Of a stretch of 64,000 nt of DNA, positions 1 through 64,000 are shown in pieces. Every line of letters begins with the position of its first letter. Positions within the stretch are counted from its first letter, which is position 1. Source of the stretch: Sulfurimonas sp. (lineage in GTDB: Bacteria; Campylobacterota; Campylobacteria; Campylobacterales; Sulfurimonadaceae); contig NZ_JBFHGL010000007.1 in NCBI RefSeq assembly GCF_041583195.1, forward strand, positions 1 through 64,000, in the 5' to 3' direction. The position numbers and the translations under genes are program-made. Under the pieces are notes generated by a model. It was not told the origin of the DNA, made no database searches, and saw only the letters and a program-made list of their open reading frames with translations.

Positions 1-130
1 CTTAGTTTTCAATGATCTCAAACTTCTAAATGACCCTTCAACTCGAAGCGTCTCTTGAAACACTCTTTCAAATGTCTCTTCCGTTTGTGGAGCAGAATTA
101 TAGGAGGAATTTACTTAATATAAGCTTAGT
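1..130 (-). promoter_or_regulatory. Strong promoter and leader firing left, probably of an rRNA operon
   Basis: On the minus strand there is a perfect TATAAT (97-102) followed by a C/T-rich discriminator (TCTGCTCC) and about 90 bases of non-coding leader running off the left edge. A TTGAAA-containing segment lies further upstream, but not at the usual 17-nt spacing. The leader ends in ATTGAAAACTAAG, which resembles sequences ahead of or between rRNA genes in other bacteria. No open frame is visible here. That the transcript is rRNA is an inference, because the RNA gene itself would lie outside the window. Confidence 0.45.
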
Positions 131-208
131 GTTTTCAAGAAATCTAGAAGTTTTTTTAATGTTATGTTTTTACTGTGTTTTTTTATAATAGATATATAGA
201 TATTCAGA

Positions 209-907
209 CTATATATCTAAACAGTTTCCAGCAGTGTCAAGGACACAAGAATAACCTGTTTCATTATTTATTCTAACAACAACTTCATTATCATTTGTAG
301 GAAGATTATCCGCACCACTACATGTATCTGTACATAACTTTATAAAAATAGGACTTGTTGCAATACCATCTATAGGTGAAGACATACTGCTTGATATTCT
401 ATATGGTCTGCCCATATGATCAAACAACACTCTTTTTGCATTAGAAGACGTTCCACCTGTAAATTTTAGATCATTAAGGTCATCTACTCCATAGGCTCTG
501 CCTAAATTCATACTTGTTGTAGCTTCTGGTTTATTAAACTCTATACCAGTAGTTCCACCAGTTAATCTCTTATTTCTATCTAATGGATTTACAGCAATTT
601 CAGCAGCATCTGCATTTCCTGTTGATGTTCCAGTAAAATCTGAAAAAATCGTATAACTATACCCACCACCAGTTTCACTGGATCTTTCAAACATTATCTG
701 CCATTTATTTTTATACCAATTAGAATCTAAAGAATCATACTTGTCATCACTCATAGCAAGGTGTTGTACATATCTTACATGAGATACCAATTGGTGAGCA
801 GCTTCAGGAAGTCTATTGGTATTAATTCTTGGAATAATTGCTGCAGCTAAAATCCCTATCGCAACAACTACAAACACTAGTTCTAATAATGTAAAGGCTT
901 TTTTCAT
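209..907 (-). CDS. Type IV-like pseudopilin (prepilin-type N-terminal signal)
   Basis: 232 aa. It opens with a class III prepilin signal: short basic leader MKKA, then FTLLEL with the conserved Glu at mature position 5, then a hydrophobic helix to about residue 25. Cleavage would follow Ala4, where most families have Gly; KKAF leaders are common in Campylobacterota. The rest is a soluble globular region with a cysteine pair near the C-terminus (CTDTC), as in GspH/minor-pilin-like proteins. It stands alone, facing the putative rRNA promoter, with no other pilus gene nearby. Its likely role is in a type II secretion or type IV pilus-like filament in the inner membrane. The exact system cannot be told. 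Confidence 0.8.
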   Translation of the reverse strand: MKKAFTLLELVFVVVAIGILAAAIIPRINTNRLPEAAHQLVSHVRYVQHLAMSDDKYDSLDSNWYKNKWQIMFERSSETGGGYSYTIFSDFTGTSTGNADAAEIAVNPLDRNKRLTGGTTGIEFNKPEATTSMNLGRAYGVDDLNDLKFTGGTSSNAKRVLFDHMGRPYRISSSMSSPIDGIATSPIFIKLCTDTCSGADNLPTNDNEVVVRINNETGYSCVLDTAGNCLDI

Positions 908-993
908 AGCTCTAGTATATCGAAAAAAAATATAATATGAAAGAAAATTAAATGTTTAGTGAAGGAAAGTGAAAGTTTGATAAAGCGAAGAGA

Positions 994-2808
994 TTATATC
1001 TCTTCTGCTTTTTGAACGTCGTATAGGATATCGTCCATTGGGTGGCGATACATTGGCATTGCAAGACGTTTTTCATCTAAGATGTGACCGATGAAACCGA
1101 TTGAACGACCAACGATGAAGAATGCATTTAATGTACCTGAAGAGATAAATTCATTAATCTCATCTTCGGTATAACCTAAAGCTCTCCACATATCAACCAT
1201 TAAGATACCGATAGTACCATCAACGTTAAGGATTAGATTCTCTTTTTTAGATGTAGTTAACTGCTCAACAGTTCTAGCATAATCTAAAAGAGGAGTTGCA
1301 GGGAAATTTGCCGCTGCATAATCCATTAAACCTTTAACACGTAGGTCTGGATTCTTTAATGATTTAATACGGTGACCAATACCTGGAATTGGAACACCCT
1401 CTTTTTTCATATGGTTTAAGAACTCTGCAGGAGTTAAACCATTATCATCTGCATACTTGAAGTATTCAGCTGCACCATCAATAGCTCCACCGAATCTTGG
1501 ACCGATTGTTAAAAGACCAGTTACAAGTGATTCAACAACAGATTTTCCAGCACGTGCAGTTACTTTTGCATTGTGAGCACCAGATACTGCCGGACCGTGA
1601 TCAGCAACAGTTTTCATAACAGTCTCGATAAAATCTGTAGCCCATTTTGGATATTGTTTTTTGAACCATAATAATGATACAACATCACCAATACCTTTAC
1701 CAGTATCTGGAGTAGCAACTGAAGAGATTGGGAAACCAGCGTATGTAGCTTCATCACCTCTATCATCAGAGATAGTACAAATGAATTGTTTACTACGTCT
1801 TACTTTAGGACATACATTCATCTCTGGCTCAGCGATCTCAGTGATTGTACCTTCAGCTTTTAACTTCTCATATACTTCATTGATTTTTGCAGGTAAATCA
1901 TTGAATGATGCAGGTACATAGATACCAGCTTCTGCCATAGCTTTGTTTTTAGCAGCTGCAGTTTCAGCATCAGCATTTGCACTAGCACCAGCGTGACCGA
2001 ACTGAACACCAGTTGAGAAGTGCTTAGCAATTGTACCGATACACCATGCGATAACAGGCTTAGTGATTTGACCAGCTTTTATAGCTTCAATGATTTTGTA
2101 CTCTTCAGTACCACCAACTTCACCTAAAAGAACCATATATTTAACATCTGGATTTTTTTCCATTCTTAACATGTTGTCAATGAAAACTGAACCAACGAAT
2201 CTATCACCACCGATAGCAACACCTTCAGCGATACCATCAGCGTTGATAGCGATAATATTAGAAAGTTCATTAAATAAACCACCTGAACGAGTTACAAGTC
2301 CACATGAACCACATCTGTGTAGTTTAGAGTTAACGATATTCTCAATTGTACCACCAACGTTAGCAATTTTGAATGCACCCGGGCTGATTGCACCAACAGT
2401 AGCAGGCCCAATTACTGTAACACCGGCTTTACGAGCAGTATTGTTCATTTTACGTGCTAATCTTTCAGGGATACCTTCAGCTGTAACCATGATTGAAGAG
2501 AATCCACCAAGTTCAACAGCTTCCATAGTTACATCATAAGCTGTACGGAATGATGCAAAGTTTAAAAGTACATCAGCATTAGCGTGATCTTTTTTTGCAT
2601 CAGCAGTACATTTGTAAAGAGGAATCATGATCTCATCTGGACCATAAAAGAACTTCTCAAATTTAGCACCAGCAGTTGGAGCAACGATAGCTGCTACAGA
2701 TGGAGTTTCTCTTTTAATAGTGTAGTCATAGTCTAACATTCTCTGAATAGCAGTTTTATTGTTATTCCAGAAAATTGCTTGTGTATCTTTAGTAAATAAT
2801 TGTTTCAT
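994..2808 (-). CDS. aclA: ATP citrate lyase, large (alpha) subunit AclA
   Basis: 604 aa, cytoplasmic. With AclB it cleaves citrate using ATP and CoA to acetyl-CoA and oxaloacetate, the key step of the reverse TCA cycle. Residues 1-300 form a succinyl-CoA-synthetase-alpha-like part, with the phosphohistidine in the GHAGA motif (His272). About 340-604 is a citrate-synthase-like domain with HGPAVSGAHN (403-412) and GIGHRIKS (475-482). Length matches the two-subunit enzymes of Chlorobium and Campylobacterota. It starts 9 nt after the aclB stop, so the pair forms one operon. It is the best single marker that the host fixes CO2 by the reverse TCA cycle. Confidence 0.95.
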   Translation of the reverse strand: MKQLFTKDTQAIFWNNNKTAIQRMLDYDYTIKRETPSVAAIVAPTAGAKFEKFFYGPDEIMIPLYKCTADAKKDHANADVLLNFASFRTAYDVTMEAVELGGFSSIMVTAEGIPERLARKMNNTARKAGVTVIGPATVGAISPGAFKIANVGGTIENIVNSKLHRCGSCGLVTRSGGLFNELSNIIAINADGIAEGVAIGGDRFVGSVFIDNMLRMEKNPDVKYMVLLGEVGGTEEYKIIEAIKAGQITKPVIAWCIGTIAKHFSTGVQFGHAGASANADAETAAAKNKAMAEAGIYVPASFNDLPAKINEVYEKLKAEGTITEIAEPEMNVCPKVRRSKQFICTISDDRGDEATYAGFPISSVATPDTGKGIGDVVSLLWFKKQYPKWATDFIETVMKTVADHGPAVSGAHNAKVTARAGKSVVESLVTGLLTIGPRFGGAIDGAAEYFKYADDNGLTPAEFLNHMKKEGVPIPGIGHRIKSLKNPDLRVKGLMDYAAANFPATPLLDYARTVEQLTTSKKENLILNVDGTIGILMVDMWRALGYTEDEINEFISSGTLNAFFIVGRSIGFIGHILDEKRLAMPMYRHPMDDILYDVQKAEEI

Positions 2809-2817
2809 TTTAACTCC

Positions 2818-4149
2818 TTACTTCTCTAGTGCCATACGAACGATATCAGTTACGTGAGTTTCCGGTCCATAAACTTCAATGTAAAGACCAAGTCTATCAG
2901 CAGCTTCTTTAATATCTTTTAGACCTTTTTCATAGTTTGGTCCACCACGACGAACATAAATCTTAGTATTATGCTCTTTCATTTTATCTACGTTTGCTTC
3001 AAATGACTGAATAATACCTGTGAATGTTTTTGCAACATCTGTAAAGTTTGCAATAGCTCCACCAATGATTAAGATTTTATCTAACCCTTTTGGATCTTTA
3101 TGACGAGTCATTAGATCAATTACAGTGTCAGCATAGAATTTAGTTTCACCAGTAGTTGGACCACCTGAATACTCACCGTAGTTAGCTAAATCACTTACAC
3201 TACCACCGTTTGCCTCTGCAAAGTCAGCAATCGTATCAGCGTATACAACTGAAGCACCACCACCAGCAACCATAGTCCATACTCTACCCATTGGGTTAAG
3301 TACTGTAAGTTTTAACGATGCACCAGATTTACTATCAGCTACTGCGATAGCTTTCTCTTCAGGAGATTGATCTTCCATACCGAATGCAGTTGGATATTCA
3401 ATATCACCCCATGTATCAGCCATCAGAAAACCTGCTGTATCATCAAGTCTTGCAACTAAGTCAAGAATTGCCATATCGTTATTTTCTAACATAACGATTG
3501 GATTGATCTCTAAGTATGCGAAGTTCATATCTCTATAGAATTTAAAGAATGCAATTGCAAAAGATATGAAGTTTTCTTTGTTGCTTGCAGGGATATCTGA
3601 AGGTACGTTAGCTTTAATAGCATGTTCCATATCAGCATCACTCATATCTATTGGGATTACTACTTCATTAACTTTTTCGTCCCAACCTTCTTCAACTTCC
3701 ATACCACCTTCAGCTGACATGTAAAGAACATCGTCTTCACCTACACATGTAGCAGAAATATAGTACTCTTGTTCTTGTGAGTGTGGAGTAAACGGCTCAA
3801 CTATAAAGTGAGTTAGCATACCATGTTGACCGCTTAATAAAGTTGTAGTATGAGCCATTTTCTCATCTATCCATTTTGCAGCAACTTCTAAAGATACATC
3901 ACCTGGCTTTTGATCTTTAAACAGTACTAAATCGTTTTTACCGCGTTTACCAAAAAGCATATCTGGCTTTGCAACTAGTGGCTCTTGTTTTAACCACTCA
4001 AAACCGTGCTCTTCAGCCTTTGCTAAAAGTTCTGCTCCACTTGTAACTAGAACAGATTTGAATCCATAATGAAATCCACTAAAATAATTTCCCCATTGTT
4101 TAGAGAAAAGTGCTTTACCGTCATATTCGCGTATCGCTTTTTGAGCCAT
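2818..4149 (-). CDS. aclB: ATP citrate lyase, small (beta) subunit AclB
   Basis: 443 aa, partner of AclA. The N-terminal half is ATP-grasp-like, as in succinyl-CoA synthetase beta; the C-terminal half is a CoA-ligase-type Rossmann fold with the GGGAS segment and a GGAIANFTDV phosphate-loop-like motif. It is first in the aclBA operon. The ATG has a GGGAG ribosome site about 7 nt upstream, behind a clear sigma-70 promoter at 4194-4222. No truncation or missing segment is apparent. Confidence 0.94.
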   Translation of the reverse strand: MAQKAIREYDGKALFSKQWGNYFSGFHYGFKSVLVTSGAELLAKAEEHGFEWLKQEPLVAKPDMLFGKRGKNDLVLFKDQKPGDVSLEVAAKWIDEKMAHTTTLLSGQHGMLTHFIVEPFTPHSQEQEYYISATCVGEDDVLYMSAEGGMEVEEGWDEKVNEVVIPIDMSDADMEHAIKANVPSDIPASNKENFISFAIAFFKFYRDMNFAYLEINPIVMLENNDMAILDLVARLDDTAGFLMADTWGDIEYPTAFGMEDQSPEEKAIAVADSKSGASLKLTVLNPMGRVWTMVAGGGASVVYADTIADFAEANGGSVSDLANYGEYSGGPTTGETKFYADTVIDLMTRHKDPKGLDKILIIGGAIANFTDVAKTFTGIIQSFEANVDKMKEHNTKIYVRRGGPNYEKGLKDIKEAADRLGLYIEVYGPETHVTDIVRMALEK

Positions 4150-4193
4150 TGCAACTCCCTGTATTTAATTTGTATGAATTCTAACATACTCTT

Positions 4194-4222
4194 ATTAAAA
4201 TGATACGTTTTATTAATGTCAA
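4194..4222 (-). promoter_or_regulatory. Sigma-70 promoter of aclBA
   Basis: Reading the minus strand: TTGACA (4222-4217), a 17-nt spacer, then TTTAAT (4199-4194), about 45 nt ahead of the aclB start codon. The -35 is perfect and the -10 matches 5 of 6, which suggests strong constitutive expression. Confidence 0.6.
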
Positions 4223-4237
4223 GAGAGCAATATTTGG

Positions 4238-5428
4238 TTATTTGTTTATATTTGTAACATATCCAGCATATACAGCTTTATTTTTGTAACTTATTGTTAC
4301 ACTGTCTATATTTTCATTTTCTTGAGGAAAGTATATAAGTTTATGTTTGTCGCATTTAGTAACACCGTAAAAATGCAATCTTTTCTGGAGTTTATAATTT
4401 GTATCTATACAGTTAACACCGATTCTATTTAATTCTTTAGCCAACTCTTTAGCTATATGAAATTTATAAACAAAATGCTTTGTAGGATTATCTATAAATC
4501 TATACAATTCTTTATTAAAAATAACAACAGTTGCATTTATAAGCAACAGAACTAATGAGATCTGAAACATAATCCTATATGTTTTTCTAAACTCTTTTAG
4601 TCTAACTCTATATGAATTGATAAACTTTTTTCCAGCTAGTGGTAATGCTATTATAAGATAAGGTGCAAAATGTTCTATCTTTATATCTTGTCTAAAAGAA
4701 AGAATGATAGATACTAAAAAACCTGTTGCAGATATGAACCATACAATATCTTCTTTATCTGTCAAATATTTTCTATACAGTACAAATATTATATATAAAA
4801 AAACTATAGGTGAAAAGATAGCGGCATACAACGCTAATGCGTCTAGAAAGTGACCTTGTGGAGATCCGTGTGCATCTACGCCATATAGATATAAAGAGAT
4901 TAATAATGTAATAATTCCAGTAATGAATAACTCTTGATTTTTTCTAAATATACCGGAAATTAAAAGTGCTAAAAACAGGTATATAAAACTCTCCTCACTA
5001 AGTGCATAAACTATTAGTAAAGGGATGTATATCTTTTTATAATTCTTAAAATATAACCATATAAATAAAAGAAGTCCAAAAATTATAAATCCTGCTTTAT
5101 CAACTACAACGGCAGAACTTAACACCCCCGGCAATAAGATAAATATAGATACAAGCCATAATCTATTAGCATCGTCTTTTATATAGTGTTTTGATATATC
5201 ATATATAAGAACAACACTCATTAAATGAGCTAATATAACAGGTAATCTCAAGGCAAAATCATTCTGTCCCAAAACAGATATACTTATTTTTGTAATAAGC
5301 TGAAGTAAAGAGAAGTCTCCATATAGCATAAGAGATTCTCTATATGAAATAGATATTTGTGAGGTTTGAAGAATGAGGTTTAATGCATCTAATCCTAATA
5401 ATAACAGGAAGATGAATTTATATTTCAT
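4238..5428 (-). CDS. Polytopic membrane protein, GT-C glycosyltransferase-like
   Basis: 396 aa with about nine or ten hydrophobic segments. The first loop (YRESLMLYGDFSLL...LGQNDFALRLPVIL) resembles the acidic first periplasmic loop and following helix of ArnT/PMT-type (GT-C) glycosyltransferases. The C-terminal 90 residues are a soluble tail. The start overlaps the trpG stop by 4 nt, so the two are co-transcribed, although a functional link is not obvious. The family call rests on topology and the loop pattern only; donor and acceptor are unknown. Confidence 0.5.
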   Translation of the reverse strand: MKYKFIFLLLLGLDALNLILQTSQISISYRESLMLYGDFSLLQLITKISISVLGQNDFALRLPVILAHLMSVVLIYDISKHYIKDDANRLWLVSIFILLPGVLSSAVVVDKAGFIIFGLLLFIWLYFKNYKKIYIPLLIVYALSEESFIYLFLALLISGIFRKNQELFITGIITLLISLYLYGVDAHGSPQGHFLDALALYAAIFSPIVFLYIIFVLYRKYLTDKEDIVWFISATGFLVSIILSFRQDIKIEHFAPYLIIALPLAGKKFINSYRVRLKEFRKTYRIMFQISLVLLLINATVVIFNKELYRFIDNPTKHFVYKFHIAKELAKELNRIGVNCIDTNYKLQKRLHFYGVTKCDKHKLIYFPQENENIDSVTISYKNKAVYAGYVTNINK

Positions 5429-5994
5429 AATTTTAGAAAGTTTCCTATCATTTCATGTCCAAACTGGCTCATTATAGATTCTGGATGGAATTGTACACCA
5501 TATATCTCTTTATCTTTAATTTTAAGTGCCATTATCTCATCATCGTCTGTTGAGTACGCGGTTGGAACGATAGAGTCAGTAATAGTATTTTTATCAACTA
5601 TAAGAGAGTGATATCTTGTAGCTATAAACTCTTCAGGCAAGTCCTTAAATATTGCACAATTATCTGATTGTTTCACTATAGATGTTTTTCCGTGCATCAT
5701 ATTCTTGGCTCTTACAATATCTGCACCAAAAACTTGCGCAATACTTTGATGTCCTAAACAGATTCCTAAAATCGGCAACTTATCTTTAAAATGCTCTATA
5801 ACTTCCAAAGTCACACCTGCTTCATCCGGTGAAGCGGGACCAGGTGAAATTATAATTTTCTCAGGTTTAAGTGCTTCAATCTCTTCTACACTCATCTCAT
5901 CGTTTCTGATTACTTTTAGATCTGCACCAAGTTCCTTGCAGTACTGAACTATATTATATGTAAAACTGTCATAATTATCAATCATTAAAATCAT
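5425..5994 (-). CDS. trpG: Glutamine amidotransferase of anthranilate / aminodeoxychorismate synthase
   Basis: 189 aa class I glutamine amidotransferase that supplies ammonia to TrpE (tryptophan) and/or PabB (folate). The catalytic triad is visible: Cys79 in GICLGHQ, and His170 and Glu172 in QFHPES. The N-terminal MIDNYDSFTYN and PGPASPDEAG motifs are typical of TrpG/PabA. No TrpE or PabB gene is adjacent, so it may serve both pathways (trpG/pabA). It overlaps the downstream membrane-protein gene by 4 nt. Confidence 0.92.
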   Translation of the reverse strand: MILMIDNYDSFTYNIVQYCKELGADLKVIRNDEMSVEEIEALKPEKIIISPGPASPDEAGVTLEVIEHFKDKLPILGICLGHQSIAQVFGADIVRAKNMMHGKTSIVKQSDNCAIFKDLPEEFIATRYHSLIVDKNTITDSIVPTAYSTDDDEIMALKIKDKEIYGVQFHPESIMSQFGHEMIGNFLKL

Positions 5995-6024
5995 AATGTA
6001 AGTATACCCATTTTCACTTTTATT

Positions 6025-7062
6025 TTACTTATTATCAGCTTTTGAGAGATGTTCTCCACTGCCCAATAATATAGCTATCCATTTTGTATTTTCATTTGTA
6101 TCTAACGCTATTTTTGCCATTATTGTTAAAGGAATAGAAAGAAGCATTCCAACTGTTCCAAGTAGCCAACCCCAAAATAAAAGAGATAAAAATACTATGA
6201 GAGTAGAGAGCCCTAGTCCTTTTCCCATCACTTTTGGTTCAAGAATAGAACCTATTACTACGTTTACAATTAAATAAACAACAGCAACTAAAGACGCACT
6301 TATTCCACCAAGTTGTACCAATGTCAACAATACTGCAGGAACTGCTGCTATTATTGAACCTATATTTGGTATAAAGTTTAATAAAAATGCTAAAAAAGCC
6401 CAAAGAAATGCATAGTCTGTCCCTATTAACAACAGAGCCAACCATATAATAAAACCTGTTAAAAGTGACATAAGAGCTTTTAACACCATATATTTCTTAA
6501 TTTTTGTAGATATCTCTTCAATATACTTTACGCTTTTATCTATTCCCTTTGCATAACTGATTTTTTCCATAAAATGACTAGATTCCAAAAGCATAAATAT
6601 AAGTGTAAATAAAACTACAAAGCCATTAGCAAACATAGACCCCATACTTTGGAGTATATCTGTAGTAAAAAGCATAATCTGTTTTGAATTTATTGTATTT
6701 GAGAGCTCACTTATTGGAAGTTCTACTCCATAAGATGATGCAAAAGTGTCTATCTCTTTAAAATAACCCAATAGCTGTGTTTGATAAAAATCTATGTTTG
6801 AGCTAAAATCTTGAGTTGATGAACCAAGCATATTAGCCACAAGTACTAAGAATAAAGAAAACACGCCTATTACTAAAGTTAAAGATAACGAATCTGCCAA
6901 GCCTTTTTTTCTAAAAAAGTTATACATAGGAGATAAGATAATAGCCAAAAACAAAGATAGTAAAAAAGGGACTACAATTTCAGAGGCGCTTTTTATACCG
7001 GCTAAGACTATAACAACACTTGCCATGACTAAAAAAGAATAACCTATTTTATGATTTTCCAT
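6025..7062 (-). CDS. AI-2E family transporter (PerM/YdiK-like membrane protein)
   Basis: About 345 aa with roughly eight transmembrane helices and the AI-2E family layout: two N-terminal helices (VVPFLLSLFLAIILSP), a soluble middle region, and a C-terminal helix cluster with NFIPNIGSI and LEPKVMGKGL. The family includes AI-2 exporters and Na+/H+ antiporter-like members, so the substrate is open. I place the start at the ATG at 7062, because AGGA lies about 8 nt ahead of it. The in-frame ATG at 7071 abuts the upstream stop codon and has no proper ribosome site. Confidence 0.82.
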   Translation of the reverse strand: MENHKIGYSFLVMASVVIVLAGIKSASEIVVPFLLSLFLAIILSPMYNFFRKKGLADSLSLTLVIGVFSLFLVLVANMLGSSTQDFSSNIDFYQTQLLGYFKEIDTFASSYGVELPISELSNTINSKQIMLFTTDILQSMGSMFANGFVVLFTLIFMLLESSHFMEKISYAKGIDKSVKYIEEISTKIKKYMVLKALMSLLTGFIIWLALLLIGTDYAFLWAFLAFLLNFIPNIGSIIAAVPAVLLTLVQLGGISASLVAVVYLIVNVVIGSILEPKVMGKGLGLSTLIVFLSLLFWGWLLGTVGMLLSIPLTIMAKIALDTNENTKWIAILLGSGEHLSKADNK

Positions 7063-7072
7063 AATTACCATC

Positions 7073-7870
7073 CTAGTTTTGAATCTGTTTTTGGTTTGTT
7101 AACTGCTGTAAATAATTAGATATATTGATTAGTGCAAATGTTACCAAAAATATCATAAGTCCAGGGAAGAAACTAACCCACCAAGCTATCTCTATAACAT
7201 CTTTTCCACCGCTTAAAATTGTCCCCCAGCTCATTTGAGGAGCGACTATTCCTAGACCCAAAAAGCTAAGTCCTGATTCTGCAAGTATTGCCCCACCTAC
7301 ACCAAAAGTAAAACTTACAAAATATATTGGGGCTAGGATTGGAGCATAATATTTAAATAAAATTTTTAACTTTGAAACATTGGCAATATTTAGGATCTTT
7401 ATATATGGCTGCGTGGTTATTTTAAAACTCTCTGATCGTATAAGTCTAGCTGTAGTCATCCATCCAGTAACAGATATGATAATAATCAATACCCATGCAG
7501 AAGCATTTACATAACTAACCAGTGCCAAAAGTAAAAAGAAAGTAGGAAATGTTAAAAACAAATCAACCGTAATTACAAAAGCTTTATCGACACCACCTCT
7601 AATATATCCTGCAAGAGAGCCTAAGAACAAACCAATTAATGATGCTATAAACGCACTCCCAACACCTATAACCAGTGATATTTTTCCACCCTCAATTACA
7701 CGAGCTAATATATCTCGCCCTAGTCTATCTGTTCCCATCAGGTGTAATAAGGAAGGCTCCAATAATATATCATCAGAGTTAAGTGTATATGGGCTTATAT
7801 CATATATATAAGAGCCGAAAAAGGAGAAAAGAAATATGCCAACTATTATTGTAATACTAATTTTTGGCAT
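7073..7870 (-). CDS. ABC transporter permease, OppC/DppC type
   Basis: 265 aa inner-membrane permease with about six helices. It has the OppC signature GTDRLGRD (47-54) and a cytoplasmic EAA-type loop around AESGLSFLGLGIVAPQMSWG. Family members import peptides, nickel or similar solutes. None of the expected partners (OppB, binding protein, ATPases) lies in the window: it sits between flgK and a PerM-like gene. It is therefore either an orphan or works with subunits encoded elsewhere. Confidence 0.87.
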   Translation of the reverse strand: MPKISITIIVGIFLFSFFGSYIYDISPYTLNSDDILLEPSLLHLMGTDRLGRDILARVIEGGKISLVIGVGSAFIASLIGLFLGSLAGYIRGGVDKAFVITVDLFLTFPTFFLLLALVSYVNASAWVLIIIISVTGWMTTARLIRSESFKITTQPYIKILNIANVSKLKILFKYYAPILAPIYFVSFTFGVGGAILAESGLSFLGLGIVAPQMSWGTILSGGKDVIEIAWWVSFFPGLMIFLVTFALINISNYLQQLTNQKQIQN

Positions 7871-7877
7871 AAATACC

Positions 7878-9767
7878 TTACTGCTTGATACCTAGTAATG
7901 TTTGCATCATCTGATCTACAGTAGTGATGATTTTTGCAGCTGCACCGTATGATGTCTGATATCTAATTAAGTTTGTCATCTCTTCATCTATACTAACTTT
8001 AGAAACAGACTGGTATTCAAGTTCCGTAGCAGTAAATTTGGCAGTTATAGTCTCGTTATAAAGTATAGCTGCATTTGTTTCACTACCTACATCTGTAGCG
8101 GTAATATCAAACATTCCGTACATTGTTGTATTATAACTAACTCTACCTACTTCAAAATCATAATCTTCAAACTGTTGTTGAACCATATCTAATGCTAAGT
8201 TTGCATCACCCGCGGCTGATGATTTACCTGCAGAGATATTAGTTGGATTACTTTTAAAGTCAGAGTTTAAAGATATAGATGTTGCATCATTACCGTCAAA
8301 AAAACGGTTCATACCCATAGCTCCGGCAAAATTTGTCCCGCTGCTAAAATCATCTCTTTCATTGTACTGATCTTCAATACTAAATGTGTATCCCAAGCTA
8401 ATCTTAGCCGGATTCATAAATAACTCCAAGGCATTATCACCATCGGCAAATGTAACCCAGTTCAACGGTTGTAAATAATCATCTACATCGTTTATAGCAC
8501 TAGCATCGGCATTATCATCAATATTAGCCTCTATCTGGCCTTGTATAGAGTTTGAACCAGGTACACCTGTCATTGAAGTAGCTATATCTATATTTATCTC
8601 TCTACTAGCAACTATATTTCCATCAATATCATATATATTGATTTTGAATGAACCTGTTTTTATACCTATATCAGAATTTACTAATGAGTTTGTAGGATTT
8701 AATAACATTTTATTAGATGTCATTTTATCTGTAGCTGTTTCAGCATATATATTATTTGTAGCTTGGATCAATTGTTCAGAGAAAGCATTTAACTGAGATA
8801 TAGTTTTTTGTAACACACCATCTGTAGGCGTACCGGAATTTGATCTTAAATCACTTTTACCGCGAAGTTCCAAAATTGCACCGATTCTACCGCCTCGAAT
8901 TTCGGTATCCATAGGTATTAAAGTACCATCTTGTCTCTCATACGATATCTCATAAAAACCGTTTGCATTATTTTTATTTTCTATATGAAGTTTATGAAAA
9001 GTTGAACCATCAACAATGTTAAAACCGTTTACACTTAGACTATAGCTTCCAGTTGCCGTATTAGATGAGCTATCAATCTGTACACTTGATTCTAACTGCC
9101 CAACATTAACATCTGAGCCGATTAAACGAGCCAAACTTTTTTCGATTAAATTTCTTTTATCTCTCAAGTCATTTGCAACATATGCACCGCCAGCTTCTGC
9201 AGTGTCAATTGCTTTATTTACTCCGGCTAATTGTTCAGCTAGAGAATTTACCTCATTTACATTTACTAAAAGCTGCTCATTTACCTGATTTTGAAGTGAT
9301 ATAACTCTAGCTTGCGTCTCTTTTATATTTTTTGTAAGTATTTCTGTTTCTTGAGCAAGTGCAAGTTTAATAGCATCATTGTCAGGATTATCTGCTAGTG
9401 TCTGCCACATATTGTAATAATTAGCTAAATCAGATTTAATACCAACGCCCTCAATTTCAGGAAAATATGTTGATAGTTCAGTAAGTGTACTTTCCATAAA
9501 ATCTGCATACTCTTTATCAGATGAAATTGCAGTATATCTATCATACACGAAGTTGTCAAAAACCCTTGCTATCGTTTGGATATCAACACCGTTTCCAACT
9601 TGACCGTCTATAGAATAAACAGGAGTTGCAGCCTCTGTCATTACTCTTTGTCTAGTGTAACCGTCTGTTTCAGCATTAGATATATTATGTGATGTAGTAT
9701 TTACACCGGCTTGAGCAGCATTTAAACCTGTATAGCCGATATTTAAAGAATTAAAAATTGATGGCAT
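7878..9767 (-). CDS. flgK: Flagellar hook-filament junction protein FlgK (HAP1)
   Basis: 629 aa, secreted through the flagellar export apparatus to join hook and filament. The N-terminus has the rod/hook signature (GYTGLNAAQAGVNTTSHNIS) and the C-terminus ends in the matching amphipathic helix (IRYQTSYGAAAKIITTVDQM). The variable middle is the surface domain. The ATG is preceded by AGGAG. It is last in the flgI-flgJ-flgM-flgN-flgK block, directly after its presumed chaperone FlgN. Confidence 0.93.
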   Translation of the reverse strand: MPSIFNSLNIGYTGLNAAQAGVNTTSHNISNAETDGYTRQRVMTEAATPVYSIDGQVGNGVDIQTIARVFDNFVYDRYTAISSDKEYADFMESTLTELSTYFPEIEGVGIKSDLANYYNMWQTLADNPDNDAIKLALAQETEILTKNIKETQARVISLQNQVNEQLLVNVNEVNSLAEQLAGVNKAIDTAEAGGAYVANDLRDKRNLIEKSLARLIGSDVNVGQLESSVQIDSSSNTATGSYSLSVNGFNIVDGSTFHKLHIENKNNANGFYEISYERQDGTLIPMDTEIRGGRIGAILELRGKSDLRSNSGTPTDGVLQKTISQLNAFSEQLIQATNNIYAETATDKMTSNKMLLNPTNSLVNSDIGIKTGSFKINIYDIDGNIVASREINIDIATSMTGVPGSNSIQGQIEANIDDNADASAINDVDDYLQPLNWVTFADGDNALELFMNPAKISLGYTFSIEDQYNERDDFSSGTNFAGAMGMNRFFDGNDATSISLNSDFKSNPTNISAGKSSAAGDANLALDMVQQQFEDYDFEVGRVSYNTTMYGMFDITATDVGSETNAAILYNETITAKFTATELEYQSVSKVSIDEEMTNLIRYQTSYGAAAKIITTVDQMMQTLLGIKQ

Positions 9768-9776
9768 AATAGACTC

Positions 9777-10205
9777 CTAAACCCTTACTTCCAAGATTGA
9801 AGGATCTTTAGAAGCCTTAGACTCATATCCATCCATCTCAGTCGGTACTAATCTTTCTAAAAATGTGTTATATAAATTACTTACGGTTAAAACCAACTTC
9901 GCGTATTTTTTGTTTATATCTCTAAGGTTTGAAAGTTCTTCTTTTAGTTCACCTAGAGCTTTATGTTGTTCTTCATTCAATAAATTAGGCAGTTCAAGGT
10001 CTGGATTTTTTGTCATTAAAGATGAAATCTCATGATCAATCATCGCTTTTTTTGCTTCAAAACTTTTAATTTTTTCCTCTTTTAGCGATAATCTCTCAAA
10101 CTGAGGATCATGTTTAGCTGCTTTTATATCTTCTATATCCGATTTCGTTATTTCTATAATATCTCTTAAATCAGCTAAAGCACCTTGTAAATGATGAGAC
10201 AACAT
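9777..10205 (-). CDS. flgN: FlgN-type flagellar export chaperone
   Basis: 142 aa, almost entirely charged alpha-helix with coiled-coil character (SLKEEKIKSFEAKKAMIDHE...), no signal peptide. Size, helical character and position between flgM and flgK match the FlgN chaperone for FlgK/FlgL. Sequence motifs in this family are weak, so the call leans on context. Confidence 0.72.
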   Translation of the reverse strand: MLSHHLQGALADLRDIIEITKSDIEDIKAAKHDPQFERLSLKEEKIKSFEAKKAMIDHEISSLMTKNPDLELPNLLNEEQHKALGELKEELSNLRDINKKYAKLVLTVSNLYNTFLERLVPTEMDGYESKASKDPSILEVRV

Positions 10206-10233
10206 CTTAAACCCCTATCAAGTTCTACTTAAT

Positions 10234-10452
10234 TTATATTAACTCGTCCGCTATTTTTTGTGAAAGAGCTTCTAAATTAATTTTATATTGACCAGATTCT
10301 ATTTCACTCTTTATCTGATCTATCTTGCTAGTATCTCCTTGAGAAGATATAGCCTCCGCTTTATGCAAATCCGACTTACTTGAAGACTTTGTAGAATTTG
10401 CATTGTTCATATATGTGCCAGCGACTGCAGCACCCTTTACTTGAGAAATCAT
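10234..10452 (-). CDS. flgM: Anti-sigma-28 factor FlgM
   Basis: 72 aa. It binds FliA (sigma-28) until the hook is complete. The C-terminal half (IDQIKSEIESGQYKINLEALSQKIADELI region) has the FlgM pattern of a short helix, a Gly-x-Tyr turn, then the sigma-binding helix. The disordered Ser/Ala-rich N-terminus is also typical. A candidate sigma-28 box lies at 10502-10507 and a small hairpin (10470-10485) in its leader. Confidence 0.85.
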   Translation of the reverse strand: MISQVKGAAVAGTYMNNANSTKSSSKSDLHKAEAISSQGDTSKIDQIKSEIESGQYKINLEALSQKIADELI

Positions 10453-10469
10453 TATTTATCCTTTTGTCG

Positions 10470-10507
10470 ATACTCCAATGAGTATAATACCTATTGCAAC
10501 TATATCG
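10470..10507 (-). promoter_or_regulatory. Candidate sigma-28 (FliA) promoter and leader hairpin of flgM
   Basis: On the minus strand GTCGATATAG includes CGATAT (10507-10502), matching the -10 reported for FliA promoters in Campylobacterota. The upstream part is AT-rich with no clear -35. Between this box and the flgM ribosome site lies a perfect 6-bp inverted repeat, ATACTC-caat-GAGTAT (10470-10485). The promoter call is from memory of the consensus and is tentative. Confidence 0.4.
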
Positions 10508-10537
10508 ACAATCTATAAAAATTATCAAGTACTTTTT

Positions 10538-10837
10538 TTATCTTTTTTCACTTAAATAGTCAAATAACATTTGACTAAAACCAAATCCACCTGCACTGGC
10601 CTTTGCAAGCTCCTCCCTATACATAGATTTATAAATTTTATCGCCCGGATCTTTTTGAGAACTAAACAGATCTTCTTGATCTTTCATAGCATTATCCATA
10701 AGCATCTTAAGGATGATAGATTCAAATGCATCAGTTTGTTCTCTGATCTTTACTTCATCAGAATTTTTATCTATCTTAGGTACATCTTTTTGTGCCATTA
10801 AAGAGGCATTTAATGTAACTGTATTAGCTCCGTACAT
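10538..10837 (-). CDS. flgJ: Flagellar rod-binding protein, FlgJ N-terminal type
   Basis: 99 aa. It corresponds to the rod-capping domain of FlgJ only (QTDAFESIILKMLMDNAMKD...SMYREELAKASAGGFGFSQMLFDYL). The muramidase domain fused to it in enteric bacteria is absent, as is usual in Campylobacterota. It lies 10 nt after flgI in the flagellar operon and would act in the periplasm as scaffold for rod assembly. A peptidoglycan hydrolase to open the wall must be encoded elsewhere. Confidence 0.87.
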   Translation of the reverse strand: MYGANTVTLNASLMAQKDVPKIDKNSDEVKIREQTDAFESIILKMLMDNAMKDQEDLFSSQKDPGDKIYKSMYREELAKASAGGFGFSQMLFDYLSEKR

Positions 10838-10847
10838 CTTTATCTCC

Positions 10848-11894
10848 TTATATGATCTTTAACTCTGCAGATATAGAACCAGCACTTTTCATCGCTTCTA
10901 AAATAGCGATGATATCTTTAGGGGTAGCCCCCATTTTCTGCAATGAACGTACTAAGTTAGCAACCGTAGTCGTACCTTTTTTAGTATAAAGTTCATTTTC
11001 ATTTAAACCAATCGACATATCACTATCAACACTCATAGAACCCTCAGGAGCATCTACTGTATCCTGCTCTTTTATTTTTATGGTTATATCACCGTGAGTC
11101 ATAATGATCGGTTTAATAGCTATACCTACTCCAGCAATCACAGTTCCAGTTCTCTCATTAATTATGATTTTATTTTTAGTGTTATAGTCCATATCTATAT
11201 CTTGGATCTCAGCCAAGAACTCGATCATAGATTTATTTTCAGGTTTTTTAAGCCTGATAGTTCTAGGATCCATAGCTACTGCTACTTGAGTGTTGTAAAA
11301 ACCGTTAATTGCTTTTTGAACACTAACCGAGTTTTTAAGGTTAGACTCTTTTAAAGACAATGTTGCATATTTTTGGTTATAAAGATCTATGTTGATCTCA
11401 CGTTCAACAAATCCACCACCGTATATAAGTCCTGATGTCGGGTGTGTTTCACCACCTCCGCCTCTTGTATTTCTACCACCGATACTTACAGCACCTTGTG
11501 CTAAACCGTAGATACGTCCGTCTACCCCTTTTAGAGGTGTCATTAAAAGTGTACCGCCTTCTAAGCTTTTCGCATCACCTATTGATGATACTGTAATATC
11601 AAACTTATCACCCTGTTTTGCAAAAGGATTTAAATTTGCAGTTACAACAACTGCCGCAACGTTTTTAGATTTTATATCTATAGGTTTCATATCTATGTTC
11701 ATAGCTTTTAGCATGTTTGCTATTGATTGAAGTGTAAACTTTGAAGTAGTACCGTCACCCGTTTTTTGAAGACCCACAACTAGTGAGTAACCGATAAGAT
11801 GATTCTCCCTTACACCGACTATATTTGCTACATCATTAATTTTCGCAGCATATAAAGTTGATATAAAAAGTAAAAATAATATAAATAATCTCAT
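10848..11894 (-). CDS. flgI: Flagellar P-ring protein FlgI
   Basis: 348 aa from the start chosen here. It forms the periplasmic P-ring around the rod. A Sec signal peptide (MRLFILFLLFISTLYA) is followed by the conserved FlgI body (NHLIGYSLVVGLQKTGDGT, FDITVSSIGDAKSLEGGTLL). I chose the ATG at 11894 because AGGA lies 7 nt ahead and the signal peptide then begins at residue 1. A longer in-frame start at 11930 would fall inside the sigma-54 promoter. First gene of the flagellar block. Confidence 0.94.
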   Translation of the reverse strand: MRLFILFLLFISTLYAAKINDVANIVGVRENHLIGYSLVVGLQKTGDGTTSKFTLQSIANMLKAMNIDMKPIDIKSKNVAAVVVTANLNPFAKQGDKFDITVSSIGDAKSLEGGTLLMTPLKGVDGRIYGLAQGAVSIGGRNTRGGGGETHPTSGLIYGGGFVEREINIDLYNQKYATLSLKESNLKNSVSVQKAINGFYNTQVAVAMDPRTIRLKKPENKSMIEFLAEIQDIDMDYNTKNKIIINERTGTVIAGVGIAIKPIIMTHGDITIKIKEQDTVDAPEGSMSVDSDMSIGLNENELYTKKGTTTVANLVRSLQKMGATPKDIIAILEAMKSAGSISAELKII

Positions 11895-11925
11895 AAACAA
11901 TCCTTGTTCTTCTTGATAAGTATCT

Positions 11926-11941
11926 AGCAAAGATTATTCCA
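11926..11941 (-). promoter_or_regulatory. Sigma-54 promoter of the flgI flagellar block
   Basis: The minus strand reads TGGAATAATCTTTGCT. GG (-24) and GC (-12) are separated by exactly 10 nt, and the GGAA...TTTGCT form is that of Helicobacter/Campylobacter RpoN promoters. It lies about 32 nt ahead of the flgI ATG at 11894, which fits sigma-54 control of rod, ring and hook genes. Confidence 0.72.
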
Positions 11942-12040
11942 TTTTTATCACAAACTATAACTAATATTTAAAAACGCATTTTAAGTTACAGTGAATTTTT
12001 TTTTGGATATCATCTAATAAAATAATTTTATAGGCCCTGT

Positions 12041-12925
12041 ATGATAGACAACGCAACTGTCCTTATAGTAGATGACATGCACTCAAACCGACAAATCTTA
12101 GGCTCTAGTCTTAAGAGTCTTTACAATCTTGTATATGCTTCAAACGGTACAGATGCTCTAAAAATTTTAAGTACAGATAGTTTGCCTGATTTAATTTTAC
12201 TTGATATTGAGATGCCTGATATGGATGGCTTCGAAGTTATGGAAAAATTAAAGCTAGACAACAAAACTAATGATATACCCGTTATTTTCGTTACAGGACA
12301 CGATGATATCAAAAATGAAGAGCGTGCTTTATTAAACGGTGCAGTTGACTATATAACAAAACCTATAAGCCCAATTATAGTAAAAGCGAGAGTTAAAACA
12401 CACCTGACAATCAAATATCAAAGGGATCAGCTTCTACATAGGGCATCACATGATCAACTTACACAAGTATACAATAGACATCATCTTGTTGAAGAGGGTA
12501 AAAAGTTTTTATCGAAAGCTATAAGGCACAATGAGAGTTTTTGCGTAGCGATACTTGACATTGATTTTTTCAAAAGTATCAACGATACGTATGGACACCT
12601 TATAGGCGATGAAGTATTAAAGTCATTAGCAACACTTCTCAAACAAAACATAAGAGCAGAAGATGTTGTAGCAAGATACGGCGGTGAAGAGTTTGTTATC
12701 GTTTTTGATAAATGTAAAATAGAAGACGGTCAATTAAAAGCAGATATTTTAAGAATGCTAATAGCACGTCTTAACCCTAGTGATGTCAAAATTACAGCCA
12801 GCCTTGGTATTACCTGTGTAAAACCAGAACTTCATAATGAATTTGACGATATTTTAAAAGAAGCCGATGAGGCTCTTTACAAAGCAAAAGAGACAGGAAG
12901 AAATAAAGTTATAGTTTATAAATAA
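12041..12925 (+). CDS. Response regulator with diguanylate cyclase output (REC-GGDEF, PleD-like)
   Basis: 294 aa, cytoplasmic. Residues 1-125 form a receiver domain with phospho-acceptor Asp55 (LILLD) and Lys107 (ITKP). About 130-290 is a GGDEF domain with active-site GGEEF at 214-218. An RAED inhibitory I-site sits exactly five residues before it, so it is predicted to be active and product-inhibited, making c-di-GMP when phosphorylated. No cognate kinase is adjacent. It is divergent from flgI, suggesting but not proving a motility link. Its 3' end overlaps the convergent rsmD by 10 nt. Confidence 0.92.
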   Translation: MIDNATVLIVDDMHSNRQILGSSLKSLYNLVYASNGTDALKILSTDSLPDLILLDIEMPDMDGFEVMEKLKLDNKTNDIPVIFVTGHDDIKNEERALLNGAVDYITKPISPIIVKARVKTHLTIKYQRDQLLHRASHDQLTQVYNRHHLVEEGKKFLSKAIRHNESFCVAILDIDFFKSINDTYGHLIGDEVLKSLATLLKQNIRAEDVVARYGGEEFVIVFDKCKIEDGQLKADILRMLIARLNPSDVKITASLGITCVKPELHNEFDDILKEADEALYKAKETGRNKVIVYK

Positions 12926-13509
12926 TAACTAAGTGTTGTATTTCCAAACTTTTTAGATTTTTGCAGCTCATAATTGTTTATATTTTTTGGTAAATCAAGT
13001 CCGCTCATATGCTCAATTATGATTAATTTTACGATCTCTTGCGGAAGATTTGCTATTAAGTCAATTGTTTTATCATATATATCTTCCATACCTTCACGTA
13101 TGCTAAACGGTGGGTCTATAAAGAAATAGGCATCTTCTTTTTTATTTTGCAAAGTTTTAACAATTGAATTTATATTCAAAAAACTGTCTCCTCCATACAC
13201 TTCACACCTGCTCGGATCAGTCAACGAAATATTTTGCTTTAAAATTTTAAGAGCATCACGATCACGCTCCATAAAATAGATTTGCTTTGCTCCGCGACTT
13301 AGCGCTTCAAGACCGACTGAACCGCTTCCGCTGAATACCTCAACAAAATTTGCATCTATAATATCAAACTGTATAGTGTTAAAAAAAGACTCTAAAACTA
13401 TCGCTTTTGAACTTCTTGTAGTCGTTTTTGAAGGTATTGTCAGAGTTTTGCCTTTAAACTCTCCGGCTATTATTTTTTTTGTTATTTTTTTTGATTTATT
13501 ACTTTTCAT
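12916..13509 (-). CDS. rsmD: 16S rRNA (guanine966-N2)-methyltransferase RsmD
   Basis: 197 aa SAM-dependent Rossmann methyltransferase. The N-terminal IIAGEFKGKTL and TTRSSKAIVLESFFN segments are typical of RsmD. Motif I is FVEVFSGSGSVGLEALSRGA, and the catalytic tetrapeptide is DPPF (FFIDPPFS). It modifies 16S rRNA during 30S assembly. Last gene of a five-gene minus operon (15493 to 12916), overlapping the preceding small gene by 11 nt. Confidence 0.9.
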   Translation of the reverse strand: MKSNKSKKITKKIIAGEFKGKTLTIPSKTTTRSSKAIVLESFFNTIQFDIIDANFVEVFSGSGSVGLEALSRGAKQIYFMERDRDALKILKQNISLTDPSRCEVYGGDSFLNINSIVKTLQNKKEDAYFFIDPPFSIREGMEDIYDKTIDLIANLPQEIVKLIIIEHMSGLDLPKNINNYELQKSKKFGNTTLSYYL

Positions 13510-13870
13510 AAAATGCTTTAATTGAATTTATTATGTCTTCTTGATATTTTTTTGTTAAAAATTCTATACGTTTTTGAAGTATCTCAAAGTTCATAGATTC
13601 CTCTTTTTCAAACTCATCAGTTTTTATATCATCTTGGATATCAAGCATTTTATACCTATTTTCCAATGCTAAAATTAGTTGTGACTTTGAAAAAGGTTTT
13701 ACAAGATCAGCTCCAGCTTTTGTACCTATATAAAAACATCTTTGATCATTTAAGCACTCTTCATCTCGAACCAAAATATCACACTGCTTTGTTGAGCTTA
13801 AATATTTTTTCAAAAACATCTCTAAAGACTTTTGTAAAAGAGGTGATTTACACTCTACTGCTACTCTCAA
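13499..13870 (-). CDS. Conserved hypothetical protein upstream of rsmD
   Basis: 123 aa, no signal peptide or membrane segment; acidic middle and a lysine-rich C-terminal helix (RIEFLTKKYQEDIINSIKAFYEK). The N-terminus (MRVAVECKSPLLQKSLEMFLK) and the KPFSKSQLILAL segment look like a degenerate receiver-like fold, but the phospho-acceptor pattern is unclear. It overlaps rsmD and lies 9 nt after the exonuclease gene. I do not recognise the family. Confidence 0.7.
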   Translation of the reverse strand: MRVAVECKSPLLQKSLEMFLKKYLSSTKQCDILVRDEECLNDQRCFYIGTKAGADLVKPFSKSQLILALENRYKMLDIQDDIKTDEFEKEESMNFEILQKRIEFLTKKYQEDIINSIKAFYEK

Positions 13871-13879
13871 TAATATTTC

Positions 13880-14566
13880 CTATAAATAATATTCGATACT
13901 ATAGCGTAAATCTTCATCTAAATCCATAATATTAGACACCATCCATTCCAAATATCCTCTATCTATTATGCTAATTTCTTCTATATATCTGCCAGAGTAT
14001 TTACCAAATTCAAATTTCTGCATTAAAACATTTTTTGTAGAGAGTTCCTCAAGTTGTTCTTTTGGTGCTAGTTCCAAAAGAGACTCATATAGAAGCTTTG
14101 TAACCCTCGAATCACTCAGTGCTTCGTGCGGAGTTATTTTTTCACTCTCATGTTTATACAATTTTAGTTCATATCTTAAATACTGCAGAGAAAATTCTTC
14201 GCTCTCAGGCATAAGGTGTTTAGAACACCTTAGTGTATCTATTATTTTTCCCTGCCATGATAAACTGCTATTAGAACTAAGCATTCCCAGGTCAAAATTT
14301 ACATTGTGTGAGATGATCGTCGTGTCATACAGATTATTTAGTTCTAAAAACTTAAACGTTTCACACTCCTCTAGTGCAGGTTTACCTTTAATCATCTCAT
14401 TTGTAATATGGTTTATGCTTGAAGCTTTAGGCGATATTTTTTTACCTTCGTTAACTAAATCACTCTTTATTATAACCTCATCACCATCAACCGCTATAAG
14501 AGCAATAGACAAAATCTTATCTGATTTTTCAACTCCTGTTGTTTCCGTGTCTAAAAAAATCAGCAT
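13880..14566 (-). CDS. DnaQ-type 3'-5' exonuclease (DEDDh)
   Basis: 228 aa. Exonuclease motifs are visible: ExoI FLDTETTG (4-11), ExoII SHNVNFDLGML, ExoIII HEALSDSRVT with the DEDDh histidine. A C-terminal module (FGKYSGRYIEEISIIDRGYLEWM) resembles the small C-terminal domain in ExoX-like exonucleases. It is either a proofreading-like or a stand-alone repair exonuclease. It is not the full-length polymerase III epsilon of enteric type, since the polymerase-binding tail is replaced by this module. Overlaps the upstream membrane-protein gene by 7 nt. Confidence 0.85.
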   Translation of the reverse strand: MLIFLDTETTGVEKSDKILSIALIAVDGDEVIIKSDLVNEGKKISPKASSINHITNEMIKGKPALEECETFKFLELNNLYDTTIISHNVNFDLGMLSSNSSLSWQGKIIDTLRCSKHLMPESEEFSLQYLRYELKLYKHESEKITPHEALSDSRVTKLLYESLLELAPKEQLEELSTKNVLMQKFEFGKYSGRYIEEISIIDRGYLEWMVSNIMDLDEDLRYSIEYYL

Positions 14567-15081
14567 CTTATGACCTTAATTTTTTTACACTTTGAAATCA
14601 TAATAACAAAAGAGATATATCCGCTAAGTAAAAGAGAGATATATAAAGCATAGATATTAAAAAAATTAAACATTGTTACTATCATACATATAGCTACAAG
14701 CCATATTAAAAGTATTATCCATTTTCTCCAAACTCTTAATAGATCTCCATAACCTATATTCTCTATAATCTCTTGTTGATCACAACTAAGAAGTTTTAAT
14801 TCGTACCCGTGTATACATTTGTTAAAAACATATTTTATACTTCTAAAAAGTACAACTAACAAGATTATTGAAAATACAAAAGAAAAATAAAACTTGAACA
14901 CTTTAAAAAGTGCATTTAAAACATCTTGATCTAAACTTACAAACCCGAGTTTTGCATATGTTAAGAATGTAATTATAGAAGTTATTAGAATTGATATAAC
15001 TATAGAATCCAGACTAAGTTTATAAGCCCACCCTAGCCATAAAAAAAAGTAAAATTTACCCATCTTCATCTTTTTTATCAA
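14560..15081 (-). CDS. Hypothetical inner-membrane protein
   Basis: 173 aa with about four transmembrane helices (near residues 7-40, 60-85, 120-140 and 145-165) and a short cytoplasmic loop (FNKCIHGYELKLLSCDQQEI). I recognise no family. It overlaps the upstream gene by 26 nt and the exonuclease by 7 nt, so it is translated as part of the rsmD operon. Confidence 0.68.
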   Translation of the reverse strand: MIKKMKMGKFYFFLWLGWAYKLSLDSIVISILITSIITFLTYAKLGFVSLDQDVLNALFKVFKFYFSFVFSIILLVVLFRSIKYVFNKCIHGYELKLLSCDQQEIIENIGYGDLLRVWRKWIILLIWLVAICMIVTMFNFFNIYALYISLLLSGYISFVIMISKCKKIKVIRC

Positions 15082-15493
15082 ATGAATTTAACATACCGTT
15101 GTAATGTTCTAGCGTCATAAAGCTTTTTTCAAATCTGTAACGTATGATAAACTCTACAATTTTATCTTTTAGTTCAGGTTCCACGTTTTCACTTTTACCA
15201 AAATAACCCAGCGATATATTTTTACTTTTTACACTTGCTTCTTTATCATACGTAATTGCCAGAACCTGAAGATATTTCCCTTTTTTAATCTCACCTAAAT
15301 TCTCTGCCAACAAAGATGCGCCAGATAAATTTATAGCTTTAAATTCAAAAATATCATCAAATTCTTCTATCTTATTTGAAAACCCTATATCCTCAAATAA
15401 ACTTCTTAACTTAACTAAATTATTTTTTCTAACTTTTTCATAGGAACTTATTTTATTTGTTAAGTCTTTTAATCTGTCTAAGGCTGAACTCAT
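15056..15493 (-). CDS. Hypothetical cytoplasmic protein, first gene of the rsmD operon
   Basis: 145 aa, soluble, rich in charged residues, with a helical N-terminus (LDRLKDLTNKISSYEKVRKN). No recognised motif. It heads the minus operon 15493-12916 and shares a short divergent promoter region with the TonB receptor gene. Confidence 0.65.
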   Translation of the reverse strand: MSSALDRLKDLTNKISSYEKVRKNNLVKLRSLFEDIGFSNKIEEFDDIFEFKAINLSGASLLAENLGEIKKGKYLQVLAITYDKEASVKSKNISLGYFGKSENVEPELKDKIVEFIIRYRFEKSFMTLEHYNGMLNSFDKKDEDG

Positions 15494-15557
15494 TTTATAC
15501 CTAATTTAATATTTATTCATGTACAATATTATCATAAATAGTTTTAGGAGTGTCTGT

Positions 15558-17411
15558 TTGGTAAAAAAATGTAGCTTGTTATTATTTATATTTGCCTCTG
15601 CTTTTGCAAGTGAAAACTTCGATATTGAAGATGACTTTTTACAGAGTTTAGATAGTGCGAGCCAAATAGCCACAGAAAACAAACTAAATATAGACAAAAC
15701 TACATCACTTATAACTACAATAGAGAGTAAGAAACTTCAAAAACTCGGTGTAAAAAACATATACGAAGCTCTTAAATATATTCCAGGGATAGAACTCTCA
15801 AAAGAAGCAAGCGGAGTTAGTTCTGTTATCTTTAGAGGTTCTATTTCAAAGGGTGAAGTTAAGTTTATGGTTGATGGGGTTGAGATCAACAATGCTTATC
15901 GTTCTTCATTTTACTACTATCTAGACTTTCCAATAGAACTTGTCTCACGTATAGAAGTTCTTCGCGGTTCAGGTAGTACTCTGCATGGTTCAGGTGCTAT
16001 AAGCGGTGTTATAAATATAATTACAGAGGCGAGTCAACATACAGGAAACAAAGTATTTCTAAGTACGGGAAGTTACGAATACGGAAAAGGTGGGGCAATA
16101 GTTAATATCTCCGAACCCAGTTTTAAACTATCTGCAGATGCATATTATCAAGAAGACGATAAAGAGATTGATAGTTCCGATCAACGAGCAAAAGACTACT
16201 CTGCAGGTGTAAGTATACAGGCTGAGAATATAAAGTTTAATGCAAGAGTTAAAAAAAATATTCAAGGTAATTCTTATGGACTATTTGGGACAATTGATAC
16301 TTTTAATAATAAGTACGAAAATGAAAACCAGTCACTATTTTCTAATTTAGAATACACAGCATCACTATCTAGAAATAATGATATAAACATTGATATTAAC
16401 TATGCCCAGTATGATCAGCGAATAGAAACTTTTTCACAAGCCATAGCATCAATTGCCGGTTTTAGTGGAGACTTAGTATCTAGTTATAAAGAAGAGTTTT
16501 ACGGTTCTAAATTTGAATTGAGTAACACTTCCATAAAAAACAACACTCTTTTAGTAGGTGCTCAAGCTAAATATAACCATAGTTTAAAAACAGATCTTTG
16601 GGGATATCCTGGTAAATTAAATATCGTAACTCCAAATTTAAAACGTGAACTATACTCTTTTTATGTAAAAGACAACTATCTTCTAAGAGAAGATATAAAT
16701 ATAGATTTAGGTCTTCGTTATGATGATTATTCAGATTTTGGAAATAATATATCTGCTAATTTCGGTGTTGTATACAGACATTCTGACCAAATAAGCGTTA
16801 AATTAAAACATGCTCATGCTTTTCGTGCACCTTCATGGACTGAGTTATATGGTCTAAGCGGTAATAGCACTTTAGATGCTGAAGTGTCTGATAACACTGA
16901 ACTTGGTTTTGTTTATAGAAAAAACACATATACTAGAGTCTCTTTAAATATGTACAATTCTAAATTAAAAGATTATATTGAACAGGGTTTAACGAACCAA
17001 TACTCTCAACACTCTGAATTAAATCTGCGCGGAGTTGAATTTGATCTCTCTTACAACCCTACATATAATTTAGAAATTGATTATTTAGCAAGTTATACAA
17101 ATGCAATAGATAAAGATAAACGAAGTGTTGATGGTATTACAAAGTTTCTAACTACTACATCTCTTATTTATACCACTGAAGGAAACATCATATTTGGTTC
17201 GACTCTAAGATATAAAAATACAAAAAATATGGATAACAACGTCATATTTGATCAATCAGTATCATACAGTTATAAAGAGTTTAACATTCAACTTGTAGGT
17301 AAAAACATTTTTAACTCTAATGTAGTATATTATGATATTAATCATAATAAATATAATCCTATAAAAGATGCTAGAAGAGTTGTACTTCTAACAACATCAT
17401 GGGTATTTTAA
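15558..17411 (+). CDS. TonB-dependent outer-membrane receptor
   Basis: About 617 aa. A Sec signal peptide (KKCSLLLFIFASAFA) is followed by a plug domain (YEALKYIPGIEL, VIFRGS, EVKFMVDGVEIN, RIEVLRGSGSTLHGSGAISG) and a 22-strand-type barrel ending in an aromatic C-terminus (TSWVF). I chose the TTG at 15558 because AGGAG lies 7 nt ahead; the upstream ATG at 15519 has no ribosome site and would put 13 extra residues before the signal. It leads an operon with a YfiR-like and a GGDEF-EAL gene. The ligand is unknown; the barrel most resembles vitamin B12/siderophore receptors. Confidence 0.88.
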   Translation: MVKKCSLLLFIFASAFASENFDIEDDFLQSLDSASQIATENKLNIDKTTSLITTIESKKLQKLGVKNIYEALKYIPGIELSKEASGVSSVIFRGSISKGEVKFMVDGVEINNAYRSSFYYYLDFPIELVSRIEVLRGSGSTLHGSGAISGVINIITEASQHTGNKVFLSTGSYEYGKGGAIVNISEPSFKLSADAYYQEDDKEIDSSDQRAKDYSAGVSIQAENIKFNARVKKNIQGNSYGLFGTIDTFNNKYENENQSLFSNLEYTASLSRNNDINIDINYAQYDQRIETFSQAIASIAGFSGDLVSSYKEEFYGSKFELSNTSIKNNTLLVGAQAKYNHSLKTDLWGYPGKLNIVTPNLKRELYSFYVKDNYLLREDINIDLGLRYDDYSDFGNNISANFGVVYRHSDQISVKLKHAHAFRAPSWTELYGLSGNSTLDAEVSDNTELGFVYRKNTYTRVSLNMYNSKLKDYIEQGLTNQYSQHSELNLRGVEFDLSYNPTYNLEIDYLASYTNAIDKDKRSVDGITKFLTTTSLIYTTEGNIIFGSTLRYKNTKNMDNNVIFDQSVSYSYKEFNIQLVGKNIFNSNVVYYDINHNKYNPIKDARRVVLLTTSWVF

Positions 17412-17956
17412 TGAAATTTATTTTTAGTATCCTATTATTTGCCAGTGTTTTATTTTCCTCAACACTAAATAATTCTATTCTTGAAATTCATGCTACTCTA
17501 ATGCCGAAAATCTTACTGCTTGAAAATAATATTGAGAAAAAAATAAAAAACAATGTTATCAATATTACAATAGCCTACGAAAAAACAAACTATAATGAGA
17601 TGAAGTTTTTCAAACAAGCTATAAATAGAAAATATCCAGAGGGTATATCAGGGTATGAGATCAAAATAAACGTAATAGAGTATGCAAATTTAAAAGAATG
17701 TAGCAATGAAACAAATGCAGTGTACGTATTTCCTTCATCCAAAGAAAATATTGACAATATAGTTCAAAAATACAAATCTTGTCATACAGTAACTTTTGCA
17801 TATGATAAAAACTACTTAAGCAACAACGTAATGTTATCAATCAGCCTTGATAAAAAAGTAAAACCTATAATAAATTTAAAAGCTGTAAAAGACTCTGGTA
17901 TTAGCTTTCGACCTATACTTTTAAGTATCTCAAAGGTATATAAAAATGATAAATAG
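17411..17956 (+). CDS. Exported YfiR-like (DUF4154-type) protein
   Basis: 181 aa with a signal peptide (MKFIFSILLFASVLFSS), hence periplasmic. The body has the YfiR-like pattern: INITIAYE near the start, a central cysteine (ECSNETNAVYVFPSS), a second cysteine (SCHTVTFAYD), and a C-terminal KPIINLKAVKDSGISFRPILLSI. The start is the ATG overlapping the receptor stop codon (TAATG). YfiR proteins repress a partner membrane diguanylate cyclase from the periplasm, and exactly such a protein follows. Family assignment is by pattern and context. Confidence 0.68.
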   Translation: MKFIFSILLFASVLFSSTLNNSILEIHATLMPKILLLENNIEKKIKNNVINITIAYEKTNYNEMKFFKQAINRKYPEGISGYEIKINVIEYANLKECSNETNAVYVFPSSKENIDNIVQKYKSCHTVTFAYDKNYLSNNVMLSISLDKKVKPIINLKAVKDSGISFRPILLSISKVYKNDK

Positions 17957-20318
17957 TTTTAAATTTAGTTCATTAGTTTTTCGGACTGTTTTATTATTAG
18001 TTTTATCATCGATTATATTTATAGTTGTAGGGTTTACCACTGCAAAAAACAACTTCTCTAAAAGTTTCGAGGAGATCATAGATCAGAAAGTAGATATTGT
18101 TTTAAACAGTATATCTCCACAAATATCATTAAACTTAAGCTATGGTTTTAATGATGCCATCGATGAGATCGGTAAAGATCTATTGAAAGATCAACATATT
18201 ATTCTTTTAAAAATAGAGTCCGATAAACTTAAAAAACCTCTTATCTATAAACAATACTATTCAAACGATATATATTCAAGTAAGTTTATTCAAGAACAAA
18301 ACTTAATAGATCCGTTAAACTCAAATTTTTTAGGCAAAATAACACTTATATATTCTAGTAAGTTCTATGATATTCAGATGAGAAACTTTTACAAAGATGC
18401 TATTATAGGTAGTTTTATGTTTATGGCTACAATATTTTTAATTAGCCTGTTTTTAATTAAATCTCTTAAACCACTATCAATACTTGCAAACTCATTAAAT
18501 AAATTCAATCCATATGATCCAAAAAAACTAGATATAAAAAGCAGCTCACAAAATGAAGTTGATTCAATTATTAAATCAGCAAATATAATGGTAGACAACC
18601 TAATATCTTATATTGAACACTCATCAACACTCACATCTGAACTTTCTCAACACCAGCAACACCTTAAAGATGCACAGCGTATTGCTAGTGTTGGTTCTTG
18701 GGAATATGATGTTACAAACGACAAACTAATTCTCAGCGATGAAGTTTTTAGAATTTTAGGTATTAAAAAAGATTTAGATTTATCTTTTCAAGATTTTATG
18801 GATTTAATTTCACAGGAAGATAAAGAAAAAGTCATTAATACTATAAACAACTCTATCGAAAAAGGTTCTGTATTTAACATAAAGTACAAACTTCAAGTTG
18901 GAAATGGAAAAGTTGTATATGTTAGGACAAAAGGTAAAGTTAGAAAGAAATCATCAGGTGAAATTAAACTAACTGCAGTCACTCTAGATATTACAAAAGA
19001 CACTCAAAATGAAAAAGTAATTGAGAGGCTTGCATATTATGATTCACTAACAAATCTGCCAAACAGGGTACTGTTTAGAGACAGAGTAAATTCAGCCATG
19101 ATAAATGCAAAAAGGCATAAAACTAAAATAGCAATCATGTTTTTGGATTTAGACAACTTTAAAATCGTTAACGATACTCTTGGACACTCAATAGGTGATG
19201 AACTATTAAAATATGTAGCCTTGCTTCTTTCCTCGGTTCTTAGAGAAAACGATACTATATCAAGAGTTGGAGGAGACGAATTTACAATACTTTTAACAGA
19301 TATCAAGTCAGAAGATGATGTAAAACATATAGCAAAAAAAATCTTTTTGGCACTTGAGGGAGAGCACAATATTATAGGGCACAATCTTCTCATAAGTACA
19401 AGTATAGGTATAGCTCTTTATCCAGATACTGCAAACGATATAGATACACTGATCAGAAATGCAGATACAGCTATGTATGAAGCGAAAAAAGACAATAAAA
19501 ACAATTATAAAGTATTTGATAACAATATGTACACCAAAATAAATAAGTTTGTCAAAAAAGAACAAGATCTGAGAAAACACCTACAAAATGAAGATAATTT
19601 TGAGATATTTTATCAAGCCAAGATCAGGTCAAAAGATAACACCATATCAGGCTGTGAAGCTCTTGTGAGATGGAACCATCCAACAAAAGGGATAATATAT
19701 CCTGATGAGTTTATAGACATAGCAGAAGAGAGCGGGCTTATAATACCTATTGGAAATATAATTATAGAAAAAGCAATTAGAGATTTAAGCGACTTTAGTA
19801 AAATTTACTCAAATAAATTTTTAGTAGCTATAAACCTTTCACCAAGACAGTTTAATGACAACTCTCTTATTAAAAGAATTAAAGAGTGTATAGAGAAGTA
19901 TAATGTAAATGCCTCTCAAATTGAGTTTGAGATAACAGAGAGCCTCTCTATGCAGGATATTTCTAAAACATTAGAAGTTCTTCACCAACTCAAAGCAATA
20001 GGTGTATCTATTGCAATTGATGATTTTGGTACTGGATACTCATCACTTTCATATCTAAAACAGTTCCCTATAAACACCTTAAAAATAGACAAAAGCTTTG
20101 TATTGGATATGACTTTTGACAACGATGATAAGAGTATCGTAAACACTATTATAAATATGGCACATACATTAAATTTTACAACTGTTGCAGAGGGTGTTGA
20201 GACAAAAGAACATGCGGAAATTTTAACTCAGATGGAGTGTGATGAACTTCAGGGTTATCACTATTCTAAACCTATTCCTAAGGAAGAGTTTATAGATTTT
20301 TTAAAAGCTTATAATTAG
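17946..20318 (+). CDS. Membrane GGDEF-EAL c-di-GMP enzyme with PAS domain
   Basis: 790 aa. Membrane helix (11-31), periplasmic sensor region (32-150), second helix (152-172), HAMP-like linker (172-225), PAS domain (about 245-355), GGDEF domain with intact GGDEF at 442-446 and an REND I-site five residues before it, then an EAL domain with EALVRW (571-576) and DDFGTGYSS. Both synthase and phosphodiesterase motifs look intact. It overlaps the YfiR-like gene by 11 nt, with AAAGG ahead of the ATG. It is likely controlled in the periplasm by that protein. Confidence 0.93.
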   Translation: MINSFKFSSLVFRTVLLLVLSSIIFIVVGFTTAKNNFSKSFEEIIDQKVDIVLNSISPQISLNLSYGFNDAIDEIGKDLLKDQHIILLKIESDKLKKPLIYKQYYSNDIYSSKFIQEQNLIDPLNSNFLGKITLIYSSKFYDIQMRNFYKDAIIGSFMFMATIFLISLFLIKSLKPLSILANSLNKFNPYDPKKLDIKSSSQNEVDSIIKSANIMVDNLISYIEHSSTLTSELSQHQQHLKDAQRIASVGSWEYDVTNDKLILSDEVFRILGIKKDLDLSFQDFMDLISQEDKEKVINTINNSIEKGSVFNIKYKLQVGNGKVVYVRTKGKVRKKSSGEIKLTAVTLDITKDTQNEKVIERLAYYDSLTNLPNRVLFRDRVNSAMINAKRHKTKIAIMFLDLDNFKIVNDTLGHSIGDELLKYVALLLSSVLRENDTISRVGGDEFTILLTDIKSEDDVKHIAKKIFLALEGEHNIIGHNLLISTSIGIALYPDTANDIDTLIRNADTAMYEAKKDNKNNYKVFDNNMYTKINKFVKKEQDLRKHLQNEDNFEIFYQAKIRSKDNTISGCEALVRWNHPTKGIIYPDEFIDIAEESGLIIPIGNIIIEKAIRDLSDFSKIYSNKFLVAINLSPRQFNDNSLIKRIKECIEKYNVNASQIEFEITESLSMQDISKTLEVLHQLKAIGVSIAIDDFGTGYSSLSYLKQFPINTLKIDKSFVLDMTFDNDDKSIVNTIINMAHTLNFTTVAEGVETKEHAEILTQMECDELQGYHYSKPIPKEEFIDFLKAYN

Positions 20319-20360
20319 GATATAATTCCAATTATTTATCAAATATTATAAAAGAGAACA

Positions 20361-21623
20361 ATGGACTATTTACAACTACAAGGCTCACAGTCAATTAGTG
20401 GCGAAATAAAAATTTCAGGTGCTAAAAATGCGGCACTTCCACTGATAGCAATGTCGATTCTGGCAAAGAATAATATACAAATATCAAATCTTCCAAACGT
20501 TGCAGATATAAACACACTTTTAACACTATTATCTAATCTGGGAGCAAAGTGTAATAAAGAAACAAACAGTGTTGAGATTGACACTTCAAAACTTTCTCAG
20601 ACAAAAGCGACATACGATATTGTAAAAACTATGCGTGCTTCCATACTTGTACTTGGTCCTATACTAGCTAGGTTTGGTCACTGTGAAGTTTCACTTCCGG
20701 GTGGGTGTGCCATAGGTCAACGTCCTGTTGATCTGCATCTAAAAGCCTTAGAGCAGATGGGTGCTACTATAGATATTAAAAGCGGATATATTGAAGCCAG
20801 AGCACCTCAAGGTCTTAAGGGTTGTGAGATCATATTTGATAAGATCACGGTAACCGGTACTGCAAATATTGTAATGGCTGCAGCACTAGCACATGGCAAG
20901 ACAACTATTACAAATGCTGCCCGCGAGCCTGAAGTTGTACAACTTTGTGAAATTTTAGACAAAAGCGGAATTAAAATTGATGGTATTGGTACTGCGATTA
21001 TAACTGTTCACGGAAATGGTGGAAAACTTATAGACATGATAGACTTTAGCGTAATACCTGATCGCATTGAAGCAGGAACTTACCTTTGTGCTGGAGCTAT
21101 ACTAAACCAAGAGCTAACTATTACAAATGCTGAACCAAAACACCTTGGTGCTGTACTTTCAAAGTTTGAAGAGATGGGCTTTGGCATAGAACATACAGAT
21201 ACGACAATTAGTATACTTCCTGCAGAAAAAATTAAACCAGTAAAAATCATAACTCAAGAGTACCCGGCATTCCCTACAGATATGCAGGCTCAGTTTTTAG
21301 CATTGGCTACTCAGGCTGATGGTGTATCTATAATTGAAGAGAGACTTTTTGAAAACCGCTTTATGCACGTAAGTGAACTTCAGCGTATGGGTGCTGATAT
21401 AACACTAAATGGTCATATAGCTACTATAAGCGGTAAAAGTGAGCTAAGTGGTGCAGATGTTATGGCAACAGATCTTAGAGCTTCAAGCGCACTAATACTT
21501 GCAGGTTTAGTAGCTGATGGAATTACAAACGTTCACCGTATCTATCATCTAGATCGTGGCTACGAATCTTTAGAGACAAAACTTCAAAATGTTGGAATAA
21601 ATATCAAACGCCTAAAAGAGTAA
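20361..21623 (+). CDS. murA: UDP-N-acetylglucosamine 1-carboxyvinyltransferase MurA
   Basis: 420 aa, the first committed step of peptidoglycan synthesis (enolpyruvyl transfer from PEP to UDP-GlcNAc). Conserved [10 protein letters not shown] at the N-terminus and the catalytic cysteine Cys116 in [11 protein letters not shown]. This Cys is the fosfomycin target, so the enzyme should be sensitive. Full family length. Forms a plus-strand cluster with the methyltransferase 2 nt downstream. Confidence 0.95.
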
Positions 21624-21625
21624 AT

Positions 21626-22195
21626 ATGTCATTAAAAGATAAAGAAAAGTGGGATAAAAAATATTTAAATACTCCAAAACTTCTTGAGAAAAGAAAACCA
21701 AGCCAAAAGCTGATAGAGTTTTCAAAATATTTCTCAGGAAAAGATGCACTTGACTTTGCTTGCGGAAATGGCAGGAATGCTCTCTACTTAGCTAAGCTAG
21801 GATTCAATGTAGATGCATTAGATATATCTGAAATTGCACTAGAAAATTTAGATGCGAATAATATAGAATCTATAAACACAAAACAAATAGACTTAGAAAA
21901 CTTTCAACCTACGAAAAAATATGACCTTATTATAAAGTCTAACTACCTTGACAGAGAAGCTATAAAAAACTTATCTGCTGCACTAAACTCAAATGGAATC
22001 ATTATTATAGAAACATATATGGATCACCCATCAAATACAAAACCAAGTTCCAATCCTGACTTTTTGTTAAAAGCAGAAGAGTTGAAAAGTTTTTTTACAG
22101 ACGGTTTTGAGGTTTTAGAATACGATGAGTTTGAGAATGAAGTTCAAGAACTTTACAGAATGAGAAAACAGTCTATTGTAGTTAGAAAACTCTAA
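21626..22195 (+). CDS. SAM-dependent methyltransferase, TehB-like
   Basis: 189 aa. A class I methyltransferase core with motif I DFACGNGRNALYLAKLG (about 45-61) and DALDIS as the acidic loop that binds SAM. Layout and the N-terminal DKEKWDKKYLNTP resemble TehB/thiopurine-methyltransferase-type small-molecule methyltransferases. The substrate cannot be told. It follows murA with a 2-nt gap. Confidence 0.78.
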   Translation: MSLKDKEKWDKKYLNTPKLLEKRKPSQKLIEFSKYFSGKDALDFACGNGRNALYLAKLGFNVDALDISEIALENLDANNIESINTKQIDLENFQPTKKYDLIIKSNYLDREAIKNLSAALNSNGIIIIETYMDHPSNTKPSSNPDFLLKAEELKSFFTDGFEVLEYDEFENEVQELYRMRKQSIVVRKL

Positions 22196-22205
22196 AAGGG
22201 ATAAT

Positions 22206-23297
22206 ATGTTAAAAAGTATATTTAATAGCTTATTAGTTTTATTTGTGTTGTTTTTATTTAGTGGATGTGCAGCAAAAACTTTTCATGATGCTGCAAAAAA
22301 CAATGATCTTCAAGCATTTAAACAAGAGGTTGCGAATGGTACAGATGTAAATAAAGGTTTTGGGATTCATAGTATAAGTATGCTACATTTCGCTAGTAGG
22401 TCTTCTAATAAAATAGATATAGTCAAGTATCTTGTTGAGAATGGTGCTAATATAAATGCAAAAACTTACTTCAATCAGACACCTCTCCACTTAGCAGCAT
22501 GGAATAAAAATGCTCCTCTTTGTATTGTTAAATATTTAGTTGATAATGGTGCAGATATGGAAATAAGAGATGATTGGGGAGGTACACCTCTTCATAATGC
22601 AGCAGGGAATAAAAATGGTATTAACATTGTTAAGTATTTAGTTGAAAAAGGTGCTAATATAAATGCAAAAAATCGTTGGAATAAAACACCTCTTAATATA
22701 GCTCTAAAAGTTAACAATACATATATTGCAAACTATCTTAATAATGAAGCACCTTACGTAAAAGAAAAACAAGAAGCTACAAAATTAGCTAAACTAGAAA
22801 AAGAAAAAGATGAAAAAGCTGTTAATACGTATATTGCAAAAAAAGATCTTCAAGGCTTAAAAGATTATACAGATAAAAATCCAAATGCAGTATATTACAT
22901 AGAAGATGTAAAGATGAGACTACTTCTTACCGGTCCAAAGGGTATGAAAGTAGGAGATATAAGAAAGCTCATAAAATCAGGTGAAGATGAAGTGCTCATA
23001 ATATCACTAATCAAAAGAGTAAAAACACCATATAAAGAGTACACTTTAAACGAGATCAAATATCTTAAATCTTTAGGATTAAACAGTAAGATTATCTCAG
23101 CAATGATAGATGTAACAACTCAGTTACTTAGAGATGCTAAATTAAAGAAAGAACAAGAATTCTTCCTAGCTGAAAAAAACCGCATAGCTAAAAGAAGTAA
23201 AAGTAAAATTGATGCAAACGGTAATCCTATACTTGAAAAAGTACAAGATGAAGTTATAAAACAAGGTGTAGGGATGTTACTGGATCATTTATTCTAG
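22206..23297 (+). CDS. Ankyrin-repeat lipoprotein
   Basis: 363 aa. The lipoprotein signal ends in the lipobox FSGC (lipidated Cys21). About four ankyrin repeats follow (residues 50-185; repeated consensus KYLVENGANINAK, TPLHLAA), then a charged coiled-coil (KEKQEATKLAKLEKEKDEK) and a C-terminal soluble domain with no recognised family. Two ankyrin units share a near-identical stretch of about 22 bp, which suggests recent internal duplication. It is envelope-anchored; a protein-binding role is inferred from the repeats. Confidence 0.85.
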   Translation: MLKSIFNSLLVLFVLFLFSGCAAKTFHDAAKNNDLQAFKQEVANGTDVNKGFGIHSISMLHFASRSSNKIDIVKYLVENGANINAKTYFNQTPLHLAAWNKNAPLCIVKYLVDNGADMEIRDDWGGTPLHNAAGNKNGINIVKYLVEKGANINAKNRWNKTPLNIALKVNNTYIANYLNNEAPYVKEKQEATKLAKLEKEKDEKAVNTYIAKKDLQGLKDYTDKNPNAVYYIEDVKMRLLLTGPKGMKVGDIRKLIKSGEDEVLIISLIKRVKTPYKEYTLNEIKYLKSLGLNSKIISAMIDVTTQLLRDAKLKKEQEFFLAEKNRIAKRSKSKIDANGNPILEKVQDEVIKQGVGMLLDHLF

Positions 23298-23347
23298 CAA
23301 CAAAAAATAGCTTTAAGTTATTTTAACATTTGGCTAAAATCAAGTGC

Positions 23348-23725
23348 TTATTCCTCGAAAATAATCATCTCATAAATTGACTTTTTAGTCACAAGAGCTT
23401 TATCAGGTGAAACAGAATGTGCATTACGTGACTTTTGCACTTCGTGTCTAAGCTGAGCAATCTCCTGCTCCATATCATCTACATTGTCTTTAAGACGAAG
23501 AATTATATCTACACCAGCTAAGTTAACGCCTAACTCGCGAGTAAGTCTAAGTATAAGTTTTATCTTGTCAATATCCCTTTGAGAATACATCCTTATACGA
23601 CCACCTGAGCGTGATGGACATATTAGGTTTTCTCTTTCATATTGACGAAGAGTTTGAGGGTGTATATCTAAAATCTTAGCTACTACACTGATCAAATAAA
23701 CCGGTTCATCATATTGGTGTATCAT
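23348..23725 (-). CDS. hspR: Heat-shock repressor HspR (MerR family)
   Basis: 125 aa. An N-terminal MerR-type winged helix (YLISVVAKILDIHPQTLRQYERENLI...GGRIRMYSQRDI) is followed by a coiled-coil dimerisation helix (DDMEQEIAQLRHEVQ). HspR represses chaperone operons by binding HAIR inverted repeats. Directly downstream of cbpA, as in Helicobacter pylori. A HAIR-like operator over the cbpA promoter indicates autoregulation. Confidence 0.92.
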   Translation of the reverse strand: MIHQYDEPVYLISVVAKILDIHPQTLRQYERENLICPSRSGGRIRMYSQRDIDKIKLILRLTRELGVNLAGVDIILRLKDNVDDMEQEIAQLRHEVQKSRNAHSVSPDKALVTKKSIYEMIIFEE

Positions 23726-23738
23726 AATTTCTCCTTTT

Positions 23739-24629
23739 CTAGTTAGGTAATTTTTCTTTCATTATTTCAACTAAATCAGTATCTAATTCGTCTACATTTG
23801 GAAGAACTATGTTTGCTTCAAGATATAAATTACCGCGAACTTTAGTCTTTCTGTTCATAGCACCCATCTCTTTAACACGGAATCTCTGTCCGTTTTTAGT
23901 GTTTTGAGGCACTTTTAGCTTGATCTCTTTCTCCAATGTTTGAATTGACACTTTGTCACCAAACAGTGCAGCTTTTAAAGGTACATCAAATGTTTTTATA
24001 AGATCATCACCCTCTCTAACATAATCAGGATTTGGTGCTACATTTATCTTTAAAAACAGATCACCCTTACGTCCGCTAGACGAGTGCCCTTTACCTTTAA
24101 CACGCATCTTCTCACCACTCTTAACTCCAGCAGGAATTTTAATATCAAATCTGTCATTTTGAACTGATACAGAGTGGCTTCCACCCAAGATACTTACAGA
24201 AAAAGGTATAGTAACTGATGTTTCAATATCTAAGTTTGGTTCAGCTCTTCCACCAAAACCTCCACCGCCAAATGGGTTTCCTCCACCGAAGCCTCCAAAG
24301 CCTCCGCCAAATCCACCTGCTCCGCCTGAGAACATCTGTCTTAAGATTTCATCTAGATCTGATGCACCTGCACCACCGTGTGAGCGTGTAAAGTCATGGA
24401 AATTTTGTCCGCCAAACATCTGATCACCAAACTGATCATACTGTGCTTTTTTCTCTTTATCGCTTAATATTTCGTATGCAGAGTTTATCTCTTTAAACTT
24501 CTCCTCTGCTTTTGGATCTTTATTTACATCAGGGTGATACTGACGTGCTAATTTTCTATAAGCTTTTTTAATCTCAGCTTCACTAGCACCCTCTGATATT
24601 TCTAATGTTTCATATAATGATTTTGCCAT
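23739..24629 (-). CDS. cbpA: DnaJ-family co-chaperone CbpA
   Basis: 296 aa. An N-terminal J domain with the HPD motif (32-34) that stimulates DnaK ATPase, a Gly/Phe-rich linker (about 80-130), and C-terminal DnaJ substrate-binding domains. The zinc-finger repeats of true DnaJ are absent, making this CbpA type. It heads the cbpA-hspR operon, so co-chaperone and repressor are made together, giving feedback on heat-shock gene expression. Confidence 0.92.
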
Positions 24630-24674
24630 AATAGTTGTTCCTAATAAAATATATAATTGTTTGTATTAAGTAAG

Positions 24675-24709
24675 ATTATATCATAAAAGTTGAGTGGATG
24701 TCAATCAAG
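24675..24709 (-). promoter_or_regulatory. cbpA-hspR promoter with overlapping HAIR (HspR) operator
   Basis: Minus strand: TTGACA (24705-24700), 18-nt spacer, TATAAT (24680-24675). Across the -35 and spacer lies CTTGATT-N7-ACTCAAC (24709-24689). The HAIR consensus is CTTGAGT-N7-ACTCAAG, so each arm matches 6 of 7 at the exact spacing. An operator placed here would block RNA polymerase. Confidence 0.8.
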
Positions 24710-24735
24710 GTGCAGTGGTCAAAGGCTTCTTGAGG

Positions 24736-24787
24736 AAGTGTACTATTAGTACACGACGAGTGTAGTAACGCTGAAGTTGCGTTACTA
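24736..24787. repeat. Two adjacent perfect hairpins in the purH-cbpA gap
   Basis: GTGTACT-att-AGTACAC (24738-24754) and, 8 nt on, TAGTAACGC-tgaagtt-GCGTTACTA (24763-24787; 9-bp arms). On the plus strand the second is followed by ATTTTAATTT; on the minus strand, the direction of purH, no T-run follows. They could end transcription from either side or structure the purH 3' end. No open frame is present. Confidence 0.6.
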
Positions 24788-24803
24788 TTTTAATTTATAA
24801 GAC

Positions 24804-26342
24804 TTAGTGTAAAAAGTGGCGAACTTCTGAGAAGTAAAGACTCATCCCAAATTCGTTAGCCGCTTCAATGATCTCTTCGTCTCTGATAGATCCACCAGGC
24901 TCAATTACGTTTTTAACACCAGCTGCCGCTGCTGCATCTATAGAGTCACGAAATGGGAAAAATGCTTCAGACGCAAGTGCTGCACCAGTTACATCAAGAC
25001 CCATCTCTTTAGCTTTTTTAAGTGCACACTGGCTAGCATCAACGCGTGAAGTCATACCCATACCAACAGCTACCATTGCAGAGTTTTTAACATATACTAC
25101 ACAGTTAGATTTTGTAAGTGAAGCTACTTTGTAAGCTATTTCTAAATCTTTCATATCTTGAGCATCTGCAGCTACTTTGGATACAAGTTTTGCATTTTTA
25201 ACTTCGTTATCTCCAACTTTATCGGCATCTTGGAAAACAAATCCACCATCGATGTGTTTGAAATCTTTTGCATCATTAGCTAAAACTAATCTGTCTGAAC
25301 CCATTTCAAAAAGTTTTATACGTTTCTTAGCAGCAAATACTTCTTGAGCTTCTTCAGTTATACGACCAGCTATAATAACTTCTAAGAAAATCTCATTCAT
25401 CTTCTCAGCAAGCTCTTTTGTAACAACACCATTTACTGCTACAACACCACCAAAAGCAGATACAGGATCACATTTTAGAGCTTCAGTGTATGCATCTAAA
25501 AGATTATCTTTAATAGCAAAACCACAAGGATTACCGTGTTTAGTTATACATACAGCATTCTCTTCGCCAAATGCTGAAGCTATCTTAACTGCGCCGCTTA
25601 AGTCGTTTAGGTTGTTAAAACTAGCTTCACCTTTTAGAGTTTTAAAGTTGTTTGAGTAGTGCTTATCAAACTCATATAAAGCACCTTTTTGGTGTGGATT
25701 CTCACCATAACGTGTATCCATAACTTTATTACCAACTACAAATTGTTTCTCACCGAAACCTTCGTTGAAACGGCTATTCATATAGTTAGCTATCATCGAA
25801 TCATATGCAGCTGTATGTTCATATGCTTTGATCATTAAAGAGCGTCTGAACTCAACTGTATTTTTCTCATTTTCTATTGCATCTATAACTGTTGCGTAGT
25901 CGTTAACATCTGTAACAATCATAACACTGTCAAAGTTCTTAGCAGCTGAACGAACCATTGCAGGTCCACCGATATCGATATTTTCAATAATATCATCAAA
26001 GTCATCAGTACGCTCTATAGTCTCTTTAAACGGGTAAAGATTAACACATACAAGATCAATCGCTTCAACACCTAACTCTTTAGCTTGATCTAGGTGAGAT
26101 TGTTTATCACGACGGTGTAAGATACCACCATGAACATATGGGTTTAGTGTTTTAACACGACCTTCAAAACACTCAGGGAATTTTGTAACCTCATCGATTT
26201 CAATAGCTTTAATTCCAGCTTCTACTAACTTTTTATAAGTACCACCAGTAGAGATGATCTCAAAACCGTTCTTTACAAGTGATTGACAAAACTCAACCAC
26301 ACCTGCTTTATCACTAACGCTTACTAATGCTCTTTTAGACAA
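24804..26342 (-). CDS. purH: Bifunctional AICAR transformylase / IMP cyclohydrolase PurH
   Basis: 512 aa, catalysing the last two steps of de novo IMP synthesis. The N-terminal MGS-like IMP cyclohydrolase domain (1 to about 150) contains [15 protein letters not shown]. The C-terminal formyltransferase domain contains KHGNPCG (268-274). Normal length. It is divergent from pfkA, with which it shares a 93-nt promoter region, and is followed by two hairpins before cbpA. purL lies separately at 31576-33792. Confidence 0.95.
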
Positions 26343-26435
26343 TGCAATTCCTTGAAAAAATAAATTATGAAATTTTATCTAAACCTAGTTTATAAAATGG
26401 TAAACTATCTCAATTAGTGATGACAAGGTAAAAAA

Positions 26436-27383
26436 ATGAAAAATATTGCTATTATGTGTTCTGGTGGTGATGTGTCCGGTATGAACCCCGCACTTAAACA
26501 TTTTGTTGAATACGCTAAAAAAAATAACCTTATACCTTATTTTGTAAATAAAGGCTATGAGGGTCTTATAGATAACGATATATATGAAGCTACATATAAA
26601 GACGTAGCTGGAATTATTACTCGTGGCGGTACAAAGATAGGTAGTTCTAGAAGTAAAAGGTTTTTAGACTACAAATATCGTGAGATCGCTAAAAATAATT
26701 TAGATGCGCTAAATATAGATTCTATAGTTGTACTTGGCGGGGATGGCTCATTCCGCGGACTACACCAATTTTACAAAGATTTTGGTGTTAGATTTTCAGG
26801 TATACCATCAACTATCGATAATGATATTCACGGGACTGATTATTGTCTAGGTGTTGATACTGCACTAAATATTATAAAAACTTCAATCGATGCTATACGT
26901 GATACAGCTTCAAGTTTTAGACGTGCTTTTGTTGTTGAAACTATGGGTAGAGACTGTGGATATCTGGCAATGATAACAGCACTTACTAGTGGGGCTGAGA
27001 TGTGTTTGATACCAGAGATAGAGTATAACCTTGATGACTATGAAGCAAAGTTCAAAGAGGATGTAAAAAATGGAAGGGATTATTTTTTAGCTATTGTGGC
27101 TGAAGGGATAAAAGAAGATTCATCTGAAATATCAAAATGGTTTGAAGAAAAAATAGGAATGGAATCTCGCGTATCTGTACTAGGACACATACAACGCGGA
27201 GGAAACCCTAGTATATATGACAGACTTATGGCTTATAAATTTGTAAACCAAGCGGTTGATGCTTTACTTAACGGTAGAGATGAGAGCATAGTATGCTATA
27301 CACAAAAAGGTTTTGAGTACAAAAGTATAGATGAAGTTACAAAACCTTACAAGCTTGATACTAGCCTGTTAAATACTCTCTAA
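26436..27383 (+). CDS. pfkA: 6-phosphofructokinase (ATP-type)
   Basis: 315 aa, phosphorylating fructose 6-phosphate in glycolysis. GGDVSGMNPAL at the N-terminus, GGDGS (101-105), PSTIDND (124-130, catalytic Asp128) and ETMGRDCG are present. The Gly at the position equivalent to E. coli 104, and the absence of Lys at 124 (Ser here), argue for ATP rather than pyrophosphate as donor. AAGG lies ahead of the ATG. Campylobacter and Helicobacter lack this enzyme, so its presence points to sugar-polymer use or storage in this host. Confidence 0.9.
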   Translation: MKNIAIMCSGGDVSGMNPALKHFVEYAKKNNLIPYFVNKGYEGLIDNDIYEATYKDVAGIITRGGTKIGSSRSKRFLDYKYREIAKNNLDALNIDSIVVLGGDGSFRGLHQFYKDFGVRFSGIPSTIDNDIHGTDYCLGVDTALNIIKTSIDAIRDTASSFRRAFVVETMGRDCGYLAMITALTSGAEMCLIPEIEYNLDDYEAKFKEDVKNGRDYFLAIVAEGIKEDSSEISKWFEEKIGMESRVSVLGHIQRGGNPSIYDRLMAYKFVNQAVDALLNGRDESIVCYTQKGFEYKSIDEVTKPYKLDTSLLNTL

Positions 27384-29350
27384 AAACAATATTTAGAGAT
27401 ATCTTCAGGTCTACCTACATAAAAACCTTGAGCATAATCAACATTAAGCTTTCTAACTGTATCTAAAATCTCTTTTGAAGATACAAACTCGGCTATAGTT
27501 TTTACGTTTAGTTTTTGTGCTAGACCTACTATAGTCTCCACCATTATCTGCGAGTGCTTATCTCTGTCGATATTTGAAATCAGCGATGAATCAATTTTAA
27601 TATAATCGATCGGAAGATTTAAAATATGGGTGAAGTTTGAATAACCTGATCCAAAATCATCAAGAGCTATTTTAATGCCGTATGTTCTTATTTTACTACA
27701 GAATTTATATACGACATCATAGTCATTAAATTCTTCTGTTTCAAGTATCTCTATAGTGATCAGCTCGTTATAGTTAAATTGATCTAACATCTCATAAATT
27801 GTATTTTTTGTTCTTTCATTTTCAATATCGACTATTGATATATTTATGGAACACGGCACTTTATATTTTTTAATCGTATTTAGAGTATTCTCAAAAACTT
27901 TTTTGGTAAGTTTATAATAGACTTTATTTTGTTTGGCTACTTCTATAAAAGTATGCGGAGGTACAATCTCATCACCATTTTTGATTCTAACTAAAGACTC
28001 GTACTTAGTTTCAAGGTTAGGATTCTGAATAGGTGATATAGGCTGAAAGTATGAGATAACATCATCGTTTTCAAATGCCTTCATAAGCAGGTTTTTACAC
28101 TCAATATCATCTTTATGTTTTTGTTCTATTTCCTGAGTTTCACTAAATACAGCTAAATGCTGATTTTTAACTTTTGCATCTTTTAGAGCCATGTCAGCAA
28201 ATGCGAGCATCTTTTTATCTCCATAAAAAGAAACACCTGCACTCATAACAAAAGAATGTTTATGCTCATCTATATCAAAAACGTTCTTTTTGTAAATATT
28301 TAAAAAGTGATTTATTGAGTGTAAGAACCTATCTTTATCAATAGATAGATTTTCCTGAACTACTATGGCAAACTCATCACCACTAATATGATATATACTG
28401 GCCTCTTCAATATCTAGATAGTTTTCTATAAACTTTGCACTCTTTTGAAGTGCTAAATTCCCCATCTCCTCACCATATACATCGTTAAACTTCTGAAACT
28501 TGTCAATATTTAGTAAGGCCATCATTGAAAAATTATATATCTGAAAGTCTTCTAAAAGTTTATTTCTATTTGGAAGTCCACTTAAAAAGTGTGTATATAC
28601 TTTTTGATAAAGTTCATTTGTTTTTTTAGTTATCTCATTCTCTAAATTTTCATTATATTTTAAAAGTTGAGCTTGAAGATTTTTTTGTTTTTCTTCAGCT
28701 TCAAAAGAGCGTTTTAATTCTTTTTTTAGATTGTTTTGAAGTGAATTCAACTTAAGCATTGAAAATATAACTATCAAAACAGTTATTAAAAAAGAACCTA
28801 TTACAGTCATCTGGTTTAATATATTTGATTCTCTTAATTCAACTATAGTTTCTTGTAAGATTGTTATTATGATCTTTTCAACTTCATTTACATCACCGGC
28901 AAAACCTTTTGTCACCTCGTTATAACCGATAACTGCATCCTCAAGATCTTCATTAAATTCACTATGTAAGGACTCAATTACACTATCTTCAACACTTTGG
29001 TATGCTATAAGACGTTTTTTCAACGTCAATAATTTTTCATCCAAAAGCGTTTTTAATCTTTCATCTTCACTTACAATTTCATATATATCATCTATTATTC
29101 TTCTAAACTGAGCATGATTTTTTTTAGGTGCATCACCAAGTAAAATACTCTGTAGTAAATTTGACTGTTTCTCTTCTATGCTCAAATTAAGTTTTTGAAT
29201 ATTTTTTGAAAGAGTCAGGTACTTGTTTTCAACCTCCGATATTATCTCTGTATTCTCATCTATGTTTTTTACAGAAAATGCTAGTGAAACAAAAAGCAGT
29301 ATAAAACTGCCAATTAACAATAGATATATTTTACTTTTTAATTCTAACAC
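27380..29350 (-). CDS. Membrane GGDEF/EAL protein with degenerate GGDEF
   Basis: 656 aa. Helix (8-26), periplasmic helical sensor region (27-180), second helix (181-200), coiled coil (200-245), GGDEF-like domain with SGDEF (323-327) and no RxxD I-site, then an EAL domain with ESLVR (451-455) and DDFGSGYSNF. The EAL catalytic Glu and the DD pair are kept, so phosphodiesterase activity is plausible; the GGDEF may be regulatory. It starts at a GTG sharing its G with the TAG stop of the DUF3373-type gene upstream, so the two are translationally coupled. Its end overlaps the convergent pfkA stop. Confidence 0.87.
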   Translation of the reverse strand: MLELKSKIYLLLIGSFILLFVSLAFSVKNIDENTEIISEVENKYLTLSKNIQKLNLSIEEKQSNLLQSILLGDAPKKNHAQFRRIIDDIYEIVSEDERLKTLLDEKLLTLKKRLIAYQSVEDSVIESLHSEFNEDLEDAVIGYNEVTKGFAGDVNEVEKIIITILQETIVELRESNILNQMTVIGSFLITVLIVIFSMLKLNSLQNNLKKELKRSFEAEEKQKNLQAQLLKYNENLENEITKKTNELYQKVYTHFLSGLPNRNKLLEDFQIYNFSMMALLNIDKFQKFNDVYGEEMGNLALQKSAKFIENYLDIEEASIYHISGDEFAIVVQENLSIDKDRFLHSINHFLNIYKKNVFDIDEHKHSFVMSAGVSFYGDKKMLAFADMALKDAKVKNQHLAVFSETQEIEQKHKDDIECKNLLMKAFENDDVISYFQPISPIQNPNLETKYESLVRIKNGDEIVPPHTFIEVAKQNKVYYKLTKKVFENTLNTIKKYKVPCSINISIVDIENERTKNTIYEMLDQFNYNELITIEILETEEFNDYDVVYKFCSKIRTYGIKIALDDFGSGYSNFTHILNLPIDYIKIDSSLISNIDRDKHSQIMVETIVGLAQKLNVKTIAEFVSSKEILDTVRKLNVDYAQGFYVGRPEDISKYCF

Positions 29351-30804
29351 TAGAACTCAGCTTTTATAGAAAGGTAAGATATCTTTTGTTTACCGTCTTT
29401 TTTCACAGGTTCACCAAAATGCCATCCACTTCCAGTGTAATCTTCATTGCTGTACATATATCCTAATTTCACATACATATCTTTATGGAAATTATATATA
29501 GCATATCCCTCACTAACATCACCTCTAATTGCTAGTTTGTTGTACATATCTTCTGCGCCCTGAGTTGCACTGAACCAATATTTACTACCGTGATTATATT
29601 CTGCACCGAAACTAAAATCACTGTTAAAATCGTATTTCATACCTACATAAACGGAGTGTCCTGATGTATCTATCATCGGACCTTTTGCATAACTTGCCAT
29701 AGAAAAACCAGGGTCATTTGGATCATCTTGTATACCATCATTATTTGCATCTACTATTTGGTAATCATCAATCTTTCCATTTGCATTAGGGTTTGAGATT
29801 GCTGAGTGAGCAAAAAAAGTCAGCCTGTCATCCAATAAGTTTCTTATATCTATACCAAGACCGTAAGTAAAAATATCTCCCAAATCACTTGCATCATCAG
29901 AATTAACATCAGGTCCAAGGTATGGATGAGCTTTAAAATCACCCAAGTAGTTTACACCAAAAGATAGTAAACTATCACCACCGAACAGTTTAAACTCTGT
30001 ATCAAAGTATGTTCCCAGAACATTTGCATTATCTATATTTTCACGATTACATTGATATGGATAAAATTCAGCTTTTAGAGTATATGCTTTTGCGGCAATA
30101 AATCTTAAAAAATTTCCTTCTCCAAGTTTTTGAGTACCTATCAAACCATATGTATTCATATCAAATACCAGTGCTGGGAACATAGATTTTCTCTCATTGT
30201 TTAAAGCAAAGTTCATAGGAGTTCCACCAGTTGTCGGAAGTACACCGAAACTAAAAGTAAAAGCGTAATCTGAACCTATATTTGGTGTATAGTCAACATA
30301 TGCACGGTCTACATCAAAAGCACTAGATGCTGATACAGATTTAATATCACGAGACAATATACATAGTCTTTGGTTTGACTGTGTTGATGTTGTAAATATA
30401 AACCTTCCGTTGAACTTAGTATATTTGTCTATATTTCCAATCATATTTAGTTTAAACTTTACAGCTACTGCAGGATCAAAATCTTTACTAAATTGATCTC
30501 TTCTTTGATGAACTCCATCAGGATATAAAGCTTGTGTATTTTCACCCTCTATTTGACCAAGTTCATAATCCATTTTATCCATGCGAACTTCAAGTTCAGG
30601 TAAAAAGTCTACCTTGTCTAATAAACTTTGTGTTTCACTCGCTTCAATAATTGGTATATATTCATTTAAATCAGCTTTATTATCGTTTGATAATTTTTTT
30701 AACTCTCTAACTTCCGCTTCTAAAAGTTCTAGTTTTTTCTCAAGATCAGATGATCCGTATGAAAGTGTTACCATTAGTGCTAATAAAAATATCTTTTTTG
30801 TCAT
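29350..30804 (-). CDS. Outer-membrane beta-barrel protein, DUF3373-like
   Basis: 484 aa. Signal peptide (MTKKIFLLALMVTLSYG), an N-terminal coiled coil (LEKKLELLEAEVRELKKL) as in porins that attach to the wall or trimerise, then a long beta-rich region with alternating aromatic strands and a final aromatic strand (LSIKAEF). This matches the DUF3373 family of Campylobacterota as I remember it. I chose the ATG at 30804, which has CAGGA 7 nt ahead; a TTG six codons upstream lacks this. Function unknown; two cysteines (CILSRD, CNRENI) lie in the barrel. Confidence 0.68.
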   Translation of the reverse strand: MTKKIFLLALMVTLSYGSSDLEKKLELLEAEVRELKKLSNDNKADLNEYIPIIEASETQSLLDKVDFLPELEVRMDKMDYELGQIEGENTQALYPDGVHQRRDQFSKDFDPAVAVKFKLNMIGNIDKYTKFNGRFIFTTSTQSNQRLCILSRDIKSVSASSAFDVDRAYVDYTPNIGSDYAFTFSFGVLPTTGGTPMNFALNNERKSMFPALVFDMNTYGLIGTQKLGEGNFLRFIAAKAYTLKAEFYPYQCNRENIDNANVLGTYFDTEFKLFGGDSLLSFGVNYLGDFKAHPYLGPDVNSDDASDLGDIFTYGLGIDIRNLLDDRLTFFAHSAISNPNANGKIDDYQIVDANNDGIQDDPNDPGFSMASYAKGPMIDTSGHSVYVGMKYDFNSDFSFGAEYNHGSKYWFSATQGAEDMYNKLAIRGDVSEGYAIYNFHKDMYVKLGYMYSNEDYTGSGWHFGEPVKKDGKQKISYLSIKAEF

Positions 30805-30805
30805 T

Positions 30806-31072
30806 TCATAGTCCTGGTACAACAGGTTGCTTTGAATCTGCTGAGTGTTTTATAAGATAGTTTTTTAACTGAATAAGTTTAACTTCATCAAGATTATCCA
30901 GCTTGTACCTCTTAAGCCTTCTCTCACTAGAAAAGATTCTTTCCCACTGTATAGAGGCTTTTGTTCCCGCATATAGGTTTAATTTTTTTGCTAAATCTGC
31001 CGTATCACTTTCAGCCGATAACATAGTTGACATTAGTAAAATTAATGTTATATAAATAATTTTATTCTTCAT
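30806..31072 (-). CDS. Small exported protein preceding the DUF3373-like barrel
   Basis: 88 aa. Signal peptide (to about residue 20, SMLSA-type cleavage near LSAES) and a 65-residue mature part containing SIQWERIFSSERRLKRY, then LKNYLIKHSADSKQPVVPGL. This pattern resembles haem-less c-type-cytochrome-like small proteins of Campylobacterota, but no CxxCH is present. It is first in the 31072-27380 operon; its stop overlaps the region of the next start, so coupling is likely. Function unknown. Confidence 0.68.
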   Translation of the reverse strand: MKNKIIYITLILLMSTMLSAESDTADLAKKLNLYAGTKASIQWERIFSSERRLKRYKLDNLDEVKLIQLKNYLIKHSADSKQPVVPGL

Positions 31073-31181
31073 AAGGGCATTATGTTACAAAAGTATTATT
31101 AAATTAATGCTTAATTTTGCATCAATTATTAATAAAGTATTAATAGTTATACTACTTATATTAGTTTATATTTTTTAAAGT

Positions 31182-31210
31182 TTGACAACTGTGTGATACA
31201 TCACTATAAT
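31182..31210 (+). promoter_or_regulatory. Consensus sigma-70 promoter with internal palindrome
   Basis: Perfect TTGACA (31182-31187), 17-nt spacer, perfect TATAAT (31205-31210). The spacer holds the inverted repeat GTGAT-AC-ATCAC (31193-31204), a possible operator. The next ATG begins only 6 nt after the -10 box, so transcription should start at or beside the start codon. Confidence 0.7.
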
Positions 31211-31216
31211 TTCGCC

Positions 31217-31570
31217 ATGAATTTACTTGATAAGACAATGAATCACCAAAGACCTATAGCCATAAGTGTCCTAGCCATATTTATGTTGCTTGGTTTTTTT
31301 ATGAGTTTAAGAAGTTTGGCTGAAACTATTGATAGCCAAAATGTAATAGTATGGTATTACTATTTTTCAATTGTTATTACGTTATTAACATTAATAACTG
31401 CAGTCGGTCTACTTATGATGAAAAAGTTTGCCGTGTATCTATATATTTTTTATATACCTATATCTTTATATACACAGTACTATGTAAGCGGAGTTTTTGA
31501 TGTTTACGGGATCGGTTTTGCAATGTTTTTTATTGCAATAATGTTAAGGTATATTAAGCAAATGGATTAA
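31217..31570 (+). CDS. Small membrane protein, likely leaderless mRNA
   Basis: 117 aa with three or four transmembrane helices (near residues 15-35, 48-70, 78-95 and 97-112) and a short polar end. I recognise no family. The ATG at 31217 sits 6 nt after a perfect -10 box, so an upstream GTG (31193) would be outside the transcript. A second ATG at 31238 has no clear ribosome site either. Its 3' end nearly touches the convergent purL. Confidence 0.65.
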   Translation: MNLLDKTMNHQRPIAISVLAIFMLLGFFMSLRSLAETIDSQNVIVWYYYFSIVITLLTLITAVGLLMMKKFAVYLYIFYIPISLYTQYYVSGVFDVYGIGFAMFFIAIMLRYIKQMD

Positions 31571-31575
31571 GAGGA

Positions 31576-33792
31576 CTAAATGTCTCTCTCAATCACTCTT
31601 TTAAATGTATTGAAGTAGTTATCTTTAAGATCTTCTATACTCATTGACACATCGTTTATACGTACAGTATTTCCACCTGTAGTACCTATTTTTTCACAAG
31701 CCATCGACTCATCAAGCATAGCTTCAAAAGCATCAACGTTTTCAGGTTTAACTTCTATAATTGCACGGCTCATTGACTCAGCAAAGATATCACGCTCATC
31801 TTCTACGCTCATCTCTACATCACAACCCATACCTGAAGTTGCACACATCTTAGCAAGTGCAATAGCCACACCACCACTAGATGCATCTTTAGCACACTCT
31901 AGTAGATGTTTTTTATTTGATTCAATTACTAAATCCCAAAGAGCTAACTCTTTTGTATAGTCTATCTCCGGAAGTTTACCTGCAACAGTTCCGCAGATCT
32001 CTTTCATATAAAGTGACCCACCAAACTCTGACTTGCTTTTACCAACTAAATAAAGTGCATTACCTTGCGCCTGGAAGCTAGACATAAGTACGTTGTTTTG
32101 ATCATCATTAACACCAACAGTAGCAATAGATGGTGTCGGGAATACAGATACACCATTTGTTTCATTGTATAGTGAAACGTTACCACCAATTACAGGAGTG
32201 TTAAGTTCAGCACAAGCTTCTTTAATACCTTCACAAGCTTGACCAAACTGCCACATAACTTCAGGGTTCTCAGGGTTACCGAAGTTAAGACAATCTGTAA
32301 TAGCTAAAGGTCTTGCACCACTCATCGCAACATTACGACCAGCTTCAATAGTTGCAGCAGCTCCACCGCCTTTAGGATCGATGAAACAATAACGAACGTT
32401 ACAGTCAGAACTCATAGCTAACGCTTTACCGTTTTCTTTTACACGGATTACAGATGCATCAAGCATACCGCCTTTTTTTACAGTATTTGTTTGTACCATT
32501 GAGTCATATTGCTCATATATCCATGATTTATCAACAACTTCCATAGACTTAGTCAGTTTCTCAAACGCTTCTTGATTTGAAACTTTGTCAAAATCATCAA
32601 TTGTTACGTTTGCAATTTCGTCTAAATATGCAGGCTTGCTCATTGGACGATTTAATACAGGAGCCTCTTCACTAACAGGATCAACAGGTACCTCAGCTAC
32701 TTTTTCACCGTGCCAGAAAAGTTCCATATTACCAGTATCTGTAACTTCACCGATTGTAGCAGCATCAAGATCCCATTTTTCAAAAATATCTATAACTTTT
32801 TGCTCTGATCCTTTCTTAACACATACAAGCATACGCTCTTGTGATTCACTAAGCATGAAGTCATAAGGGACCATACCCTCTTCACGAGCAGGAACTTTGT
32901 CAAGGTGCATGATCATACCGCTACCTGAACGTCCTGCCATCTCAAAAGATGAAGATGTAAGACCAGCTGCACCCATATCTTGAATACCAACAACATAATC
33001 AGTTTTGAAAAGCTCTAAACAAGCTTCAAGTAGAAGTTTTTCAGTAAACGGATCCCCTACCTGAACAGTTGGACGAAGTGATTTTGACTCTTCTGTGAAT
33101 GAGTCAGAAGACATTACAGCACCACCAAGACCATCACGTCCTGTTTTAGCACCTACGTACATTACAGAGTTTCCTATACCATCAGCACGACCATAGAAAA
33201 TCTCATCACTCTTTGCAATACCAAGATTAAATGCATTTACAAGAATGTTACCGTTATAACACTCATCAAAACTTACTTCACCACCGATAGTTGGTACACC
33301 CATACAGTTACCATATCCACCGATACCCTCAGTTACACCACGTACCAAATAACGTTGATGTGCAGAAGTTTTATCATCGTTTAGAACATTACCAAAACGA
33401 AGTGCATTTAAACTCGCGACTGGACGTGCACCCATTGTAAATACGTCACGCATAATCCCACCAACACCTGTAGCAGCACCTTGATAAGGTTCAATAAAAC
33501 TCGGGTGATTGTGTGATTCCATCTTGAATACGGCTGCATATCCGCCACCGATATCGATTACACCTGCATTTTCACCAGGACCTTGAATAACCCATGGTGC
33601 TTTAGTAGGAAAGCCTTTTAAGTGAACTGTTGAACTTTTATAAGAACAGTGTTCACTCCACATAGCTGAGAAGATACCAAGCTCTACAAGGTTAGGCTCA
33701 CGACCTAAAATCTCTTTAATATGCTTGTAATCATCTTGGCTTAACTTATGATTTGCTAATTGTGTGTCTATATCTGGTAATTGTTGGCTCAC
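31576..33792 (-). CDS. purL: Phosphoribosylformylglycinamidine synthase subunit PurL (small type)
   Basis: 738 aa, the ATP-dependent synthetase part of FGAM synthase in purine synthesis. It lacks the long N-terminal and glutaminase regions of enteric PurL, so it should work with separate PurS and PurQ, which are not in the window. Typical motifs: [32 protein letters not shown], and [10 protein letters not shown] in the second half. No adjacent pur gene. Confidence 0.94.
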
Positions 33793-33866
33793 TTAGGAAT
33801 CCTAAAATTTGGTTTTTAAAAGCGGATTATATCTAAATTGAAATAAATTAAAAATTAGGGTTGATT

Positions 33867-34391
33867 TTAGTGGAAAGTGAAGTCGATTTCATCTCTAATA
33901 TTTTTCTTCAATGAGAAGATATTTTCATAAAAAATCTCTTCAACTTCATAAACCTTTACAGAATTTGGAAGTTTTACTTTAAACTCATCACCCTCTTCTT
34001 TACCTATCATTGCACGTGCTAATGGTGAGTGAATAGAGATTAAACCGTTTTCGGGCTCAGCTTCTAAAACTCCGCAAATTGTATAGATCTCTTCTTCATC
34101 AGTATCTATATTTGTAAGTTTTACACTTGAGCCAAATCTTATTTTTATATGAGGTGCTAATGAGGGGTCTATAATTTGAGATTTTTCTATCATAGAATTT
34201 AGATAAAAAAGTCTCTTATCTATAAAACGAAGTTTCTCTTTCGCAGCGTGGTATTCGGCATTTTCACTTCTGTCACCCTGATCTGCAGCTACTTTTTTTT
34301 CATGTGCAACTTTAGGTTTATGAACCTCTAACAAAAATTTAAACTCTTTTGTTAAAAGGTCATATCCTTCTATACTTATAGGCTCTTTTAT
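33867..34391 (-). CDS. greA: Transcript cleavage factor GreA/GreB, with apparent AUA start
   Basis: 174 aa from the start proposed here. Gre factors rescue backtracked RNA polymerase. The N-terminal coiled coil carries the acidic tip (DQGDRSENAEYHAAKEKL) and the C-terminal FKBP-like domain has SIHSPLARAMIGKEEGDE. In-frame homology extends upstream of the first conventional start (TTG at 34334) through KEPISIEGYDLLTKEFKF, the usual Gre N-terminus. A TGA closes the frame two codons before an ATA at 34391. That ATA has AGGA 8 nt ahead and overlaps the upstream stop (ATAA). RSENAEY and the following helix look GreB-like. Confidence 0.85.
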   Translation of the reverse strand: MKEPISIEGYDLLTKEFKFLLEVHKPKVAHEKKVAADQGDRSENAEYHAAKEKLRFIDKRLFYLNSMIEKSQIIDPSLAPHIKIRFGSSVKLTNIDTDEEEIYTICGVLEAEPENGLISIHSPLARAMIGKEEGDEFKVKLPNSVKVYEVEEIFYENIFSLKKNIRDEIDFTFH

Positions 34392-34720
34392 TTTTCAAAT
34401 CCTAAAATATAATATGTGTCTTTGTTTTGAATTTTATTTATTTTAACTTTAAATTTTTCACTAAAATGTTTGATTTTCTCATGAGCTTCCTGTGCCAATT
34501 CATCAGAACCTGCTTCAACTTTTATTTTGAAATAATCTTCCGAATTTGACATAGCTACAAATGAGCCGTCAACTTTTAAATGATCGTGCAAATCCATTAT
34601 GTGTTTTTGTATCTTATCATAGCCGTTAGTATTTTGTTCAATTCTTTGTAATTGATTTATCAAGGCTTCATTTGGAACATAGCCTAATTGTTTTAGCATT
34701 GCATCTCTTTGTAGTTGCAT
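34388..34720 (-). CDS. Hypothetical protein upstream of the Gre factor
   Basis: 110 aa, cytoplasmic; helical N-terminus (ALINQLQRIEQNTNGYDKIQKHIMDLHDHL) and a C-terminal alpha/beta part. I recognise no family. Its TAA overlaps the proposed AUA start of the Gre gene in a 4-nt ATAA, so the two appear co-translated. Confidence 0.68.
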   Translation of the reverse strand: MQLQRDAMLKQLGYVPNEALINQLQRIEQNTNGYDKIQKHIMDLHDHLKVDGSFVAMSNSEDYFKIKVEAGSDELAQEAHEKIKHFSEKFKVKINKIQNKDTYYILGFEK

Positions 34721-34840
34721 TTCTAACCTTTAAATATATTTTTGACTAAAAATCATAACAATTTTTTGTAAATATTCAGAATGAATTTATTTGCATATAC
34801 TATAATTACAGTATATATCTCAAACTATACAGAGGCTTAG

Positions 34841-35644
34841 ATGACTGAAGAAATTCTAAAAAAAATAAAACAACTGCCGCCGCTTCCAGAGTCTGCATTG
34901 CAGATAGAGGCAGTTTATCAGGATCCTAATTCTAGCTTTAACGATATGGTTAAAATTCTAGAAAAAGATCCATTGCTAACAGCAGACATCCTAAAAGCAG
35001 CAAACTCTCCGCTTTACGGATTCAGCCGTGAGATCAATGCTATTAGTCAGGCTGTAGGACTTTTTGGAATGGGTACTGTTCGCGGTTTTGCACTAGCAAG
35101 TATCATTAAAAAAAGTTTCCCTCTGGACTTATCTGCTTATGGCATAACTAATGATATGTTTTCAGAATTATCAAAAAGACAACATGCACTTGTAACTGCT
35201 TGGTGTATGAGAAAAGAAAACAAACTTATGGGAATTCTTTCACCGGCTGCGTTTTTAGTAGAGATCGGGAAGGTTATTATAGCTCAGCAGATTATGGCTG
35301 AAAACAAGCAAATTGAATTCAGAGATGCTCTAAAAGAGCTTCAAGATGTTGAAAAAGCTGAGGAAAAAGTGGTTGGAGTAACTACGCCTGAAGTTAGTTC
35401 TATGATCTTTAAACTATGGAAATTTGAAGACGGTTTAGTGGATGTTATAGGAAACTGTAAAAACCCTGCAGAAGCTGAAGACGAAGATAAAAAAGCAGCT
35501 CAGATACTACAAGTTGTTCGTACAGCTATTCAACTAAACGGTGTGGCTACAGAAGAAAGCATTGCGGCAGCAAAAGAGCTAGTTAAAACTTACTCTCTAG
35601 ATATGGCAAGTTTTGAAACTGCTCTTGAAAGTGCTGTGGCGTAA
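34841..35644 (+). CDS. HDOD-domain signalling protein
   Basis: 267 aa. The HDOD domain (about 1-200) starts with LPPLPESALQIEAVYQDPN and contains LTADILKAANSPLYGF and AVGLFGMGTVRGFALASIIK, the standard HDOD motifs. HDOD proteins are metal-free HD-fold regulators linked with chemotaxis, motility and c-di-GMP signalling. No catalytic HD pair is expected or seen. It lies 5 nt ahead of rnr. Confidence 0.87.
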   Translation: MTEEILKKIKQLPPLPESALQIEAVYQDPNSSFNDMVKILEKDPLLTADILKAANSPLYGFSREINAISQAVGLFGMGTVRGFALASIIKKSFPLDLSAYGITNDMFSELSKRQHALVTAWCMRKENKLMGILSPAAFLVEIGKVIIAQQIMAENKQIEFRDALKELQDVEKAEEKVVGVTTPEVSSMIFKLWKFEDGLVDVIGNCKNPAEAEDEDKKAAQILQVVRTAIQLNGVATEESIAAAKELVKTYSLDMASFETALESAVA

Positions 35645-35649
35645 ATAAA

Positions 35650-37581
35650 TTGAAATCCCTACTTATAAGACTCACTCACGGTTTGAGTGAGTTAGATATC
35701 ACAGAAGACGAAATCGAAATTGTTGAAGACTTATTTAACAAAAAATACCTAACAAAAAAAGATAAAAAATATAAATTTCATTCAAAATACCGTGCGGGGA
35801 CAATTGAGCTTGCACAAGGCAGCAGTGCATACCTAACCGTAATAGGTGAACAAACTCACGATCTTTTTATCGAAGATACTATGAATGCCAGAGAGGGTGA
35901 TTTGGTAATTGCCCAAAGGCTTCTTGGAAAACGTGGAAAACCAAGCGGTAAAATTATCGAAATTCTTGGTCGTGCAGAGAGTTATTCTGTAGGATATATC
36001 ATTGAAAAAGATTCAAGAAAATCGTTAGTTGATCTAAAAACAGAACATCCATCAGGAGTTGAGTTAACTCAAGAAGAGTTAAATGCTTATGAAGTTGGTG
36101 AAGTGTTTAAGATCAATAACCAAGACGGCACAATTATGGAGTCTCTTGGTAATATAAATGACCCTCTTGTTGATGAGAAAATAGTTCTTGCACAGTTTAA
36201 CAAACACGATGAGTTTGATGAAGAGGTGCTCAAAATTGCCAAATCTTTTGAGGAAGTAAACGCAGATTACTATCCGGACAGAAAAGACTTAAGAGATCTT
36301 AGTTTTTGTACAATAGATCCTGTAACTGCAAAAGATTTCGATGATGCAATATACTGGGACGATAAAAACACGACTCTTTATGTAGCTATTGCGGATGTAA
36401 GTGAGTACGTTAAACCATTCGGTGCACTTGACAATGAAGCTATATACAGAAGTTTTTCTATCTATCTTCCACATAGATCTATTCCGATGCTTCCTCGTCA
36501 ACTTAGTGAGACACTATGTTCACTTCAACCGCATATTGACAGACTCTCTTATGTGTTTGAGATGAAACTTGATTTAGCAAGTTTAGAAGTTGTAAAGTCT
36601 GACGTATATGAAGCTATTATTCACTCAGACAGACGTTTTAACTATGAAGAGGTTGATGCATTTTTAGAGGGTAAACTAGAAGCTCAAAATGAAAAAGAGA
36701 AAGAGATTTTTGCCTGGCTTTTAAAACTTCGTGATGTAACAGATGCACTAAAAGAGGAGCGTTTAAAATATGGTTACGACTTCCGCTCAACTGAAGTTGA
36801 GATGGCTATCGATGAAAAAGGTGCCATAGTATCAACTCATCATGCAGAAGAAACACCTTCACATGCACTTATAGAGGACTGTATGCTTTTAGCAAATAAA
36901 GCTGCCGCAGCTATGTTTGATCGTGGTATTTTTCGTATACACGAATCTCCAAGCCAGTCAAAACTTCAAAAGCTTTACCAAGAGTTAGCAGGTGTTGGAA
37001 TATTTGTAGAGGTTAAAGAGGGTACGAAAGATACAATTGAAGGCATACGTGATCAAGCGAAAATAATGGGTCTTGAAGCTGAAGTAGACACTCTAATCAT
37101 ACGCTCACAAATGCAGGCAAAATATTCACCTCTAAATGTAGGTCACTTTGGACTAGGATTTGATGCTTATACACACTTCACTTCACCAATTAGAAGATAT
37201 TCAGACTTGATAGTTCACAGACTACTAAAAGCGATAAAGCGTGGAGATACTGAAGAAGGTTCATACGTTCTTAGAAACATAGAATCTCTTGCTGTGACGA
37301 TCTCTCAGAAGGAACGTGAGGCAAGTACCATAGAGATAGACTTTATGGACAGAAAATATGCTCGCTGGGCAGATGAGAGAATTGGGCAGGTTTTTAAAGC
37401 ACGTATAAGTGGAACTGATCCTGAACTAAAAGCAGATCTTCACGATGATATAGTTGGTGCAAAACTTCTTATAACTTCAAGTGAAAACGTTCCTTTATTT
37501 AGTGACGTAAAAGTTAAAATAGACAAAGTTGACATAGCAAAAGCAAAAATCTATGTCTCCATTGTGAGTGAAGATGTATAA
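35650..37581 (+). CDS. rnr: Ribonuclease R family exoribonuclease
   Basis: 643 aa 3'-5' exoribonuclease. OB/cold-shock-like N-terminal part, catalytic RNB domain (about 205-530) with DPVTAKDFDDAIYW holding the metal-binding aspartates and FTSPIRRYSDLIVHR, then a C-terminal S1-like domain. Shorter than E. coli RNase R (about 800 aa), mostly for lack of N- and C-terminal extensions, as is usual in Campylobacterota. Begins at a TTG. Overlaps holA by 8 nt. Confidence 0.92.
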   Translation: MKSLLIRLTHGLSELDITEDEIEIVEDLFNKKYLTKKDKKYKFHSKYRAGTIELAQGSSAYLTVIGEQTHDLFIEDTMNAREGDLVIAQRLLGKRGKPSGKIIEILGRAESYSVGYIIEKDSRKSLVDLKTEHPSGVELTQEELNAYEVGEVFKINNQDGTIMESLGNINDPLVDEKIVLAQFNKHDEFDEEVLKIAKSFEEVNADYYPDRKDLRDLSFCTIDPVTAKDFDDAIYWDDKNTTLYVAIADVSEYVKPFGALDNEAIYRSFSIYLPHRSIPMLPRQLSETLCSLQPHIDRLSYVFEMKLDLASLEVVKSDVYEAIIHSDRRFNYEEVDAFLEGKLEAQNEKEKEIFAWLLKLRDVTDALKEERLKYGYDFRSTEVEMAIDEKGAIVSTHHAEETPSHALIEDCMLLANKAAAAMFDRGIFRIHESPSQSKLQKLYQELAGVGIFVEVKEGTKDTIEGIRDQAKIMGLEAEVDTLIIRSQMQAKYSPLNVGHFGLGFDAYTHFTSPIRRYSDLIVHRLLKAIKRGDTEEGSYVLRNIESLAVTISQKEREASTIEIDFMDRKYARWADERIGQVFKARISGTDPELKADLHDDIVGAKLLITSSENVPLFSDVKVKIDKVDIAKAKIYVSIVSEDV

Positions 37582-38539
37582 AGCCGAGTTTGATAAACAT
37601 ATACAAAACAACTCATTATCAAATAACTTTATACTCTTTGGAGAGAGTGATTTTTTAATAGATCACTATACAAAGACACTCTCAAATATTGAAGATGCAT
37701 CTGTTTTAAAATATTACCATGATGAGTACGACTTTAACTCTGCAAAAGCACACCTTTCACAAGCCTCACTATTTGGAGACAGAAACGTTTTAATAATAAA
37801 AAGCGATAAGAAAGTACCAAAAAAAGATCTTGAGAGTCTTATAGATTTTTGTGAAAAAAATCCGGACAATGTTTTTATATATGCTTATACAGGTGATGAT
37901 CATAAAACATATACAAAAGCATTTGCAAAAAAAAGCACTATGGCTGTTAGGTTTTTTAATCCAAAGCATGGTGAAGCTATAAATATAATCGCCCAGATTG
38001 CACAAGCAAAAAATATAAATATTGACAACTATTCGATCTCACATCTGCTGAACCTACACAACTCAAATATATCTTTAGCCGTAAATGAGTTGGATAAGTT
38101 TGCAGTATTTGAGACAAATATTACAACAAAGGATATTGATTCGCTTGTTTACGGACTTGGTGCTGTAAATATTGATGAGCTTATTAAAAAACTTATAAAC
38201 AAAAAAGAGTTTAAAGATGATCTTAAAAACCTTACAGAACACGGTGAGGATGAGATTTGGATATTAACTCAGATCACTTCATATATTACACAACTATATA
38301 TGTTTAATATATACATACGTATGTACGGTGCTCCAAATGCATTAGACATTTTAGGCTACCCTGCCCCTGCTTTTGTAGTTAAAGAAAAAGCTGAACTATC
38401 TCTGCGTTTTAAACCGCAAACTTATTATAAGATACATGAACTATTACTAGATACAGAACTTAAAATGAAAAGTGCAAAAGGGGTTGATAAAAGTTCAATC
38501 TTACTCTCCACTCTTATAAGAATGCAGAAACTACTTTAA
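37574..38539 (+). CDS. holA: DNA polymerase III delta subunit HolA
   Basis: 321 aa, the clamp-loader subunit that opens the beta clamp. N-terminal MYKAEFDKHI...NFILFGESDFLIDHYTK is the degenerate AAA+ start typical of HolA, and the C-terminal helical collar contains LLDTELKMKSAKGVDKSSIL. I take the ATG at 37574 rather than the GTG two codons earlier. It overlaps the end of rnr. Confidence 0.87.
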   Translation: MYKAEFDKHIQNNSLSNNFILFGESDFLIDHYTKTLSNIEDASVLKYYHDEYDFNSAKAHLSQASLFGDRNVLIIKSDKKVPKKDLESLIDFCEKNPDNVFIYAYTGDDHKTYTKAFAKKSTMAVRFFNPKHGEAINIIAQIAQAKNINIDNYSISHLLNLHNSNISLAVNELDKFAVFETNITTKDIDSLVYGLGAVNIDELIKKLINKKEFKDDLKNLTEHGEDEIWILTQITSYITQLYMFNIYIRMYGAPNALDILGYPAPAFVVKEKAELSLRFKPQTYYKIHELLLDTELKMKSAKGVDKSSILLSTLIRMQKLL

Positions 38540-38627
38540 TACTACATATAGCAATAGTAAAAATTAAATTTTTTGATTGAAAGTATTTGAATGTTGTGTT
38601 AGGGGAGCTTAAATTAAGCAATTAACT

Positions 38628-38654
38628 AAGCACATCATCTAAAGATGAGTGCTT
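38628..38654. terminator. Hairpin between convergent holA and ilvC
   Basis: AAGCAC(A)TCATCT-aa-AGATGAGTGCTT: a 12-bp stem with one bulged A. It lies where the two convergent genes end. No long T-run follows on either side, so termination is plausible but not certain. Confidence 0.5.
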
Positions 38655-38667
38655 AAAATTAAAAAGA

Positions 38668-39699
<1,032 letters not shown>

Positions 39700-39830
39700 T
39701 TAATGTTGTTTCATAATATATGAAATATTATTTTGAGCTTAACTGCCCAGAAAATTTGTGGCATTATACTCAAAATAAGCAAAAAGTTTTATAATACCTG
39801 GAAAAATAATTCCAATACTTAAGGAAAATC

Positions 39831-40475
39831 ATGAAAAAATTTAATCTTTTTAACGAAATAATAGTGGCAAACAAAACAAACCTACTTAATGCAATAAACT
39901 CAAACAAACCTTTTAGTATAGATATAGAAGGTAATATAAACTTCGAGCCATTTGACGAAAGAGCCGTTATATTTAAAGGTACTTTAGACAAACAGAGTAC
40001 AAATCCTTTAAATCCTAGTGCCCCTCTGTCATTAGACAGTATGTTTGGAAGCGGATATCAAATAGTTGAAGATGGTGATAGAGCGCTTATAAAAGCCTTT
40101 TCAAACTGGCAAAGCATTATAGGTTTTAATGCAGACAATGCTTCTTATGATGACACAACGGCTGATGGTGTAGCAGAGTTTTCAAATAAAGATCTTGAAG
40201 AGATCGGCTGGCATGCTACGGAGTTTGATATTAACTACCGTACACTGGTTGAAGTTTTAGAAAATGAATGTGATGGTATACTTTTATGTATAGAGCAAGA
40301 GGAACCTTACCAATTCAGCGGTCTCGGGTTTTTAAGCGACAATGATCATGCAAAAACAGTTATGTACAACTACTGCCAAAATGAAGTTAAAAAACTGATG
40401 GCTGAGGATGAGCATTTTGCAAAAGAAAATCTTGAGGACGACGAGTTAGAAGCTGCCGAATTTTTTGGACAATAA
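39831..40475 (+). CDS. Hypothetical protein paired with an NYN-type nuclease
   Basis: 214 aa, acidic, no signal or membrane segment. Contains DGDRALIKAFSNWQSIIGF and a very acidic C-terminus (AEDEHFAKENLEDDELEAAEFFG). I do not recognise the family. Its stop codon shares a base with the ATG of the downstream nuclease-like gene (TAATG), so the two should be made at a fixed ratio and may act together. Confidence 0.68.
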   Translation: MKKFNLFNEIIVANKTNLLNAINSNKPFSIDIEGNINFEPFDERAVIFKGTLDKQSTNPLNPSAPLSLDSMFGSGYQIVEDGDRALIKAFSNWQSIIGFNADNASYDDTTADGVAEFSNKDLEEIGWHATEFDINYRTLVEVLENECDGILLCIEQEEPYQFSGLGFLSDNDHAKTVMYNYCQNEVKKLMAEDEHFAKENLEDDELEAAEFFGQ

Positions 40476-41200
40476 TGACAGATATAAAAATTGAACATAA
40501 ATTTCGCGGAAAAATAGAACTGCCTGACAATTCAGAGGCCAAAAATATATTTTTCCGTGTAAAACAGGCGTACGCAAACCATGAAAATATGGGCGTACAT
40601 CTACTGTTTAACAAACACAAACTAAAAAGTCTCCAGACTTACCAAAAAGGCGGTGCGGAGACTGAACTTGAAAACTTAGACTTTTATATAGAGCTTGGTG
40701 AAATACTAGGCTTTAAAACAACTGATGCACAAAAACTTAAAAACTCGATTTTACTGACAAACGACAATGCACATTCAAACTTTAATATCAAAAAACGTCT
40801 AAAACTTATAAACAAAGATCAAAAAACACCTGCAAATAAATCACATCTTTTTTGGGATATTGAAAACTTCTCATCTATCTCATCAATATTTACGGACATC
40901 ATAGAACCATATAACATAAGAGATAAAAACATCTATCTTGCAGCAAATCCTGACTCGCTTTATCTAAAAAAAGCGGAGTGGGAAGCCAACCTTTACGACT
41001 ATGGTAAAACACTGGGTTCATTTAACTTTATAAAGTGTGAACATGGTAAAAATGTAGCAGATGATGTACTTCTAAACGAATTTAAAAAACTGAATACTAA
41101 AAATACAAATGTGTTTATACTCACTTTTGACAGAGAGCTAAAGGAAAGATTTACTGAGGAAGCAGATGAAAGCTGCAACCTCTATATTATGGATAAATGA
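40475..41200 (+). CDS. NYN/PIN-like domain protein, probable ribonuclease
   Basis: 241 aa. The C-terminal half has an NYN-like pattern: LFWDIENF (first acidic residues), HGKNVADDVLLNEF (second acidic cluster) and VFILTFDRELKERF (third strand). The N-terminal 120 residues form an uncharacterised helical domain. NYN proteins are metal-dependent RNases. It is coupled to the upstream acidic protein and followed by a terminator at 41255. Target unknown. Confidence 0.68.
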   Translation: MTDIKIEHKFRGKIELPDNSEAKNIFFRVKQAYANHENMGVHLLFNKHKLKSLQTYQKGGAETELENLDFYIELGEILGFKTTDAQKLKNSILLTNDNAHSNFNIKKRLKLINKDQKTPANKSHLFWDIENFSSISSIFTDIIEPYNIRDKNIYLAANPDSLYLKKAEWEANLYDYGKTLGSFNFIKCEHGKNVADDVLLNEFKKLNTKNTNVFILTFDRELKERFTEEADESCNLYIMDK

Positions 41201-41254
41201 CTTAAGAAGTAATCTGTTCTTTGTTACTCAAGTCTTTAAGCTTTAGTGGAATTT

Positions 41255-41282
41255 AGTGTTTTTACTTTTTGAACACTTTTTT
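41255..41282 (+). terminator. Rho-independent terminator after the NYN gene pair
   Basis: AGTGTT-loop-AACACT followed directly by TTTTTT, 55 nt after the stop codon of the nuclease-like gene. The stem is only 6 bp, but the T-run is good. The rest of the 41201-41419 gap shows nothing else I can name. Confidence 0.6.
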
Positions 41283-41419
41283 GAATATATAAATTTCCTA
41301 GTTACTATTTTATTCCATAAACTAGAGGTTCTTAATATGCTCTAAAGTACATAATATATTGATACTTATATGAAATAAATATGTTATCATAATTTCAAAA
41401 TTCATTTTAAGGATTTATT

Positions 41420-42817
41420 ATGGTTTCTGTAACATCATATGGTGCAGCACAAACTGTTACCGGATCTTGTCATTTGTTAAAAATAGGCTCTATTAAAATA
41501 TTGGTAGACTGTGGAATGTTCCAGGGTGACGGACAAAGTTTGAGAAACTATGAAGATTTCGAATTTGATGTTTCTAATATCGATTTTCTTATCGTTACAC
41601 ATGCACATCTAGATCATATTGGAAGAGTGCCAAAACTAATAAAAGATGGTTTTAAAGGAAAGATTATATCTACAAAACCAACTAAAGACATTATGAATAT
41701 AATGCTTATGGATAGTGCTAAGATACTAAAAGAAGAGTACAAAACATTAAGACGAAAAGCAAAACGTATAGGTGACGAACAAAGGATTAGAGAACCTCTG
41801 TATACAGAAGAACATGTTAAAGATGTGTTTTTAAGAAGTTGGAAAACATTAGAGTACTTTGAAAAATATAAACTTCATCAAAACATAGAAATCACATTTG
41901 GCAATGCCGGACATATTATGGGAAGTTCTTTTGTTATGATTGATTATAAAAATGATAAAGCAAAAAAACGCTTAGTATTTTCAGGTGATATTGGAAGTAA
42001 ACACAGACTTATCCTTGACCCTTTAGATAATATCGAAGAGACTGATGCTTTATTTATAGAAACAACCTATGGAGACAGGGCACACAGAAATATCAAAGAT
42101 AGTATCGAAGAATTCAAACACACCGTAGTATCAACACTTAAAAGAGATGGGAATGTTCTTATACCATCATTTGCTTTGGAACGTACTCAAGAGATATTAT
42201 GGATTCTACATAAGATGTTTGAGGAAAATGAACTCCCTAAATGTCGTGTGTTTTTAGACAGTCCTTTAGCCACAAAAGCAACTAAGCTTTACAAAAAATA
42301 TCCTATAAATCTTAGTGATGAAGTAGAATATGATGCTTTAAACGATGAAAATCCGTTCTCATTCGCTTCTTTGGAGATAACTTCTACAAAAGAGGAATCA
42401 CGCCTCATTAACAAAGTAAAAAGAAGAACGATCATAATTGCCGGAAGCGGTATGTGCAACGGTGGGCGTATTATGCATCACTTAAAACATCGCTTGTGGA
42501 ACAAACTCAATAGTGTTATCTTTGTAGGCTATCAAGTACCTGGAACCCTAGGGCGTAGTATTATTGACGGTGATGAATATGTCAAAATTTATGGTGAAGA
42601 TATTGTAGTAAAAGCTGACATAAAAACAATAAATGGATTTTCTGCTCATGCTGATCAAGAAGATCTAATAAATTGGATTAGTAATTTCAAAAAGCTGAAA
42701 AATCTATATCTTATACATGGAGAGAGTGATAAAATGAAAATATTCAGTGAGGTAGTTAAAAATAAACTAGATATTAAACCAAAGATAATGGAGTATGGCA
42801 TTCGTGTAGATTTATAG
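41420..42817 (+). CDS. MBL-fold beta-CASP RNA nuclease (CPSF73/YciAB-like)
   Basis: 465 aa. Metallo-beta-lactamase core with HAHLDH (61-66), FSGDIGS, beta-CASP segments (ALERTQEILWIL, DSPLATKATKLY, AGSGMCNGGRIMHHL) and the C-terminal FSAHADQEDL histidine. All zinc ligands look present, so a two-zinc RNase is predicted. It is distinct from RNase J, lacking its longer C-terminal part. Confidence 0.9.
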   Translation: MVSVTSYGAAQTVTGSCHLLKIGSIKILVDCGMFQGDGQSLRNYEDFEFDVSNIDFLIVTHAHLDHIGRVPKLIKDGFKGKIISTKPTKDIMNIMLMDSAKILKEEYKTLRRKAKRIGDEQRIREPLYTEEHVKDVFLRSWKTLEYFEKYKLHQNIEITFGNAGHIMGSSFVMIDYKNDKAKKRLVFSGDIGSKHRLILDPLDNIEETDALFIETTYGDRAHRNIKDSIEEFKHTVVSTLKRDGNVLIPSFALERTQEILWILHKMFEENELPKCRVFLDSPLATKATKLYKKYPINLSDEVEYDALNDENPFSFASLEITSTKEESRLINKVKRRTIIIAGSGMCNGGRIMHHLKHRLWNKLNSVIFVGYQVPGTLGRSIIDGDEYVKIYGEDIVVKADIKTINGFSAHADQEDLINWISNFKKLKNLYLIHGESDKMKIFSEVVKNKLDIKPKIMEYGIRVDL

Positions 42818-42837
42818 AAAGGAAGCTTATATTATAC

Positions 42838-42855
42838 TGACAGGAGTTCCTGTCA
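42838..42855. terminator. Perfect hairpin between convergent genes
   Basis: TGACAGGA-gt-TCCTGTCA, 8-bp arms, in the 69-nt gap between the convergent beta-CASP nuclease and BaeRF-like genes. AT-rich but without a strong T-run; likely a shared bidirectional terminator. Confidence 0.5.
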
Positions 42856-42886
42856 GATATTAAATAATAAGTCGGTCAGTTATACC

Positions 42887-43318
42887 TTACAACTTTAGTA
42901 ATGTTTCAGATGGAATACTTTTTCTAAGTATTTTTTTTACATCGTAATCAAGCATAGATATCAATTGATAGATGCTATTCTTTGGGAATGCTAAGACCCA
43001 AGCTGATGGATTTTCAGCATTAATAATCATCTTTATATCATCTGCAATATATTTTAAGCTCTTTTCCTCTTTTCCAAGTAGTAAATTATGTTGTTTGTTT
43101 GTAAAACCTATATTATTACTAAACTCTTCAAGTTTACTCTTATATGCAGTCATATAATTTATATCTTTTATAAGTTCAAAATCAACAGAGAGTTCTTCAC
43201 GTTTTAATGTATTGACTCTTGTTTTCTTTTTACTGTATATCCATAATTTTGAAACAACTCTATAAACTTTTAAGCTCTCTAAATCAGCTGCGATTACAAT
43301 AGTGTTATCTAAATTCAT
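42887..43318 (-). CDS. Host-attachment / BaeRF-like protein
   Basis: 143 aa, cytoplasmic. Pattern: a short N-terminal strand IVIAADLESLKVYRV, a charged middle, and the C-terminal WVLAFPKNSIYQLISMLDYDVKKILRKSIP...LLKL. The last part matches the 'protein required for attachment to host cells' family, an eRF1-like bacterial group. Despite the family name there is no reason to expect a host. It is followed downstream by the convergent nuclease gene and preceded by hsp20. Confidence 0.62.
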   Translation of the reverse strand: MNLDNTIVIAADLESLKVYRVVSKLWIYSKKKTRVNTLKREELSVDFELIKDINYMTAYKSKLEEFSNNIGFTNKQHNLLLGKEEKSLKYIADDIKMIINAENPSAWVLAFPKNSIYQLISMLDYDVKKILRKSIPSETLLKL

Positions 43319-43363
43319 ATTAATTCACTTCTTGCTTGAGATTAATTAAGAATTATCTAACAA

Positions 43364-43804
43364 CTATTTAACCTTTATTTCCTTCTTATGAAGTATTTTT
43401 GGGCTTTTTGGAATAACAATTTCTAAAACTCCATCTTCAGCTGAAGCCGTAATACTTTCTGTATCTATACTGTCTGGAAGAGTGAACGATCTTTGGAACT
43501 TTCCAAAAGATGTCTCTATTTTATAATAATCTTCCTCTTTAACTTCACTTTTTAAAGTTCGTTCGCCTGATATTGTTAATACGTTGTCTTTGATATCAAC
43601 TTTTATATCATCTTTTTTTACACCTGGAAGATCTACATCTATGTGATAGGCAAATTCACCTTCACGTGTATTCATAGCAGGAGTAAAACCTGCAATAGAG
43701 TATTCATGAGCAATATCGAATTTTGGATATGCGTTTGATAGGTGGTGAAACCTTTTATTAAGATCTCTCAACTCTTGGTAAGGATTATATTTAGTAAGCA
43801 ACAT
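43364..43804 (-). CDS. Small heat-shock protein, Hsp20/alpha-crystallin family
   Basis: 146 aa ATP-independent holdase chaperone. Alpha-crystallin domain from about residue 40, with HIDVDLPGVKKDDIKVDIKD, a GER signature near VLTISGERTL, and GVLEIVIPK near the end. I choose the ATG at 43804 because AAGGGG lies 7 nt ahead; a TTG six codons earlier overlaps that site. I see no HAIR or CIRCE operator in its upstream region. Confidence 0.93.
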   Translation of the reverse strand: MLLTKYNPYQELRDLNKRFHHLSNAYPKFDIAHEYSIAGFTPAMNTREGEFAYHIDVDLPGVKKDDIKVDIKDNVLTISGERTLKSEVKEEDYYKIETSFGKFQRSFTLPDSIDTESITASAEDGVLEIVIPKSPKILHKKEIKVK

Positions 43805-44010
43805 TTTAAGCCCCTTATGCAAAATTTACAGAAACCTAATAAATACAACAGAAACAGACTTATCAAAGTTTCCGAGGAAAAAATTTTATATCAAAAAATC
43901 TTAAAGATTAATTATAATAAAAATTTATATTAATGCAGAGTTATAACTAAGTATAATTAAGCTGTATTTTTTGTATTATAAATATCATATATTCCAAATA
44001 TAGTAGATTT

Positions 44011-44041
44011 AGGAACTAGAGCATTTATAAACTTAGTTCCT
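44011..44041 (-). terminator. Inverted repeat downstream of the glutamate mutase operon
   Basis: AGGAACTA-15 nt-TAGTTCCT, 8-bp perfect arms, ending 14 nt after the ligase stop codon on the minus strand. AT-rich sequence follows but no clean T-run. Likely the operon terminator. The rest of the gap up to hsp20 (43805-44010) shows nothing else recognisable. Confidence 0.5.
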
Positions 44042-44055
44042 AATATCTCATTTGG

Positions 44056-45627
44056 TTAAGAAGTAGTAAGCTCTCTTTTTAGCTCTTCCACATTTACTTT
44101 ATTTTTATCGCTTTGAACAAGTGGCAGAGATTTTTTATATATGATCTTACCTGGTATCATGTATGAAGCTAAATGGTTTTTAAGCTCAAACAGCATCTCT
44201 TTTTGAGCTATCTCGCTTTTAGCAGAGTAAACAAGTACGATCTCTTCTTCGATCTCTTCATTTGGGATCGAGAAAACAACGCACTGATCTATAAGCGGGA
44301 AGTTCTTTTTAACAACAGATTCAACTTCAAGAGGTGATACTCTAAAACCTCTTGTTTTGATCATATCATCACGGCGAGATACAAAGTAAAAATAATCCTC
44401 TTCATCTTTATACACATAGTCTCCTGAAGCTACAACTATCTCATCTGTAAGTTGCCCTTCTAAGTTTACTACATCTTTTAAGATCTGGATTGATTTGAAT
44501 CTTTGTTCATTTTCTTTTGGAGCATTCCAAAAGCCTTTATAGATATAACCACCTCTATGTATAAGTTCACCTACTTCGCGAGGTGCACACTCACGTCCTT
44601 CTTCATTTATAACGTAAAGCTCAACATCAGGGATAGCTTTGCCGATCGAGTCTGGTCTGATCTCTATCTGGCTTGGATCAAGGTAAGTTGAACGGAATGC
44701 TTCTGTAAGACCGTGCATAGAGTAAAATTTTGCATTTACAAATGTTTTCTTACAATCAGCGATCATCTTCTTAGTTACGTTTCCACCTGAAGACGTGATA
44801 GTTTTTAAATTCTCTAAAAGTTCACTGCTTGGTGTTCTTCCCATATCTTCATCAAAAATCTGTGTAATGTTGATTGGCATTAGAGGTAAAACTGTAACTT
44901 TATCATCTATGATGTGGTTGAAAAAATCATCCGGAAGAATAAAGCGGTGAAGTGCCAATGTTGCACGTCTGTAAAGACTGCAGAAGATCTGATTTAATCC
45001 ATAATCAAGATTAAAGATCAGAAGCCCGCTGATCACGTCATCTTCAGTAATATTTAGGTATTTTGTAACAACACGAGCCGAGTCGATTAGGTTTCTGTGT
45101 GAAAGAACTATACCTTTTGGAGTACCAGTAAGACCAAACGAATAAGTGATCACCGCATTGTCATGTCCGTTTATCTCACAAGAGTATGGTTTGTTATAGT
45201 ATTTGTAGATCTCATCAAACGACGGTATATCACTTGAAGTTGTCTCGTAAGACACTATATGACCATCAAAATTTATCTCTTCTATATTTTCTAACTTTAA
45301 CTTGTCAGTTATGATACATTTGATATCACAATCGTTTATTATGTACTCAACCTGTTCAGGCTTAAGCAACTTAGTAAGCGGAACTAAAACATAGTCAGTT
45401 GAAAGTATGGCAAGTATAGCTATAACCTGCTCAATTCCTTTGTTTGAGTAGATCCCTATGCGTGAATCTTTTGGCAGATCTAATTCACTTAGGTAATAAG
45501 CTACATGATTAACTTTAGTAAAAAGCTCAGAGTAACTAAGACTTTTATCTTTGTGAATTAAAGCAGTTTTGTCCGCATGTGTACGAGCAGAATCTTCTAT
45601 AAGTGTTCTTATACAGTTAATCGACAT
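44056..45627 (-). CDS. AMP-forming ligase of the ANL superfamily
   Basis: 523 aa. Adenylation motifs: SFGLTGTPKGIVLSHRN (P-loop, with Leu for the usual Thr), GDYVYKDEEDYFYFVSRRDDMIKTRGFRVSPLEVE (hinge region), and a C-terminal SDKNKVN with the probable catalytic Lys. FNLDYGLNQ puts an Asp where amino-acid-activating domains contact the alpha-amino group, and resembles the ligases associated with exosortase-A loci. It follows glmL by 3 nt. No carrier-protein domain. The substrate could be 3-methylaspartate or another amino acid (inference). Confidence 0.8.
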   Translation of the reverse strand: MSINCIRTLIEDSARTHADKTALIHKDKSLSYSELFTKVNHVAYYLSELDLPKDSRIGIYSNKGIEQVIAILAILSTDYVLVPLTKLLKPEQVEYIINDCDIKCIITDKLKLENIEEINFDGHIVSYETTSSDIPSFDEIYKYYNKPYSCEINGHDNAVITYSFGLTGTPKGIVLSHRNLIDSARVVTKYLNITEDDVISGLLIFNLDYGLNQIFCSLYRRATLALHRFILPDDFFNHIIDDKVTVLPLMPINITQIFDEDMGRTPSSELLENLKTITSSGGNVTKKMIADCKKTFVNAKFYSMHGLTEAFRSTYLDPSQIEIRPDSIGKAIPDVELYVINEEGRECAPREVGELIHRGGYIYKGFWNAPKENEQRFKSIQILKDVVNLEGQLTDEIVVASGDYVYKDEEDYFYFVSRRDDMIKTRGFRVSPLEVESVVKKNFPLIDQCVVFSIPNEEIEEEIVLVYSAKSEIAQKEMLFELKNHLASYMIPGKIIYKKSLPLVQSDKNKVNVEELKRELTTS

Positions 45628-45630
45628 TAC

Positions 45631-46812
45631 TTATCCTTTGTTTGCCAGTGTCCAAATTTTGTAATTTTTATCCATTACAACAGTCGGATTATGATCTGAA
45701 TTTAAAATCTTTTTGTAAAAAAATGAGATAATGTCAGCTACCTCATCATCATTTAATACTTTAGTGATACCGCCTGTTAAAACTATTGAATTTATAGCAA
45801 GAAGTTTTAGGTTTACATATGCTTGTTTATAGTGGCTCATTTTAGTAAGTACCAAGAAAAGAGCAAGCTGCATAAGCACTTTCAGCGCTTTCTCACTAGA
45901 TTCTTCAAAGATGTTTTCAGTAACTTTGAGGTGAGTTAGAAGCTCATATGTAAATTCGTTGTTTTGAGCTGCAAATATCAAAGACTCTTTTGACTTGTAA
46001 ACACCAAGCTTTTTAAATACAAGTCTGTCGTATTCATTCTCAGTCACTATGTTCTCATCTACAAGATCTTTTGAGTAGTGAATATCAGTTGTAGCCCCAC
46101 CGATATCTATTAGAATAAATGGATCTACAACTGAGAAGTTTGCATCTATTAATGGCAGAGTTTTATTCACTATGTACGGTGTAGAATAGATCTGATTTGT
46201 AGTTATGTCATAAAGAGATTTAATGTCCTCTTTACCCTCAATATCAGCTTGGTAAAGGTTTGTCAAATACTCTTTTAAATTCTCTTCAATAATATGTAGT
46301 TTGTTATCTATGATATTTGGAAGAACAACAAGATGTTCTATGTTTTTTGCAAGCTCTTCAGCTTCAAGCTCACTTCCAACATAAACAATGTTTGAATATT
46401 TTAGATTTTCCAAGTAGTTATATAAAGGCTTGCCAAATATACCACCCTTAGAGTTTATACCGCCTACAACTATAACTACATCTATCAGATCACTAGGAAG
46501 CGAATAGTCTTCTATGTTTTGATAAAGAATAGTCTCAATGATATTGATCCCTGAGTTAAAAGCGATGTTCTTCGCATACTTTAGAGAATAAGACTCTGTA
46601 AGACCGATGATTAGCGTGCTTAAACCACCGTTTGCAGATGAACAGATATATACGTCATCTTTATCAAAACTATTTATTGTATCACCGCATTTATACATAA
46701 GATCATCATGTATATCTTTGTTAAAATCACGAAAGTGCTGTTCTATGTTAGTTGGAGTTGCAACTTTAAAGTTTGTACTTCCTATATCTATTAAAAGTTT
46801 ATTTTGACTCAT
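45631..46812 (-). CDS. glmL: MutL/GlmL-type ATPase, putative glutamate mutase chaperone
   Basis: 393 aa of the actin/Hsp70-like ATPase fold. The N-terminal phosphate motif LLIDIGSTNFK (5-15) and second phosphate motif FILIDIGGATTDIHYS match the MutL (GlmL) family usually encoded between the two subunits of glutamate mutase. It is proposed to reactivate or assemble the B12 enzyme. It overlaps glmE by 4 nt (ATGA). Shorter than many GlmL proteins (about 460 aa). Confidence 0.8.
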   Translation of the reverse strand: MSQNKLLIDIGSTNFKVATPTNIEQHFRDFNKDIHDDLMYKCGDTINSFDKDDVYICSSANGGLSTLIIGLTESYSLKYAKNIAFNSGINIIETILYQNIEDYSLPSDLIDVVIVVGGINSKGGIFGKPLYNYLENLKYSNIVYVGSELEAEELAKNIEHLVVLPNIIDNKLHIIEENLKEYLTNLYQADIEGKEDIKSLYDITTNQIYSTPYIVNKTLPLIDANFSVVDPFILIDIGGATTDIHYSKDLVDENIVTENEYDRLVFKKLGVYKSKESLIFAAQNNEFTYELLTHLKVTENIFEESSEKALKVLMQLALFLVLTKMSHYKQAYVNLKLLAINSIVLTGGITKVLNDDEVADIISFFYKKILNSDHNPTVVMDKNYKIWTLANKG

Positions 46813-48173
46813 TGCATAATCCCTATATCGTGGATAATATCATTAACTATACTTGTTGTGTCTTTTGTAAGATCACATTTTGATTTTTCATACTCAAAAC
46901 ATCTATCAGGAATAGGCACATTTCCTCTTTTTATTATACGGATATTTTTGTTTGCATCGCGAATAGTTATCATCTCGTTGTGGTTGATGATGTGCGGTGA
47001 AAAAGGCACGTCAATAGTTCCGTTTTTAATAGAGTTAAATACTTTTCTCCAAAGAGTATCAGCAGGATCATTAAACACAGCTTCCATAATAGCTTCAACT
47101 TCTAAAGTTAGAATCTCTTCTTCTTCCTCATCTACTATATTTGGAAGACCGTTTAAAATTCCTAAAGTATACTGAGTATTTGCAACTGTTTTTGCATTTG
47201 CTTCTTTTGTCGGAATACCAGAAGCTTCTTCACGAGTTTTAGTAATTATTTTATCTGCTCCAACCATAGATGCAATAACCGTCGACATATTGATCAACTG
47301 CTCTGCAAAATCTTTGTTTGTAGGAAATGCCCCCATCCACTGGTGATACACTAAGTTGATTGTAGCATCACCGCAGTTGATTGACTCGGCATATTTTTTA
47401 GCCATCTTTCTTATAACATGCCCCATAACTATGTCTTGATTCATCGACCCTGTTTGAGAGAATGAAACAGAGAAAGATTTAACACCCTCTTCTAAAGACA
47501 GAAGCATCTCTAAAAGCTGGATAACGATCGTAATAGCAGGCGGAACAAGTGTAGCCGTTAGTGGTCCAAATGACTCACGGTTTATAGGCAGGTTTAATTT
47601 TGAATAGTTAGCACACACTTTTTCAACATACTTCCAGTAAAGAAAAGCCTTATCTAGAGGGAAGTTCTTTGAGTATGGTAAAAGGTACGTAATAGGTCCG
47701 CCCTCAATCTCAAAAATACCAGAAGCAATAGCAGTCTCGATCAGAAGTCTTGCATCAGGCGTACCGTGACGTAGACTTACCGGCTTGTTAAAATGAGTAA
47801 CCATCTTTCTAGTTGTGCGGTAACCGTGATTTACAAGCGGATAACCGTTTAACATGTCAACTTCACTCTCTTCACTAAGGCGTAACATCTTTTTAGCTGT
47901 AGCATAGTCGTTAAGACGTGTGTTAGAGTCGATCGTTAGTGGAAGTACATCTACGTTCGCATTTACAAAAAACTCATTTAGGGCAAACTGTTTTTTGTAT
48001 GTTGGGAATCCACCGCGCGGCTGAACCAGCATCTTTTTCTTTTGAGCAAAATGATGAGATATAAAAAGTTCTTTGTTTGCATTTTTTACAAACTCTTCAA
48101 CCTCTGCAAAGTCAAAGTTGTCTACATGTTCGTTTGAGAGGATTATTTCACGTTCTTCTTGTAGTAAACTCAT
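46809..48173 (-). CDS. glmE: Glutamate mutase epsilon (catalytic) subunit GlmE
   Basis: 454 aa TIM-barrel subunit of B12-dependent glutamate mutase (L-glutamate to threo-3-methylaspartate). The substrate-binding arginine claw is intact: Arg53 (QPRGG), Arg86 (DSNTRLN) and Arg135 (LRHGTPDARL). The base Glu157 (EIEGG), Tyr163 and Tyr167 also match Glu171, Tyr177 and Tyr181 of the Clostridium cochlearium enzyme at identical spacing (as I recall it). FHQWMGAFPT-like (YHQWMGAFPT) and GIPTKEAN are also conserved. It is therefore likely a true glutamate mutase. Overlaps glmS by 4 nt. Confidence 0.92.
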   Translation of the reverse strand: MSLLQEEREIILSNEHVDNFDFAEVEEFVKNANKELFISHHFAQKKKMLVQPRGGFPTYKKQFALNEFFVNANVDVLPLTIDSNTRLNDYATAKKMLRLSEESEVDMLNGYPLVNHGYRTTRKMVTHFNKPVSLRHGTPDARLLIETAIASGIFEIEGGPITYLLPYSKNFPLDKAFLYWKYVEKVCANYSKLNLPINRESFGPLTATLVPPAITIVIQLLEMLLSLEEGVKSFSVSFSQTGSMNQDIVMGHVIRKMAKKYAESINCGDATINLVYHQWMGAFPTNKDFAEQLINMSTVIASMVGADKIITKTREEASGIPTKEANAKTVANTQYTLGILNGLPNIVDEEEEEILTLEVEAIMEAVFNDPADTLWRKVFNSIKNGTIDVPFSPHIINHNEMITIRDANKNIRIIKRGNVPIPDRCFEYEKSKCDLTKDTTSIVNDIIHDIGIMQ

Positions 48174-48583
48174 GATGCTTGTCTCTCTTTTATGAACTCT
48201 TCTAAAGTATCAAGTCCCGTATTTAAATCTACTTGGTGAAATACCAGATCAAAACCGTAGTTTTTATACTTTGGAACTATTACGTCTGCATCTGCAGTAC
48301 CAACTACCAAGTTTCCACCAATCACCATTACAAGATCATCTAATGTTTTATACTTTGATTTTAGAAGTTTTACTTCACGTGCCCAACCCTCTGCCTCACC
48401 GTTAAGTGATGAGATCAGAAGTATATCTGCACCAGTTTCAACCGCTGCATCAAAAAACTCTTCAAGGTATGTGTTTACGCCTAAGTTAAACACCTCATAA
48501 CCTCTCGCATCTAAAGACAGTTCTATAAGTCTGTTTGCAACGACATGGATGTCGTTTCCAACTACGCCTGTTACTACTTTCAT
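48170..48583 (-). CDS. glmS: Glutamate mutase sigma (cobalamin-binding) subunit GlmS
   Basis: 137 aa B12-binding Rossmann domain. The base-off/His-on motif DxHxxG appears as DIHVVA (Asp11, His13): the Gly is replaced by Ala. SSLNGEAEG and IGGNLVVG match the other cobalamin-contact loops. First gene of glmS-glmE-glmL-ligase. No B12 riboswitch box is visible upstream. (This glmS is the mutase subunit, not the glucosamine-6-phosphate synthase of the same symbol.). Confidence 0.9.
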   Translation of the reverse strand: MKVVTGVVGNDIHVVANRLIELSLDARGYEVFNLGVNTYLEEFFDAAVETGADILLISSLNGEAEGWAREVKLLKSKYKTLDDLVMVIGGNLVVGTADADVIVPKYKNYGFDLVFHQVDLNTGLDTLEEFIKERQAS

Positions 48584-48711
48584 CTATTATTTAGCCTATT
48601 TATAATTATTATTGCAAGGATACCAAAAATGTTGTAAAAATAAGGTTATGTACTTTCAAAAAAATTACTATAACAACTAAAATAAATATTTTTTGTTTTC
48701 TTTTATTTAGC

Positions 48712-48736
48712 TTATATAAAGTTAGCCTTTATATAA
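48712..48736. promoter_or_regulatory. Perfect 10-bp inverted repeat in the divergent glmS promoter region
   Basis: TTATATAAAG-ttagc-CTTTATATAA. It lies in the 194-nt gap between divergent glmS and the small gene at 48778, about 40 nt before the latter. Position between diverging genes suggests an operator rather than a terminator, though the sequence is AT-only in most positions and could arise by chance more easily than a mixed one. Confidence 0.45.
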
Positions 48737-48777
48737 TGTTTGTTGAATTAATAGTAATTATATAAAAGGATAAAAGA

Positions 48778-49098
48778 ATGGAATGGTTTATTTGGATAGT
48801 TTTGGCTATAGTTATGTTCATTGCTTATGCAGTGTATGCAGACAAAAAGAAAAGAGAGCGATTAATAAATAAATATGGTGATCCAGAGATTGTAGAAAGT
48901 ATTATGAATAATGAGGTTTGGCAAGGAGCCACTGAGGAGCATGTCATAGATTCTTTAGGTAAGCCACTTGATATAGACCAAAAAGTTTTAAAAACGAAAA
49001 TAAAAGAAGTCTGGAAATATGAAGAAGTAGCAAAAAATAGGTATGCCTTGAAAGTTATCATAGAAAATGGAATTGTTGTTGGTTGGGATAAAAAATAA
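48778..49098 (+). CDS. Small membrane-anchored protein
   Basis: 106 aa. One N-terminal transmembrane helix (3-20), then a small soluble domain (EHVIDSLGKPLDIDQKVLKTKIKEVWKYEEV...YALKVIIENGIVVGWDKK). That pattern resembles the SmpA/OmlA-type fold in which a G-x-P turn precedes a beta hairpin. AAAGGA ribosome site. It sits between the glm operon and the two-component genes. Function unknown. Confidence 0.72.
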   Translation: MEWFIWIVLAIVMFIAYAVYADKKKRERLINKYGDPEIVESIMNNEVWQGATEEHVIDSLGKPLDIDQKVLKTKIKEVWKYEEVAKNRYALKVIIENGIVVGWDKK

Positions 49099-49157
49099 AG
49101 TTATACAAGTTATTAGATTCAATATTAAAGATTTATTTATTTCGCTACAATTAAAAC

Positions 49158-49829
49158 ATGAAAAAGAAACTCCTGCTGCTTGAAGACGATATAGCTTTAA
49201 ATGAAACCGTTGTTGATTACTTTGAGAACTTAGATTATGAGATCATAAGTGTATACAATGGAAACGATGCACTAGATGCAATCTACGAAAATAACTTTGA
49301 TCTTCTTCTTTTAGATGTAAATGTTCCAGACATCAACGGCTTTGAGATCTTAAAAAGCATACGCGAGCAAGACAATACAACTCCTGCTATTTTTATAACT
49401 TCACTTAACTCCATGAGTGATCTTGAGAGCGGGTATGACAGCGGTTGCGATGATTACATACGAAAACCTTTTGCACTTAAAGAGTTAAAACTAAGAGTTG
49501 AGAGTATTTTAAAAAGGGAATTTTTCCACAGTAGTGACACAAAAATAGAGATAGATCAAAACATCTACTACGACACCGCAAACGATATTTTAAATGTTGA
49601 CAATCAAGATGTACAACTAAACAACAAAGATGCAAAACTTTTAAAACTATTTTTACAAAACAAAGATAAACTTGTAACTCACGAGACTATCTACGAGACG
49701 CTTTGGGAATACGGTGAAGATATAAGCGAGACAGCTCTTCGTACCTACATAAAAAACTTACGAAAACTCTTGGGAAAGGAAAAAATTGTCAGTATTAAAA
49801 AGCTTGGATATAGATTTACCACAAAGTGA
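49158..49829 (+). CDS. OmpR-family response regulator
   Basis: 223 aa. Receiver domain (1-115) with phospho-acceptor in LLLLDVNVPD (Asp53) and Lys in IRKPFALKEL. C-terminal winged helix (about 130-223) ending KIVSIKKLGYRFT. Partner of the kinase that overlaps its 3' end by 44 nt. An 11-bp-phased direct repeat just downstream of the kinase gene (50978-50997) is its most likely binding site. Confidence 0.93.
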   Translation: MKKKLLLLEDDIALNETVVDYFENLDYEIISVYNGNDALDAIYENNFDLLLLDVNVPDINGFEILKSIREQDNTTPAIFITSLNSMSDLESGYDSGCDDYIRKPFALKELKLRVESILKREFFHSSDTKIEIDQNIYYDTANDILNVDNQDVQLNNKDAKLLKLFLQNKDKLVTHETIYETLWEYGEDISETALRTYIKNLRKLLGKEKIVSIKKLGYRFTTK

Positions 49830-50976
49830 AAAAAAGACACTTTTTAGATTTTTAGCTCTATATATTTTTCTTACCATTGTCATTTTAGGTATGAGCATAT
49901 CACTATACTACAACCTTCAAAAAGAGCTGGCGAGCTCACAAAGAACGATCAAACTAAATGAGTATGCAAACAACTTCATCTCAATTTTGGAAGATCTAGG
50001 AGCAGATAAAACAGGACAAATAACTTACCCTAAAGATGAAATGTTCAAAACTTCTCTGTATGCGAATGACTACAAACTTATCTATTCCACATCAGCAGAT
50101 CCAAAAAACTCTTTAACTGAGATCTCTTACACCAACAACAAGATCATACGCTACATTACAAATCCTGAGAAACATTATCTAAATACACAATATGTAGTTA
50201 TTGAGATTATAGACGATAAAAAATGGCTAGATGCAACTGTAAGAAATATAATTATTTACAGCTCTATATTTTTTAGTATTATGATAGTGATCGGTTACTT
50301 TTTACTAAAACTTTTTCTAAAGCCTATGCGCGATGCACTTCATCTGCTAGATACTTTTATAAAAGACACTACACACGAGTTAAATACTCCAGTAAGTACG
50401 ATCATGACAAACATTGAGCTGATCGACAAAAAGAGCATAAAAGACAACTACCTTTTAAAAATACTAAACCGCATAGAGATAGGTACTAAAACCGTGTCTA
50501 ACATATATGACGATCTAAGTTTTTTAATTCTTAACAACAAAATAGTCTCAAAGAATCAAGATATAAATCTAAAACAACTAATAGAACAGAGAGTTGAATA
50601 CTTCTTAATTTTAGCAAATATAAAAAAGATAGATATTCAAACAGAGCTAAGTCCAGAGGTGACATTAAACATAGATGAGAAAAAGATCTCAAAACTAATT
50701 GACAACATTCTCTCAAATGCTATTAAGTACAACAAAATAAGCGGATCTATTTTTATAACACTAAAGGATCATCAACTAACGATCAAAGATACGGGTCAAG
50801 GAATAAAGCAGGAAAATATTGATCTTATGTTTGATAGATATGCCAGATTTGATAATGTTGCAGGTGGATTTGGGATCGGTTTAAACATAGTTAAGATGAT
50901 ATGTGATGAATATAATCTAGATGTAAAAATAACTTCAGAAGTGGATAAATACACCCAAGTTTGTATAACCTGGTAA
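49786..50976 (+). CDS. Sensor histidine kinase
   Basis: 396 aa. Two transmembrane helices (about 22-44 and 152-177) enclose a short periplasmic sensor; no clear HAMP. H-box DTTHELNTPVSTIMTNIEL (His near residue 201), N-box IDNILSNAIKYNK, G-boxes DTGQGI and GGFGIGLNIVK. It starts at a TTG inside the regulator gene, with AAAGGA about 5 nt upstream, so it is strongly coupled to it. The signal is unknown. Next genes are cytochrome-type proteins. Confidence 0.91.
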   Translation: MSVLKSLDIDLPQSEKKTLFRFLALYIFLTIVILGMSISLYYNLQKELASSQRTIKLNEYANNFISILEDLGADKTGQITYPKDEMFKTSLYANDYKLIYSTSADPKNSLTEISYTNNKIIRYITNPEKHYLNTQYVVIEIIDDKKWLDATVRNIIIYSSIFFSIMIVIGYFLLKLFLKPMRDALHLLDTFIKDTTHELNTPVSTIMTNIELIDKKSIKDNYLLKILNRIEIGTKTVSNIYDDLSFLILNNKIVSKNQDINLKQLIEQRVEYFLILANIKKIDIQTELSPEVTLNIDEKKISKLIDNILSNAIKYNKISGSIFITLKDHQLTIKDTGQGIKQENIDLMFDRYARFDNVAGGFGIGLNIVKMICDEYNLDVKITSEVDKYTQVCITW

Positions 50977-50977
50977 G

Positions 50978-51010
50978 TTTCACAATCATTTCACAATTAT
51001 TTTTTATACT
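50978..51010 (+). promoter_or_regulatory. Direct-repeat operator over the cytochrome promoter
   Basis: TTTCACAAT occurs at 50978-50986 and again at 50989-50997, one 11-bp period apart, followed by a TATACT -10 box at 51005-51010. The repeats cover the -35 position. Tandem repeats one helical turn apart are the standard binding pattern of OmpR/PhoB-type regulators. Confidence 0.6.
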
Positions 51011-51045
51011 TCTCTTGTAACTAAAAAATACGGAGGGTTAAAAAG

Positions 51046-51351
51046 ATGAAAACACTTAACAAAGTTTTATTAGGACTAGCACTAATAGGTTCAATGACAA
51101 GTTTAGCTGCAGACGGTGCAGATATTTACAAAAAATGTGCCGGATGTCACGGAGTAAATGCAGAGAAAAAAGCTCTTGGTAAATCTCAAGTGATTAAAGG
51201 TTGGGAAGCTTCAAAAGTTATTACGGCTTTAAAAGGTTATAAAGACGGAACTTACGGCGGAGCTATGAAAGGTCTAATGAAAGGTCAGGTAGCTGCATTA
51301 AATGACGCAGATATTGAAGCTGTAGCAAAATACATAGAATCTAAAAAATAA
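51046..51351 (+). CDS. Periplasmic monohaem cytochrome c (c553-like)
   Basis: 101 aa. Signal peptide (MKTLNKVLLGLALIGSMTSLA), haem-binding CAGCH, and C-terminal Met ligand region (GAMKGLMKGQVAALNDADIEAVAKYI). Class I c-type cytochrome of the small c553 type, an electron carrier between periplasmic complexes. Strong GGAGGG ribosome site. Probably controlled by the adjacent two-component system. Confidence 0.92.
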   Translation: MKTLNKVLLGLALIGSMTSLAADGADIYKKCAGCHGVNAEKKALGKSQVIKGWEASKVITALKGYKDGTYGGAMKGLMKGQVAALNDADIEAVAKYIESKK

Positions 51352-51364
51352 TAAAGGATAAGTC

Positions 51365-51682
51365 ATGAAAAATATTGCAAAAATAATATTAACAAGTGTT
51401 CTTTTACTTTCAGTTGGGACAACTGTAGTATCAGCTGATGTTGCAAAAGGTCAAAAGCTTTATCTTAAAAAGTTAAAAGGTGCATGTGGAATGAACGGCG
51501 CGAAAATGGCTGCTAAACATTCTCAAGCAGAGTGGGAAGATGTTAAAAGTAACTTAGCGGACGAGATTAAAAATATCTGTCCAAAAGTAAAAGATGGTGC
51601 TTTAAAAGAGAAATATCTTGAACACTATTTTGATTTCTTTTACGAGTATGCAAATGATAGCGGAAATGTTCCTTCTTGTTAG
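51365..51682 (+). CDS. Exported cytochrome-like protein lacking a haem site
   Basis: 105 aa. Signal peptide (to about residue 24, VVSA), then GQKLYLKKLKGACGMNGAKMAAKHSQAEW. The layout is cytochrome-like, but the CxxCH is reduced to one cysteine (Cys41, CGMNG). Cys72 and the C-terminal Cys105 could instead form a disulfide. It lies 13 nt after the true cytochrome c, so they are co-transcribed. Similar haem-less proteins occur in Campylobacterota as I recall; role unknown. Confidence 0.75.
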   Translation: MKNIAKIILTSVLLLSVGTTVVSADVAKGQKLYLKKLKGACGMNGAKMAAKHSQAEWEDVKSNLADEIKNICPKVKDGALKEKYLEHYFDFFYEYANDSGNVPSC

Positions 51683-51693
51683 AAGGAATATTT
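51664..51693 (+). terminator. Hairpin spanning the stop codon of the cytochrome-like gene
   Basis: AAATGTTCCTTCT-tgtt-AGAAGGAATATTT: 13-bp arms with one mismatch. The TAG stop (51680-51682) sits in the loop and second arm. A-rich, not T-rich, sequence follows, so it may stabilise the mRNA end rather than terminate. Confidence 0.5.
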
Positions 51694-51744
51694 GTAAAAA
51701 AGTTGTTATAATCTAAATATAATTTTTTTGACAAGGCAAGATAT

Positions 51745-52224
51745 ATGGACTTTTTTACAGCAGACATTTGTGACGAACATTTTGACAAAGTTATAACACT
51801 GAATCCGGATTTTAAAAACTATGGCGGTGCACTTAAATGTAAAGGTGAAGTTATAACGGTTAAACTAGATAAAAACAACTCTGAACTGGTAAAGCTTCTT
51901 CGTGATGAAGACGGAACAGGTAAAGTTGTAGTTGTAGATGTTAGAGAAGACTATTATGCCGTAGTTGGTGAAAACCTTATGAAATTTGCACATAAAAACA
52001 ACTATGCAGGGATCATTGTTAACGGATACGTACGTGATACTTACCAAATTAAAGATATTCCTGTTGCACTTTATGCACTTGGGACATGCCCACACAAATA
52101 CATACCTACAACCGAAGGTGAGCGTGATGTACGCGTAACATTCGGCGGTGCAAGTTTTGAAACTGGCGTTTACGTATATGCCGATATGGACGGCATAATA
52201 GTTACGGGCGGTCCTTTAGTTTAA
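51745..52224 (+). CDS. rraA: RraA-family protein (RNase E regulator homologue)
   Basis: 159 aa. Conserved TADICDEH at the start, KCKGEVITVK, GENLMKFAHKNNYAGIIVNGYVRD and GERDVRVTFGG near the end. Usual RraA length. E. coli RraA inhibits RNase E, while other members are aldolases (HMG/CHA type), so activity here is open; Campylobacterota generally lack RNase E. The 3' end overlaps convergent pyk by 23 nt. Confidence 0.86.
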   Translation: MDFFTADICDEHFDKVITLNPDFKNYGGALKCKGEVITVKLDKNNSELVKLLRDEDGTGKVVVVDVREDYYAVVGENLMKFAHKNNYAGIIVNGYVRDTYQIKDIPVALYALGTCPHKYIPTTEGERDVRVTFGGASFETGVYVYADMDGIIVTGGPLV

Positions 52225-53662
52225 GCTCTTTAAAGAACATCATTTCGCGTTCGCGAAGCAGTCTTATTATGTTGGTTGATCCCTGAACACCTACAGGATC
52301 ACCGGCTGTTAAGATATAGCTTTTATCAAGTTGCAGAACTCCTCTGTCAATCCCTTGATTCATAACTTCACTCATCATCTGTCCAAGTGAAGCTTCTTTT
52401 ACCAAAAATGCAGGTACAACACCCCAAGATATAGTTAAGAACCTTGAAGTTTTCAAAGAGTGAGAAACAGCATATATATCACGTTTTGGTTTATAACGAG
52501 AGAGTTTTCTGGCAGATTGTCCTGATGCTGTTATGGCTACCATTCCCCATGCATCTACATCTTTACACAGACTAACTGCAGCAGAGTTTATACTGTCAGT
52601 TGCATCTTTAATGGCAAACTTTTTTACCTTGTCAAAAGGGTAAACTTTCTCAGCACCTTGAATAGTCTGAACCATAGTCTTAACAGCTAATACAGGATTG
52701 TGTCCTACAGCACTCTCCTCACTTAACATTACAGCATCGGTGCCATCCAGCACCGCATTTGCAATGTCGCTGATCTCAGCGCGAGTTGCCCTTTCTTTTT
52801 CAGTCATTGAAAGAAGCATTTGGGTAGCTGTAATAACAGGTTTTGAAGCTTCATTTGCTTTTTTGATCAGCATCTTTTGGGTTGCAGGCACTTCAAAAAA
52901 CGGTATCTCGATCCCCAAGTCACCGCGAGCTACCATTATACCGTCACTGTATTCTAAGATCTCGTCTATATTCTCAACTGCATCAAACTTTTCTATCTTT
53001 GCAAATAGCTGTACATTATCTTTATGACCTACTATCAGGTTTCTAACCTGTTTCATATCATCAGCAGACTGAACAAAAGATATGGCCATGAAGTCTACAC
53101 CGTTCTCTATGCCCCATGCTATATCTTTTTTGTCTTTGTCTGTTATGATGTTTATTCCCAAAGTAGTGTTTGGAAAGTTTATACCTTTTTTAGATGAAAG
53201 TATCCCTGCATTTTCAACTTGAACACATACTTTTTCATCTGTTGTTTCTACAACTTTTGTTCTTATCATCCCATCATATAGGTATATGTATTCACCTACA
53301 TTTAAAAGTTTTAGAACTTTAGGCTCTGAGATAGATGCGCGGTATAAGCCTTCACTTACATGTATACCCTCTATAGCTTCATAAACAAACTCTATAATGT
53401 CGTTTTCTTTGAGATGAAAAGGACGCTCAAGATGTCCTACTCTTATTTTAGGTCCACTGATATCTTGCAGTATGCCGATAATTAAGCCTGTTTGCCTTTC
53501 AGCCTCGCGGATTCTCTCTAATATCTCTTTGTGGTGTTCATGTGATCCGTGTGAAAAATTTAAACGAAATACATTCACACCTGCACGAATCAGTTCTATA
53601 ATGTTTTCTAGTGAATCACAAGCAGGGCCTATTGTAGCTACAATTTTAGTTCTTTTTTTCAT
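52202..53662 (-). CDS. pyk: Pyruvate kinase
   Basis: 486 aa, phosphoenolpyruvate to pyruvate with ATP formation. Motifs: TKIVATIGPA and FRLNFSHGSHEHH at the N-terminus, MVARGDLGIEIP and the signature ITATQMLLSM in the barrel, AVMLSEESAVG, and a C-terminal allosteric domain (TASGQSARKLSRYKPKRDIYAV). Full family length. With pfkA in the same window it shows a glycolytic direction is possible beside reverse-TCA fixation. Confidence 0.94.
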   Translation of the reverse strand: MKKRTKIVATIGPACDSLENIIELIRAGVNVFRLNFSHGSHEHHKEILERIREAERQTGLIIGILQDISGPKIRVGHLERPFHLKENDIIEFVYEAIEGIHVSEGLYRASISEPKVLKLLNVGEYIYLYDGMIRTKVVETTDEKVCVQVENAGILSSKKGINFPNTTLGINIITDKDKKDIAWGIENGVDFMAISFVQSADDMKQVRNLIVGHKDNVQLFAKIEKFDAVENIDEILEYSDGIMVARGDLGIEIPFFEVPATQKMLIKKANEASKPVITATQMLLSMTEKERATRAEISDIANAVLDGTDAVMLSEESAVGHNPVLAVKTMVQTIQGAEKVYPFDKVKKFAIKDATDSINSAAVSLCKDVDAWGMVAITASGQSARKLSRYKPKRDIYAVSHSLKTSRFLTISWGVVPAFLVKEASLGQMMSEVMNQGIDRGVLQLDKSYILTAGDPVGVQGSTNIIRLLREREMMFFKELKLKDRP

Positions 53663-53700
53663 AGTTGAATTCCTTTGAAAGCTAACATCAATTATACTAC

Positions 53701-54093
53701 TTATTTGTTACTAGTAAGATACCTTTGCAGTATTATCATTGCAGATATTGAATCTATACGGCCATCTTTTAGGTGCTTCATTTCACCCTTGATCAGATCT
53801 TCTGCTTCAAGTGATGAGGAAGCTTCATCTTGGTAAAAGACATCACCTTCAAAATTTACCAGACTCATAAAATGCGCTACACGGCGACGCATCTCATCTT
53901 CACTACTTCCACCCATAGGAATGCCGATCACAACTGCATCTACTTCCCACTCTTTTATAGCTTTTTTTACTTCATCACTTGCTTGATTGCGGTTTTTTCT
54001 AATGATCGCAGGAAGAGGAGTTACAATGTCTTTGTGAGCAGAATATGCAAGTCCGATTCTTTTAAGACCTAAGTCAATAGCTAAATATTTCAA
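53701..54093 (-). CDS. ruvX: Putative pre-16S rRNA nuclease / Holliday-junction resolvase-like RuvX (YqgF)
   Basis: 130 aa RNase H-fold protein. LAIDLGLKRIGLAYS with the first catalytic Asp, VVIGIPMGG, and YQDEASSSLEAE with the acidic second motif. Matures 16S rRNA 5' ends in E. coli. Adjoins the mnmE stop with no gap, so it is the tail of the rpmH-mnmE cluster. Confidence 0.9.
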   Translation of the reverse strand: MKYLAIDLGLKRIGLAYSAHKDIVTPLPAIIRKNRNQASDEVKKAIKEWEVDAVVIGIPMGGSSEDEMRRRVAHFMSLVNFEGDVFYQDEASSSLEAEDLIKGEMKHLKDGRIDSISAMIILQRYLTSNK

Positions 54094-55443
54094 TTATTTT
54101 CCTAGGCAAAAAGAGCCGAACATCTTATCAAGCATCTCATCATTCTCAAAAGGACGAGTGATACTTGCCATCTCTTTTACGGCTTCGTTTAGATGAAAAG
54201 AGAAAATTTCAAGCTCTTGATCTTCAAGTGGCATAAATGCGTCATCTATATTTTGTAGAGTATTTTCAACAGCAGAGATCTGACGATGAGAAATAAGCAT
54301 CATCTCATCAGAAGAGTTTGTAGTATCCATATGATTCTCTAAAAGCTCTATCAAGCCTTCAACACCGCTTTTAGTATTTAGTTCTAGATCAAAATTCACT
54401 CTATCTTGTGGAAACTTAGTTTCTAGATCTATCTTGTTTTTAACATAGATAACTTTTTTGTTTTGTGAGTGTTCATCGATAAGTTTTAATATAGATTCAT
54501 CTTCTACGTCTATCTCACGTGAGTTATCAAAAAGTGCTACTACAATGTCACTAGACTCAATGGCTGCTAAACTTCTCTCAATACCGATTCTCTCTATCTC
54601 ATCGTCGGCTTCACGAATTCCGGCCGTATCTACTATACGGATTAAGTGTGAGCCTATTTTTAACTGCTCTTCTACAGTATCGCGAGTAGTACCTGCTATA
54701 TCACTTACAATTGCACGCTCATATGCAAGAAGTGAATTTAAAAGTGAACTTTTACCGACATTTGGTTTTCCCACTATTGCCACGCGGAAACCTTGCATAA
54801 GTCCCTCACGGCTTTTACTAGCACTAAGTGTTTTTGAGAGTGAAGCTTTTAAACCTTCTAATTTAGTTTTGATCTGCTCTATCAGATCTTCAGGCAAGTC
54901 TTCCTCTGCATAGTCAATGCTAACTTCAGAGTATGCAAGTATATGTATGATCTCATCACGAATCTCTTCAATATACTCTTTTAGTGAGCCCTTCATCTGT
55001 TTAGCCAGTATCTTTGCCGCATCTTCACTCTTTGCTTCGATCAGCTGTGCTATAGCTTCTGCTTCACTCAGATCGATTCGACCGTTAAAAAATGCTCGCT
55101 TTGAAAACTCACCTGCTTCTGCAAGTCTTGCTCCGCTAGCTAATACAGCTTTTAAAATAGACTGAGCTACTATAAAACCGCCGTGACACTGAATCTCGAT
55201 AACATCTTCTGCAGTAAATGAAAAAGGTGCTTTAAAATATATAACAACTGATTCATCTATTAATTCATCATCTTGATTATATACATTTGTAAGTGTTGCG
55301 TATCTTGGTTTAAAGTCTTTTTTGTGTGTAAGTTTTTTAGCGATGCTCAAAGCTTCATCACCGCTGATGCGGATGATGGCTATTGAGCCTATACCGTTTG
55401 CCGTAGCTATGGCAGTTATTGTATCAGTTGTTGTGGTAGTCAT
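54094..55443 (-). CDS. mnmE: tRNA modification GTPase MnmE
   Basis: 449 aa. With MnmG it installs carboxymethylaminomethyl groups on U34 of tRNAs. N-terminal tetrahydrofolate-binding domain (DTITAIATANGIGSIAIIRISG), helical domain, G domain inserted with P-loop GKPNVGKSS (225-233), DIAGTTRD and DTAG, and C-terminal CLGK with the essential Cys. Start overlaps the jag 3' end by 20 nt. Confidence 0.94.
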   Translation of the reverse strand: MTTTTTDTITAIATANGIGSIAIIRISGDEALSIAKKLTHKKDFKPRYATLTNVYNQDDELIDESVVIYFKAPFSFTAEDVIEIQCHGGFIVAQSILKAVLASGARLAEAGEFSKRAFFNGRIDLSEAEAIAQLIEAKSEDAAKILAKQMKGSLKEYIEEIRDEIIHILAYSEVSIDYAEEDLPEDLIEQIKTKLEGLKASLSKTLSASKSREGLMQGFRVAIVGKPNVGKSSLLNSLLAYERAIVSDIAGTTRDTVEEQLKIGSHLIRIVDTAGIREADDEIERIGIERSLAAIESSDIVVALFDNSREIDVEDESILKLIDEHSQNKKVIYVKNKIDLETKFPQDRVNFDLELNTKSGVEGLIELLENHMDTTNSSDEMMLISHRQISAVENTLQNIDDAFMPLEDQELEIFSFHLNEAVKEMASITRPFENDEMLDKMFGSFCLGK

Positions 55444-56314
55444 TTATAATGATATATTTTAATCCATCACGAGTTGTGCGTATAGCTACATATTTATCAG
55501 GGTATGAATTGCGCAGTTCTTTAAGAGCTATTTGCACAAGAACACCATCAAGTATCTTAGTTTGAGCTCTACCGTCACGATCAACATTTTCATGTACGCC
55601 CTCTAAGTAACGAGTAATTGATTCTTCCTGGTTCTTTAAAAATTCTGCAATCTCTAAACGAAGACCTACTTGATATTTTGAGTTTATCCAGTTGAAAATC
55701 ATATATGAAAGAGCTTTATATCTGTAACCCTCTTTACCGATTAAAAGTGCTGCATCAGTACCTGTAAACTCTATAAGAAGTGTATTTTCATCATAAGCAC
55801 TAACATCGATCTCATCTATATCAAAACATATATTTTTAAAAAGCTTGTTTATATCTTCTTTTACTTCTGAAACAATCTCGTTGATCTCCATAGTTTGAAC
55901 ATCTTCCATAGTTTCGTTGATGATCTCTTCATAAGCCTCTTCATCTATCTCATCGTCAATGTAGTCTTCGTCATAATAAGTATCATTATAATCTTCATCT
56001 TGTGTACTAACAAAAGACTCAGGCATAATTGTGTCGTTGTAAACACTTTGAGAGCTTGTTTTATCTAAAGATTCTTCTTTAGACTGTTTTTTCTTTTGTT
56101 TGATTTTTTCTTTTTTAGTAGTTTCTTGCGGGTTTGAAGACTCACTTTGAATCTCTTTAGCTGCAACGATAATTGCAGGTTTTTTAAATAGTCCAAGTAA
56201 ACCCTTAGAGGGTACTTGGACAACTTCTATTTTTAATTGAGTAACAGAACATTCTAACTTTGTAGCCGCTTGTGAATAAGCTTCCTCAAGCGTTAATGCT
56301 TCTATTTTAATCAT
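55424..56314 (-). CDS. jag: Jag/KhpB-like RNA-binding protein
   Basis: 296 aa. N-terminal Jag_N domain (1-50; TLEEAYSQAATKLECSVTQLK), a long acidic low-complexity linker (about 75-145), then a KH domain (LLIEFTGTDAALLIGKEGYRYKALSYM). At the C-terminus I do not see the R-x3-H of the R3H domain; the region LKELRNSYPDKYVAIRTTRDG takes its place. RNA-binding regulator usually encoded next to yidC, as here (8-nt overlap). Confidence 0.86.
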   Translation of the reverse strand: MIKIEALTLEEAYSQAATKLECSVTQLKIEVVQVPSKGLLGLFKKPAIIVAAKEIQSESSNPQETTKKEKIKQKKKQSKEESLDKTSSQSVYNDTIMPESFVSTQDEDYNDTYYDEDYIDDEIDEEAYEEIINETMEDVQTMEINEIVSEVKEDINKLFKNICFDIDEIDVSAYDENTLLIEFTGTDAALLIGKEGYRYKALSYMIFNWINSKYQVGLRLEIAEFLKNQEESITRYLEGVHENVDRDGRAQTKILDGVLVQIALKELRNSYPDKYVAIRTTRDGLKYIIINDYHNN

Positions 56315-57935
56315 CTTTTTTTGCCTTATGTTTGTGAGCAGCTATCTCTGCGTCTTTAGCATTAGCCATCTGCTGATTTACAATAAATTGTTGTGCTATA
56401 GAAAATAAGTTATTTACAAACCAATATAGTACCAGACCTGAAGGGAATGTCAAGAAAAAGAACGTAAATATAATCGGTAAAAATTTCATAACTTTTTCTT
56501 GTAATGGATCTGTAAAGTTTGTAGGTGTCAGTTTTTGCTGATAATACATAGATGCACCCATAAGGATCGGTAGTATAAATGTACCATCCATACGTGAAAG
56601 ATCATCTATCCATAAAGCCCACTCTGCACCTTGAAGCTCAACCGCATTCAAAAGTACACGGTAAATCGCAAAGAAAACAGGAATTTGAAGAAGCATAGGT
56701 AAACAACCACCTAGAGGGTTAGCACCTTTTTTCTTGTAAAAATCCATAACAGCAGCATTCATACGTTGAGGATCACCTTTATATTTTGCTTGTATCTCTT
56801 TAACTTGCGGTGCTATCTCTTTTAGCTTAGCCATAGACACCATACCTTTGTAAGTTAGAGGGTAAAGTACAATTCTTACTAAAATAGTAAGTGCGATGAT
56901 AGACCAACCCCAGTTTCCAAAGATTCCGTGTAACCATGAAAGTAGTGAGAAAAGAGGCTTAGCTGCAAATGTAAACCAACCGTACTCAATAGCATTAGTA
57001 AGCATCGGGTCAATATTTTTAAGAGTTTTAAACTCTTTTTGACCTATATAACCGTTGAAACTCATATTTTGAAGTGCATCAAAATAAACTACAGGATTAT
57101 CATCACGATCACGCTCTACAATGATATTAGTATCTTTAGCAAAACCATACATAATAGTTGCAGAGTACTGATCAAATGCAGAGATCAGTTTTACATCCGT
57201 AAAGTTTTTACGCCCTTCTGCATCACCGTCTTCTACAATAGTAACTAAGTCATCAGCAGTATATACCATAGCACCGTGAACAGTCATCATATTCTCAGTT
57301 AACTGAGGTCTTTGACCAAGATAGATATAGTGTCTTTTATCTTGTGAAAGATTTACGTTGATGTCATAATGACCATCAGCATAAAAAGTGATCTCTTTTG
57401 TAACTGTTAAACTTGATAGTTTTTGAGTAAGAGTAACTTTTTGAGCTGCTTCATCTGTAAGTTTAATCTCGGATACAGATGAAGTGTATGGTGTTTGCAT
57501 AGCTTCATTGTTTAAAGCTTCATCTACAAACCTAACATATAGAGGTTTAACACCAAAAGCAGGAATAATTTGAGCATGCTTCCCGTCTGCATCGTTAAAC
57601 TTTTCTTGTAAAAGCTCCATAGATGCGATACGCCCCAGTGTATCTATTTTTAAAATAAACTCATCATTTGAAACTGTAAGTATATTACTAGACTCAGCCG
57701 ATGCCATTTTATCTTGCTTACTTATTTCATGCCCTGCCGGATTTTGGCTTGTTTGAATTGTAGAAACTTCTTTACTAGAACTAACTTGTTGCCCTGCTGC
57801 TGATTTTACTGTTGCATTAGCTTCAAGCGAATCTGGATTTTTTGGTGGAAATATTGCTGTATACCCTACGAAAAAAATAACTGATAACAGTACAGCACTC
57901 ATCAGTCTTTGATTTGGAGTCATGTTGTCGAACAT
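56307..57935 (-). CDS. yidC: Membrane protein insertase YidC
   Basis: 542 aa. N-terminal helix (about 12-28), large periplasmic beta domain (about 60-320), then the conserved five-helix insertase core (LSWLHGIFGNWGWSIIALTILVR..., KEIQAKYKGDPQRMNAAVMDFYKKKGANPLGGCLPMLLQ). The hydrophilic-groove Arg is the R in TILVRIVLYP. Inserts membrane proteins with or without Sec. Part of rpmH-rnpA-yidD-yidC-jag-mnmE. Confidence 0.96.
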   Translation of the reverse strand: MFDNMTPNQRLMSAVLLSVIFFVGYTAIFPPKNPDSLEANATVKSAAGQQVSSSKEVSTIQTSQNPAGHEISKQDKMASAESSNILTVSNDEFILKIDTLGRIASMELLQEKFNDADGKHAQIIPAFGVKPLYVRFVDEALNNEAMQTPYTSSVSEIKLTDEAAQKVTLTQKLSSLTVTKEITFYADGHYDINVNLSQDKRHYIYLGQRPQLTENMMTVHGAMVYTADDLVTIVEDGDAEGRKNFTDVKLISAFDQYSATIMYGFAKDTNIIVERDRDDNPVVYFDALQNMSFNGYIGQKEFKTLKNIDPMLTNAIEYGWFTFAAKPLFSLLSWLHGIFGNWGWSIIALTILVRIVLYPLTYKGMVSMAKLKEIAPQVKEIQAKYKGDPQRMNAAVMDFYKKKGANPLGGCLPMLLQIPVFFAIYRVLLNAVELQGAEWALWIDDLSRMDGTFILPILMGASMYYQQKLTPTNFTDPLQEKVMKFLPIIFTFFFLTFPSGLVLYWFVNNLFSIAQQFIVNQQMANAKDAEIAAHKHKAKKDD

Positions 57936-57943
57936 AATTTATC

Positions 57944-58270
57944 TTATCCCTTATATGAAAAATTTTTTATAATGTAAAAACGACGGTTCTTTTTATTTGG
58001 AACCAACCAATATTTTATAGATTCAATCCCCATTTTTTTGGGCTTTAAATGCAGCTTGTTTAACTCTGGGTATTCGATGCCGCCCTCAAAAAGTTGATTA
58101 CACCTTAGTATTCTAGTAAAAGTGTTATAAAAAGCACTTAAAATTGAATTATTTTCGAAATTTATTCTCGCATATTCGCTACAGCTTGGATAATACCGAC
58201 AACTTCCATACCCAATTAGGGTAAAAAACTTCTGGTAAATCCATAAAATCTTAAGTAAAACACTTCGCAC
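57944..58270 (-). CDS. yidD: Membrane protein insertion efficiency factor YidD
   Basis: 108 aa. SCRYYPSCSEYA and RILRCNQLFEGGIEYP match YidD. Usually placed between rnpA and yidC, as here. Starts at a GTG at 58270 and overlaps the rnpA end by 20 nt. Binds the inner membrane and aids insertion. Confidence 0.92.
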   Translation of the reverse strand: MRSVLLKILWIYQKFFTLIGYGSCRYYPSCSEYARINFENNSILSAFYNTFTRILRCNQLFEGGIEYPELNKLHLKPKKMGIESIKYWLVPNKKNRRFYIIKNFSYKG

Positions 58271-58589
58271 GAGACAATACTTTTTCGAAATCTTTTTCTA
58301 GATTTTGGGCTTGAATTTGAGATGTAGATGATTTAGCTACAAAAACATAGTAGCCATCTTTAAGTGTAGATGAGTATTTAACAAAAAGAGACCTAAGTCT
58401 TCTTTTGCTGCGATTTCGCACTACAGCATTACCAATTTTTTTGGTAGCTGTAAAGCCTATCTTTTTTTCGCCCTCTTTTTTGAGGTAAAAAAGTACAACA
58501 GAATCCGAGTGTGTACCTTTTGATTTTCTATAAACAAACTGAAACTCACGATGTTGCTTCAGTAAGTTAAATCCGCCTAAACTGACAAT
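58251..58589 (-). CDS. rnpA: Ribonuclease P protein component, no AUG/GUG/UUG start
   Basis: 112 aa if started at ATT (58589), 103 aa if at CTG (58562). The protein is clear: [15 protein letters not shown], the RNR motif [12 protein letters not shown], and [12 protein letters not shown]. It binds the RNase P RNA for tRNA 5' maturation. The frame is closed by TAA two codons before the ATT. Between it and the conserved body there is no ATG, GTG or TTG. The ATT lies inside the rpmH 3' end with AAGG about 9 nt upstream. Overlaps yidD. Confidence 0.9.
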
Positions 58590-58711
58590 CTTTTACGACC
58601 TTTAGCACGACGACGGCTTAATACGTTACGACCATTTTTAGTTGCCATACGACTTCTGAAACCGTGTGTACGCTTTCTTGGCGTATTATGAGGTTGGTAT
58701 GTTCTTTTCAT
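58577..58711 (-). CDS. rpmH: 50S ribosomal protein L34
   Basis: 44 aa, highly basic: [38 protein letters not shown] and a KRLSV end, the standard L34 sequence. It leads the rpmH-rnpA-yidD-yidC-jag-mnmE cluster typical near many bacterial replication origins, though dnaA is not in this window. rnpA begins within its last codons. Confidence 0.97.
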
Positions 58712-58853
58712 GCCATATCCTTATTTAAAATTAAGTCCGAAATAATACATAAAAATTACTTAAACAGCGGTTAATATAAAAATTAAGTTATTTATAGCTA
58801 TAAAATATGGCATGCTTTATGCTACAAATTTACTAAATTAAAGGTTTAATTAT

Positions 58854-59714
58854 ATGAAAAAAATCATTTTATCATTTATTTTGATTGTAAACTGGATATC
58901 TTTACAAGCGCAAACTACAAATACTCTAACTGCTCCGTTTATGAGTTATACGAAACACTATAATGATGAACAAACAACTACTAATAAAAGATCTGAATAC
59001 AACTTAGGTTTATATTCTAAAATAAAAAATAATAAACATTCTTTTGATCTTTTACTAGATTACGGAAATATCAAATATTACGATAATTCAAATATTAAAA
59101 ATTTAGATTTAGCTGTTTTATACAGATATAAATTAGATGACACTTTAACTATAAATAGTTCGATTAATTATCTGTTTAGTTCAAAAAGTGATTATGATCA
59201 AATCTTTGCCGTATTAGCAGGTTTAGAAAAAAACACGGATATTTTTCAACTTGGTGCCAATATATCTTATTCTAAATATAACAGTGCATCTCTGGCTAAA
59301 TTTACAAACCAATTTACTCCATATTTAGGTTTTTACTTTGGTGATTATAACTCTCTGATGGGAACTTTCTTGGCTAAAGTAACATATGACTTTATAACAC
59401 TCCACTCTGGAGACAGTAGTCTTAAAGAGGAATACTCTGCTCATTCTTTAAGCTTAAAAAATTCAAATGGAAATTTTGACACGACTATAGAGCTATGGTT
59501 TGGAGAAAGTATATATGCTCTTAGAAATTACGGTTTAACAAATCACTTTTTAAAAGATCTTTATAAAGATGCTCTTATAGTTTCTACAAAATATAAAATT
59601 TCAGATTCTGTATCTGTTAAATTATCTTATTTAAAAAGATCATATATAGCCAGCGGTGAGACGGAAAACTCCACTTTGAAAAGTTACCTGATATCAACTT
59701 ATTTTAGATTTTAA
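58854..59714 (+). CDS. Outer-membrane beta-barrel protein, unknown function
   Basis: 286 aa. Signal peptide (MKKIILSFILIVNWISLQA), then repeated amphipathic strands rich in Tyr/Asn/Ser and a final aromatic strand (LISTYFRF), the mark of an outer-membrane barrel of about 12-14 strands. I recognise no family. Monocistronic between rpmH (divergent) and prs. Confidence 0.7.
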   Translation: MKKIILSFILIVNWISLQAQTTNTLTAPFMSYTKHYNDEQTTTNKRSEYNLGLYSKIKNNKHSFDLLLDYGNIKYYDNSNIKNLDLAVLYRYKLDDTLTINSSINYLFSSKSDYDQIFAVLAGLEKNTDIFQLGANISYSKYNSASLAKFTNQFTPYLGFYFGDYNSLMGTFLAKVTYDFITLHSGDSSLKEEYSAHSLSLKNSNGNFDTTIELWFGESIYALRNYGLTNHFLKDLYKDALIVSTKYKISDSVSVKLSYLKRSYIASGETENSTLKSYLISTYFRF

Positions 59715-59777
59715 CAAAACAATCAGCACTTTTTTTATATAATTGCGAAATTATTTATCCATAAAAAGGAAAAACCA

Positions 59778-60704
59778 ATGCGTGGTTATAAGATTTTTGC
59801 TGGTAGTGCCAGTGTAGATTTTGCGAAAGAGATTTGTCAAATTTTAGATGTACCTTTGGCAAATGCTGATGTTAAAAAATTTAGTGATGGTGAGATCTCC
59901 GTTCAAATTGCTGAAAGTGTTCGTGGTCGTGATGTATTTATTGTTCAATCAACAGGTGCGCCATCAAATGACAACTTAATGGAATTACTAATTATGACTG
60001 ATGCTCTTCGTCGCTCATCAGCTTCAAGCATTACTGCTGTTGTTCCTTACTACGGTTATGCAAGACAAGATCGTAAAGCAGCTCCAAGAGTTCCAATCAC
60101 TGCTAAACTTGTAGCAGATATGTATGAAACAGCTGGAATTGACAGAGTTGTAACAATCGATCTACACGCAGGTCAAATTCAAGGATTTTTTGATATCCCT
60201 GTTGATAATCTATACGGTTCAATCACATTTGAGCAATATATAAAAAGCAAAAATCTTAAAAATCCGATCATCGCTTCTCCAGACATCGGTGGCGTAGCTA
60301 GGGCTAGATACTTTGCTAAACGTCTTGGTTTAGATATGGTTATTGTTGATAAGCGTCGTGAAAAAGCAAATGAAAGTGAAGTTATGAATATCATCGGTAA
60401 TGTAGAAGGTTACGATGTAATCATGATCGATGATATGGTTGATACTGCGGGGACTATGGTAAAAGCTGCTTCTGCACTTAAAAACAAAGGTGCAACTTCT
60501 GTTATGGCATGTGCTACTCACGGTGTGCTAAGCGGTAAAGCTTATCAGAATCTAGAAAACGGTGAGTTAGACGAGCTTATAATTACTAACACATTAACAA
60601 CTAAACCACACGATAAAATAAATGTACTAACAGTAGCTCCACTATTTGCTGAAGTTATTCGCCGTGTATACCATAATGAAAGTGTAAATTCACTTTTTTC
60701 ATAA
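59778..60704 (+). CDS. prs: Ribose-phosphate pyrophosphokinase
   Basis: 308 aa, making PRPP from ribose 5-phosphate for nucleotide, His and Trp synthesis. Conserved [42 protein letters not shown] and the PRPP loop [16 protein letters not shown]. Normal length. Leads prs-lepA-comF-like cluster, with lepA 10 nt downstream. Confidence 0.95.
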
Positions 60705-60714
60705 GAGGACATAC

Positions 60715-62505
60715 TTGAAAAATATTAGAAACTTTTCAATCATTGCACATATCGATCACGGTAAATCGACACTAGCAGATAGAATTATCCAAGAGTGTGG
60801 ATCTGTAACCGAGCGTGAGCTTGGAAGTCAGATGATGGACACAATGGATATTGAACAAGAGCGTGGAATTACAATTAAGGCTCAATCAGTTCGCCTAAAC
60901 TATGTAAAAGACGGCGAGCCTTATATACTTAATCTTATAGACACTCCGGGCCACGTTGATTTCTCTTATGAGGTTAGTAAATCGTTAGCTTCAAGTGACG
61001 GTGCTCTTTTAATTGTCGATGCTGCTCAAGGTGTTGAAGCTCAAACTATAGCTAATGTTTATTTGGCACTTGATAACAACTTAGAACTTATCCCTGTTAT
61101 AAACAAGATCGATCTACCTGCTGCTGAGCCTGAGAAAGTAGCTGAAGAGATAGAGGAAGCTATTGGTATTGATGCTACAGATGCAGTTTTAACTTCTGCA
61201 AAAGCAGGGATTGGAATTCGTGAGCTTTTAGATGCTATCGTAGATAGAATCCCTGCACCTGTTGGTAACCCTGATGATACTACAAAAGCTATTATATATG
61301 ATAGCTGGTTTGATGCATATCTTGGTGCCTTAGCACTTGTACGTGTGTTTGACGGTGAGATAAAAAAAGGTCAGATGGTTAAGCTTATGAGTAACAACGA
61401 GCAACACCAAGTACTTGACTTGATGTACCCTCACCCACTTCATAAGATAAAAACTGATTCTATAAAAAGCGGTGAAATCGGTATAGTAGTACTTGGTCTT
61501 AAGGATGTTGGTGCCGTAAATGTAGGTGATACTATTACAGATGCAAAAAATCCATGTGCTGAACCTGTAGGTAATTACGAACCTGCAAAACCTTTCGTAT
61601 TTGCCGGATTATATCCAATAGATACAGACAGATTTGAAGAGTTACGTGATGCACTAGACAAGCTTAGACTAAACGATTCATCACTATCTTACGAGCCAGA
61701 GACGTCTATTGCACTTGGGTTTGGTTTCCGTGTAGGTTTCTTAGGGATGCTTCATATGGAAGTTATCAAAGAGAGACTAGAACGTGAGTTTCATATTGAT
61801 CTAATAGCTACTGCACCATCGGTTATATACCATGTATATCTTACAAACGGTGAGATGGTATATGTTCAAAACCCATCTGAGCTTCCTGAAGTTCAAAAGA
61901 TAGAGCGTATTGAAGAGCCTTATGTAAAAGCCACAGTAATTACACCTGCAGAATACCTTGGAAATATTATGACGCTTCTTATCAACAAGCGCGGTATCCA
62001 AGATAAGATGACTTATCTAAATGAAGAGCGTGTAATGCTTGAATACTCTATACCTATGAATGAGATAGTAGTTGATTTTTACGATACTCTAAAATCTATC
62101 TCAAAAGGTTATGCGTCTTTTGATTATGAGCCTACTGATTTTAAAGAGGGTGACCTTGTAAAACTAGATGTTAAAGTTGCAGGTGATGTTGTAGATGCAT
62201 TAAGTGTAATCGTACCTCGCTCATCTGCACTTTCTCGCGGACGTGTACTTGTTAAAAACATGAAAGAGCTTATTCCACGTCAACTGTTTGAAGTTGCTGT
62301 TCAGGCTTCTTTAGGTAACCAAGTAATTGCTCGTGAGACTGTAAAATCTATGGGTAAAAATGTTACCGCAAAATGTTACGGTGGTGATATTACACGTAAG
62401 CGTAAACTTTTAGAGAAACAAAAAGCCGGTAAGAAACGTATGAAGTCTATCGGTAAAGTACAGCTTCCTCAGGAAGCGTTTATGTCTGTTTTAAAAATGG
62501 ACTAA
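60715..62505 (+). CDS. lepA: Elongation factor 4 (LepA)
   Basis: 596 aa ribosome-associated GTPase. G domain with [10 protein letters not shown] (P-loop), [15 protein letters not shown] and [11 protein letters not shown]-terminal LepA-specific domain ([25 protein letters not shown]). Starts at a TTG with AGAGGA just ahead. Domain order and length are as in all LepA proteins. Confidence 0.96.
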
Positions 62506-62506
62506 C

Positions 62507-63073
62507 ATGAGATGTATGTTGTGTGAGAGCTTATCTTTCACACACATATGTAACTCCTGCCAAAATAACTTTCTAAAACCACGAATCTACAAAAGAAAAA
62601 TCAACAACACAGAAGTAATATCTTTTTATAAATATGAAGAGATTAAAGATCTTTTACATACTAAACATACTGATTTGGGATACCATATATATAATATACT
62701 GGCGCGAAACTCATTTAAAAAATTTGCAGATGAGTTTTATACAAAAGAGAAGTATAACTCTATAGCAATTGATGATCACACACGAAACGGTTACTCCCAT
62801 ACATCAATATTGAATAATGCATTAAGTTCTAATAATATTAAACCTCATCATAATAAACTGCTCGCTCAAAACAAAGTTACATACTCAGGTAAAACAAAAG
62901 CTTTTCGTTTAAACAACCCAAGAGATTTTCGCTATAAAAACAATAATCTAAATAATATTATTCTAGTAGATGATATAGTAACAACAGGAACAACTATAAA
63001 TGAAGCTATCAAACTTGTAGGAAATGAAAACATAGCTTTTTGCATGTGTCTTGTTGATATTTCTAAAAAATAA
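62507..63073 (+). CDS. ComF-like phosphoribosyltransferase-domain protein
   Basis: 188 aa. N-terminal four-cysteine zinc finger (Cys3, Cys6, Cys15, Cys18) and a C-terminal phosphoribosyltransferase loop LVDDIVTTGTT, the ComF/GntX layout. In naturally competent bacteria ComF helps take up DNA. It begins 1 nt after the lepA stop. Confidence 0.83.
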   Translation: MRCMLCESLSFTHICNSCQNNFLKPRIYKRKINNTEVISFYKYEEIKDLLHTKHTDLGYHIYNILARNSFKKFADEFYTKEKYNSIAIDDHTRNGYSHTSILNNALSSNNIKPHHNKLLAQNKVTYSGKTKAFRLNNPRDFRYKNNNLNNIILVDDIVTTGTTINEAIKLVGNENIAFCMCLVDISKK

Positions 63074-63146
63074 TTCAATTAAATAGTTGATGAAATAGTA
63101 GACAAACCTGTAATTAGCAAGTAATAATTTTTAGTTATAATTACGA

Positions 63147-63599
63147 ATGGTTAAATTATTTATATTTCTTATTATGATTTTCACTTATACCAATGCTAGT
63201 GCTAAACTTACTTACAAAGACAGTATTAATTTAGTACATTCCATACAATCATATGGTATAGAATATGGTGAAGGGAAACAAAACGTATATGTGTTTGTTG
63301 ATCCTCTCTGTCCTTACTCTAGAAAATTTATCTCGATGATAAGTTCTAAACCAAAGATGTTAGAAAAATATAAATATACAATCTATCTTTATGAGATACC
63401 TCGTCTTCATTCAACAGATACAATAGCCTCTATTTATAATGCAAAAGAGCCGATTAACTTGCTTTTAGAAGTTATGCTTAAAGACAAAAAAACATTAATT
63501 GAACCAACTAAAAAAACAGAAACTACAGTAAATGCTATAACAAATGTTGCTCAAAAACTTCATATCAAAAAACGTCCATTTATAATTGTAGAAAAATAG
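63147..63599 (+). CDS. Periplasmic thioredoxin-fold protein with CPYS active site
   Basis: 150 aa. Signal peptide (MVKLFIFLIMIFTYTNASA), then VYVFVDPLCPYSRKF with a single active-site Cys55 (CPYS, the second Cys replaced by Ser) and a KRPFIIV strand with the likely cis-Pro. DsbC/DsbG-like fold. The monothiol form could not oxidise dithiols in the usual way; it may form mixed disulfides or bind a ligand. The -10-like TATAAT lies only 5 nt before the ATG. It precedes an RND-type exporter gene by 10 nt. Confidence 0.76.
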   Translation: MVKLFIFLIMIFTYTNASAKLTYKDSINLVHSIQSYGIEYGEGKQNVYVFVDPLCPYSRKFISMISSKPKMLEKYKYTIYLYEIPRLHSTDTIASIYNAKEPINLLLEVMLKDKKTLIEPTKKTETTVNAITNVAQKLHIKKRPFIIVEK

Positions 63600-63609
63600 G
63601 AATATAAAT

Positions 63610-64000
63610 ATGTACTACAATATACCAAATGTCAACAGATACATTAACACAATCATTAGGTTTAGAAAACTAATCATTTTGATGTTTTCACTATTAGCAA
63701 TTACCGGTGCAATATTTGTACAACCAAAATTTCTAAGCTCAGACGAGCTTTTTTGGCTTAACGATTCCTCAGAGTTCCAAAGGACGAAAAATCAAAACTA
63801 CCAAACATACAGACAGTCTAAACTTATTGTCAGCATAAAAAACTTTGATGAGAATGCTTTAAGCGAGTTGCGAAAGTTACACAAAAACCTTCTTGAAGTA
63901 GAAGGTGTACAAAAGGTTTCTTCTTTATTTAGCAACGATTTTGTTTGTAATAAAAACAATGAAAACCCCTCAGGTCTGGTAGTTGTATTAAATTCAAATC
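63610..64000 (+). CDS. RND/MMPL-superfamily exporter, N-terminal part
   Basis: 130 residues before the window ends. Begins with a basic cytoplasmic stretch, a transmembrane helix (about 21-38), then a periplasmic segment (SSDELFWLNDSSEFQRTKN, and ELRKLHKNLLEVEGVQKVSSLFS) typical of the first loop of MMPL/RND-family transporters. AGGA ribosome site. The rest lies beyond the right edge. Linked to the thioredoxin-fold gene by 10 nt. Confidence 0.72.
   Translation, partial: MYYNIPNVNRYINTIIRFRKLIILMFSLLAITGAIFVQPKFLSSDELFWLNDSSEFQRTKNQNYQTYRQSKLIVSIKNFDENALSELRKLHKNLLEVEGVQKVSSLFSNDFVCNKNNENPSGLVVVLNSN

Follow-up and report, generated by a model that had tools for sequence, protein, structure and literature searches.

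A horizontally mobile glutamate mutase module with an RraA-family gene and an ANL-fold protein as a possible route to 2-oxobutyrate

The module described here consists of an rraA-like gene that is divergent from the operon glmS-glmE-glmL-ANL, and the five-gene set is horizontally mobile between distant bacteria as one unit. All five genes are present in the analyzed window, a 64,000-nucleotide stretch of Sulfurimonas sp. DNA (Table 1). It is tentatively proposed, with confidence somewhat short of even, that the mobile glutamate mutase module works as a 2-oxobutyrate route. GlmES would convert L-glutamate to (2S,3S)-3-methylaspartate, with GlmL maintaining the activity of the B12 enzyme. An aspartate-type aminotransferase, which would be module-borne in many Gammaproteobacteria and a housekeeping enzyme in Campylobacterota, would subsequently form 3-methyloxaloacetate and regenerate glutamate. 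This β-keto acid would then be cleaved by the RraA-family enzyme to 2-oxobutyrate and CO2. The net reaction would lead from 2-oxoglutarate to 2-oxobutyrate and CO2, which is the old "glutamate mutase route" to isoleucine. In its VinN-like pocket, the ANL protein may hold 3-methylaspartate and either activate it slowly or act as an ATP- and methylaspartate-dependent regulator or sink. All reactions downstream of 3-methylaspartate are ones that we infer, set beside observed genes, conservation, co-occurrence, mobility, and a pocket match.

Table 1. Genes of the glutamate mutase module in the window.
Gene and product	Positions	Strand	Length (aa)	Family or structure matches
glmS, B12-binding subunit of glutamate mutase	48170..48583	(-)	137	NF002612, PDB 1be1
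glmE, glutamate mutase catalytic subunit	46809..48173	(-)	454	PF06368, 6h9e
glmL, divergent short GlmL/MutL ATPase, probable mutase reactivase	45631..46812	(-)	393	PF13941
ANL-fold "ligase" with VinN-like 3-methylaspartate pocket, A10 lysine not conserved across relatives	44056..45627	(-)	523	PF00501, TIGR03098
rraA-like, RraA/HMG-aldolase family, predicted 3-methyloxaloacetate decarboxylase	51745..52224	(+)		NF006875, PF03737

The preliminary description of this DNA had reported four genes in the order glmS-glmE-glmL-ANL, joined by 4-nt overlaps and a 3-nt gap. Open reading frames and family matches bear this out (glmS/glmE −4 nt, glmE/glmL −4 nt, glmL/ANL ligase +3 nt), but the fifth, strictly co-occurring rraA-like gene, which lies divergent from the operon at 3.16 kb from glmS in the window, had been missed. 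The association in the operon is not due to chance, because the gene order is repeated in nearly all of the approximately 40 Campylobacterota loci, and glmE, glmL, and the ligase occur together in 75 of 80 loci of the genome collection. The position of glmL between glmE and the ligase is kept in nearly all loci. No Rfam riboswitch match was found within the window.

GlmS matches the B12-binding/methylaspartate mutase S model NF002612 above its cut-off (150 bits) and PDB entry 1be1 with E=4e-18. Its lower-ligand motif retains D11 and H13 in 113/113 relatives, although the cobalt-ligand motif reads DxHxxA instead of DxHxxG, with alanine replacing the final glycine. GlmE scores 384 bits against Met_asp_mut_E (PF06368) and aligns over 414 residues with the clostridial structure (6h9e, E=2.7e-80). 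The arginine claw (R53, R86, and R135) together with E157, Y163, and Y167, which had already been pointed out in the window copy, is unchanged in 120 relatives, as are H277, K312, and E316. The intact and invariant active site supports the earlier prediction that 3-methylaspartate is the product, and GlmES should, judged by its sequence, convert glutamate to 3-methylaspartate. GlmL is short and divergent, with 84 bits against MutL/GlmL (PF13941) and 70 bits against the NCBIfam GlmL model, whose cut-off is 475, and is the probable mutase reactivase. The equilibrium of glutamate mutase lies on the glutamate side, a point against the proposed route.

GlmS and GlmE, and GlmL as well, are shared with clostridial methylaspartate fermentation and the haloarchaeal methylaspartate cycle, so an ordinary pathway of this type with a methylaspartase encoded elsewhere in the genome has to be weighed. 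In Gemmobacter (L073), glmE is indeed clustered in this way with genes for methylaspartase, a CoA-transferase, and a CoA-ester lyase. These three enzymes are, however, absent from the module clusters, as are mesaconate-branch genes from the module neighborhoods. A full methylaspartase match occurs in 0/26 carriers, the best reaching 40 bits over about 79 residues. The Sulfurimonas genome itself contains a weak match of 79 residues inside a 314-aa enolase-superfamily ORF. The absence of methylaspartase noted earlier thus holds, and of the methylaspartase/mesaconate route elsewhere in the genome, which had been named as an observation that would overturn the earlier reading, the methylaspartase search in 26 carriers returned only such weak partial enolase-superfamily matches. 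An ordinary fermentation or cycle is therefore extremely unlikely.

The gene that tracks the mutase most tightly is rraA. Among Campylobacterota, all mutase-positive genomes (40/40) and none of the mutase-negative ones (0/40) encode an rraA-like protein, even where the genes are unlinked; within one genus, it is found in 7/7 mutase-positive versus 0/20 mutase-negative genomes. In most loci, rraA is adjacent to and divergent from the operon. The protein scores over the cut-off of NF006875 and has a PF03737 domain (119 bits) with the conserved Arg-Asp pair R97-D98, kept in at least 97% of 95 relatives, which places it in the RraA/HMG-CHA aldolase fold family. Its NCBIfam label is "ribonuclease E activity regulator RraA," and by this label it could be an RNase E regulator that is a mere passenger, leaving a module of only mutase and ligase. 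The strict co-occurrence, unlinked cases included, argues against this, as do the presence of the family in organisms without RNase E and the catalytic motif carried by most RraA homologs (PMC5065237), which together make a passenger role very unlikely.

RraA-family enzymes perform metal-dependent pyruvate-enolate chemistry that includes oxaloacetate decarboxylation, and the name-giving reaction is the aldol cleavage of 4-hydroxy-4-methyl-2-oxoglutarate (PMC5065237). As the tightest co-occurring extra gene encodes an aldolase/decarboxylase, the module points to a carbon-skeleton conversion. The RraA-like protein is predicted to be the 3-methyloxaloacetate decarboxylase, a substrate that its sequence does not fix. 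Following its name-giving reaction, it could instead act as an aldolase at another step and form or cleave a 4-hydroxy-2-oxo acid, in which case the module would yield not 2-oxobutyrate but a branched amino acid or another catabolic intermediate; the perfect co-occurrence is silent on which reaction RraA runs. We consider this unlikely, since the glutamate-binding residues of GlmE are all kept, the transaminated product would already be a decarboxylase-type substrate, and no further enzyme is conserved in the module loci. No description of a strict link between RraA and glutamate mutase was found in the literature.

The transamination step of the proposed 2-oxobutyrate route has its own genetic trace outside Campylobacterota, in whose loci no linked aminotransferase was found. 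In 27 non-Campylobacterota loci, an AspC-type aminotransferase gene lies beside rraA while the outer neighbors differ, such that mutase, aspartate-type aminotransferase, and decarboxylase-type enzyme are genetically linked. The nearest structures of this aminotransferase are AspC-type aspartate aminotransferases of E. coli, and two arginines are kept in the carboxylate-binding contexts of these enzymes. Within one family, the module-type enzyme occurs in 3/3 mutase-positive versus 0/47 mutase-negative genomes, in addition to a resident paralog. The module is also found in marine Gammaproteobacteria and in Betaproteobacteria with GlmE identities of 86 to 93%, the five genes recur in differing genomic surroundings, and in trees the proteobacterial copies are nested among campylobacterotal ones. 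Neighboring genes for OvoA-like proteins, cytochrome c, and TRAP-binding proteins are clade-specific only. CobS of B12 synthesis was considered as a marker; it is present in the Sulfurimonas genome yet does not track the mutase.

The ANL protein matches the AMP-binding family PF00501 (206 bits). The aspartate noted earlier is confirmed as Asp208, at the site where amino-acid adenylating enzymes bind the amino group. The VinN-type pocket is defined by Asp 235, a bulky aromatic residue at 236, Ser 301, and an Arg in a shortened β13-β14 loop, with VinN residues taken from a review (PMC11253843) and checked against the PDB sequence. The ANL protein shows this pattern, with AlphaFold confidence being low at residues 307-314: D208/Y209/S280/R312 correspond to D230/F231/S299/R331 of VinN and are invariant in 112 relatives. 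The pocket loop has the same length as in VinN and aligns ungapped with a VinN homolog, to which overall identity is 24%. The best structural match is VinN with 3-methylaspartate (3wv5, Z 42.7). As judged from these residues, the pocket fits methylaspartate.

The adenylation lysine is near-universal in ANL enzymes. This A10 lysine (K510) is present in the window copy and 55/112 relatives and is replaced in 57/112, of which 14 are without any lysine at 505-511, so that the ANL-wide catalytic lysine is not a feature of the family as a whole. The family is consequently not filed as proven adenylating enzymes, and the ANL protein is probably accessory and not the defining step. The P-loop is also altered (SFG-hydrophobic-T/S-G), while the ATP-ribose residues D403 and R418 are unchanged in the 112 relatives. 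The protein occurs with its invariant pocket in 39/40 mutase-positive genomes, though the 2-oxobutyrate route has no need of it; one genome (G356) keeps glmSEL and rraA and has lost the ligase.

Vicenistatin provides a known case of 3-methylaspartate activation beside a glutamate mutase (PMC11284099); its starter-unit pathway comprises the glutamate mutase VinH/VinI, the adenylation enzyme VinN, the PLP decarboxylase VinO, and the carrier VinL, and a vicenistatin-like cluster was also found (L078). By analogy, the ANL enzyme could adenylate 3-methylaspartate at C4, as a β-amino acid like VinN, and pass it on to an acceptor (CoA, AcpP, or an amine) to give a signal or small metabolite, with RraA and the aminotransferase draining excess methylaspartate. 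The VinN-matching pocket and the intact ATP-ribose residues favor this reading. However, the lysine is not conserved, the P-loop is altered, and the ligase has been lost in G356. The Sulfurimonas genome encodes a single carrier-protein domain, which is AcpP-like, and no transferase, condensation, or export gene is conserved nearby. No stand-alone carrier protein, PLP decarboxylase, or polyketide synthase lies in the module neighborhoods, which instead feature GlmL and the RraA-family enzyme, and carrier counts do not follow mutase presence, which disfavors a dedicated carrier protein. Of the earlier suggestion that the rearranged amino acid is activated and attached to something, the pocket is compatible with methylaspartate as the ligand, but attachment is not supported, and the proposed survey of Campylobacterota for conserved neighbors of glmE and the ligase, such as carriers or transporters, yielded the rraA-like partner. 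We regard activation and attachment as possible but doubtful.

The closest NCBIfam model of the ANL protein is the exosortase-A-associated ligase TIGR03098 (442 bits, under its cut-off of 592), with which it shares the EAFRSTYLDP loop (L071, L072). This assignment was rejected: that system has the decarboxylase TIGR03099, a carrier, other partners, and no mutase, and its pocket reads DAG/T versus DYG/S in the module, which has no decarboxylase neighbor of this kind. Literature searches turned up no paper on glutamate mutase in these genera, and 3-methylaspartate activation only in macrolactam and other peptide/polyketide contexts. The earlier statement that no pathway of this shape is described in Campylobacterota stands as far as the literature was found to go; it needs amending in that the module is not confined to the phylum and has a precedent in vicenistatin.

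The glutamate mutase route to isoleucine is based on tracer work, and we know of no gene set that was assigned to it. It appears as a recognized route to 2-oxobutyrate in a listing of PMC7476758 that cites Abramsky 1962. The module corresponds to this β-methylaspartate route in its mutase, aspartate-type aminotransferase, and β-keto-acid decarboxylase-type enzyme. It differs in that the ANL protein is unexplained by the route and threonine deaminase is also present. The deaminase gene ilvA is found in 49/50 Campylobacterota, independent of the mutase, and in 22/24 carriers of other groups, so no auxotrophy explains the module, and a role as a threonine deaminase replacement was discarded. Citramalate synthase is represented by weak, sub-cut-off homologs only.

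B12-dependent glutamate mutase is seen mainly in fermentation and antibiotic synthesis; here it is tied to a five-gene unit of free-living marine and sulfidic-habitat bacteria. A bolder possibility, which we hold with considerable reserve, is that the module combines a complete mobile gene set for an orphan 2-oxobutyrate route with an ANL-fold protein whose 3-methylaspartate pocket no longer relies on the lysine and serves a role beyond known ANL functions, for example as a partner of the B12 mutase, or a sink for it, dependent on ATP and methylaspartate. With reliance on the adenylation lysine dropped, it would act as no ANL enzyme is known to, and it provides a natural case for asking if an ANL fold can function once the catalytic lysine is gone. 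A metabolic role is suggested for an RraA protein that is usually annotated as an RNase regulator, and the tracer-era isoleucine route would become genetically testable.

Four genes on the minus strand, joined by two 4-nt overlaps and a 3-nt gap, form the operon at the positions and spacing given in the preliminary description. Profile searches identify them as glutamate mutase subunits S and E, a short, divergent GlmL, and an AMP-binding enzyme of the ANL type, termed the ligase here. The active-site residues claimed for GlmE are present: the alignment with the clostridial structure spans 414 residues, and R53, R86, R135, E157, Y163, Y167, H277, K312 and E316 do not vary among 120 relatives. 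As GlmS additionally retains the cobalt-binding Asp and His (113 relatives), 3-methylaspartate is the likely product of GlmES. DxHxxA replaces DxHxxG in this GlmS and in 113/113 relatives, and is a marker of the present mutase subfamily.

Coordinates of the module genes and of one neighboring homolog
Feature	Position	Strand	Remark
Ligase (ANL fold)	44056-45627	-	last gene of the operon
glmL	45631-46812	-	
glmE	46809-48173	-	
glmS	48170-48583	-	
Cytochrome c homolog	51046-51351		
rraA-like	51745-52224	+	unrelated genes intervene between it and glmS

Of 397 Campylobacterota genomes sampled, 57 encode the mutase E subunit (20/68 genera), and the order glmS-glmE-glmL-ligase is near-invariant across about 40 neighborhoods. 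The search for conserved neighbors in this phylum, proposed earlier, yielded a divergent RraA-like gene (159 aa) in 33/41 loci, the sole other gene conserved across families. It is present in 40/40 mutase-positive versus 0/40 mutase-negative genomes, the ligase in 39/40 versus 0/40 of the same panel, and within the window's own genus the RraA-like gene splits 7/7 versus 0/20; the splits were Fisher-tested, with values that are optimistic given the kinship among genomes. The co-occurrence extends to genomes in which the gene lies distant from the operon. In one small genome, G356, the ligase is missing but glmSEL and rraA are retained; with an assembly that is 97% complete, this is an isolated and modest piece of evidence.

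R97-D98 of the module RraA is conserved among relatives. The RraA/HMG-aldolase family performs pyruvate-enolate chemistry and decarboxylates oxaloacetate, and most homologs, among them proteins from organisms that lack RNase E, carry its catalytic motif (PMC5065237). Following the formation of 3-methylaspartate from glutamate by GlmES, transamination would give 3-methyloxaloacetate, which the RraA-family enzyme could decarboxylate to 2-oxobutyrate. The net reaction would convert 2-oxoglutarate to 2-oxobutyrate and CO2 with glutamate recycled; this is the route to isoleucine that PMC7476758 lists as the "glutamate mutase pathway".

Canonical methylaspartate degradation is disfavored on sequence grounds. 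The reported lack of methylaspartase holds at this level across 26 carriers, whose genomes gave only partial enolase-superfamily matches; a Gemmobacter cluster, in contrast, carries the known degradation set.

Scanning the genome collection for relatives of the window GlmE yielded 214. Among the best 80 loci, 75 combine glmE, glmL and the ligase, and 51 are titled as non-Campylobacterota (mostly marine Gammaproteobacteria, some Betaproteobacteria and one Rhodothermales bin), although some of them are bins from metagenomes and could be mislabeled. These 51 copies share 85-93% identity with the window GlmE; rraA is present in 48 of these 51 loci, and the module's outer flanks vary between loci. 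In both the GlmE and the ligase tree, proteobacterial copies are nested within campylobacterotal diversity, adjoining Sulfurimonas-type sequences. Most simply, the unit would have been transferred out of Campylobacterota.

In 27 non-Campylobacterota loci there is a sixth gene, which encodes an AspC-type aminotransferase and is oriented convergently to rraA, mostly <200 nt from it; in structure the enzyme most resembles aspartate aminotransferases of the E. coli type. In one gammaproteobacterial family the mutase is found in 3/60 genomes, all three of which carry the module-type aminotransferase (79-81% identity to the HTCC2143 copy) beside a resident paralog; at >70% identity it is present in 0/47 mutase-negative genomes.

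The ligase pocket resembles that of VinN, the vicenistatin adenylation enzyme: D208, Y209, S280 and R312 correspond to VinN D230, F231, S299 and R331 (pocket residues from PMC11253843), and the loop is equally short. All four residues are invariant among 112 relatives, whereas two of them differ in exosortase-A ligases, the closest NCBIfam. When the ligase's AlphaFold model (mean pLDDT of 82, with low values at 307-314) is compared with known structures, VinN with 3-methylaspartate ranks first (Z 42.7), several other ANL enzymes following within 2 Z units. We conclude that the ligase probably binds 3-methylaspartate or a close analog.

The main rival, that methylaspartate is activated and attached, draws on this likeness but is rather unlikely. 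The A10 lysine, the key adenylation residue, which acyl-CoA and aryl-CoA ligases conserve strongly (PMC8388817), is K in only 55/112 relatives (otherwise Q, R, E, L and others), 14/112 have no lysine at 505-511, and the own genome holds one carrier-protein domain. The P-loop reads SFG-hydrophobic-T/S-G. An ordinary adenylating enzyme loading a dedicated carrier is thus doubtful; the pocket suits methylaspartate, but the activation and attachment of the original interpretation are not supported in the form given. The 2-oxobutyrate model, for its part, is limited in that the ligase is superfluous to it.

Several other neighborhoods were recorded. An OvoA-like (ovothiol synthesis) gene lies a few genes past rraA in Arcobacteraceae loci L083, L086-L089 and L091, separated by a small gamma-glutamylcyclotransferase-like ORF and a 740-aa ORF. 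In the window's genus, a DctP-like TRAP solute-binding gene lies close to rraA in the Sulfurimonas-type loci L042, L043, L044, L049 and L050. The ligase of Arcobacteraceae (L031-L070) is followed on its 3' side by small cytochrome c genes, in some cases as tandem copies. The exosortase-A clusters L071 and L072 combine a TIGR03098 ligase, a TIGR03099 PLP decarboxylase and a carrier, paralleling VinN/VinO/VinL. The VinO-like protein of the vicenistatin-like cluster L078 matches TIGR03099 best, which suggests that a carrier-bound amino acid is decarboxylated in exosortase-A clusters, too. A Methylobacter sp. YRD-M1 plasmid (L077) may encode a methylasparagine pathway: next to asparagine synthetase A and an EamA-type exporter, it carries a B12-binding protein and a divergent gene resembling glutamate mutase. 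On a Streptomyces sp. NBC_01216 plasmid (L075), the genes for GlmS/GlmE are clustered with those for a lantibiotic dehydratase, a carrier protein, an AMP-binding enzyme and an ATP-grasp protein; no match to a described cluster was found. In the module carrier Colwellia maritima (L184), a split in ilvA separates the catalytic from the ACT regulatory portion, reflecting either a sequencing error or a deregulated enzyme.

The original observation is hence confirmed and extended, and its interpretation partly supported. Our best account, held tentatively, is a mobile methylaspartate module that leads to 2-oxobutyrate and includes an ANL protein whose role is unsettled. Since threonine deaminase is present in 49/50 Campylobacterota tested and in 22/24 carriers from other groups, this route to 2-oxobutyrate would be an additional one and no replacement.
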